From Candidatus Kapaibacterium sp. (GTDB lineage Bacteria; Bacteroidota; Ignavibacteria; Kapaibacteriales; UBA2268): a stretch of 36,558 nucleotides of DNA. Below, one piece after another: positions 1 to 36,558 of the stretch. Both the position numbers and the translations under genes were made by a program. The DNA lies in contig JAPLFL010000087.1 in NCBI GenBank assembly GCA_026390695.1, positions 1 through 36,558 of the forward strand, in the 5' to 3' direction. The notes under the pieces were generated by a model. It did not search any database, was not told the origin of the DNA, and saw only the letters and a list, made by a program, of their open reading frames with translations. How positions within the stretch are numbered: position 1 is the stretch's first letter; each line of letters starts with the position of its first letter.

Positions 1-919
1 ACGAGATATGTAGGGACACGGCGCGCCGTGTCCCTACGGTGATTTTTAAATCATCAGTTGCCGGATTAGGGCTAATCTCAACACTCTGAACAACGGGTTG
101 CTGCCTATTGTCTGCATCTGACTCCTGCACCGACACCGGCGCACACTTATTAAAAGCACGCAGGCGGGGATAATCCTTGCCTTCGTCTATGCACCAGACA
201 CTATCGAAGTCCCAGTAACGATAAGTACTTTTCTTCATCATTTCGGCAGTAGTTTTCCCTATTCCTTTAGATGTGAAAGTATCAGGTCTGGGATAGAAAT
301 CTTTATTCCAATAATTATTATCATCATAAAAAAAATCATGTTTACCTTCACCGGCTAAATATCCTGAAAAATAGCAATGTAAAGAACCACCCCAATTTAT
401 AAATCCACGGCTTTTCAATTCTCCGGTTGTTGTTGTTAAAGTACAGGAAGAATAGCAATTAATAATACTTCCATAATTTATCCCACAAAATCCAGATGAA
501 GCATTTACAAGAACACCAGTTGTATAGCATTCCGAAAAACCATTTGAACCTTCATTATTACCAATTATTCCTGATTGTCTAGTGCAATTAACTGTATCAT
601 ATTCAATTCCGATTTTATATACCTTACAATTAAAACACGAAGCTATTAAACCACAGGAATTTAAATGCTTGATAACATGGCCATTACCATTAAGTGCACC
701 ACCATCATGTAAAGAAATCCATTTAAATTTAAAACCTGTAGCATCAAGGTCATTCATTATAATATAAGAAGCTGTCCTTTCATCATCAACTTCTTGTAAT
801 TCAGCCATCGTTGTAATTTGATAAGGGTCTGCATCAGTTCCGCTGCCTTTACCAGAGAAAGAAATTAATATATAAGGTAAAAGAGAAATGAGTAAAAATA
901 TAAATTTTAGATTTTTCAT
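1..919 (-). CDS. Secreted GLUG-type repeat protein with T9SS tail (3' end beyond window)
   Basis: The frame is open from an ATG at 919 to the left edge (306 full codons, no stop), so the C-terminus is missing. A GAGGC ribosome site lies 4 nt before the ATG. The protein opens with a signal peptide (MKNLKFIFLLIS...), then GSGTDADPYQITT and a MNDLDATG segment, then GNGHVIKHL. This is the usual start of GLUG-motif/beta-helix surface proteins. Repeats of the I-N-C-Y-S type follow (NYGSIINCYSS), then KTTAEMMKKSTY, WDFDSVW and DYPRLRAFN, which are typical closing motifs of that family. ISPNPATDDLKI near the edge is the start of a type A T9SS sorting domain. It is therefore probably exported and attached to or released from the cell surface, perhaps as an adhesin; no ligand can be inferred. 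It is the last gene seen of a four-gene operon, 7 nt after its neighbour. Oddity: a 28-bp palindrome lies inside the sorting-domain codons. Confidence 0.85.
   Translation of the reverse strand, partial: MKNLKFIFLLISLLPYILISFSGKGSGTDADPYQITTMAELQEVDDERTASYIIMNDLDATGFKFKWISLHDGGALNGNGHVIKHLNSCGLIASCFNCKVYKIGIEYDTVNCTRQSGIIGNNEGSNGFSECYTTGVLVNASSGFCGINYGSIINCYSSCTLTTTTGELKSRGFINWGGSLHCYFSGYLAGEGKHDFFYDDNNYWNKDFYPRPDTFTSKGIGKTTAEMMKKSTYRYWDFDSVWCIDEGKDYPRLRAFNKCAPVSVQESDADNRQQPVVQSVEISPNPATDDLKITVGTRRAVSLHIS
10..37. repeat. Perfect 28-bp palindrome inside a coding region
   Basis: The half-site GTAGGGACACGGCG is followed by its exact reverse complement. It is GC-rich against AT-rich surroundings. 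It lies in frame in the minus-strand sorting domain and encodes about V-G-T-R-R-A-V-S. Palindromes with a TAGGGACACGG arm are known as dispersed repeats in several phyla (from memory). Copy number cannot be judged here. Confidence 0.9.
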
Positions 920-926
920 AATTGCC

Positions 927-3023
927 TCATTTCAATATTTGAATTATTTCGGAATCAGATAAATTCACAGATGTTCCTTCAGTATTGTCAATGCTTGTTT
1001 CTCCTAATATTAAATAATTACCTGAATGAAATTCAGAAATGTCGATGTTGGCTTCTAATCCATTGTATAAAATAAATTCTTTCTTCAGATTACCAATTAG
1101 AGAAAAGATTTTTATATTTACAGGACAACTTCCCTTATAATCATTAATTTCAGCAACAATATTGATTTCATTTGTTGCCGGATTCGGATGAAATTTTAAA
1201 TTTAACTTATTTCCTGTTTTCTTTTTTGGAAGATCTTTGTTTGATATTGCCACTTCTTTCGAGGAAGCAGTAGCCTCCCATGGAATATTAGCATCAGTTG
1301 CCACATAAGCATGAAAAAATGAACCTAATCTGGCATGAAAACCTGGATTAAGATGAACAAAATGATTAATCATAGGGGCAACGTAAAATTCAACAATTGA
1401 ATAATTTACCAAACCTTTATCTGGTATAATAGTTGTCCCTTCGGTAGAAATTTGTCTTCCTATGAATTGACTTGTAATTAAATAATTGGAATTTTGAGAA
1501 TTGCTAACTTTTTTAGAACTTTTCCAATACCTTTTATTAGTTTCGAAAGGACAATCATTTATATAATGACGAACAAGTGGGCCAAGAGGAGTCCATTTTG
1601 ACAATACCCTTGTTGGTTCAAACGGTGTTTCAATTTGTTCTAAAATTGCTGAATGCCCCATATCATAACCATAAGTAACTTTTTCCCATTCACCATTATT
1701 TATTTTAGTATTATCTATAACTTGAATATAGTCCCAATTTACCGGTGGGTCATTATCATTTTTTATTACATAGCTTGGGCCACCATCAAGTGAACCGCTT
1801 GGTTCATTAAAATTTATAATACCTAGAAGACCTCCTTCTTTAAAATGCCAAGCAAAACCATGGCAATTAAAATTTCCCCAATTACTCGGATTTGATGGTG
1901 CTGACTCATTATATTCAACAATATTATTTGGGAATAAAGACCAACCCTCACAGGCAATAAATAAATATTCATTACTATTACCAGCAGTATAATTAATTAA
2001 CATTTTAAATTCCTTTTGTAAAATTGGTTCAGTAGGTAAGTAGATATATAATTGATCAAAACTAATATTGTCATCTGTCAAACATTTAAATAATCCTTCA
2101 TCTGTTGCTGCATATAATTTGTAATCCGATCCATTATATTGTACAACAAGGGAATTTATAGGATTATTATTATTGTCAACAACTTTGTGATGCCAGTACA
2201 TTGTTGCAATATTGGCTCTATAGCAATCGCCACTTGCTGTTCCAACATAAATATATTTAACCGAATTTTCTTCGAAGCAAGTTATTGCAGTTATATCTGT
2301 CCATGTTGCATCATTTATTGAAGACCAGTTTTCACCTCCGTCAGTTGATTGCTGCAATCCGGCAACCGTTCCTGAATAAAAAACATCATTATAATAAAAT
2401 AATACTGTTCCGGCTATATTATTGATCAATGTCCAATTATAACCATCATCAGTGGATTTATAAACTTCTGCGTCACCAGTGCATGCTAAATAAATGCCGT
2501 TATTATTTGAACAAATACATTTTACAGCAGTTTCCAAACTGGTTATTTCCCAAGTTTCACCTAAGGAAGTAGTTCTAAAAATACCTGCATCGGTTCCAGC
2601 CAAATATAAACCATCTCCAACATAAATACAGTTTACTTTTCCATTACAAATACGAGGTTCCGTTTCCCAATAAACAGATTGATTACTTGATATTGAGCCG
2701 ATACATATTTTCCCGTTATTTGTCCCAGCCAAAACATAGTCATTTGAATTTAGCTGGGTAGTATTTATACATAAAAATTCATGGTCGTTTAAATAGTTGT
2801 TTTGCAGAACAGGAGCGCCTGATTGCGATTTAACAAATAACCCGCCTCGGTATAAATATGTCTGTACTGCATTCTCAACATCCCAGTCATACCATACAGT
2901 ATTGCTTAGATCTCCTTTGTATAGATTTTCATAATGATTAAACGGAGATTGTATTATGTATTTAGTTGCAAAGGATGATTGAAAAGCTAAAAAAATCACC
3001 AGCGCCAAAATATACTTTTTCAT
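927..3023 (-). CDS. Secreted beta-propeller protein with Cys/His domain and T9SS sorting tail
   Basis: 698 aa. Signal peptide 1-19 (MKKYILALVIFLAFQSSFA). Residues about 90-330 carry repeated blade motifs of the BNR/sortilin type: TTSLGETWE near 151, KSTDDGYNW near 189 and QSTDGGENW near 225. The middle part (about 380-500) holds NCHGFAW (386-392), then GHSAI with H457, SKW at 475-477, LVRH at 483-486 and C491. I recall this combination from uncharacterised Bacteroidota/Chlorobi proteins. The Cys-His pair suggests a papain/NlpC-like fold, but this is inference. FHPNPATNEINI at 611-622 starts a type A T9SS sorting domain, ending in the usual beta-rich tail. A strong ribosome site (AAGGAAAGGG) precedes the ATG. 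It lies 14 nt after the 228-aa gene and 7 nt before the GLUG protein, so it is probably co-transcribed with both. It is probably a surface protein; enzyme activity is unproven. Confidence 0.85.
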   Translation of the reverse strand: MKKYILALVIFLAFQSSFATKYIIQSPFNHYENLYKGDLSNTVWYDWDVENAVQTYLYRGGLFVKSQSGAPVLQNNYLNDHEFLCINTTQLNSNDYVLAGTNNGKICIGSISSNQSVYWETEPRICNGKVNCIYVGDGLYLAGTDAGIFRTTSLGETWEITSLETAVKCICSNNNGIYLACTGDAEVYKSTDDGYNWTLINNIAGTVLFYYNDVFYSGTVAGLQQSTDGGENWSSINDATWTDITAITCFEENSVKYIYVGTASGDCYRANIATMYWHHKVVDNNNNPINSLVVQYNGSDYKLYAATDEGLFKCLTDDNISFDQLYIYLPTEPILQKEFKMLINYTAGNSNEYLFIACEGWSLFPNNIVEYNESAPSNPSNWGNFNCHGFAWHFKEGGLLGIINFNEPSGSLDGGPSYVIKNDNDPPVNWDYIQVIDNTKINNGEWEKVTYGYDMGHSAILEQIETPFEPTRVLSKWTPLGPLVRHYINDCPFETNKRYWKSSKKVSNSQNSNYLITSQFIGRQISTEGTTIIPDKGLVNYSIVEFYVAPMINHFVHLNPGFHARLGSFFHAYVATDANIPWEATASSKEVAISNKDLPKKKTGNKLNLKFHPNPATNEINIVAEINDYKGSCPVNIKIFSLIGNLKKEFILYNGLEANIDISEFHSGNYLILGETSIDNTEGTSVNLSDSEIIQILK

Positions 3024-3037
3024 TTGTTTCCCTTTCC

Positions 3038-3724
3038 TTATTTGAATTTAATTATTTCGGCTAAAATTTTATGTACTGTCTGCTTCTGTGGGTACTGTGA
3101 GGTTTCGCAAAATTCTTTTATATCTGCGTTATCCCTTGCAATTGTGTTGTACAAATCTTTATCAAGGCTTTCCAATAAACGGATCATCAGAAATGAATTT
3201 GTTATCTGCGATTTAAACTTGAGAAATGTGGTATCGTTCACTCTTTTATTGAATTTATCAAAACTTGACTGAAGCAATTTTCTCTTTTCTGCTTGATCAA
3301 GATTTTCATGCAATTCGGGCACTGCAAGCAGGTTTTCAATTATCAGGTTCCGAAAGAGGTATGAATCCGACATATCCTTGTCATAGAGCCTGAAGAGATG
3401 CTTAACGAGGTTCTTTCGACCCATTAATTCATTTAATCCATTAAAAGAGTTTTTTAATTGATTATAAGTTTGCAGAAAATTGTCGTTGAGCACTAAAAAT
3501 CTGGCAAACGGAAAATTTAAAACAGTTTCAAATAAATCTTCATCAGAAATCTTCTTCAGAACGCTGTCCGGGATAGTGCAGAGCTTAATTTTTGCTTCGT
3601 AAGTGATTTGCTTCTTCCATAGCGAATCTCCGGGCATAATCGGATAGCGGTATGGCTTTGAATCGGCTTTTTCAAGCAGGCAAAACAAAATTGTGATCAA
3701 GATAAACGAATAAATGATTTTCAT
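3038..3724 (-). CDS. Secreted conserved protein of unknown function
   Basis: 228 aa with an N-terminal signal peptide (about 1-22, then KPYRYPIMPGDSLWKK). A perfect AAGGAG site stands 6 nt before the ATG. After the signal the protein is mostly predicted helix and contains IPDSVLKKISDEDLFETVL, FNGLNELMGRK and a C-terminal helical part. I recall similar secreted proteins in Bacteroidota beginning YPVxPGTxEW with an IPxxxLxxxSTxxLxETCLNYP motif, so it belongs to an uncharacterised family. No catalytic motif and no T9SS tail are visible, so it probably stays in the periplasm or is a lipid-free secreted partner. It sits between the tail-fibre-like gene (11 nt) and the propeller/Cys-His gene (14 nt), which suggests a role linked to those exported proteins. 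Confidence 0.8.
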   Translation of the reverse strand: MKIIYSFILITILFCLLEKADSKPYRYPIMPGDSLWKKQITYEAKIKLCTIPDSVLKKISDEDLFETVLNFPFARFLVLNDNFLQTYNQLKNSFNGLNELMGRKNLVKHLFRLYDKDMSDSYLFRNLIIENLLAVPELHENLDQAEKRKLLQSSFDKFNKRVNDTTFLKFKSQITNSFLMIRLLESLDKDLYNTIARDNADIKEFCETSQYPQKQTVHKILAEIIKFK

Positions 3725-3735
3725 AATATACTCCT

Positions 3736-4872
3736 TTATTCCTTTTTGTTTTCTAATTTGCTGATTCGTGCCTTTAGATCTTCGTTTTGCTTGTTTAGTT
3801 CAATCATATAAAGGGTCATTTCTTCAATTTTCCGAAGCAGCTTTGCCTGAATATCTGCCACATTAACCCCATTTTCAAGCACTTGTTTAGTCGAGGGCAT
3901 GTTTGGCAGCCTTTTATTCTCTTGAATACACTGTTCCAGTTTATTTAACGAAATTAGTTGATAATTATTGTCGAAAACAAAATCCGGCCAATTTTCAGTA
4001 GTAACTATCATTTCTTTTGCCACAACAAGTCCTGCAACCGATAGTATATATGGCTGGCTGCCCGGATTCTGAGAACAAAAGACATCACCGATTTGCACAT
4101 TTCCTAAAACATGAAGCTTCGCATTGGGTGAGCTTGTGCCAATACCGACATTTCCTCCCGGAAGGCAGGTTAAATTATTTTCTCCATTTGTTCCGATATA
4201 GAGTGGCTGGTTACTTAAAGCACCCAAGTAATTAGTTACATTTGAGTTAGAATTCCCCCAAAGTGTCCAGTAGCAGGTTTCAGAGCAGTTCGTGCTATTA
4301 ACGGTTCCTCTGATTAACAAAAGATTGGTTGGTAAATCCAAACCTCCGCAAAAGTATAAATTCGCACAGCCGCCAACAATGCTGCAATCGACGGTTCCGG
4401 AACTTGATGATTGATTCTTTAAGTAGGCTCCTTGCTGATCAGTCGTGGTAACTGTATAAGAATTTTGACAGCAAGATTCTCCGCAACTTGAATAAGTATT
4501 GGAAGAACTTGACCAGCAGCTTGGCAGATAGAAATTAACCGCGTAATTGCCAGGGTTAGATAGAAAGCTAAAATCACCCAATGCTTGCGTCAGTACAGCC
4601 TCAACAGATTGTTCAACTGCATCATTATTACTAAAGGCACAAGTTCCGTTTGCAATAATTGATATGATTTCCAGATGATAACTTGGAGGGCTACCGGGAC
4701 ATACGAGGTGTTTATAATTTACAGTAATAGAACAGGAGCCGATATTGCTTGTTGCGGAGCTTGCAATCCAGGTTCCACCTGTACAAGTAAAACAATCAGT
4801 AGAAAACGATTTACTGCCCGCAAAGCAGAGCAGCACTGTGATTAGAGCGGTGATAAATAAAACTTGTTTCAT
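3736..4872 (-). CDS. Secreted tail-fibre-like protein with C-terminal coiled coil
   Basis: 378 aa with a signal peptide (about 1-22). Residues 25-235 are rich in Cys, Ser and Asn (for example CGESCC at 130-135), likely a disulphide-stabilised beta-rich region. NVGIGTSSPNAKLHV (241-255) is the signature of Bacteroidota proteins related to phage tail-fibre/endosialidase-chaperone stalks. Residues 294-340 (WPDFVFDNNYQLISL, ENKRLPNMPSTKQV, NGVNVADIQAKLL) form the conserved module that normally follows. Residues 342-376 are a heptad-rich coiled coil, consistent with trimerisation. No peptidase S74 catalytic residues are recognisable, so self-cleavage cannot be claimed. It is the first gene of the minus-strand operon. 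No Shine-Dalgarno is visible; the start is chosen because it opens the signal peptide. The role is probably structural at the cell surface. Confidence 0.82.
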   Translation of the reverse strand: MKQVLFITALITVLLCFAGSKSFSTDCFTCTGGTWIASSATSNIGSCSITVNYKHLVCPGSPPSYHLEIISIIANGTCAFSNNDAVEQSVEAVLTQALGDFSFLSNPGNYAVNFYLPSCWSSSSNTYSSCGESCCQNSYTVTTTDQQGAYLKNQSSSSGTVDCSIVGGCANLYFCGGLDLPTNLLLIRGTVNSTNCSETCYWTLWGNSNSNVTNYLGALSNQPLYIGTNGENNLTCLPGGNVGIGTSSPNAKLHVLGNVQIGDVFCSQNPGSQPYILSVAGLVVAKEMIVTTENWPDFVFDNNYQLISLNKLEQCIQENKRLPNMPSTKQVLENGVNVADIQAKLLRKIEEMTLYMIELNKQNEDLKARISKLENKKE

Positions 4873-5192
4873 AATAAAACTTAAAGAATGAATAAATTAT
4901 TGTTTTACAACAATTAAAATAGATACTATGTATTTAGAGCAATTTAATTTCAGACAATCCCGCAAAAGGGATTCAAGCAATCTATTTCAGACAATTCAAT
5001 TCTAAGATTTATATTAAGTTTCGAAAATAAAAATAAAAAAATGAAATATCAAATTAATTTTTACTCATAATTGGATTGGGTAACTTATAAAAAGTGATAG
5101 TATTCCGGTATCAGGTATCGGAGCCGGTTTTGAGCCTTAATAGAGTTTTAAATAATTCAAATTATTATGTTTTGATAAATTTATTGATTATT

Positions 5193-5224
5193 CCTCATAA
5201 TTAATAACTCATAACTCATAATTT
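5193..5224. repeat. CTCATAA-type intergenic repeat tract
   Basis: Tandem copies of the word CTCATAA with AATTAAT spacers. The same words return at 7441-7470 and, longer, at 24801-24853, always between genes and close to a gene boundary. This points to a dispersed low-complexity repeat family rather than chance AT-richness. Confidence 0.6.
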
Positions 5225-5286
5225 CTGTAAAACATTTGCAACAAAAAAATAAGTGAATCGTATATACCGTGTCGTATTTGTTATTT

Positions 5287-5292
5287 GGAAAG
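5287..5292 (+). promoter_or_regulatory. Ribosome binding site that decides the TolC-like start
   Basis: GGAAAG stands just before the ATG at 5296. A longer frame with a GTG at 5269 exists but would add nine residues before a good signal peptide and has no comparable site, so 5296 is preferred. Confidence 0.6.
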
Positions 5293-5295
5293 AAA

Positions 5296-6699
5296 ATGAA
5301 ATATATTGTAAGTTTGCTCTTGATCAGCTTTTCGATGATTTGTTCAGCTCAGGTAAAAGGAAATAAACCTCAAACATTAAGTCTGGATGACTGTTTTAAG
5401 ATTGCCTCACAAAAAAATCCCGATATCAAACTCAATCAATTCCGAACATCGGCTGCAAATGCTGATCTGAAAAATGCTTACTGGAATTACTTTCCATCGG
5501 TTGATTTTGGAATGAATTATCGCCGAACATTGAGTAATTCGTCAAGCGGTGGCACTGGTGGCACTTATAAAGTAGATACAACTCTATCTCCGGAACTTAG
5601 AACTTTATTGCCAATGATTATGAATAATTTATTGAAAAATCCATATTCATCGGTTTCTGAAAATAACTATACAATGCAGGCAAGTGCAAACTGGCTTCTG
5701 TTCGATGGTTTGAACCGTGACGCAAATTATACCCGAAGTCAGGATAACTTCAAAGCCATTCAAAAGAGTAACGAATATATTGAAAAAAGCGTTAAGATTA
5801 CAATTCTCAGACAATATATAGATGTTGTGAAGAATTTGCAGATAATTCAGGCTCGAAAGGATAATCTTGAACTTGCAAATAAGCAGTTAGAGCGAATAAA
5901 TGCTCAGCATAATGCAGGAATAATCACAATTGCGGATGTCTATTCACAGGAAGCCGAAGTTGGTAATAATGAGTTGATGATGGTTCAGGCAGAAAATGAT
6001 CTAAATATAGCAAAAGCCAACTTATTAACAACACTAGGTATGAATTCCGATCAACCAGTTGATTTTCTTTCAACAAGTATTCCAACGTCAGTTAATTCTA
6101 ATGAAATAAAGCAATTTAGGGATTTAATCGGTGATCTCGAATCTTCTCTTAAAAATGCTTTCGGCTCAAGATCGGATTATTCATCAAATGATTTTGCCAT
6201 AAAAGCAGCAGAATCTGGTATTAAGTCAGCGAAAAGTACATTTTATCCTCGCTTGTCAGCAAACGGAACATGGTATTGGGCAAATTCAAAATTCTCAGAC
6301 TTTCAAAATAATGGTAATACTTATTTCGGACTTCAGTTAAGTATTCCGATCTTTTCAAATTTCAACACAAACTTACAATTTGAAAATGCAAGTTTGCAAT
6401 ATAATCAGAAACTAATTGAAAAAACACAACTTGAACAGACTATAAGGAATTCCATTCAGACTTCATATCTCAATCTTGAAGCTGCCGAAAAGCAGATTGA
6501 GATAAGTAACCGAGTTTTGAAGTCATCTAACCTTAATTATGATGCAATGAAAGAAAAGTTTAATATAGGTGCTGCATCAATTACAGAACTGCATATTGCA
6601 GCTAATCAATTAGTTACATCAAAAATAAATAATATAAAAGCAATTTATAATTATGTTCAGGCGCAGAATGAACTGTTGTTTGCTTCGGGAAGGCTTTAA
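5296..6699 (+). CDS. TolC-family outer membrane efflux protein
   Basis: 467 aa from the ATG at 5296. Signal peptide MKYIVSLLLISFSMICSAQ. The first mature segment, LSLDDCFKIASQKNPDIKLNQ, is the classic start of the first outer-membrane-efflux-protein repeat. Two helical-hairpin repeats follow. The first has PSVDFGMNYRRTL and long coiled helices to about residue 260. The second (FAIKAAESGIKSAKSTFYPRLSANG, then FGLQLSIPIF) has the same architecture. Length is normal for the family (about 430-500 aa). It should form the trimeric outer-membrane channel used by the inner-membrane adaptor and ABC permease encoded downstream. Start of a plus-strand operon: 25 nt to the RDD gene. The efflux substrate is unknown. 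Confidence 0.93.
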   Translation: MKYIVSLLLISFSMICSAQVKGNKPQTLSLDDCFKIASQKNPDIKLNQFRTSAANADLKNAYWNYFPSVDFGMNYRRTLSNSSSGGTGGTYKVDTTLSPELRTLLPMIMNNLLKNPYSSVSENNYTMQASANWLLFDGLNRDANYTRSQDNFKAIQKSNEYIEKSVKITILRQYIDVVKNLQIIQARKDNLELANKQLERINAQHNAGIITIADVYSQEAEVGNNELMMVQAENDLNIAKANLLTTLGMNSDQPVDFLSTSIPTSVNSNEIKQFRDLIGDLESSLKNAFGSRSDYSSNDFAIKAAESGIKSAKSTFYPRLSANGTWYWANSKFSDFQNNGNTYFGLQLSIPIFSNFNTNLQFENASLQYNQKLIEKTQLEQTIRNSIQTSYLNLEAAEKQIEISNRVLKSSNLNYDAMKEKFNIGAASITELHIAANQLVTSKINNIKAIYNYVQAQNELLFASGRL

Positions 6700-6724
6700 C
6701 TTTATAAACTTTAGGAACTGAATT

Positions 6725-7390
6725 ATGAAATGTGAAAAATGCGGGAATGAATATCCTACGCAATACTACTTTACAACTCCAACAATTTGTAATAATTGCT
6801 ATCAGACTTTATCTGAAAATGAGAAGCAAATTATTCAAAATTTAATTAATGCAGATGCTTATGCCGATCCACTTGATATAAGAGTTGGATTTTGGAAGCG
6901 ACTTGCCGCAACTTTAATCGATGGCGTTATAACTGCCGTAATTATTGTGATTGTCTTTTACCTTACCGGAAAATTAAATGATTATATATTTGCATATAAA
7001 TCAATGTTTTCCGATCCCATTGCTGCTCAGGAAATTTTAGGATCATTCACTTTACTTCTTTTACTTATAGGTTTAGGATATTCATTGACTGAGGTTTTAT
7101 TCGCGGCGAGTCCCGGAAAAATGGTATTAGGAATTAAAATTGCCGAACAGGATGGTAAACGTGCCTCGATTGGAACTTTAGCTTTCAGATTTTTAATTAA
7201 ACATATTGAATTGCCTTTTTCATTTTTATTTGTATTTACCCAAATCAAAATGTTCAGTACAATCGGAACAGTTTTTAGTTTGGGAATATTTGTAGGATAT
7301 TTCTTTGTTTTTGCAGCAGCACGGCAGGGCTTTCACGATATGTTAGCCAAGACTGCCGTATTCAATAATGATGATATTAAAGATAATTAA
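6725..7390 (+). CDS. RDD-family membrane protein with N-terminal zinc ribbon
   Basis: 221 aa. The N-terminus has two CxxC pairs (C3/C6 and C22/C25), a small zinc-ribbon-like finger, then a short linker. The RDD domain starts with RVGFWKRLAATLIDGVI (about 54-70), has membrane helices near 63-85, 107-127 and 175-200, and includes the family motif ASPGKMVLGIKI (about 128-139) and a late RQGFHDMLAKT. RDD proteins are inner-membrane proteins; a few are linked to ion transport but most are unassigned. It sits within the efflux operon, between the TolC-like and MacA-like genes. That position is unusual and suggests it is either a passenger or an accessory factor. AGGA precedes the ATG. Function is not predicted beyond the family. 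Confidence 0.88.
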   Translation: MKCEKCGNEYPTQYYFTTPTICNNCYQTLSENEKQIIQNLINADAYADPLDIRVGFWKRLAATLIDGVITAVIIVIVFYLTGKLNDYIFAYKSMFSDPIAAQEILGSFTLLLLLIGLGYSLTEVLFAASPGKMVLGIKIAEQDGKRASIGTLAFRFLIKHIELPFSFLFVFTQIKMFSTIGTVFSLGIFVGYFFVFAAARQGFHDMLAKTAVFNNDDIKDN

Positions 7391-7440
7391 AAATTAAGAA
7401 TGTAAAATTAAAAATGTAAAGAATTTAAATATTATCTTTT

Positions 7441-7470
7441 TAATAACTCATAATTCATAACTCATAACTA
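7441..7470. repeat. CTCATAA-type intergenic repeat tract
   Basis: TAATAACTCATAATTCATAA and a further CTCATAA copy, directly upstream of the adaptor gene. It is preceded at 7388-7422 by an AAAATTAAGAATGTAAAATT-like tract. Same family as the tracts at 5193 and 24801. Confidence 0.6.
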
Positions 7471-7491
7471 TAAAAACTTAATAGGTTAAAA

Positions 7492-8772
7492 ATGGCTAAG
7501 AAGAAAAACACAAAAACCAGGATCATCGTTATTTCTGTTGTATCATTACTTGTAATAATTGCACTTATATTGGTTTTCTCTACAAAAGGAGAAAAGCCAA
7601 TCAATGTTCAGGTATCAAAAGTTGAAAAAAGATCAATTACACAGATTGTTTCGGCGGTTGGAAAAATTCAACCAGAGACAGAAGTTAAAATTTCATCGGA
7701 AACCAGTGGTGAAATTATTTTCTTAGGTGTAAACGAAGGTGATCATGTCCATGCCGGTCAATTAGTTGTAAGGATTAAACCGGATATTGTAGAAACGATG
7801 GTAGAGCAGTACAAAGCTGCTGCTGATGCTGCAAAAATGGAAATTGACGGCAGAAAAGTTGAAAAAGATCATACTGAAGCTGATTTGAAAAGAATTACAG
7901 AACTTCTTGCCAAAGATTATGCTTCCAAACAAGACTATGATCGCGCAAAAGCTACTTTTGATGGAGCAGTAAGCAATTATAAGGCTTCCTTATCCCGTTA
8001 TGAGCAGGCTCTTGCTTCTCTAAAACAAATTCAAAAAAATATGTCACGCACAACAATTGCATCTCCAATTGAAGGTATTGTAACAAAATTATCAGTTGAA
8101 AAAGGGGAGAACGTTGTTGGAACAGCCCAAATGCAGGGAACCGAAATGATGCGAATTTCTAATCTTAATGTGATGAATGCTCTTGTCGATGTTGATGAAA
8201 ATGATATAGTGAACGTGAAAGTCGGGGATACCACCAGAATTGAAATAGATGCCTTCCCAAATAAGTCCTTTGTTGGAACTGTATATGAAATCGGACATTC
8301 GGCTAAAGTTTCTGCTCTTGGAAGTCAGGATCAGCAAACAAATTTTGAGGTCAAAATACGTATTATTGATTCTGAAGGAAAGCTTCGTCCTGGCATGAGC
8401 TGTTCAGTAGATATTGAAACCGAAACAAGGCATGATGTTTTAGCTGTTCCACTTCAGGCAGTTACAGTTCGTGACACGAAGAAAAATATTAATCCTGATT
8501 TAAAAGCTTCGAGTATTCAACTTGTTGAAAATGAAGATAAAAAAGCAAAAAATAAACGTCCACCTTCTGTAGTATTTATTAAGCAAGCTGATAAAGCAAT
8601 CATGCAAAGGGTAGAAACCGGATTGAGTGATAATGGATTTATTGAAATAAGGAGTGGTTTAACTTTAGGACAGGAGATTATAAGCGGCGGCTTCGATGCA
8701 GTTAGTAAAACTTTGAACGATAGTTCTAAGATTATGGTAGACACTGCTGCTAAGAAGAAAAAAGGCTTATAA
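7492..8772 (+). CDS. MacA-like periplasmic adaptor subunit (HlyD/RND-MFP family)
   Basis: 426 aa with one N-terminal membrane helix (about 10-27, IIVISVVSLLVIIALILVF) after a Lys-rich start. The biotinyl-lipoyl-like half (VGKIQPETEVKISSETSGEI, then VNEGDHVHAGQLVVRIKPD) is followed by an alpha-helical hairpin (about 105-180), the second lipoyl half (TTIASPIEGIVTKLSVEKGENV), and the beta-barrel and membrane-proximal domains (LNVMNALVDVDENDI, KLRPGMSCSVDIETE). This is the full order of a MacA-type adaptor that bridges an ABC permease and a TolC channel. A lysine-rich insertion (KNINPDLKASS...KKAKNKRPP, about 325-360) is longer than usual. The neighbouring ATPase and permease genes support a tripartite exporter for a peptide, lipid or macrolide-like compound; the substrate is not deducible. 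AGG precedes the start. Confidence 0.92.
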   Translation: MAKKKNTKTRIIVISVVSLLVIIALILVFSTKGEKPINVQVSKVEKRSITQIVSAVGKIQPETEVKISSETSGEIIFLGVNEGDHVHAGQLVVRIKPDIVETMVEQYKAAADAAKMEIDGRKVEKDHTEADLKRITELLAKDYASKQDYDRAKATFDGAVSNYKASLSRYEQALASLKQIQKNMSRTTIASPIEGIVTKLSVEKGENVVGTAQMQGTEMMRISNLNVMNALVDVDENDIVNVKVGDTTRIEIDAFPNKSFVGTVYEIGHSAKVSALGSQDQQTNFEVKIRIIDSEGKLRPGMSCSVDIETETRHDVLAVPLQAVTVRDTKKNINPDLKASSIQLVENEDKKAKNKRPPSVVFIKQADKAIMQRVETGLSDNGFIEIRSGLTLGQEIISGGFDAVSKTLNDSSKIMVDTAAKKKKGL

Positions 8773-8799
8773 GTGAATAATTTTTATAATGCCAAGCAA

Positions 8800-8869
8800 T
8801 GTCATTCAGAGCGAAGCGAAGAATCTCCTTTACTGGAACTTTCAGATTCATATATTCATTCAAATGACA
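8800..8869. repeat. Imperfect inverted repeat with GAGCGAAGCGAAGAATC core
   Basis: The outer arms TGTCATT (8800-8806) and AATGACA (8863-8869) pair. Inside are GAGCGAAGCGAAGAATCT and a partly complementary AGATTCAT. The GTCATTCnGAGCGAAGCGAAGAATC word is a widespread dispersed repeat in bacterial genomes (from memory). It lies between the adaptor and ATPase genes and could form an RNA hairpin that tunes their relative expression. Confidence 0.65.
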
Positions 8870-8955
8870 GATAAAGTTTTTAGATTTGATACTAAGTTTT
8901 TATGGAAATCATATTAACTTAATTGGGAATAAATAATGATGGGAAAAAATATAAA

Positions 8956-9678
8956 ATGAGAATTAGTGAATCAAATAATGGAGCAATAATCCACATTAGG
9001 AATATTGCAAAATTGTATAAAATGGGAACCGAAATTGTGCATGCACTTCGTGATGTCTCTCTTGATATTTTCCCCAATGAATATCTTGCAATAATGGGTC
9101 CATCGGGTTCTGGAAAATCTACTCTGATGAATATTCTCGGTTGCCTGGACACGCCAACAACAGGTATTTATAATTTCAAAGGTGATGATGTTAATGAAAT
9201 GACAGATAACGATTTAGCTAAAATCAGAAACAAAGAAATCGGGTTTGTCTTTCAGACTTTTAATTTATTAGCACGTGCTACATCATTGAAAAATGTGGAA
9301 CTGCCATTGGTTTATTCAGGAGTATCATCTTCCGATCGCCGTGAACGGGCTGAGCAAACCCTGAAAGATGTTGGTTTAGGTGATAGAATTACTCATAAAC
9401 CCAATGAACTATCCGGTGGCCAGCGACAGAGAGTTGCTATCGCTCGTGCGCTTGTAACTTCACCTTCAATTATTCTTGCCGATGAGCCAACCGGAAATCT
9501 GGATACAAAAACAGGGGAGGACATAATGAAACTTTTTAAAGATTTATGGAAAAAAGGAAATACAATTATATTAGTTACTCATGAAGAAGATATTGCTCGC
9601 CATGCACAAAGAATAATACGTCTTCGCGATGGTTTGGTTGAGCACGACGGTGTTAATCCTAATCAATTATTGGTTTAA
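8956..9678 (+). CDS. MacB/LolD-type ABC transporter ATP-binding protein
   Basis: 240 aa from the ATG at 8956. An upstream in-frame TTG at 8923 would add 11 unlikely residues. All ABC ATPase motifs are intact: Walker [10 protein letters not shown] (48-56), Q-loop FQTFNLL, signature [10 protein letters not shown] (152 on), Walker [13 protein letters not shown] with D176/E177, and the H-loop VTHEED. The [14 protein letters not shown] start and the DEPTGNLDT ending are typical of the MacB/LolD/FtsE exporter group. It powers the separately encoded permease, whose gene starts 2 nt after this stop, so translation is probably coupled. In E. coli MacB the ATPase and permease are fused; here they are split. 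No second ATPase gene lies near the second permease, so it may serve both. Confidence 0.94.
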
Positions 9679-9680
9679 AA

Positions 9681-10937
9681 ATGATAAAAATATCTGAAAT
9701 AACTGAAGTAGGTCGTCAGGTTCTTGAATCTTTATTTTCTAATCCATTGCGCTCCTTTCTTTCTTCTCTCGGAGTAATTATCGGAATTTCATTCGTAATT
9801 ACAATGGGTTGGCTTTTGGACGGAATGAATAATGTTTTAGAAGATACAATTAATCTAATCGGCGAGGATATGATTTATATTGAAAAGTTTAGCTGGACAG
9901 GTGGTCATCAGTGGAAACTATACGAACAAAGAAAAGATATAACTTACGATCAGGCTATGGAATTTTGCCGAAGAATTAAAGTAGCACAAATAGCTATGCC
10001 AATAACACGAAAAGGTGGCGCAAAATTAAAATATCAATCTAATACCTACAATGGATTTTTAACCAACGGTACGAAAAGCGAATATGGACTCACTCCTGCT
10101 GCAACGATGTTGGATGGTCGTTTCTTTCTACCAATCGAAGATCTTTCCTCTGCAAGAGTTGTAGTTTTGGCATATAATGCTTACAAAACTATATTCGGTG
10201 AAACTGAAGCAGTAGGGAAAACAATTAAAATCCAAGGTTATGATTTTCGAATCGTCGGAGTGATAAAAAAACGTGGGACTGCCATGATGGACTTCGTCGA
10301 TAATCAGATTTTCATCCCGATTAGTGTTTTTAATAAAATGTTTGATAACTCTCATCGTTCATTTTCTATTGCAATTAAAGCTGGAAACCCAAAAGAAATG
10401 GATGAAGTTCGCGAAGAAGCTCAAGGATTAATGCGTATCATTCGCAATATTCCGCCCGGCAAAGAAGACGATTTCTCGCTCAATGAAACAAAAACTCTTG
10501 AATCCAGTATTGAAACCTTCCGGCTCTACGTTGGGGGTATAGGAATCGGCTTCACCGTACTTTCTTTCATTGTGGGTATTATTGGAATCGTAAATATCAT
10601 GTTCGTCTCAGTCACCGAAAGAACCAAAGAAATCGGTATTCGCAAAGCAATCGGAGCAAAAAAGATTTCCATTTTGCTTCAGTTTATCATTGAATCGACA
10701 GCATTATGCTTAGTAGGAGCAATTGTTTCTTACATTGTATGTTCAATATTATTCTTTGTAGTTGCTTCAACATTACCCGGCTTAGTACCATCATTAGGAT
10801 TCCTATCAAAATTCATTCCGGTCTCATTTTTCTTTATTGCATCGGGATTATCCATATTTGTAGGTATTATAGCTGGATTTATCCCAGCATTAAGAGCAGC
10901 GAATCTCGATCCGGTCGATGCGCTAAGATATGATTAA
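9681..10937 (+). CDS. MacB-type ABC transporter permease (first copy)
   Basis: 418 aa. One N-terminal membrane helix (about 24-46: SFLSSLGVIIGISFVITMGW) is followed by a large periplasmic MacB_PCD domain (about 50-270). Three C-terminal helices of the FtsX domain follow (about 285-310, 335-360, 380-405). The cytoplasmic loop VTERTKEIGIRKAIGAKK is the ATPase-contact signature of FtsX/MacB permeases. The ending FIPALRAANLDPVDALRYD is canonical. It is coupled to the ATPase gene 2 nt upstream. With the adaptor and the TolC-like channel it forms a MacAB-TolC-like exporter. Codon use and composition match its neighbours. Confidence 0.93.
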   Translation: MIKISEITEVGRQVLESLFSNPLRSFLSSLGVIIGISFVITMGWLLDGMNNVLEDTINLIGEDMIYIEKFSWTGGHQWKLYEQRKDITYDQAMEFCRRIKVAQIAMPITRKGGAKLKYQSNTYNGFLTNGTKSEYGLTPAATMLDGRFFLPIEDLSSARVVVLAYNAYKTIFGETEAVGKTIKIQGYDFRIVGVIKKRGTAMMDFVDNQIFIPISVFNKMFDNSHRSFSIAIKAGNPKEMDEVREEAQGLMRIIRNIPPGKEDDFSLNETKTLESSIETFRLYVGGIGIGFTVLSFIVGIIGIVNIMFVSVTERTKEIGIRKAIGAKKISILLQFIIESTALCLVGAIVSYIVCSILFFVVASTLPGLVPSLGFLSKFIPVSFFFIASGLSIFVGIIAGFIPALRAANLDPVDALRYD

Positions 10938-10939
10938 AT

Positions 10940-11028
10940 AATGAAGAATTAAAAAATGCAAAATGCAGAATGGTTCTTTAATGAATAATATAATTTGCAT
11001 TTTGAATTATACATTTTACATTATAAAA
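10940..11028. repeat. AATGCAAAATGC-type imperfect inverted repeat
   Basis: AAAAATGCAAAATGCAGAAT on the left is answered by TTTGCATTTTGAATTATACA and TTTTACATTAT on the right, giving a long imperfect stem directly after the permease stop. This type of tract is common between genes in Bacteroidota-like genomes (from memory). It may act as a weak terminator or as an RNA-stabilising 3' hairpin; no T-run follows. Confidence 0.55.
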
Positions 11029-11067
11029 GTTCTTTGATAGATTTTACTTGTTTTTAAGGTTTATAGG

Positions 11068-11213
11068 CTTTTGGTGCCGTTTGCTACACTTTTGAAGCCT
11101 TTCGCTACACTTTTGAATGCGCTTGCTACACTTTTGAATAAGTACGCAATGCTTTTGCTGTGATTCAAAAGTGCATCCAAAGACTTCAAAAGCTCAACCA
11201 AGGCATTCAAAAG
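11068..11213. repeat. 21-bp-period array A, five direct units then three inverted units
   Basis: The core CTTTTG recurs at exactly 11068, 11089, 11110, 11131 and 11152. Units two to four share CTACACTTTTGAA. After 11163 the core appears inverted, TTCAAAAG, at 11164, 11185 and 11206, again 21 bp apart. Left cores at 11131, 11110 and 11089 can pair in register with right cores at 11164, 11185 and 11206; the innermost pair is 11 bp (CACTTTTGAAT/ATTCAAAAGTG). A period of 21 equals seven codons, and both strands have open frames through the array. Plus: heptads such as LLKPFAT and LLNALAT, then FKS heptads in another frame. Minus: one open frame from 11279 to the TAA at 11061-11063 that carries LLN-type heptads followed by FKSVA-type heptads, but with no ATG. 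Confidence 0.85.
11074..11163 (+). CDS. Possible heptad-repeat microprotein (array A, speculative)
   Basis: A 29-codon frame from a GTG (or a TTG one codon earlier) to TGA. It reads nearly four hydrophobic heptads of the form LL-[NK]-x-[FLY]-A-[TM]. A weak TAGG lies 8 nt upstream of the GTG. Against it: very short, no ATG, no strong ribosome site, and the repeat structure of the DNA could produce the peptide pattern by itself. In favour: the same peptide pattern, in the same codon phase, is encoded by array B from different DNA. Confidence 0.2.
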   Translation: MPFATLLKPFATLLNALATLLNKYAMLLL

Positions 11214-11418
11214 CGTATCAAAAGGGTTTTTATGCGATTTTAATTGTTTTTTGTTATATTTATATTTAGGAGTGTTTATTTATGAATCCATGCTGAACTT
11301 TGTATGTTCACCTCTAACTTAGTTAACACAATGACGCGCGACCAGACCGAATTTACGGCAAGCGTGAATACATAATAAAACTAAAAGAATATTTTATTAA
11401 TTAATTGAAGGAATATAT

Positions 11419-12060
11419 ATGCAAAAACTTGTGGTACGGTGCTTTACTATCTCTTTGGATGGGTATAGTGCAAGCACGAATCAAACACTCGAACAGCCGT
11501 TTGGGGAAAATGGAATAAGGCTTATGAATTGGGCATTTGCTACTAAGCATTTCAGTAAGATGTTTGGAAAATCATCCGGCGAAGAAGGAATAGACAACGA
11601 TTTAGCCGCGGCTGCCGATGAAAATATCGGGGCAACTATCATGGGACGTCACATGTTTGGTGCTGACCGCGGGCCATTTGATATGTCATGGAAGGGCTGG
11701 TGGGGTGATAATCCTCCTTATCATCATCAGGTTTTCGTCCTAAGTCATCATCGGCGAGAGAGTTTTGCGCTGGAAGGAAATAATAGCTTTACATTCATTA
11801 ATGACGGAATTGAATCGGCTCTTGAGAAGGCATTTACTGCTGCCAACGGCAAGGATGTACGCATTGGCGGAGGCGCTGATACTGTCCGCCAATATTTAAA
11901 AGCCGGACTTATTGATGAACTTCATCTGGTGCAAGTTCCAATTTTATTCGGGCAGGGAGAAAGAATTTTTGAAGGATTGGGAGGAATCGAAGATCAATAT
12001 GAATGCAAGAAATTTATTCCTTCAAATTCAGTATCGCATATAATTATAGGTAGAAAATAG
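11419..12060 (+). CDS. RibD C-terminal/dihydrofolate-reductase-like family protein
   Basis: 213 aa. Begins LVVRCFTISLDGYSA, the typical first strand and loop of the family. Then come ATIMGRHMFGADRGPF (nucleotide-contact region), VFVLSHHRRESF and KDVRIGGGADTVRQYLKAGLIDELHL, whose GGG loop and I-D-E-L-H motif are the RibD_C signature. It ends VPILFGQGERIFEGL. Such stand-alone proteins bind NAD(P)H in a Rossmann-like fold and are predicted reductases, but their substrates are generally unknown; they are not the folate enzyme by default. AAGGA lies 6 nt before the ATG. It is flanked on both sides by repeats and splits the two permease genes of the exporter locus, which suggests a later insertion. 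Confidence in the family is high, in function low. Confidence 0.9.
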   Translation: MQKLVVRCFTISLDGYSASTNQTLEQPFGENGIRLMNWAFATKHFSKMFGKSSGEEGIDNDLAAAADENIGATIMGRHMFGADRGPFDMSWKGWWGDNPPYHHQVFVLSHHRRESFALEGNNSFTFINDGIESALEKAFTAANGKDVRIGGGADTVRQYLKAGLIDELHLVQVPILFGQGERIFEGLGGIEDQYECKKFIPSNSVSHIIIGRK

Positions 12061-12088
12061 ACTTACTATTATAAAGATACTCTTACCT

Positions 12089-12114
12089 CGTTACCAAGCT
12101 CCTGCTTAGTAACG
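12089..12114. repeat. Hairpin with GCTCCTGCTT core (copy 1)
   Basis: CGTTACCAAGC-TCCT-GCTTAGTAACG: 11-bp arms with one mismatch. It is the first of two adjacent hairpins after the reductase-like gene and is related in core to the copy at 15478. It may serve as a 3' RNA structure; no T-tract. Confidence 0.75.
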
Positions 12115-12125
12115 GATAAAGAATC

Positions 12126-12151
12126 TGTTCCCAAGCAGGGGCTTGGGAACA
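12126..12151. repeat. Hairpin with GCAGGGGC core (copy 2)
   Basis: TGTTCCCAAGC-AGGG-GCTTGGGAACA: perfect 11-bp arms, 4-nt loop. Its AAGC...GCTT core resembles the first hairpin, with the loop in the reverse-complement sense (AGGG against TCCT). GTTCCCAAGC palindromes are a known dispersed repeat type (from memory). Confidence 0.8.
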
Positions 12152-12234
12152 AGAATGAAAATTACTTTTATTTTTTTACAACATTTTTCAATTCCATTCG
12201 TACATAAACCAGTTATTAATAGGAAAAAAGAAAA

Positions 12235-13467
12235 ATGATTATCATCGAAAGTATCAAACAGGCGTTTATCGCAATGAGCATGTATAAATTACGTGCTTCA
12301 CTGACGCTTTTATCAATCGCAATCGGAGTTTTTGCGATTATGGGAGTGGGCACTCTGACAAAATCAATGGATTCTGCAATTAATGGCGAGCTTGCTAAAA
12401 TGGGTGAAAATACATTTTATATAGAGAAGATGCCGAAGTTTGCAAAGGGACCGGCTGATTGGCGTCGTTATCAGAAGCGCAAACCAATTACATTCAGTCA
12501 AGTGAAAGAACTGAAGAAGAAAATGCAAAGTGCAGAACAAATTTCATGCATTGGTGCAACAATGTCTCAGACTGTTAAAGCCGGTGATCTGACAACCGAT
12601 CCTGATGTAGTATTGGTCGGTGCCGATGAAAATTATTCAATTGTTTACAATAGTGAAATTGTTGAGGGCAGGCCTTTTACTGCAGAAGATATTTCACTTA
12701 GCAGGAATGTTGCGTTGATTGGTTTTGATATAATTACAAAAGTTTTTCCTCATACTAATCCTGTTGGACAGAGGATACGTATTGGATCGCATAATTTTAC
12801 AGTAATTGGAATAACAGAAAAGAAGGGAGCTATATTAGGGAATAGTCAGGATAACCGTGCTATAATTCCTGTTACTCAATTTTTGCAATATTATACGAGC
12901 GAATGGGATGAAACGCTAACGATAACCGTAAAAGCTGCTCAGAAACAAGACTTAACTAAAAGCATGGACGAAGCGATTGGTCTGATGCGCACGATAAGGA
13001 ACGTTCAGCCATGGGAAGAAAATAGTTTTGAAGTAGAGACGAACGAATCAATTTCTGATCAATTCGGTTCATTCATGGCATATTTATATGTTTTTGGTGC
13101 AATTTGTGGTGGAATTTCGTTAATTGCCGCCGGAATAGGGATTATGAACATCATGTTAGTTTCTGTTAAAGAGAGAACGCGTGAGATTGGAGTTCGCAAG
13201 GCAATAGGGGCGCGACGAAGTTGGATTTTATGGCAATTTATTATTGAGACGATTACATTGTGCCAGTTGGGAGGTGCGATTGGAATACTGATTGGATTTG
13301 TGGCAGGGATGGCACTTGGTCAGGCGATGAATTTAAAAATCGTATTTCCGGGATTTTGGGTAGCATTGAGTATAGGAATATGTACTTTGTTGGGATTGGT
13401 TTTTGGTGCATATCCTGCCTGGAAAGCCTCTAAGCTGGATCCGATTGAAGCGCTGAGATATGAATGA
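12235..13467 (+). CDS. MacB-type ABC transporter permease (second copy)
   Basis: 410 aa, same layout as the first permease. N-terminal helix (LRASLTLLSIAIGVFAIMGVG), periplasmic MacB_PCD domain, then three FtsX helices. The contact loop is VKERTREIGVRKAIGARR and the ending YPAWKASKLDPIEALRYE. The two permeases are clearly paralogous but well diverged, so this is an old duplication, not a recent one. They could pair as a heterodimer on the single upstream ATPase, or this one could use an ATPase encoded elsewhere. It is separated from the first permease by about 1.3 kb holding the reductase-like gene and repeats, so it may have its own promoter. AGGA-rich sequence precedes the ATG. Confidence 0.93.
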   Translation: MIIIESIKQAFIAMSMYKLRASLTLLSIAIGVFAIMGVGTLTKSMDSAINGELAKMGENTFYIEKMPKFAKGPADWRRYQKRKPITFSQVKELKKKMQSAEQISCIGATMSQTVKAGDLTTDPDVVLVGADENYSIVYNSEIVEGRPFTAEDISLSRNVALIGFDIITKVFPHTNPVGQRIRIGSHNFTVIGITEKKGAILGNSQDNRAIIPVTQFLQYYTSEWDETLTITVKAAQKQDLTKSMDEAIGLMRTIRNVQPWEENSFEVETNESISDQFGSFMAYLYVFGAICGGISLIAAGIGIMNIMLVSVKERTREIGVRKAIGARRSWILWQFIIETITLCQLGGAIGILIGFVAGMALGQAMNLKIVFPGFWVALSIGICTLLGLVFGAYPAWKASKLDPIEALRYE

Positions 13468-13499
13468 GTCTTTAAAGTTTATAAAGCTAATGAGCAAGT

Positions 13500-13898
13500 C
13501 TAAGCTCTTTTTTTCAATAATTTTCCTGATAATGTTGCGAAAAAACCTAATATCAGACCGGAAATTATTCCTATAATCGGGCCGGTTATCAGCATCATTA
13601 GTTTTGGATTAATGTTAGTTGACATATTGGCCATCATTTCGGCTTCGTTTGAATGATGAGCAATATAATCATTGAAAAGTAGAATGTGGGCGCATGTAAT
13701 CCATACGCAATTTGCCAAACTGGTTAAAAAGCCGTGGAGAAAAAGTTTTTGTTTGCATGTTTTAGCAATTATATAAGCTGAAACAATGAAAATGATTAAC
13801 CAAAAAATTGGCTCAATTGATGATGGAATTACGTAAACTGTTAGGATTGACATTAGAAATCCGAAAAAAGATAAAGTCAGTATAATCTTTTTATTCAT
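13500..13898 (-). CDS. Small four-helix membrane protein, unknown function
   Basis: 132 aa with predicted membrane helices at about 5-25, 30-48, 55-75 and 100-125. A polar loop (about 80-97: AHHSNEAEMMANMSTNINPK) precedes LMMLITGPIIGIISGLILGFF. I recall conserved Bacteroidota membrane proteins with an EAEMMAxM...PxLMMxxxGPIIGxxSG pattern; none has an assigned role. GGAG stands 8 nt before the ATG. It is convergent with the second permease (32 nt between stops) and lies downstream of the trypsin-fold lipoprotein gene (24 nt), with which it may be co-transcribed. Confidence 0.78.
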   Translation of the reverse strand: MNKKIILTLSFFGFLMSILTVYVIPSSIEPIFWLIIFIVSAYIIAKTCKQKLFLHGFLTSLANCVWITCAHILLFNDYIAHHSNEAEMMANMSTNINPKLMMLITGPIIGIISGLILGFFATLSGKLLKKRA

Positions 13899-13922
13899 AA
13901 TTCAACTCCGATTTTTTTAAAA

Positions 13923-15356
13923 CTATAATTTTTTACTATAAACTTCAACTAAATATATTCCTTTTTTAAGAACTTTAATTTGTTCATGTCGTGTTAGTGA
14001 TTTTAAGGAATTATCATTAACCAACGGATTGCTAAAACCTTTGGAAAAAATAAAATCATATACTGCTTTAGACTTTATTGCACATCCTGAATTATATATT
14101 TTTGATTTGAATCTGTAATTATTAACTATACCTGTGAAATATCCATTTTTGTCGAAAAGTGGGGAACCATTGGAACCATCAGGTAATATTATAGATAATA
14201 AATACTGGGAATTGTTATTGTCAAATCCGGTTTTGGATTTTATTAAACCACTTGTCGATTTTATTTCGTCCTCTAAAATATTCAATATTGGAAAACCAAG
14301 AATATAAATTTCATCGCCTTCATTTTTGTCATCTTGATTTAAATATAATGTAGAATTCTCAAGATTAATTGTTGAATCAGTTAATTTAAGAATTATCAGA
14401 TCATTAGCGGTGTCTGAATATTCAATTGAGGCTTCGTGAGTAGTTAAAAAATCACCATTTATTCCTCTAATATAAAAGAAGTAATTTGTGGAGTCAAACG
14501 AATGATGAAAAGTAAGAATCCTGTTTTGTCCGAAAGAAAAACCTGATCTGCTTCCAGTTGTGTTACTAAACTTACACGAATCAGGAAATATCTTAGGCAT
14601 TATTTTTAGGAATTTATCATCAATAAATCGAATGAACCTGTCTTCAAATAATAAAAACTTTCCATCATGAATCATTTTTTGATCATCGAAAACTACAGAT
14701 TCAAATAAACTCTTGTTTATTGATCGTTTAGCAATAGCAAGTATATCTCCAGTTTTCCATTTTCTCTTTGCGTCATAGTAACCATATTTAGGGGGTTCCA
14801 AATTTTCAAATCCATTAAGATAATAAATGATGTATGAACTATCACGCTTGATACAATTGAAATTAATTGGAAAATTAGAATATTCTGAAGCAAAATAACT
14901 GACATCCTTAGTATAAGTACCCTCAAAAGCATCTGATTTATGATAAGACCATGCGTCTAACAAACTATCATTATTAATAATAACGGTTTCAGGAGGTTTC
15001 TCAAAATACAATTTGGTTTTAATATTAACACTACGTTTATTCTTTGAAATGAAATCAGGATCATCTTTTGGATCTTGAAAATAAATAATATTGGCTCCAT
15101 TTAGTCTTGCTTCATTTTCAATGAAAAGCTCAAATTCATTAAGAAAAGTATGATCATAATAATAATAATTAGCTTTCACCAACATATCAGCTATGAAAAC
15201 AGCATCTTTGGGTGGTTCTCGATCGGCATTATGGAGATATACAACGGAAGAATCAGATAGTGGAGGCATTTTTTTAAATATTTGCATTTCTGATTTAAAA
15301 GGAACGCAAGCAGTAATTATTAGGGAAGCTAATAATAGATTAGCAGATCTAAACAT
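13923..15356 (-). CDS. Lipoprotein with trypsin-like domain, apparently altered nucleophile
   Basis: 477 aa. The N-terminus MFRSANLLLASLIITAC is a lipoprotein signal with lipobox Cys17; GGAG precedes the ATG. Residues 30-240 are a poorly recognisable N-terminal region. Residues about 260-440 are trypsin-like: TTGSRSGFSFGQNRILTFHH places the catalytic His at 284/285, SDTANDLIILKL gives Asp319, and LPDGSNGSPLFDKNGYFTGI (391-410) is the active-site loop. In the usual G-x-S-G-S-P loop the nucleophile is the third residue; here that position is Asn396 (codon AAT), flanked by S395 and S398. It may therefore be an inactive scaffold, or use a shifted Ser. It is anchored to a membrane facing the periplasm or surface. 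Substrate unknown. Confidence 0.82.
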   Translation of the reverse strand: MFRSANLLLASLIITACVPFKSEMQIFKKMPPLSDSSVVYLHNADREPPKDAVFIADMLVKANYYYYDHTFLNEFELFIENEARLNGANIIYFQDPKDDPDFISKNKRSVNIKTKLYFEKPPETVIINNDSLLDAWSYHKSDAFEGTYTKDVSYFASEYSNFPINFNCIKRDSSYIIYYLNGFENLEPPKYGYYDAKRKWKTGDILAIAKRSINKSLFESVVFDDQKMIHDGKFLLFEDRFIRFIDDKFLKIMPKIFPDSCKFSNTTGSRSGFSFGQNRILTFHHSFDSTNYFFYIRGINGDFLTTHEASIEYSDTANDLIILKLTDSTINLENSTLYLNQDDKNEGDEIYILGFPILNILEDEIKSTSGLIKSKTGFDNNNSQYLLSIILPDGSNGSPLFDKNGYFTGIVNNYRFKSKIYNSGCAIKSKAVYDFIFSKGFSNPLVNDNSLKSLTRHEQIKVLKKGIYLVEVYSKKL

Positions 15357-15477
15357 TAACGCTCCATTTAATTATAATAAAATAATCAGTCCAGAAGTCA
15401 ATCATATAAGTTTCAATCTGAAAGTTCATAAAGTCATTTATAAGGAGTGAAAAAAATGATTTTTTATTCCCTCTAAT

Positions 15478-15519
15478 ATCTATCTCACCACATAGCTCCT
15501 GCTTTGTAGCGAGATAGAT
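15478..15519. repeat. Hairpin with AGCTCCTGCTT core (copy 3)
   Basis: The outer arms ATCTATCTC/GAGATAGAT pair perfectly (9 bp) around a partly paired inner stem and the AGCTCCTGCTT core shared with 12089-12114. The stems of the copies differ in sequence while the core is kept. Lies between the DUF6580-like and trypsin-like genes. Confidence 0.75.
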
Positions 15520-15575
15520 GACAATATTGACAAAAGCTTTACTTATAAAACAACCTCAAGGCTAATACAAATCAT

Positions 15576-16103
15576 TTAGTTTTTAACTTTTTGCAATGCT
15601 GGAACAAATTTTTCGGCTAATGCAAAAGCTCCAAAAAGAACAAATACATAAATGCCATCACCGGCTATCATATTACGATAGAAGGGGATAGCTTTAATAT
15701 AACAATCTGCTAATCCAGCTAAATTCATAGGATAACCGCCCGAAGCTAACCAATAAACAAAATTAGTAAGAATGAAAAAAGAAATTGAGGAAGCAAAACT
15801 TACAGCAATAACATTGATTAAATTAACTTTTTTACTTATTGTTATTCCTAAAACTACGGCGACGCCAAAGCTTAGGTAAATTGCATAAGCAAAAGGATAA
15901 AATCCAATAATTGCATCGCTGATAAGCATCGCTGTCAATGGCAAAACAAAAGCCAAACGACGATCGGAAATAAATGCACCTGTAAAAAGAGATATTGCCA
16001 TCAGTGGAGTAAAATTATTGGGGTGAGGTAATAATCGAGAAAATGCTGCAAATAAAATCAATCCGATGATAAGCAGAAATCTGGAATTTAGAAAGTTTTT
16101 CAT
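15576..16103 (-). CDS. DUF6580-like integral membrane protein
   Basis: 175 aa with about five membrane helices (8-25, 35-52, 55-90, 100-125, 145-165). The N-terminal pattern FSRLLPHPNNFTPLMAISLFTGAF is the family hallmark, followed by LPLTAMLISDAIIGFYPFA and NFVYWLASGGYP. The family resembles ECF-type substrate-binding (S) components in size and topology, and some members occur near vitamin-uptake genes. No such neighbour and no riboswitch is seen here, so the substrate is open. AAAGGA lies 7 nt before the ATG. Single gene with AT-rich flanks. Confidence 0.85.
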   Translation of the reverse strand: MKNFLNSRFLLIIGLILFAAFSRLLPHPNNFTPLMAISLFTGAFISDRRLAFVLPLTAMLISDAIIGFYPFAYAIYLSFGVAVVLGITISKKVNLINVIAVSFASSISFFILTNFVYWLASGGYPMNLAGLADCYIKAIPFYRNMIAGDGIYVFVLFGAFALAEKFVPALQKVKN

Positions 16104-16303
16104 ATTTGATCCTTTATAATAATTAATTTGAATATATCGTAGTAGTAGGGAAGATCTTCTGTATTTTAGTTTACATAATATAGATTATATTGAATATTTA
16201 ATATTTAGATTATATTGAGTATTTATTATTTTATTTAATTTTTATCACGTAATTTCAAGTATAAATATTTGTTATGTAATTAATTTATCATTCAACATTA
16301 GAA

Positions 16304-16540
16304 CTATTCCTTTTTAGTTGGTTTTTCTTCAACTATTTCATCTTCTGCAAGAAACTTTCTTAATGTTCTTGTAAATTTCTCATCGTCTCTATTTGCATTT
16401 GCTTCAATTTTCCTCATCATTTCATCTTTAAGAACTTCCTTTAAATATTTTTCGGTATCTTTATCAAAATTTCCAAGATCAAATGATTTTTCATCAGGAT
16501 TTGCTTTCTGGGGTTTCATAAATTGTTCTAATCGTATCAT
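16304..16540 (-). CDS. Small charged cytoplasmic protein, unknown function
   Basis: 78 aa, about 40% charged, no signal or membrane segment. Mostly predicted helix (KDTEKYLKEVLKDEMMRKIEANA), ending in an acidic-then-basic tail (EDEIVEEKPTKKE). A clear AGGTGA ribosome site 6 nt before the ATG supports a real gene despite its length; an internal ATG (residue 7) is a weaker start. No family recognised. It lies 66 nt upstream of the 3' end region of pyrC, in its own AT-rich surroundings. Confidence 0.65.
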   Translation of the reverse strand: MIRLEQFMKPQKANPDEKSFDLGNFDKDTEKYLKEVLKDEMMRKIEANANRDDEKFTRTLRKFLAEDEIVEEKPTKKE

Positions 16541-16606
16541 ATATTCACCTTTAAATATTTATTTTAATTTTATTTAATATCAACTTTTAATTAATATTAT
16601 TTCAAA

Positions 16607-17890
16607 TTATAAAGTCGATTCAAAAATCTTTTTATTGTTTATTGCAAATTTTGGTTTACCCTTTAATGTTTTTCCTATATAAGGAGAATTTGTTGATTTT
16701 GATTTAAATTTACGTTTATCAACGACCCATTCTTCATTTGGACTGAATATCGTTAAATTAGCAATATTATCATTTTTAATGAAAATATCAGGTAAGCCTA
16801 ATAATTTACGTGGATTTATAGATAATAGTTCAATAAATCTATTAAGTGAAATGGACTTATTACTTAATAATATTGAACTTGTGACTCCTATCTCAGTTTC
16901 AAGACCAATAATTCCATAGGGTGCATTATCAAATTCAACTTCCTTTTCATGAATTGAATGTGGTGCATGGTCACTGGCAATACAATCAACCGTTCCATCA
17001 ATAATAGCCTCAATAATAGCATCTATATCAACTTGGCGTCGAAGCGGTGGATTCATTTTCAGATTTGTATCGTAACTTGTTAATAAATTGTCATTTAATG
17101 AAAAATGATGTGGAGTTACTTCACATGTTACTCTCAATCCTTTGCGTTTGGCGTCTCTGATAATTTCAATTGTGCCTTTGGTACTCAGATGAGATGCATG
17201 ATAACGGCGATTACCGGCATCCGCAGCTAATATTATATCACGATAAAGTATTAATTCCTCAGCTAATGCCGGATAACCCTTTAATCCGAGAATATCGGAC
17301 ACAGGACTTTCATTCATTGCAAAACCATGAGTAATTCCATGATCTTCACAATGCTGTGAGATCAATAAATCTTTTGAGCTTGCATACCTAAAAATGCGTC
17401 GCATTAGCTCGGAATTTGAAACACAAGAGCCATCATCGGTAAACATTAATGCACCGCAATCTGCCAGTTCAAGCATTGGGGACATCGCCTTTCCATCTCT
17501 GTTTTGGCTCAAAGCGCCTGAAACATGAACATCCACCAGATTATCCTTAGCTTTACCTTGAATATACCCTATAACAGGTGCATTATCAATTGCAGGCATG
17601 GTGTTTGGCATAACGAGTACACCTGTGAAACCTCCATTTGCGGCTGCCAAACAACCTGTATGTATATCTTCCTTATATTCGTATCCGGGTTCTCTGAAAT
17701 GGACATGCATATCGAAAAATCCGGGAGCTGCCACAAAATCACTTGCATCGATTATTTGTGTATCTTGATGAGTGATCACTGAATCAGAAGAACAATTATT
17801 AATCACACCATCAATTATATGAAGATTGATTCTTTCATTAAGATTCTGGATTGGATTTATTGCTAAAATATTATTAAACAGAATATTCAT
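16607..17890 (-). CDS. pyrC: Dihydroorotase
   Basis: 427 aa, normal length for the class I (amidohydrolase) type. It catalyses the reversible cyclisation of carbamoyl aspartate to dihydroorotate in pyrimidine synthesis, in the cytoplasm. Motifs: metal-binding DMHVHFREPGYEYKEDI (HxH), the substrate-contact VMPNTMPAID, HCEDHG (metal His), RYHASHLSTKGTIE (metal His) and CIASDHAPHS (catalytic Asp). All key residues are present, so it is predicted active and not a pseudo-dihydroorotase. The ATG follows the purL stop by 3 nt, with no separate ribosome site, implying translational coupling. The pairing joins one purine and one pyrimidine step in one transcript. Confidence 0.95.
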   Translation of the reverse strand: MNILFNNILAINPIQNLNERINLHIIDGVINNCSSDSVITHQDTQIIDASDFVAAPGFFDMHVHFREPGYEYKEDIHTGCLAAANGGFTGVLVMPNTMPAIDNAPVIGYIQGKAKDNLVDVHVSGALSQNRDGKAMSPMLELADCGALMFTDDGSCVSNSELMRRIFRYASSKDLLISQHCEDHGITHGFAMNESPVSDILGLKGYPALAEELILYRDIILAADAGNRRYHASHLSTKGTIEIIRDAKRKGLRVTCEVTPHHFSLNDNLLTSYDTNLKMNPPLRRQVDIDAIIEAIIDGTVDCIASDHAPHSIHEKEVEFDNAPYGIIGLETEIGVTSSILLSNKSISLNRFIELLSINPRKLLGLPDIFIKNDNIANLTIFSPNEEWVVDKRKFKSKSTNSPYIGKTLKGKPKFAINNKKIFESTL

Positions 17891-17893
17891 AAT

Positions 17894-20158
17894 TTAAAAC
17901 TTTTTATTTATAAGATTGGGAATTGCATTTTCATAATTGCTTCTTAAATCTTCAACGGAGAATTCAATTTCATTATTAATTGAAAATGTGTTTTTAACAA
18001 CTTCACCTATTTGTAATAGAGGTAAATTATTTTTTAAACAAATTTCTTTGATTTTTTCAATATTTTCATCAGCAGCACTAATAACTATACGGGATTGGGA
18101 TTCCCCAAACAGAGCTGCAGCAGTCGCATTTTCAAGAACAATTTTACATCCCAAATTAGCACCGGAACTTATGGCTTTCTCAGCAAGAGTGATTGCAAGT
18201 CCGCCTTCAGAACAGTCATGAGCTGAATTTATCAGTTTCTGATTTATCAGCTCCAAGGTTGTAGCTTGAAGATTTATTTCATTATCAATATCAAGAACAG
18301 GAGCTTGTCCGGTAACTTTATTAAAGTAAATTTTAATAAATTCAGATCCACCAAACTCTTCTCTATCCCAGCCAAGAACAAATATTTTATCATTTTCATT
18401 CTTAAAATCTGCACTGGATCTCAGATCCAAATTTTCTATCACACCAAGCATACCAATTACAGGAGTTGGAAATATTGCATGTTTTTGGGATTCATTATGA
18501 AAACTAACATTCCCGCCTGTTACAGGTGTATTAAATTTACGGCAAGCATCACCCATTCCACGAATCACTTCTTTAAACTGCCAGTAAACTTCCTTGTCAT
18601 AAGGATTACCAAAATTTAAACAGTTTGTTATAGCTACCGGTGTTGCTCCTGCACAAACGACATTCCTTGCAGCTTCTGCAACCGATGCCATTGCTCCCTG
18701 ATATGGATTCAAATACACATAGCGACTGTTGCAATCGGTACAGACTGCAATTCCTTTGCCTGGTAATTCCTTTAAACGAATAATAGCTGCATCACCTTTG
18801 ATTGAAACAGTATTTGTGCGAACCTGAGAATCGTATTGCTCATAAACCCACCTTTTCGATGCAATGTTCGGTGAATTAAGCAGTTTTATAAAAGCTTCGG
18901 ACAAATTAATTGAATTAATATCAATTGTGCTGAAATCAAAATTTTCTGTTTCATTCAAATATTCGGGTCTGACGGCTTCTCTGTCATATTGAGGAGCTGA
19001 CCCGCCAAGAACCAGAGAATCAGCGTTCAACTCAGCAACTTTGTTACCATTTCTAAATATATTTAATTTACCATTGCCATTAATCACACCAATTTGTTTA
19101 ATAGGAATATCCCATTTCTTACAAATATCAATTGCTATTTGCTCACGCCCTTTGTCAACAATAATAAGCATGCGTTCTTGGGATTCGGAAAGCATGATCT
19201 CGTAAGCACTCATATTTTTTTCGCGCAATGGCACCAGATCAAGATTAACGTCCATTCCTACTTCGCCCTTCGCACTCATCTCAGAGGTAGAGCAAGAAAT
19301 TCCTGCAGCGCCCATATCCTGAATACCAACAATCACTCCAGACTCAATCAGCTCAATAGAAGCCTCTAAGAGTAGTTTCTCAGCAAATGGATCCCCTACC
19401 TGAACAGTTGGCCTCATATCATCGGTTTTTTCATCAAATTCACGTGACGCAAGCAGTGAAGCGCCATGAATGCCGTCTCTGCCGGTACTGCTTCCAATAA
19501 TAAATACTGGGTTTCCTTCTCCGCTTGCTGTGGCAGTAGCAGTTTTATCAGTTCTTACAATACCGACTGCCATCGCGTTTACCAGAGGATTATCCTGATA
19601 GCATTTCTCAAAATAAATTTCCCCTCCTACCGTTGGAACACCGAAAGAATTGCCATAGTGGCTTATTCCGTGAACAACTCCTTTTAAAAGAAATTTTGTT
19701 CTTTCAGAATTAAGTTCACCAAATCGTAGAGAATTTAATGCAGCTATCGGACGAGCACCCATTGAAAATATATCGCGAAGTATTCCACCAACGCCTGTGG
19801 CAGCGCCTTCAAAAGGTTCAATTGCAGAAGGATGGTTATGACTTTCAATTTTAAATGCAATTGCATATCCATTACCAATATCAACCAAACCTGCATTTTC
19901 TGCTCCCGCCTCTACAAGTAGTCTCCCACCCGACCTGGGCAGTGTTTTTAGTTGTTTGATAGAATTTTTATATGAGCAATGTTCGCTCCACATAACGCCA
20001 TAGATGCCAATTTCGGTATAACTTGGCGTGCGGCCTAAAACTTTTACGATTTGACGGTATTCATCTTCTGTCAGACCAAGTTCTAATGCGGTTGTTTCAT
20101 TTACTTCAGTTTCAGAAAAAATTTCATTATTTTTAAAAGAGAAATCGCTGCTATTCAT
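17894..20158 (-). CDS. purL: Phosphoribosylformylglycinamidine synthase subunit II
   Basis: 754 aa, the size of the small-type PurL that works with PurS and PurQ. It performs the ATP-dependent conversion of FGAR to FGAM using ammonia channelled from PurQ. The N-terminal part has [13 protein letters not shown] and [20 protein letters not shown], the FGAR/ATP-binding signature with the catalytic His; further on come [17 protein letters not shown] and [19 protein letters not shown], typical of the AIR-synthase fold repeats. No PurS or PurQ is in the window. It is upstream of and coupled to pyrC. The ATG at 20158 opens the conserved N-terminus; only weak AAAGA-like sequence precedes it. Confidence 0.96.
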
Positions 20159-20214
20159 CGGATCTTTATTGTTAATTTAACTAATCACAAAATTAAGACA
20201 TTTTGCAAACAGAA

Positions 20215-22020
20215 TCAACCTTCACCATACATTGCTTCGATTAAATCTTCATATTTTTTTTCCACAACATGACGTTTAATATTCATTTTGGGACTTAATT
20301 CTCCGCCATCAACTGAAAGCGGAATGGAAAGAATCTGGAATCTCCGCACCCGCTCGAACTTAGCGAGGTCTTTTTGCAAAGTATCAATATCTTTATGTAT
20401 TTCATAAACAATTTTCTTGTCCGTTACCAATTCTTTAATATCCATATCTTCAAGACCAAGTTTCTGAGCAAGATTATTAAGTTCTGCTATATTTGGGGAA
20501 ATGAGAGCTGTACAGTATTCTCGTCTATCACCAACGAGCAGAACATGATCCACATATTTACTTTGGCTTATTAGATTCTCAATTGGCTGTGGTGCTATGT
20601 TTTTACCTCCACTACTAACAAAGAGATTCTTTTTTCGGTCAGTAATTTTAATATTTCCTTTTTTGGTGTATGTCCCTATATCTCCGGTCAGAAGCCAACC
20701 TTCAGAATTTATCGAATCTCTTGTTGCAACAAAATCATTCCAGTATCCTTTCATAATATTAGGTCCACGAGCTAAAATTTCACCATCTGCCGCAATTTTT
20801 ACTTCCACGTTGAAAATCGGTTTACCAATAGTTCCGATTTCATTATCATCTTCTGAATTTATTGTCACAACCGGAGATGCTTCTGTTAAGCCATAGCCCT
20901 GAATTACGGTAAGTCCTGCCGCATTAAAAAACAAAGCAATTTCTTCCGGAAGCGCTGCACCGCCTGATAAAATCAGTTTCATCCGGCCACCTAATTTTTC
21001 TTTCAATTTTGAAAAAACTAATTTATCAGCAATTATATTTTTTGCTGAAGAATATATAGAGCTTTTTCCTTCAAATTTTTTATTAAAATAATTTTTTCCC
21101 GCATCTATAGCCCAGTTAAAGACTTTTTGTTTAGCGGTTGATGATTTTTCTATTTCACTGTAAATTTTCTTTTTAACTACTTCAAGCAGCCGTGGGACTG
21201 TAGTTAGCAAAGTTGGTTGAACTTCACGAATATTTGCAGCAACAGTTTCAAGCGATTCAGCAAGTGCGACTGTGGCTCCTGTCGCGAAGATACAATAGAA
21301 TCCCGCTGTTCGTTCAAATGCGTGACACCATGGCAAGTATGATAATAAAATATCTTCGGATGTGAATTTTATGCGTTCTAATGCACCTTCTATGTTTGAA
21401 CAAATATTTTTATGAGTTAAAATTACTCCTTTTGGGTTACCTGTGGTTCCACTTGTATAAATTAAAGTTAGCAAATCATCAGTCTGCACTTTCAAACAAT
21501 GTTCTTCAAAAATAGTTTTTCTTTCCTCTGCAGATCTAATCTCAGAGCCACGTTTAATAAGTGATGACAATGATTTTACTGATAAATCAGAAGAATGTAC
21601 TTCATCACCCATAACTATTATATGTCTTATGGAAGGAATGGAATCCTTGAACTGAAGCACTTTTTGTAGTTGAAATTTATTTGATACAACAATAGCGGCC
21701 ACATCGCAGTTACCAAAAATATATTCTTCCTGTTTAGCAGATAAAGTCGGGAAAACCGGTACATCCACAGCTCCTATACAGGTGATTGCAAAACTTGCCA
21801 CCATCCACTCCCAACGGTTTTCGGACACAAAGCCAATCCTGTCGTTTGAATGTATTCCCAGATCAAGCAGCCCTATTGCCAAACATTCTACCTTTTCTCT
21901 TATCTCCGAATGATTAAAGGATAGATAAATTCCATCCTTTTTATACATCATTGCTGTTTTCTGAGCTTTAAATTTTTCGGTTATCGTAAGAAACATTTCA
22001 GGAATAGTAGAAAATGCCAT
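20215..22020 (-). CDS. Long-chain fatty acid-CoA ligase (AMP-forming)
   Basis: 601 aa from the ATG at 22020. A GTG 30 nt further upstream is also open but has no ribosome site, whereas GAGG stands 5 nt before this ATG. Activates fatty acids to acyl-CoA through an acyl-adenylate. Motifs: P-loop LIYTSGTTGNPKGV, A4-type LSYLPWCHAFERT, QGYGLTEASPVVT, the hinge GWLLTGDIG, and ITDRKKNLFVSSGGKNIAP with the conserved Lys region. Size and the insertion after the P-loop match the FAA1/FadD15 group of bacterial long-chain ligases. Possibly membrane-associated but without a transmembrane helix. Divergent from the penicillin-acylase gene; 56 nt upstream of purL, perhaps in the same transcript. Confidence 0.94.
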   Translation of the reverse strand: MAFSTIPEMFLTITEKFKAQKTAMMYKKDGIYLSFNHSEIREKVECLAIGLLDLGIHSNDRIGFVSENRWEWMVASFAITCIGAVDVPVFPTLSAKQEEYIFGNCDVAAIVVSNKFQLQKVLQFKDSIPSIRHIIVMGDEVHSSDLSVKSLSSLIKRGSEIRSAEERKTIFEEHCLKVQTDDLLTLIYTSGTTGNPKGVILTHKNICSNIEGALERIKFTSEDILLSYLPWCHAFERTAGFYCIFATGATVALAESLETVAANIREVQPTLLTTVPRLLEVVKKKIYSEIEKSSTAKQKVFNWAIDAGKNYFNKKFEGKSSIYSSAKNIIADKLVFSKLKEKLGGRMKLILSGGAALPEEIALFFNAAGLTVIQGYGLTEASPVVTINSEDDNEIGTIGKPIFNVEVKIAADGEILARGPNIMKGYWNDFVATRDSINSEGWLLTGDIGTYTKKGNIKITDRKKNLFVSSGGKNIAPQPIENLISQSKYVDHVLLVGDRREYCTALISPNIAELNNLAQKLGLEDMDIKELVTDKKIVYEIHKDIDTLQKDLAKFERVRRFQILSIPLSVDGGELSPKMNIKRHVVEKKYEDLIEAMYGEG

Positions 22021-22025
22021 TTTTG

Positions 22026-22029
22026 CCTC
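22026..22029 (-). promoter_or_regulatory. Ribosome binding site that decides the acyl-CoA ligase start
   Basis: GAGG on the minus strand, 5 nt before the ATG at 22020. It argues for MAFSTIP as the true N-terminus over the GTG at 22050. Confidence 0.6.
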
Positions 22030-22141
22030 ATAAATATTTATTTTAAACACAACTATAAATTAACTATTTAAATTATGATAAAAAAATGAATTTTACTGCT
22101 ATTTTTGTATTTTGAATTTTGAAATTATTGAATTAATGTAA

Positions 22142-24664
22142 ATGAAATTTCGCAGCAAAATACCAACTTTTTTAATATTTCTTTTAATTATCTTTGGTGC
22201 ATTTGTTCTTTTTATGTTGAAAATTTCAAAGCGCTCTTTGAATGAGGATTTTGAGAGTTTAAATGCCGATAAAATTTTTAAAATGACTTCTGTTTATGTA
22301 AATGAATATGGAATTCCACATATAATTGCAGAAAATGAAGATGATTTGTTTTTTGTTGAAGGTTTTTATCATGCTCGCGACAGACTCTGGCAAATGGAAT
22401 ATTCCAGACGATCAGCCAAAGGAATATTATCAGAAATTTTCGGTAAAAAATACTTATTATCCGATAAATTTATTCGGGCGCTCGACATTTTTAATAAATC
22501 AAAAGATTTCTTTCAAAAGTCAAGTCCTAAAACTAAAGCAATATTGAAATCATATTGCGAGGGTATTAATTATTACATTGAAAATAACAAAAATTCTTTG
22601 GCATTTGAATTTGGAGCTAATGGATTCATACCCGACCCTTGGTCTCCCGAAGATTGTATTGCAATAGAAAGACTTTATGCTTTTGAACTTTCAAATTCGT
22701 TTATTTATGACATTGCACTCGCAGATATTTCATTTCATTTAGGGAGGCCAATCGCAAGTAAGCTTATTCCTGAATATTTCTCAAACGGGCCTTTTGTGCT
22801 GGAAGATTCAGTTGATCAAGTTTCAAAAAATCAAAAAGCAATTAATCAGAAGATTAGTTTCAATAATTTTCCTAATATTGACAAAGATTTCTTTTCAGAG
22901 ATTTATAATAAATTATCGGATTTCAGAACATTATCAGGGTTAAACGGTACTTCTTCAGGATCAAATTGCTGGGTTATCGAAAACATTTCGTCCAAAAGCA
23001 AATCTTCAATTCTTGCAAACGATGTTCATCTTCCAGTCAATTTACCATCTCATTGGTATCAGATTCATCTGAGCTGTCCGGAAATAAACATTACCGGATT
23101 AACCTTACCCGGAATCCCGCTTGCATTAGTTGCGAGAAATGACAATATCAGTTTTGGTATAGCTAATATCATGGCTGATGATGCGGACTTCTTTATTGAA
23201 CAAATTGATTCGTCTGATAAAAATTATTATATTAATGACGGCAAAAAAGAAAAATTCAAATACGTTCTGGATACAATTAAAATCAAAGGATCGATGCCTG
23301 AGTTTTATTACAAGAAATTTGCTAAACGCTCGGTTGTTATTTCAGATGCACATATTTTCAATAATCCGACAGAAAGCCTGGAAATTGATCAATCACAGCA
23401 AAAAAACAATTTATTAAAATCTTATTGCATAACATATTCATGGACGGGAAGCTATTTTAGTGATGAGATTCTTGCATTATATAAGTTAAATCGATCAAGA
23501 AGTTTCGATGATTTCCAGAAAGCTGTTTCTCATTGGGGATCACCTGCTTTGAACTTCTCTTATGCTGATACGAAAGGAAATATTGGAATAATTGCCTCTG
23601 GATACGTTCCCGATAGAAATAAAACTAATCCGAATTTGCCAAATCAAGGTTGGCTTAGTGAATTTTCATGGCATGGTGTGAAAAATATTGCCCAGAATAA
23701 AGTCCTAAATCCCAAAAAGGGTTTTCTAATTGCTGCTAATAATAGATTAACTAAGAAAATTGAAGGATCAATCCCCGGATATTGGGAGCCATCTTCCCGT
23801 GCTGAACGTATTAATGAGATTATCCGCACTTATTCCCAGTATAAGGAGTATCAATATTCCTTCAAGGATGCTGAAATCATGCAAATGGACAATATTTCCA
23901 CGTTTGCTAAAAATATTATGAGGATATGTCTCACAATAATAAGTAAATATTACAAACATTTGGATGTAAATGCCTTAACAGCTTTCGATATGCTTAATCA
24001 TTGGGATTGTTCAATCAGTAAAAATTCCGCCGAAGCTCTAATATATACCGTATTCTTAAAGAATTTGATTAATGAAACTTTTGCTGATGAACTTGGTGAG
24101 CAATTTTTACGCGAATATTCCTATTTATCCGGTATGATGATGAATAAAATGTTGGAAATGCTGAAAAAAGATTCGCCTTTCTTTGAGAATATTAACACTG
24201 GTTTGATCGAAAACCGCGAAGCAATCGTTTTAAAAGCCTTTCAAATGACAATATTAGATCTAACCGAATCGGGAAAGAAAGATATTCGCAAAATAAAGTA
24301 CGGAGAGTACCATCAAATTACTTTAGATCACCTAATGGCAAGCTCCCGTCTGCTCAAACCATCCGTAAGTTTCGGTCCATTCCCTATAAACGGCGATAAT
24401 ACAACTATATTCTTGAGCGAATCGCATATTTATTCGCCCAAAAAGATCAATATTTACTCGTCAATGAGGTTTATCAGCGATATGAACGATTCACTTGTCT
24501 ATTTTATCATTCCCGGTGGCGTATCAGGCGATCCCTTTTCCGTAAATTTCTCCGATCAAGTCCAGCTATGGCTTAATGGAGGATACATAGGAATGCCCCA
24601 TGGTCGTCAAATTGGCGATAAATTCAATCTAAGGACAATATTTCTCCCAAAAAAGGTCAATTAA
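22142..24664 (+). CDS. Membrane-anchored penicillin-acylase-family (S45) Ntn hydrolase
   Basis: 840 aa. An N-terminal membrane helix (about 8-27) is followed by the alpha-chain region (VYVNEYGIPHIIAENEDDLFF, YHARDRLWQMEYSRR). The autocatalytic junction is GTSSGSNCWVIE, where Ser274 would become the N-terminal nucleophile of the beta chain, then ILANDVHLPVNLPSHWYQIHL and GLTLPGIPLALVARN. Later motifs (GSPALNFSYADTKGNIG, NRLTKKIEGSIPGYWEP) are those of the family. These enzymes cleave amide bonds of acylated amines, including penicillins, acyl-homoserine lactones and N-acyl amino acids or peptides; which one here is unknown. It acts outside the cytoplasm. No clear ribosome site precedes the ATG. 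A family member usually has Asn or Ala, not Cys, after Ser-Asn. Monocistronic, flanked by divergent and convergent genes. Confidence 0.92.
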   Translation: MKFRSKIPTFLIFLLIIFGAFVLFMLKISKRSLNEDFESLNADKIFKMTSVYVNEYGIPHIIAENEDDLFFVEGFYHARDRLWQMEYSRRSAKGILSEIFGKKYLLSDKFIRALDIFNKSKDFFQKSSPKTKAILKSYCEGINYYIENNKNSLAFEFGANGFIPDPWSPEDCIAIERLYAFELSNSFIYDIALADISFHLGRPIASKLIPEYFSNGPFVLEDSVDQVSKNQKAINQKISFNNFPNIDKDFFSEIYNKLSDFRTLSGLNGTSSGSNCWVIENISSKSKSSILANDVHLPVNLPSHWYQIHLSCPEINITGLTLPGIPLALVARNDNISFGIANIMADDADFFIEQIDSSDKNYYINDGKKEKFKYVLDTIKIKGSMPEFYYKKFAKRSVVISDAHIFNNPTESLEIDQSQQKNNLLKSYCITYSWTGSYFSDEILALYKLNRSRSFDDFQKAVSHWGSPALNFSYADTKGNIGIIASGYVPDRNKTNPNLPNQGWLSEFSWHGVKNIAQNKVLNPKKGFLIAANNRLTKKIEGSIPGYWEPSSRAERINEIIRTYSQYKEYQYSFKDAEIMQMDNISTFAKNIMRICLTIISKYYKHLDVNALTAFDMLNHWDCSISKNSAEALIYTVFLKNLINETFADELGEQFLREYSYLSGMMMNKMLEMLKKDSPFFENINTGLIENREAIVLKAFQMTILDLTESGKKDIRKIKYGEYHQITLDHLMASSRLLKPSVSFGPFPINGDNTTIFLSESHIYSPKKINIYSSMRFISDMNDSLVYFIIPGGVSGDPFSVNFSDQVQLWLNGGYIGMPHGRQIGDKFNLRTIFLPKKVN

Positions 24665-24853
24665 TGGTTAATTATTAATGGTTAATTGTTAATGATTTAG
24701 AAATCCTTTCAAAAATAAAATATAATCATCTAAATATATTAATATTATATAAAAAATAATAATGGAAATATCCATCATAATATTATCCATCTCTCCTAAT
24801 ACTCATAACTCATAATTAATTACTCATAACTCATAATTAATAACTCATAACTT
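24662..24853. repeat. Low-complexity intergenic repeats: TTAATGGTTAAT and CTCATAA tracts
   Basis: Right after the hydrolase stop, TTAATGGTTAATTATTAATG is followed by a further copy. At 24801-24853 a unit of 20-21 bp (ACTCATAACTCATAATTAAT) is repeated 2.6 times. Same word family as at 5193 and 7441. Lies between convergent genes; no terminator with a GC stem is visible. Confidence 0.7.
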
Positions 24854-24915
24854 CCAACAATATCCAACGCCCCTTCCACATAATTCGTAATTCGATATTT
24901 ATTATTCGCTAATAA

Positions 24916-26139
24916 TTAAGCCGGATTGACCGGAACATCCACAAATACTGCCGAACATGCCGTGCTTTCCAAGTAATCATTCACCGCAACGATGTAATAA
25001 TAGAATCTTTTGTTCTCAATCGACTCCTCAGAAAACGTATTTGTGCTCGCAAGCTCCATATATGAGTAAGTACCAGCCGATGATCCTACATTAACTATGC
25101 TTCGGAATATCTTATATCTCGTTGCTCCTGCCACAGAGTTCCAATTTACACTAATAATAAGCGGTGCGCTCGATCCAGATAAGCCAATCGTCAAATTAGA
25201 AGGCTTAGAAAGTGAATCATAATATGTAACGTTCAATATAGAACCGAAACTTCCGTATCCATTAGAGTTTCTTGCTCTCACACGGTAGTATTTTATAGCG
25301 CCGGATTCCGGTATATAAACAAAAGATGATGCTGAATCAGCATAAATCTCCATCCAATCTGCTCCATTAGAACTAATTTCCATCTGATAACTTGTTGCGT
25401 TCGTCACAATATCCCAAGTAAATGTATTTGACGAATAATTATATGCCAAATTAACCGGAGCTGTCAATGAACCACCTCCACCATTCGATGGATATAGTAA
25501 ATAGAATTCAATTTTAGCCGGTGAATCTTTGAATATTAGCTTAGATGCGTTGCTAATCTTTACCATTGAATCCCAAATCTTGTTATATGCAATCGCTCGT
25601 TCCTCTGATCTCACGTAAGAATGCTTAATAAAGTCCTGTTGTATGTTAATCTTCTCCGTTAAATCATTAAATAAAGTATCTAATAGCGTAATATCGTTCT
25701 GAATAAAGCCCGCTGAAATCAAAGTTGACTTATATGTTACCGAATTAGCTGAACTATATGCACTTTGAAGCAGATTCATCATCTTTAATGGCACATTTCT
25801 CGCCTTAGTATATAAATTGCTACCAAATACTTTCAATATCGCATCCGAATCCGGCCATGCCATTCCGATATAAAATAATAGCTTTTGATAATGATTACGT
25901 GCTAATACCATCTGTGCCTCTACTTCGCTTGTATGGTATGTTTGCATGTTCAAATCATTCTCATTTGTTGGTATTGCGCCTGCAGCTTCGATATCATCTA
26001 AGAAATCAGCAGCAAATGGTGATGCAAAAATGGGAGAAGTAGCCGTAAAAGCTGTCTGATCGACTACTAATTCACTATGGAATAAGTATGCTTGTGTACG
26101 AGCATCATCAAAACTTTTTGCAAATTTTTGTTTAATCAT
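24916..26139 (-). CDS. Protein with helical N-terminal domain and two fibronectin type III domains
   Basis: 407 aa; GGAG precedes the ATG. No signal peptide, lipobox or membrane helix, and no T9SS tail. Residues 1-215 are largely helical (VEAQMVLARNHYQKLLFYIGMAWPDSDAI, RNVPLKMMNLLQSAYSS) with no recognised fold. I recall similar N-terminal domains before FN3 repeats in Bacteroidota. A Gly linker (220-223) leads into FN3 domain one (about 226-306: APVNLAYNYSS...SYQMEISSNGADW...YYRVRARNSNGYG) and FN3 domain two (about 311-404: PSNLTIGLSGS...YKIFRSI...YYYIVAVNDY). It is probably a protein- or polysaccharide-binding scaffold; location uncertain because FN3 domains are usually extracellular. Downstream of the array-B region. 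Confidence 0.8.
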   Translation of the reverse strand: MIKQKFAKSFDDARTQAYLFHSELVVDQTAFTATSPIFASPFAADFLDDIEAAGAIPTNENDLNMQTYHTSEVEAQMVLARNHYQKLLFYIGMAWPDSDAILKVFGSNLYTKARNVPLKMMNLLQSAYSSANSVTYKSTLISAGFIQNDITLLDTLFNDLTEKINIQQDFIKHSYVRSEERAIAYNKIWDSMVKISNASKLIFKDSPAKIEFYLLYPSNGGGGSLTAPVNLAYNYSSNTFTWDIVTNATSYQMEISSNGADWMEIYADSASSFVYIPESGAIKYYRVRARNSNGYGSFGSILNVTYYDSLSKPSNLTIGLSGSSAPLIISVNWNSVAGATRYKIFRSIVNVGSSAGTYSYMELASTNTFSEESIENKRFYYYIVAVNDYLESTACSAVFVDVPVNPA

Positions 26140-26299
26140 CTTAAACTCCTAAAAAGTTAAAAAATATAATAATGTAAAATAGAAATAATAATTGAAATAT
26201 ATAATAGATGAATCTATTATTAGCAAATATAACAAATATATCTTATAAAATGCAATATATACCTTCTTAATTAGCGTTGTTATTATCTTAAAAGACTTT

Positions 26300-26461
26300 A
26301 TGATTTTCATAAAAGGCGCTGGCGTCTTCTTATATCGCGTCGGAACCTTCTTAAATGATGTTGGAGTCTTCTTAAATGGCGTCGATACCTTCCTAAATAC
26401 TGTTGCTGTCTTCTTAAATGCTGCTCTGATCTTCTTATATATTAAATTAGATTATTATTGA
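26300..26461 (+). CDS. Candidate heptad-repeat microprotein (array B)
   Basis: 53 codons, ATG to TGA, covering array B. Predicted hydrophobic protein with seven-residue repeats of the form F-L-[NY]-x-V-[GDA]-[TV], for example GTFLNDV and GVFLNGV, closing with FLYIKLDYY. Hydrophobic residues recur at fixed heptad positions with Asn/Asp/Gly between, so a membrane-active or self-assembling helix is possible. AAAAGA lies close before the ATG, a weak ribosome site. Opposing evidence: the opposite strand is also open (FKK heptads) though without a usable start. The same heptad pattern is encoded by array A. Unlike any family I can name. Confidence 0.35.
   Translation: MIFIKGAGVFLYRVGTFLNDVGVFLNGVDTFLNTVAVFLNAALIFLYIKLDYY
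26315..26440. repeat. 21-bp-period array B, six direct units
   Basis: Six contiguous units with cores CTTCTTA or CTTCCTA at 26326, 26347, 26368, 26389, 26410 and 26431, exactly 21 bp apart. The CTTCTTAAAT part is conserved; the other 11 bases vary (GGCGTCGATAC, GATGTTGGAGT and others). No spacers, so it is not a CRISPR. The conserved and variable columns fall in codon register in the plus frame. The minus frame gives heptads such as FKKTPTS and FKKVPTR. Confidence 0.9.
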
Positions 26462-26682
26462 TCATTTATTAATCAATTTATAATTTAGATTGCAAAATAT
26501 ATTTGTTTAAATAATGAGATTTGATTTTCAAAGAACTATGTTTGTTATAAACTTATAATCGACTTTATGTATTGATTCTTTACATTTATATTTGATTCTT
26601 ATAATATTTGTTCTATTTGATCTCTATATATAATTGAATTTCTCATTAGAACATAATTAGATATAATCTTAATATATATTGA

Positions 26683-28023
26683 TTATTCTATACTATTTAT
26701 CTTTGTTAGCTTAAATACTCCGTTTGAGATTTGATCAAATATATATTCCTTCTTTATATTTATATATCTCCACACTTCATAACTTTTTGCTCCCTCAAAT
26801 TTTTTATCAATTGTTGTTGCTTGACCGTTTAAAATATATATCTTTCCCCTATCCGATTTCGCTCCATCACGTACCGAAAATGTTTTGAAATTAGTCAGCG
26901 CATAATCTACTCGTTTAAAGAATGTATTCATTGCTTCATTGAACGCAGTTTCTGGCGTTGGGTCTTTCTTTTGCCAATATTCTAATATTTTATTGAATAT
27001 TTTCTGATCATTGCCACTATGAAGTTCATCATATTCCTTATCATTGAGCAAATTGAACATCATTTCACAGATATAATCAACATTACTGAATGATAGCGGC
27101 ATCTCTCGCCAATATATATTAAATTCATAAATCATCTTATCAGTAGAATTATCTTTATGAATCGTGATTCTATATAATCCGGGATACATTTGTTCGACTG
27201 GCAGAGAAACAGAGTATAATTTATATTTATAATCAGGATTATTCTTTTTAAGCTGAATATAATTCTGTTTATCCAATAATTTAAGTATATTCAATTCTGC
27301 ATTTCCGATCATCTCAAACTTACCACTGAGACTAATTTGGCTTTTCCAATCTAATTTTGCATTCTTATCGGTTATTTTTTCGAGAGTAAAATTATAACCA
27401 TTATTTGCATTGGGTGAGAGATCATAAAAAAATAGACTTGTATTCTTAGCACCAAAATCAATTCCATCTTTCAATATAAAAGATTTAAAATATTTATTTG
27501 AATTAATATCTGTCTCATACATGAAAAATGGCTTTGAGAGCAATATATTATCTGTATGCTTCTCATAATCTAACAATATTTTATTAATTGCAAGTTCTTC
27601 ATTATTATTTAGACTCACACTGAGTCTGAGTTTATCATTTAATACTTTAATTACAGTATATCCGGTAACAAAATCTGTCTTTGATATAGTCTTTTCAAAA
27701 GAATCGACAATGATTGTATCCTCCCAATGGACGCGTTTACGGATTATTCCTTCGGTATCGGTCAAAACGATTTCGATTGATGGAATTGTTTTGAATTGTA
27801 CATGATTTTGAGGATTCTCAATTTTACTAAATGATAGAACTTCATTTGATATTTTGAAGAAAACTGGCATTAGGAGAGAATCTTGATTAATTACCGGTAA
27901 AAAGAAAGCATCTGCATAGAATGGAGCTGAGTTTCTGGTGAATACAGACTTTTCTCCGCGATTATCATGCTGTGAAAAGGCGCAACTGATGCTCAATGTC
28001 AGGATAAGAATTAATTTTTTCAT
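26683..28023 (-). CDS. GWxTD-domain secreted protein with degenerate motif
   Basis: 446 aa with a signal peptide (MKKLILILTLSISCAFSQ). Residues 30-300 are beta-rich, like the N-terminal part of GWxTD proteins. The C-terminal GWxTD domain is recognisable from EYWQKKDPTPETAFNEAM (about 348-365) and RVDYALTNF, then DRGKIYILNGQAT (391-403) and YEVWRYINI. The name-giving Gly-Trp-x-Thr-Asp is replaced by GAKSD (387-391): Trp to Ala and Thr to Ser. The domain is frequent in Bacteroidota, Ignavibacteria and related phyla, without known biochemistry. No Shine-Dalgarno is visible; the start is set by the signal peptide. Single gene between array B and the mtaB cluster. Confidence 0.85.
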   Translation of the reverse strand: MKKLILILTLSISCAFSQHDNRGEKSVFTRNSAPFYADAFFLPVINQDSLLMPVFFKISNEVLSFSKIENPQNHVQFKTIPSIEIVLTDTEGIIRKRVHWEDTIIVDSFEKTISKTDFVTGYTVIKVLNDKLRLSVSLNNNEELAINKILLDYEKHTDNILLSKPFFMYETDINSNKYFKSFILKDGIDFGAKNTSLFFYDLSPNANNGYNFTLEKITDKNAKLDWKSQISLSGKFEMIGNAELNILKLLDKQNYIQLKKNNPDYKYKLYSVSLPVEQMYPGLYRITIHKDNSTDKMIYEFNIYWREMPLSFSNVDYICEMMFNLLNDKEYDELHSGNDQKIFNKILEYWQKKDPTPETAFNEAMNTFFKRVDYALTNFKTFSVRDGAKSDRGKIYILNGQATTIDKKFEGAKSYEVWRYINIKKEYIFDQISNGVFKLTKINSIE

Positions 28024-28140
28024 TATAATTTAATTTAATTAAAAGAAGCATTGACGAGCTTATTTTATTATTATTGTATATAATAAAAAAAATATATAAT
28101 ATTTTATGATATAATTATTATCTCTGGATATTCTGTCGGG

Positions 28141-28164
28141 GATTCCTGCATTCGCGGGAATGAC
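28141..28164. repeat. Hairpin of the GTCATTCCCGCGAAT family
   Basis: On the minus strand it reads GTCATTCCCGCGAATGCAGG and continues AATC; ATTCCCGC and GCAGGAAT pair with one mismatch around a 4-nt loop. This is a very widespread bacterial dispersed repeat (from memory). It lies 14 nt after the mtaB stop and may cap the 3' end of that transcript. Confidence 0.7.
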
Positions 28165-28177
28165 ATATTTCGTGTTA

Positions 28178-29449
28178 TTATGAATTCGCAGGAACTATTA
28201 CTTTTATTTGTTGATTAATCATCTCTTTCGATCCGGAGATATGGATGGGAAGGTAGTTCTCTGTGTGTCCTTTAACGCTTGAATCGCTTATATCAAAGGT
28301 TTCAGGGATCATTATTTTCTCTTTTCCAATCTGAGATTGATAAAAATCATTAAATTTATGATCTGAAAGTCTTCTCAGATCGTTAGTACGTTCTTTTTTT
28401 AGATATTCAGGAACTTTTTGATTAAATGTTGCGGCTATTGTACCACGTCGCTCGGAATAGGAGAATACATGCAGGTATGAGATTGGTATGGACTCGATAT
28501 AGTTGAACGTTTCTATTGCATGAGAAGAGCTTTCGCCCGGAAAACCGGTCATAATATCTGCTCCGATGCAAGCATCAGGTATCTTTTTCTTTATGTTATC
28601 GATTAAATTTGAATAATTACTAAGATTATAGCGTCGTTTCATTGCTTGGAGAATTTCCTTTGAGCCCGATTGAAGTGGAATGTGGAAATGTGGGCAAATG
28701 TATTCTGAATTTGAAACAATATCTATGATTTCATTTGTTAATAAATTCGGTTCGATTGATGAAATACGAACCCTGAATTGAGGTTTCATCGTTTCGATTA
28801 ATCTGATCACATCAACAAAGCGTTTGTTTTCCGATTCGTACTCTCCCAGATTAATCCCCGAAAGCACCAATTCCTTATAGCCGAATTCCTCCACGTGTTT
28901 GAACTCTTCTATTAACATATCGAACGGCATCGACCGGAATTTGCCGCGGGCGGCGGGTATTGTGCAGTAAGTACACGGATATTGGCAGCCATCTTGAATC
29001 TTTATGAAGGCACGTGTGTGGGAATTATTGTCACAAGCGACGGCAAAATCGAAATGGAAGTCATCTATTTCATCAACAAAGACCTTTGCGTACTGCTGTT
29101 TCTTAAATTCGTGAATAAGTTCGGGGATTCGGAACTTTTCGTTATTGCCAAATACGGCATCGACGCCTTCTATCTTGACAATTTCATCGCTTGCAAGCTG
29201 AGCATAGCAACCCATGACGGCAATAAAAGCATTTGGTGAGTTCTTTCGAGCTCTTCGGATGATCTTTCTGCAGTCTGAATCGGCGCGATTGGTGACTGTG
29301 CAAGTATTTATGAGCACTATATCGGAATTGGCCTCAAATTCGACTTGCTCATACCCTGCTTTGGTGAATTGATCGGCGATTTGCGAGATTTCGGCGAAGT
29401 TTACCTTGCAACCTATATTATAATAGGAGAATTTTATATTATTTATCAT
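28178..29449 (-). CDS. mtaB: tRNA t6A37 methylthiotransferase
   Basis: 423 aa. Converts t6A37 to ms2t6A37 in tRNAs reading ANN codons, using radical SAM chemistry. The N-terminal UPF0004 domain carries the auxiliary cluster cysteines C14 (NIGCKVN), C50 (NTCTVTNRAD) and C81 (MGCYAQ). The radical SAM motif is GCQYPCTYCTIPAARG with C155, C159 and C162. GADIMTGFPGES and RRGTIAATF follow. The C-terminal part is TRAM-like. NxGCKVNxxE and NTCTVTxxAD point to MtaB rather than MiaB or RimO. Its ATG overlaps the stop of the M23-like lipoprotein gene by 4 nt (coupled translation). Confidence 0.94.
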   Translation of the reverse strand: MINNIKFSYYNIGCKVNFAEISQIADQFTKAGYEQVEFEANSDIVLINTCTVTNRADSDCRKIIRRARKNSPNAFIAVMGCYAQLASDEIVKIEGVDAVFGNNEKFRIPELIHEFKKQQYAKVFVDEIDDFHFDFAVACDNNSHTRAFIKIQDGCQYPCTYCTIPAARGKFRSMPFDMLIEEFKHVEEFGYKELVLSGINLGEYESENKRFVDVIRLIETMKPQFRVRISSIEPNLLTNEIIDIVSNSEYICPHFHIPLQSGSKEILQAMKRRYNLSNYSNLIDNIKKKIPDACIGADIMTGFPGESSSHAIETFNYIESIPISYLHVFSYSERRGTIAATFNQKVPEYLKKERTNDLRRLSDHKFNDFYQSQIGKEKIMIPETFDISDSSVKGHTENYLPIHISGSKEMINQQIKVIVPANS

Positions 29450-30153
29450 TTAAGATTTACCCAATTTTGTAATTTGCCTTCGGTTCCAAAGGTTTCGCCC
29501 GTGCAATTTAAAGGATCGGCGTCTCTTTCTTCTTTTGAGATTATGAAATCTGAACGAAGAATTGCTCCCTTTGACTGAAATTTCGAGAATAAGGAGTCTG
29601 GCAACGCATTAAAATAAGAAATCAAGCGATAATGATTTGATTCCGAGCTTGCAATTGCGATGTCCGAGTACGTTTCTGACGAAAAGTGCGTTCCTAATAA
29701 CTGTCCCGAACGAACCGAGTCACCTTCTTTCAGAGGATTTGAGAGTTTCACATGAAATATTATGACATTGTAGAAGCTTAGATTGACAGGTTCGATCTTT
29801 ATTTGCATTCCTCTGCCTTCATCGACGATTTTTACGACTTTTCCGGCAACGGGTGCGAAGATTTTGACGGCAGCCCAATCCAATTTTTCGAAAGGAAAGA
29901 AGTAATGTTTCATGGATCTGCAATTTTCGTAGTCATCCCAATAGTCATGACCGATACCAGAGCGGAATTTGGAGATCTTTTCGATTTTATCTAATTCGAT
30001 ATAAGAGGATGTGATGAAACGGACGGAATCTATGGAAGGATGAGGTGGATTTTGCAGATTATTTCCGCTGTCTTTGCAGGAATAAACTAAAGCAAAGGAA
30101 ATCAAAATGAAGAATAATGATTTCCTTTTGTTAAATTTATTGAAATTAATCAT
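29446..30153 (-). CDS. Lipoprotein with degenerate M23-like (LytM) domain
   Basis: 235 aa. A lipoprotein signal (KSLFFILISFALVYSC) puts the lipidated Cys at 26. Residues 69-140 look like an M23/LytM fold: GHDYWDDYENCRSMKHYF (H69, H83), then IFAPVAGKVVKIVDE and YNVIIFHVKLSNPLKEGDSVRSGQLLG (H134). In active M23 enzymes the loop after the last segment carries HxH; here SDIAIA (163-168) replaces it, so zinc binding and peptidoglycan cleavage are doubtful. I recall related proteins with the same GHDYxDDxExCRSMKHY core, so it is a conserved subfamily. It may act as a non-catalytic envelope factor. It is translationally coupled to mtaB, which is functionally unrelated. Confidence 0.8.
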   Translation of the reverse strand: MINFNKFNKRKSLFFILISFALVYSCKDSGNNLQNPPHPSIDSVRFITSSYIELDKIEKISKFRSGIGHDYWDDYENCRSMKHYFFPFEKLDWAAVKIFAPVAGKVVKIVDEGRGMQIKIEPVNLSFYNVIIFHVKLSNPLKEGDSVRSGQLLGTHFSSETYSDIAIASSESNHYRLISYFNALPDSLFSKFQSKGAILRSDFIISKEERDADPLNCTGETFGTEGKLQNWVNLK

Positions 30154-30216
30154 CTATTAAAACCTTGATTCTCCTTTAAATTAGCAGGGAACTGGTTTAG
30201 ATTTGAGAGTAATATG

Positions 30217-31176
30217 TTATTTAGAATACACATACTCCAATTTATATTCGGGTTCATTAGATTTATTGTAAGAAATTTGTTCTAAGACGTTGCCAGATTT
30301 ATCAAATTTGTAAGTATCTCTCTTTAAAATATTAGTACCGTTTCTATAGATAACCTTTTCGGTAATATTTCCGGCATCATCGTACTTTGTATAAGTATCA
30401 ATGGAATTATCGGGATTGAAATTTGTAACTTCGGAGAGTTTTCCGGCTGTTGTGTATTTATAAACGAACTTTTTATTTAATAATTTGTTAGCCATGAAAA
30501 TAGCTTTCTCAATTATATTCTTGTTATCATCGTATTTGTAGAGAATTTTCTCGGCGAGATTGCCGTCAAGATCATTTCGGAGCTCTTCGATTTTATTTAC
30601 TCTCTTATCATACTGGTATTTGATCTTCCATTTGTAATCATCCATACCATCTTGACTGTACCAAGTCTCTTCGACTAAATTATTCCGACTATCGTAGAGA
30701 AAACTTTTTCTACCGCTGACGGCTGTATCACCAAAAAAGCCGGTTTCTTCGATAAGATTTGCTTTTGTATCGTACTTATACAAAGATCGTCCGATAACGA
30801 CGCTGTTTGATTGATAAACGATAAATTCAATCAAGTGTCCCTGATCATCATATTTGGAGTTAGTTTTTTGTTCCAATTTGCCATCGGCAGTTAAAGCGGA
30901 AAATTCGGTTTCATTACCACTGGGATCGTACTGAAAATTCTTTTGCGAAACAATTGCACCGGTTTCAGCATAAGCAATTCTTTGAATAATGTTCCCTTTT
31001 CCATCAGTTTGCATTGTTTCAAATTTTTGTTTCGATTTTGGATCAATCTTACTGTTCTTGAAAGAGTACTTTGAAACAATACACTTTTTAAAAGCAGCTT
31101 TGGCTTTGGTTTGGCTGTAAAGATTCGATTGAAATGAGTAAGCTATAAAAAGACCGATTAGTAAGCGGATAATCAT
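30217..31176 (-). CDS. Secreted YD-repeat-like protein
   Basis: 319 aa. A signal peptide (about 1-21, ending NLYSQ) and a good GAGGCG ribosome site. The mature part is a run of about ten imperfect 20-24-residue repeats with the pattern Y-x-Y-D-x-x-G/N-N-x-x-E, for example KYDDQGHLIEFIVYQ and YKYDDNKNIIEKAIF. It resembles the YD/Rhs beta-repeat that builds hollow cages, but here is short and without any toxin domain or Rhs core motif. It is probably a periplasmic or surface beta-repeat protein. No partner is evident in the neighbourhood. Family-level confidence moderate. Confidence 0.75.
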   Translation of the reverse strand: MIIRLLIGLFIAYSFQSNLYSQTKAKAAFKKCIVSKYSFKNSKIDPKSKQKFETMQTDGKGNIIQRIAYAETGAIVSQKNFQYDPSGNETEFSALTADGKLEQKTNSKYDDQGHLIEFIVYQSNSVVIGRSLYKYDTKANLIEETGFFGDTAVSGRKSFLYDSRNNLVEETWYSQDGMDDYKWKIKYQYDKRVNKIEELRNDLDGNLAEKILYKYDDNKNIIEKAIFMANKLLNKKFVYKYTTAGKLSEVTNFNPDNSIDTYTKYDDAGNITEKVIYRNGTNILKRDTYKFDKSGNVLEQISYNKSNEPEYKLEYVYSK

Positions 31177-31415
31177 AAACGCCTCAATTTTTATTTTAAA
31201 TAATGATTTAATTCAAATTTTATTAATCAACAATTATAACCTATATAAAAAACCTAAAATAAACTTAATAAAGAACATGCAAAAATAAGAAAATTTTTCA
31301 TAATAAACATCAAATAATATTTTATTTTTATCTTATTGCTGTATCCTCTTTCACTTTAATGGCAAAGAATAAAGAATAATATTTGATATCAAAGAACGAA
31401 ATTTTCCGAATAAAA

Positions 31416-31931
31416 CTATTTCTCTTTATAAATTATACAGGTATTCTTCAATATTTCCTTCGAGATTTCAAATCTTTGATCCTCATTGAGAATATTAAAT
31501 CTCCGGCTCATCAATCCAAAGCCCTGATCGAATCCTATTAATGTCGTCGCTGCAAAATTTATAGTCTCAATGATCAATTCTTTCAGATGAACGCAGCCTT
31601 CATGACCTCCGATTCGCTGTGAAACCTCTTTTACTATCCCCCGCTCTATCTTAAGCCCTATAATTTGCTTTGCTTTAAACGCAATCATAGGGCAGCCCTT
31701 GTGTGGATGATTTGCAAATTCACTTTTTGCATGAACTATCGTCTTTGTTTGCGGCTCAATGTGAATATTTAAACGAATTAGATGGTAAGGATCAAGCAAA
31801 GTCGCCTCCAACATCAGATTACCGTTTTCCAACTCAAATGCTTCGATGCCTATATCCCTTTTTGATACCAAGTGCTTAACCGGAATTCTATCCAAATCGG
31901 ATATATTTTCGTTTATTTTTGATTCGTCCAT
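31416..31931 (-). CDS. DUF2889-family protein
   Basis: 171 aa, no signal peptide. It has the DUF2889 landmarks: GNLMLEATLLDPYHLIRLNI, HPHKGCPMIAF with a conserved Cys, and RIGGHEGCVHLKELI with a second conserved Cys-x-His pair, which suggest a metal or redox site. Biochemistry is unknown. It lies 33 nt downstream of modA in the same direction; family members are often near molybdenum or other cofactor genes, but no such role can be concluded here. Weak AAAGA-like ribosome site. Confidence 0.8.
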   Translation of the reverse strand: MDESKINENISDLDRIPVKHLVSKRDIGIEAFELENGNLMLEATLLDPYHLIRLNIHIEPQTKTIVHAKSEFANHPHKGCPMIAFKAKQIIGLKIERGIVKEVSQRIGGHEGCVHLKELIIETINFAATTLIGFDQGFGLMSRRFNILNEDQRFEISKEILKNTCIIYKEK

Positions 31932-31964
31932 TATGTTTTATCTTTCTATTTGTTTAAAATTAAA

Positions 31965-32735
31965 TTATTTTTTCTGAGAATAACCGAAATGTTTTAAAAT
32001 ATTAATGACTTTAGCTGTGGACATAAAATCGTAGAGCTTTTTTGCAGTGGAATTGGTTTTGCCATGAGCTAACACGACGCAGCCTTGCTCTAAAGGCTTG
32101 TGAGATTCATCGGGCACGAGATAAAATTTGCCATTTTCCTTAATTAATGCTGGAGAAAGCGCTTGAGATAAGGCGATTATGCCGATGTCCGCTGCTCCGG
32201 TGGTAACAAATTGCGCTGCCTGAGTGATATTTTCTCCGAAAACGAGTTTGTTTTGAATTTTATCGTATATTTTATAATACTTCATACTTTCTATCGCCTT
32301 TTCACCGTAGGGCGCTGTTTTGGGATTGGCGATGGATATTTTATTCAGACTTGTTTCTAACAGACAATTCATCTTAGATATATTCGGATCAATTTTTTTA
32401 CTCCAAATCACGAGATGTCCTATCGCGTAAAGTTTGATTTCTGAAGCGGTTTGCCCTTTTTCTTTAAGTTTTTGGGGATATTCCATGTCTGCCGAGAGGA
32501 ATAAATCGAAGGGCGCGGCATTTATTATCTGCTCATAGAACTTTCCCGAAGCGCCATAGAGGATTTCCGGTTCCGTGCCGGGATTATCCGCTTTAAACGC
32601 GGAAACGATCGAATCCATTGCAGTTTTCATATTTGCCGCCAAGACGACAGTACACTTTTCCTGAGCGCCAAAAAGCATGGAAGCTGTTAAAAATAGAAGG
32701 AATGAGAGTGTGGAACTGATGTATTTTTTTTTCAT
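31965..32735 (-). CDS. modA: Molybdate ABC transporter substrate-binding protein
   Basis: 256 aa, the usual ModA length. Signal peptide about 1-24. The mature start TVVLAANMKTAMDSI is the ModA oxyanion-binding opening (normally A-A-S/N). Then GASGKFYEQIINAAPFDLFLSADMEYPQKL, which is characteristic, and NPKTAPYGEKAIESM and GAADIGIIALS. It binds molybdate or tungstate in the periplasm and delivers it to a ModBC permease. No modB or modC is in the window: upstream is a toxin/antitoxin pair, downstream the DUF2889 gene, so this is an orphan binding protein or the permease lies elsewhere. AAGGAA precedes the ATG. Confidence 0.93.
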   Translation of the reverse strand: MKKKYISSTLSFLLFLTASMLFGAQEKCTVVLAANMKTAMDSIVSAFKADNPGTEPEILYGASGKFYEQIINAAPFDLFLSADMEYPQKLKEKGQTASEIKLYAIGHLVIWSKKIDPNISKMNCLLETSLNKISIANPKTAPYGEKAIESMKYYKIYDKIQNKLVFGENITQAAQFVTTGAADIGIIALSQALSPALIKENGKFYLVPDESHKPLEQGCVVLAHGKTNSTAKKLYDFMSTAKVINILKHFGYSQKK

Positions 32736-32852
32736 AAATGTTCCTTGGATAATTAAAAATATAGATTGATTATTTTATACAATGTAATTGAATAAATAGA
32801 TTAACACCACTTCATAAACGGTATATATCTGAGAATTTGAAAATTGGAAATT

Positions 32853-33191
32853 TTAATCAAGAAAGATAGAAATGTTCTTTTGTATTTCTAAGAATATTTC
32901 ATTTTCAAAAAGACCGATATATTTTATAAATCTCTTTTTATCAAACGAGTTAATCTGTTTGGTTTTTATTATAGAATCATTAAGTAATCGGTTGGATTGA
33001 GTTTTGGGAAAGAAAATATCTAATTCGAATAGATGTAGAATATTGCTTGAAATTGGAACAATTGTTAATAAATCAAATCGAGGCATATAAAAATTATTCT
33101 CAATAATTATTCCCGGTCTCATCTTTTGATATTCATGTCCAAAAGAAGGGTCAAAATTGATAAGCCATATTTGATTTTGAGAAAAATTCAT
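32853..33191 (-). CDS. MazF/PemK-like toxin (mRNA interferase family)
   Basis: 112 aa. The opening NQIWLINFDPSFGHEYQKMRPGIIIENN is the standard first strand and loop of the MazF/PemK fold, followed by LLTIVPISSN (the conserved P-I-S strand). Family members are ribosome-independent endoribonucleases in type II toxin-antitoxin modules. The C-terminal part is longer and less conserved than in well-known members, so activity is not assured. Its ATG begins 2 nt after the stop of the small upstream gene, as expected for an antitoxin-toxin pair. Confidence 0.83.
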   Translation of the reverse strand: MNFSQNQIWLINFDPSFGHEYQKMRPGIIIENNFYMPRFDLLTIVPISSNILHLFELDIFFPKTQSNRLLNDSIIKTKQINSFDKKRFIKYIGLFENEIFLEIQKNISIFLD

Positions 33192-33193
33192 GC

Positions 33194-33406
33194 TTAATCC
33201 AGTCCAAGATAATATTGAACCTCATCTCTATATAAAAAATCTATGGAATTATCAATTATTGCTGATGCTTCGACGTTGATAAATTCATCAAGCTGATCAG
33301 GAAGGTGGACAATCACTTTATATTCAGCATCTTTGAATGAATACTCATTTGGACAATAGATTGTTCCATTTTCTGTTAGTATTGAATTAAAAACTACTTC
33401 ATACAT
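33194..33406 (-). CDS. Putative antitoxin of the MazF-like module
   Basis: 70 aa. A strong AGGGTGA ribosome site. Contains NGTIYCPNEYSFKDAEYKVIVHLPD and an acidic C-terminus. It has no clear AbrB, RHH or Phd domain that I can recognise, so the call rests on size, order and the 2-nt gap to the toxin gene. It should neutralise the toxin and may repress its own promoter; no operator is visible. Confidence 0.65.
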   Translation of the reverse strand: MYEVVFNSILTENGTIYCPNEYSFKDAEYKVIVHLPDQLDEFINVEASAIIDNSIDFLYRDEVQYYLGLD

Positions 33407-33528
33407 TTGATCACCCTATAAAAAATTATACAGAATTTAAGACGTAATTTTTAAATTATTATTGTTCAAGAATGTTCAACTATTGATTAAAATGTGCGTT
33501 TAAATTATCAAAGAACGGGATTAATAGA

Positions 33529-33557
33529 ATGGACTCCACGTTTGGAGTGGAGTCCAT
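33529..33557. terminator. Strong hairpin after the TonB-receptor gene
   Basis: ATGGACTCCAC and GTGGAGTCCAT are perfect 11-bp arms around a 7-nt loop, beginning 13 nt beyond the receptor stop. The stem is stable, but no U-run follows, so it is either a factor-dependent terminator/RNA 3' cap or another dispersed palindrome. Type uncertain. Confidence 0.5.
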
Positions 33558-33569
33558 CATATTCTCTAA

Positions 33570-35678
33570 TTATATTCCAACTGAAACGCCTATGCTAAAG
33601 TTTCTTGGCAATCCAGCTTCGAGAAATATTGGCTTCTTCGTTGCTTTATCGGTGTCAGGATTGATAAAAGCACTCGCCGCATATTTGGAATCAGTGATGT
33701 TTCCTATAATAAAGTATGGTTTTAATTTAACTCCAACGATTATTAAGTGTTTATCGAATCCAATCCTTGCGTTAATGACGTTATATCCCGGAACTTCGAC
33801 TTTGTTCGCATCGTCTGCAAAATATTTACTGACTCCCTGTGTTGATATTTCAGCGAACAAGCCAAAAATAAATTCGGGATGATATGATAAAGCGAAGCTA
33901 TAATAAAACTGTGGCATTCCAGCGATTTTGTTTTTAGAATAATCCGCTGTCGCTGCATACACGCTGTCGATTTTATAATTTTGATATTTATTTATCGAAT
34001 AAGTAAATGCTCCATCTAATCGCAAACCGAAGGATGTTTCGAGTCCTAACCCGATTTCTGCTCCCAAACGCTGTGATTCCGCCGCTGAAAAGTAATAAGC
34101 ACCTCCTGAGTATGGGATTAATTCATTTTCAACTGTGATAAAATATGCTGCAAGTTCATAATTTGCATATTTCAGAAAATCATTTGTCCAATTTTCATAG
34201 TTTTTAAAACCTAATTCAATAGTTTGTGAAATTATTGGCTTCAAGGTTGTATTGAAAAGTCCGTTTGATGGAGGATCAGTTTCATTTCCTGCGGGTACTT
34301 CGACGCCAGAACCATAGTTAGCGAATATTGAATGTTTTTCATTTAATCGAAAAGTAAGCCCAAGTTTTGGTGATAATTGGGAATAAGTGAAAATTTCATC
34401 AGGATCATGCTGAGGTGAGCCTCCATCAAAGAATAATTTGTTATGATATGCAATATTATCCCATCGAACGCCGATTAAGATGTTTAATGATTCTCCAATC
34501 AGCATTTCATCTTGAATATATGCTCCGAATGAGTTTGCCCCTTCATTTTTATCTGCCTTTAATGAATCTCGTGTTGCTTTTGTTAAATAATAAAACAAGA
34601 TAGCACCGTCCTGATAGGCTTCATCTGTTCCCAGAAGGATTGTATTTTTTACTGACCCGGAGAATAATTCATCTGAATGTTTGGCATTTAATGATCCACC
34701 TAAATAATATCTTGTGAAATCACGGTAAGTATTACGTTCTGATCGTGTTATTATTTTTGAATTAACAAAAGACATACCTTTGATGTCCCATCCTGAAAAG
34801 GAATGTTCGAGAGTTACACCTATTCGAGCTAATTTATTGTCACGAAACTCGTCCTGAGCATTGTAAGCGGGATTAGCCATCTTTGGAACTGAGTCAATTT
34901 GAGCTTGTGTGAGTGGTCCCGGCAGATTCATAAAGGAATTTACACCGCTGATAAAGATTGCCAATCGTGTTTCGGGTGTGTATTCATTTATCACTCCTAC
35001 ATCGAAAAGAAATTTGCTAAAATCTGAATGAGTTCGCCATCCGTCGCCTTTTGTTTCAATAATATTAGCAAAAATTCTATTTGTACCGACGTTTGTTTGT
35101 GTGTGTAGAACAAACTTTTGAAACCCGAAACTACCAGCCATCGCTTCGGCGCTGAGGAAATTATTTTTTTCGAGCGGAACTGTCGATATACTAACGACTC
35201 CACCAGCTGCGTTGCCCCAAATTGCCGATGAATTGGAGCGGATAACTTCAATTGAATTTGCGAGTGACAAATCAATGAAATCGAATGAGGTACGGCCATC
35301 AGGTTCTGTTTCGGGAATGCCGTCCGTATAAAACTTGATACCACGCGATGTGCCAGCATTGGAGCGATTACCGGCTCCGCGAGCACCGAACCCGCGAATT
35401 GTAATGCGGACATCTTGTGAGCCGGAGCGAGTTTGAGCTAAAACGCCAGGAGTGTAATTAATTATTTCATCCATTCCGACTCCGCGATAATTCTGCAGAC
35501 GATTGTTATCAAATATGCTAACAGAGAGAGGCGCTAACATAATATTTTCACGATAACGCAGGGCTGTAACGGTAATTTCTTTGACTTTTGAGACAAGAGT
35601 ATCTTCCTTTAAATCAGCGGCAGTACCAATGAAAGGAAGAAATGAAAGAATAATGCAACACATATATCTCTTAAACAT
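33570..35678 (-). CDS. TonB-dependent outer membrane receptor
   Basis: 702 aa, normal for the family. Signal peptide about 1-20 (MFKRYMCCIILSFLPFIGTA). The plug domain (about 33-165) starts VKEITVTALRYRENI and includes DEIINYTPGV, RITIRGFGARGAGNR, GIKFYTDGIPETEPDG and SIEVIRSNSSAIWGNAAGGVVSI. The rest is a beta-barrel with many aromatic-terminated strands (LSPKLGLTFRLNEKHSIFANYGSG, INARIGFDKHLIIVGVKLKPYFIIGN). It has no N-terminal carboxypeptidase-like domain, unlike SusC types, so it looks like a siderophore/metal type (FecA-like). The ligand is unknown; the small anchored protein gene next upstream may belong with it. AAGGTGA precedes the ATG. A hairpin lies after the stop. Confidence 0.93.
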   Translation of the reverse strand: MFKRYMCCIILSFLPFIGTAADLKEDTLVSKVKEITVTALRYRENIMLAPLSVSIFDNNRLQNYRGVGMDEIINYTPGVLAQTRSGSQDVRITIRGFGARGAGNRSNAGTSRGIKFYTDGIPETEPDGRTSFDFIDLSLANSIEVIRSNSSAIWGNAAGGVVSISTVPLEKNNFLSAEAMAGSFGFQKFVLHTQTNVGTNRIFANIIETKGDGWRTHSDFSKFLFDVGVINEYTPETRLAIFISGVNSFMNLPGPLTQAQIDSVPKMANPAYNAQDEFRDNKLARIGVTLEHSFSGWDIKGMSFVNSKIITRSERNTYRDFTRYYLGGSLNAKHSDELFSGSVKNTILLGTDEAYQDGAILFYYLTKATRDSLKADKNEGANSFGAYIQDEMLIGESLNILIGVRWDNIAYHNKLFFDGGSPQHDPDEIFTYSQLSPKLGLTFRLNEKHSIFANYGSGVEVPAGNETDPPSNGLFNTTLKPIISQTIELGFKNYENWTNDFLKYANYELAAYFITVENELIPYSGGAYYFSAAESQRLGAEIGLGLETSFGLRLDGAFTYSINKYQNYKIDSVYAATADYSKNKIAGMPQFYYSFALSYHPEFIFGLFAEISTQGVSKYFADDANKVEVPGYNVINARIGFDKHLIIVGVKLKPYFIIGNITDSKYAASAFINPDTDKATKKPIFLEAGLPRNFSIGVSVGI

Positions 35679-35825
35679 AATTCACCTTAATTTTAAAATA
35701 ATAATAGTAATTTGAAAAAAACAAAACTTCAATAAATTATAAAATTCTCTATCAAGAAAATACAAGTCTTTTTATAAAATAAGAGTGCATTGATGTTAGA
35801 AAAGTAACATTTATTGATTAAAAAA

Positions 35826-36356
35826 TTAAGAATGAATCTTGGGAGGTGGAGTTTGAAGTTCTGGAAAGAAATTTGTAGAATAATTGAAATTAGCTATATA
35901 AACGTTAATATTGTCCGTTTGATAAAAATACAATAAATCAATTTTATTATTAATTTGAGCAATTAAATTGAAAAGTTTCAGTTCTATTCTTTTTTGAGAA
36001 TTTGAATTTTCATTAGTTTTGGAATTTTCTTTTACAAACTTCTCTTTAAGCTTTTCTTCGGTTTTGTCATTAAGGCAATAAATAATCAGTGAATCGTAAG
36101 TTTCAGTAGTTCGGATAATATCGTATAGTTCACCTTTATAATAAAATTCATTAGTATTATCCTCGAAATGCAGTGCCTGAGCCATTTCCGATTTTGATAA
36201 ATGAATCACAGAAATTTCTTCAGAACTGATTTTTGATTTGATCTGACTCCATACCTCGCTTCTATGGCGGCTTTGCTGGAAAAGAAAAATGCTAATGGAA
36301 CCAATAATATTTACCAAATAAATAAGAATAAACAATATAGAAAGCAATTTCTTCAA
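35826..36356 (-). CDS. Small N-terminally anchored protein near TonB receptor, unknown
   Basis: 176 aa with one N-terminal membrane helix (about 4-26) and a mostly polar periplasmic part. It contains NEFYYKGELYDIIRTTETYDSLIIYCLNDKTEEKL, a pattern I recall from Bacteroidota proteins encoded beside TonB receptors, and ends ELQTPPPKIHS (Pro-rich tail). The start is a TTG that directly follows an in-frame TAA, with no Shine-Dalgarno; no ATG is available nearby. The insertion sequence begins only about 70-90 nt upstream, so the original promoter may be displaced. Function unknown; a metal-linked envelope role is speculative. Confidence 0.72.
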   Translation of the reverse strand: MKKLLSILFILIYLVNIIGSISIFLFQQSRHRSEVWSQIKSKISSEEISVIHLSKSEMAQALHFEDNTNEFYYKGELYDIIRTTETYDSLIIYCLNDKTEEKLKEKFVKENSKTNENSNSQKRIELKLFNLIAQINNKIDLLYFYQTDNINVYIANFNYSTNFFPELQTPPPKIHS

Positions 36357-36424
36357 TTAGTGTTCAATATGTTTATAAAAATAACCATTTGCAAAATTAC
36401 AAAATTTCAGATTGATTTTCACTA

Positions 36425-36474
36425 TTGTCCGGTAAAAAAGAATTAGGGACAACGGCCTAAAAACTGCTGTCCCT
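36425..36474. mobile_element. Probable left-end region of an insertion sequence
   Basis: TTGTCC (36425-36430) faces GGACAA (36447-36452), and AGGGACAACGG (36445-36455) faces CTGCTGTCCCT (36464-36474), giving overlapping hairpins right before a transposase start. Such structures at IS ends block read-through translation. The exact end and any target duplication cannot be set without the other end, which is outside the window. Confidence 0.45.
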
Positions 36475-36513
36475 TGGTTAATTTTGTAGCTACCAAACAA
36501 ACAAGGATTAACC

Positions 36514-36558
36514 ATGAGCAAAAATACGAAAAAATCAGGACAACCAATCATCAGTCAA
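36514..36558 (+). CDS. IS4-type (DUF4372) transposase, first 15 codons
   Basis: The frame starts with an ATG 6 nt after AAGGA and runs open to the right edge, giving MSKNTKKSGQPIISQ. The K-x-T-K-x-x-G-Q-P-x-x-x-Q pattern is how many IS4-family transposases with an N-terminal DUF4372 domain begin (from memory). Only 15 residues are visible, so the family call is tentative. It is divergent from the small anchored protein gene. Confidence 0.5.
   Translation, partial: MSKNTKKSGQPIISQ

Follow-up and report, generated by a model that had tools for sequence, protein, structure and literature searches.

Tandem 21-bp arrays preceding one Bacteroidota gene family point to a possible unrecognised control element that keeps its length, not its sequence

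In several Bacteroidota genomes, members of a gene family encoding proteins with a helical domain and FN3 domains nearly always have a tandem array of 21-bp units in front of them, and comparison of the arrays with one another showed that the units keep their length, not their sequence, which points to an unrecognised control element. Our tentative reading, which we take seriously but stop short of calling probable, is that selection acts on the exact 21-bp length and not on the sequence, so that the array would be a sequence-blind ruler carried and rebuilt with each gene copy, sometimes as inverted half-arrays such as array A described below. Regulatory repeats are usually recognised by their sequence. 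In these arrays the sequence varies freely while the unit length holds to the exact base pair in several genera, partly in other classes of the phylum, and the one gene family concerned occupies more than 40 loci in this genome, fragments included. Behind such a pattern would stand either a new sort of control element or a repeat-generating process that has a fixed 21-bp step. The literature that we searched, which lies mostly outside the subscription journals, gave no description of such 21-bp arrays.

Array A and its surroundings in the window

The window, that is, the whole stretch of DNA analysed (36,558 nt of Candidatus Kapaibacterium sp., contig JAPLFL010000087.1), carries an array on each strand, A and B, with the following features.

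11028-11037, plus strand: boxA-like element AGTTCTTTGA at the head of the array A leader (exact-word comparison with the 16S leader)
11068-11138, plus strand: left half of array A, 21-bp units with the core CTTTTGAA followed by GCTACA (repeat detection)
11139-11162, plus strand: degenerate turn joining the halves of array A (gap between the matched arms)
11163-11226, plus strand: right half of array A, inverted 21-bp units with the core TTCAAAAG (repeat detection; contig comparison)
11227-11281, plus strand: AT-rich leader end with a Shine-Dalgarno-like AGGAG at 11268-11272 (identity of 11201-11291 with contig 85)
11282-11362, plus strand: decayed 5' end of a helical-plus-FN3 gene, ATG at 11282 (tblastn and blastn)
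24916-26139, minus strand: intact 407-aa family member with a helical domain and two FN3-like stretches, downstream of array B (ORF)
26306-26440, minus strand: array B, 21-bp units, unflipped (repeat detection)
26528-26537, minus strand: boxA-like element of the array B leader (exact-word search)

Array A is composed of direct 21-nt repeats at 11068, 11089 and 11110 and inverted 20-nt matches at 11163, 11184 and 11205, with a spacing of 21 on both sides. This bears out an earlier note on this DNA, which had described an in-register inverted repeat of three 21-bp units facing three inverted units. The arms of 63 nt each (11077-11139 and 11163-11225) are 71% complementary and lie 23 nt apart, and the best 42-nt inverted match is 31/42. 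Judging by boxA before the array and AGGAG and the ATG after it (11268-11284), all on the plus strand, plus is the evident sense direction. An Rfam scan of the whole window gave 0 matches at the gathering score, and array A was assigned to no known RNA family.

Using blastn, we found 100% identity over 91 nt (11201-11291) with the start of contig 85, on which the ATG corresponding to 11282 opens an intact 311-aa gene, and 92% identity over 11290-11362 with codons further inside this gene. A tblastn match of the family protein covered 11277-11375 and was interrupted by stops. The remnant in the window has kept its start codon, has a short internal deletion right behind it that leads to a frameshift, and has lost the sequence past about codon 38. 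Because the identity with contig 85 includes the ATG and nothing more of the gene remains, sequence comparison identifies array A as the 5' leader belonging to one decayed member of a multicopy gene; with the window gene lost, array A is probably now a relic. Contig 49 ends in a 94% copy of the entire array A leader, in which the left half is the most divergent by eye, and the right half is letter for letter the same on contigs 49 and 85 where these overlap. Judging by the overlapping contig ends, contigs 49 and 85 are probably two halves of a single locus. The array on contig 61 shares an array A arm and matches array A on the opposite strand at 81%. The 407-aa protein behind array B has 24% identity to the contig 85 protein (E 9e-12), stands in the family alignment, and is matched twice in its FN3 part by the family query.

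Other short repeats were seen nearby. Repeats of 7 nt (TACATT/TGCATT) lie immediately 5' of boxA at 10953-11022, and likewise on contigs 25, 49, 81, 94 and 116. ACTCATA repeats of 7 nt with a 21-nt higher order occupy 24800-24852 of the window and also occur at locus L079 (contig 121), where they come after the AGTTCTTTGA site. A short interspersed inverted repeat of the TTACCAAGCTCCTGCTTAGTAAC type lies at 12080-12150, 3' of a dihydrofolate-reductase-like ORF, and a similar piece trails a truncated gene on contig 81.

The gene family and its tie to the arrays

The family proteins have a helical N-terminal domain that matches no family, and after it either one FN3 domain or two. In the proteins scanned, Pfam and NCBIfam gave no family at cut-off, PADLOC gave none, and no toxin family was matched, that of the ToxN/AbiQ type included. 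The structure predicted from three sequences (mean pLDDT 61) is reliable for the FN3 domain only, and the 50 matches shown by the fold comparison were mostly FN3 domains; the helical part, modelled at low confidence, could hide a fold. Phage families gave weak matches only, between the FN3 part and major tail proteins, and a viral origin is unsupported, with 0 of the 126 candidate stretches of viral_contigs encoding a relative.

Searching this genome with the contig 85 query, we obtained 54 matches at 43 loci, fragments included, and one further locus (C34b) was found through the boxA search. Matches at 1e-5 were present in 13 of 60 relative genomes (this one included): the family proper occurs in eight (G000, G003, G006, G012, G014, G032, G043 and G058), and by match range G007, G017, G018, G024 and G042 have the FN3 part only. 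Thirteen of 345 genomes drawn from the phylum matched at 1e-10. Among named genomes one MAG was matched, Bacteroidetes bacterium Dive96_bin10.128, with two loci resembling those of G006; these were left out of the counts, as was a match on a Clostridia contig limited to the FN3 part. A 213-aa protein encoded downstream of a different 21-bp array, with 15 matches in this genome, gave a profile match over 94 N-terminal columns (probability 77%, E 2e-5), and by its sequence it is possibly a distant relative of the family.

In the 500 nt upstream, a 21/42-bp array was found at 37/39 family loci of this genome, 38/41 family loci of six relative genomes, 12/18 loci of the distant 213-aa type and 7/14 loci from other families and classes of the phylum, compared with 4/196 control ORFs of this genome, or 3/195 after removal of one that is the 213-aa gene; these counts use cut-offs set after seeing the data and are non-independent, many family loci being duplicates of each other. 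In no locus set did more than 2% reach the cut-off at periods 18-20 or 22-24. The loci without an array at the cut-off were C25b and C120 in this genome and G014:C119, G043:C2a and G043:C61 (array further upstream) among the relatives; arrays were weak or absent at 7/14 loci of the wider draw (among them G094, G229 and G310) and at 6/18 of the 213-aa type. Seven loci with less than 300 nt upstream (C85, G012:C37, C357, C587, G043:C54, C82 and G014:C5) are not part of the association count. C56, C25c and C76 (contig ends) and C74b (a C-terminal fragment) were dropped before the open-frame, variation, inverted-match, folding and association counts, and two G058 loci with partly masked leaders (about 110 N each) were dropped from the folding, motif and association counts. 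The cassette so delimited by sequence consists of boxA (for this genome, in some of the copies), the 21-bp tandem array, a short AT-rich stretch with a Shine-Dalgarno-like site, and a gene encoding a helical domain plus either one FN3 domain or two. Over a 400-kb sample of this genome, 21 was the commonest tandem period (13/47 arrays). AGTTCTTTGA followed by 21-bp arrays was also seen at L083 (contig 129), L068 (contig 98) and L059 (contig 69), where the gene downstream is a different one or no family gene follows.

To describe the arrays themselves, we compared the units of 90 arrays with a lag-21 run of at least 63 nt and units matching 15/21 ungapped, a choice that under-represents irregular arrays: 564/570 unit-to-unit steps were exact multiples of 21, and adjacent units differed at 16.8% of sites (1,888 substitutions over 536 steps). 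Since 21 bp corresponds to two B-DNA turns of 10.5, the arrays have the helical spacing of tandem operator arrays, as far as spacing alone goes. The unit sequences differ between paralogs, and no general motif that could be a conserved recognition sequence was found among the 90 units; the rare words that they have in common, CGGAA (13/90) and GCTTCA (7/90), are both above shuffles. No 10.5-bp composition pattern was found inside the unit, and phased A-tract bending was therefore rejected.

boxA, inverted arms and folding of the leaders

In this genome GTTCTTTGA stands in the 16S leader, 114 nt ahead of the 16S start, and both window arrays carry a word identical to this rRNA boxA on the gene strand. 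The exact GTTCTTTGA word was found in the sense direction within 650 nt upstream of 16/40 family loci of this genome and at 0 in antisense, and boxA is the most sense-biased 8- and 9-mer of these leaders among words that are not extremely AT-rich. The genome has 61 AGTTCTTTGA sites, compared with 16 of the reversed word. We scanned periods from 10 to 39 in the next 550 nt past 60 distinct AGTTCTTTGA sites, and the 14 top scorers for 21 bp (12 distinct arrays, two site pairs sharing one array each) were all best at 21. These results suggest that the leaders are transcribed in this genome. As in rRNA-type boxA leaders, where NusB/NusE bind, the same GTTCTTTGA word heads a long stretch before a gene, but here 21-bp arrays and a protein gene follow, and the arrays of relatives are mostly without the word. 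PMC5725501 gives the gamma-proteobacterial boxA consensus as GYTCTTTAANA.

Among the relatives, the boxA word was found at 2/48 family loci, and boxA was rejected as a universal part of the cassette; because it is rare there and the arrays are kept, it is a local addition. The 16S leader of G006 carries the word, it was not found near the 16S of G014, and no other word was clearly enriched upstream of the arrays in G006, G012 and G043. The 17 distances from boxA to the ATG gave R 0.47 at 21, no better than several other periods, and this periodicity was set aside. A TAnnTTTG-like word, looked for as a promoter motif, lies within 62 nt before boxA in 5/18 cases and was not used. At L074 and L035 (contigs 116 and 11), AGTTCTTTGA is followed by a C-rich interspersed element (AAAATCCCCCCTGCCCCCC) that is repeated within the locus.

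The inverted form of array A was compared with the rest of the family. An inverted match of at least 31/42 was present in 13/91 upstream regions, compared with 3 in a mirror (non-complement) control; at 28/42 the counts were 43 and 34, so only the high end of the scores is informative. By reading, C75a and G014:C119 among the 13 are other inverted repeats and not array flips. In the subclade of paralogs sharing at least 66% identity with the contig 85 protein, C49, array A itself (C83A), C25a, C81a, C81d and C110 reach 31/42; C61a has 30, C81b fails with 27, and C56 is without upstream sequence. Three orphan arrays (C87, C116 and C57) and two remnants (G014:C99 and C91) get to 31/42 as well. 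The inverted array seems to be a derived form found mainly in one paralog subclade. With halves delimited by eye, arms matched their own partner at 0.83 on average, compared with 0.68 for others, and seven of 11 flipped arrays (C81d, C25a, C110, C81a, C87, C61a and G014:C99) matched their own arm best. The arms of array A tie only with the near-duplicate C49, those of C49 tie with array A and contig 61, and for contig 61 and C81b the own partner is not the best match. Own-arm matching would be expected from selected pairing, and equally from homogenisation after inversion. The conservation of the flip and of its pairing, on which the earlier note had made its proposal depend, is therefore found at about ten other loci with different units and fails at contig 61 and C81b; inversion, which the note had asked about as a possible rule, is not one, since most 21-bp arrays of the family are unflipped and fold no better than shuffles.

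Over 17 arms, we summed 31 G.U pairs on the sense strand compared with 38 A.C mismatches (14 and 23 for the nine clearest flips of this genome); G.U being not above A.C, there is no sense-RNA signature. Folding of 11025-11290 gave z -5.68 for the minus strand and -1.50 for the plus strand, and array A alone (11061-11230) gave -6.5 and -3.3. When 73 family arrays were folded against shuffles, the median z was -0.44 in sense and -0.35 in antisense, and 12 sense and 15 antisense arrays were below -3; no structure common to the family leaders emerged, and by ordinary folding, which leaves out pseudoknots, most arrays are unstructured. The strongest folders were the flipped C81a, C25a, C87 and C110 (z -9.7 to -15.7 on both strands, 40 shuffles); some unflipped arrays, such as G012:C487, C13 and C107, were also below -3. 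In the minus-strand fold of array A the stem is more continuous than the 8-11-bp pairs separated by 13-nt loops that the earlier note predicted, and array A folds far better as minus strand, whereas the evident sense is plus.

A possible control platform and its alternatives

We propose, as a possibility with somewhat more doubt than confidence attached to it, that each array acts in cis as a platform from which the gene downstream is controlled. The units would be putative tandem binding sites exactly two B-DNA turns apart, so that copies bound side by side share one helix face. They would be read by a protein that either accepts differing unit sequences or changes along with them, and this protein may be the one encoded in the cassette or a partner of it. 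Here the platform seemingly lies inside a long untranslated leader, where boxA would let RNA polymerase carry through it, and in array A the second half would have been turned round, as a derived form found mainly in one paralog subclade. The association counts at all four locus sets, the rarity of neighbouring periods, the steps kept at multiples of 21 between units that differ in sequence, and the sense-only boxA of this genome argue for such a platform; the absence of a 10.5-bp pattern and of a common recognition sequence, a boxA link confined to this genome, and the members with weak arrays or none argue against it. Iterons and plasmid centromere repeats are likewise helically spaced short direct repeats beside one gene. 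Such tandem operator arrays conserve the repeat sequence, whereas here the length alone is kept. CRISPR arrays are also untranslated repeat arrays behind boxA, but the arrays here have no spacer pattern and their units vary from locus to locus.

The arrays at C95, C52, G014:C99 and contig 129 are regular beside broken or absent genes, so their regularity needs no working gene, and a mutational process would explain it equally well. Slippage or unequal exchange in 21-bp steps could regenerate functionless arrays that are carried along with cassette duplication, which also agrees with the variation of units between paralogs, with end units that look more degenerate by eye, and with the three long arrays of the 400-kb sample, one of which leads a 213-aa gene and two of which have no recognised family gene just downstream. 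We consider this by-product unlikely, though it deserves attention, because the arrays are strongly tied to one gene superfamily, partly in other classes of the phylum, and because neighbouring periods and 1-bp steps are nearly absent despite many substitutions. Alternatively, the cassette might be mobile or copied, with the array marking the end from which copying or insertion starts, which would leave 3'-truncated copies: the many matches in one genome, the patchy occurrence, and ten remnants of this genome that contain the N-terminus only, compared with a single C-terminal part unexplained by a contig end (C74b), would fit. No transposase or recombinase was noticed in the cassette as delimited here, however, and the arrays differ widely between most copies, which leaves this explanation improbable.

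An RNA hairpin reading, starting from the folding proposed in the earlier note, would have the flipped array transcribed and its long stem controlling termination, stability or translation. Four strongly folding flipped arrays, own-arm matching in seven arrays with different units (two more tie), and transcription implied by boxA are in its favour. Since most family arrays are unflipped and unstructured, we rejected it as a general function and kept it for the flipped subset; there, G.U pairs not above A.C, the better fold of array A on the strand opposite the gene, and the lost arm matching at contig 61 and C81b make it a rather improbable reading. TenpIN is a further type III toxin-antitoxin locus in which repeats are followed by a gene. 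ToxIN and CptIN likewise have tandem repeats directly upstream of one protein gene, and the many dispersed copies, many of them decayed, and the patchy occurrence would also suit a toxin-antitoxin-like locus. This is nevertheless very unlikely, as the 21-nt units have no conserved sequence or common fold by ordinary folding, the leaders of this genome carry boxA, the helical-plus-FN3 proteins scanned match no toxin family, and the E. coli ToxI repeat is longer than 21 nt according to PMC8860590. The coding of heptad peptides, hydrophobic and then basic in array A, had also been suggested from a minus-strand frame (11279-11064), which is indeed open over 72 codons and reads INTPKYKYNKKQLKSHKNPFDTLLNALVELLKSLDALLNHSKSIAYLFKSVASAFKSVAKGFKSVANGTKSL with no M. 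An open antisense frame is shared by C49, C81d, C25a and C81a, and open sense frames exceed column shuffles (136 compared with 106.6, sd 6.7), an excess not borne out by stop trinucleotides, which match the dinucleotide expectation. The variation is not concentrated by codon position (0.4226 in 72 runs, null 0.4433, sd 0.0076), array A has no start codon, C110, C87 and C81b have no fully open frame, with stops in all six frames of C110, and the main units of C121 and C92 are stopped in all three sense frames. On the codon-position, stop-frequency and C110 evidence we rejected heptad peptides, to which we give hardly any credence; the heptads look like the arithmetic of a 21-bp period. In such genomes, 21-bp arrays explain heptad open frames in both directions, which are probably not genes.

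Gene remnants of this genome and its relatives are mostly N-terminal, and C-terminal-only ones away from contig ends are almost missing. At L121 (contig 95), the N-terminal 35 residues are joined to an apparent C-terminal end of the 407-aa type, so that an internal deletion may have kept both ends of the gene.
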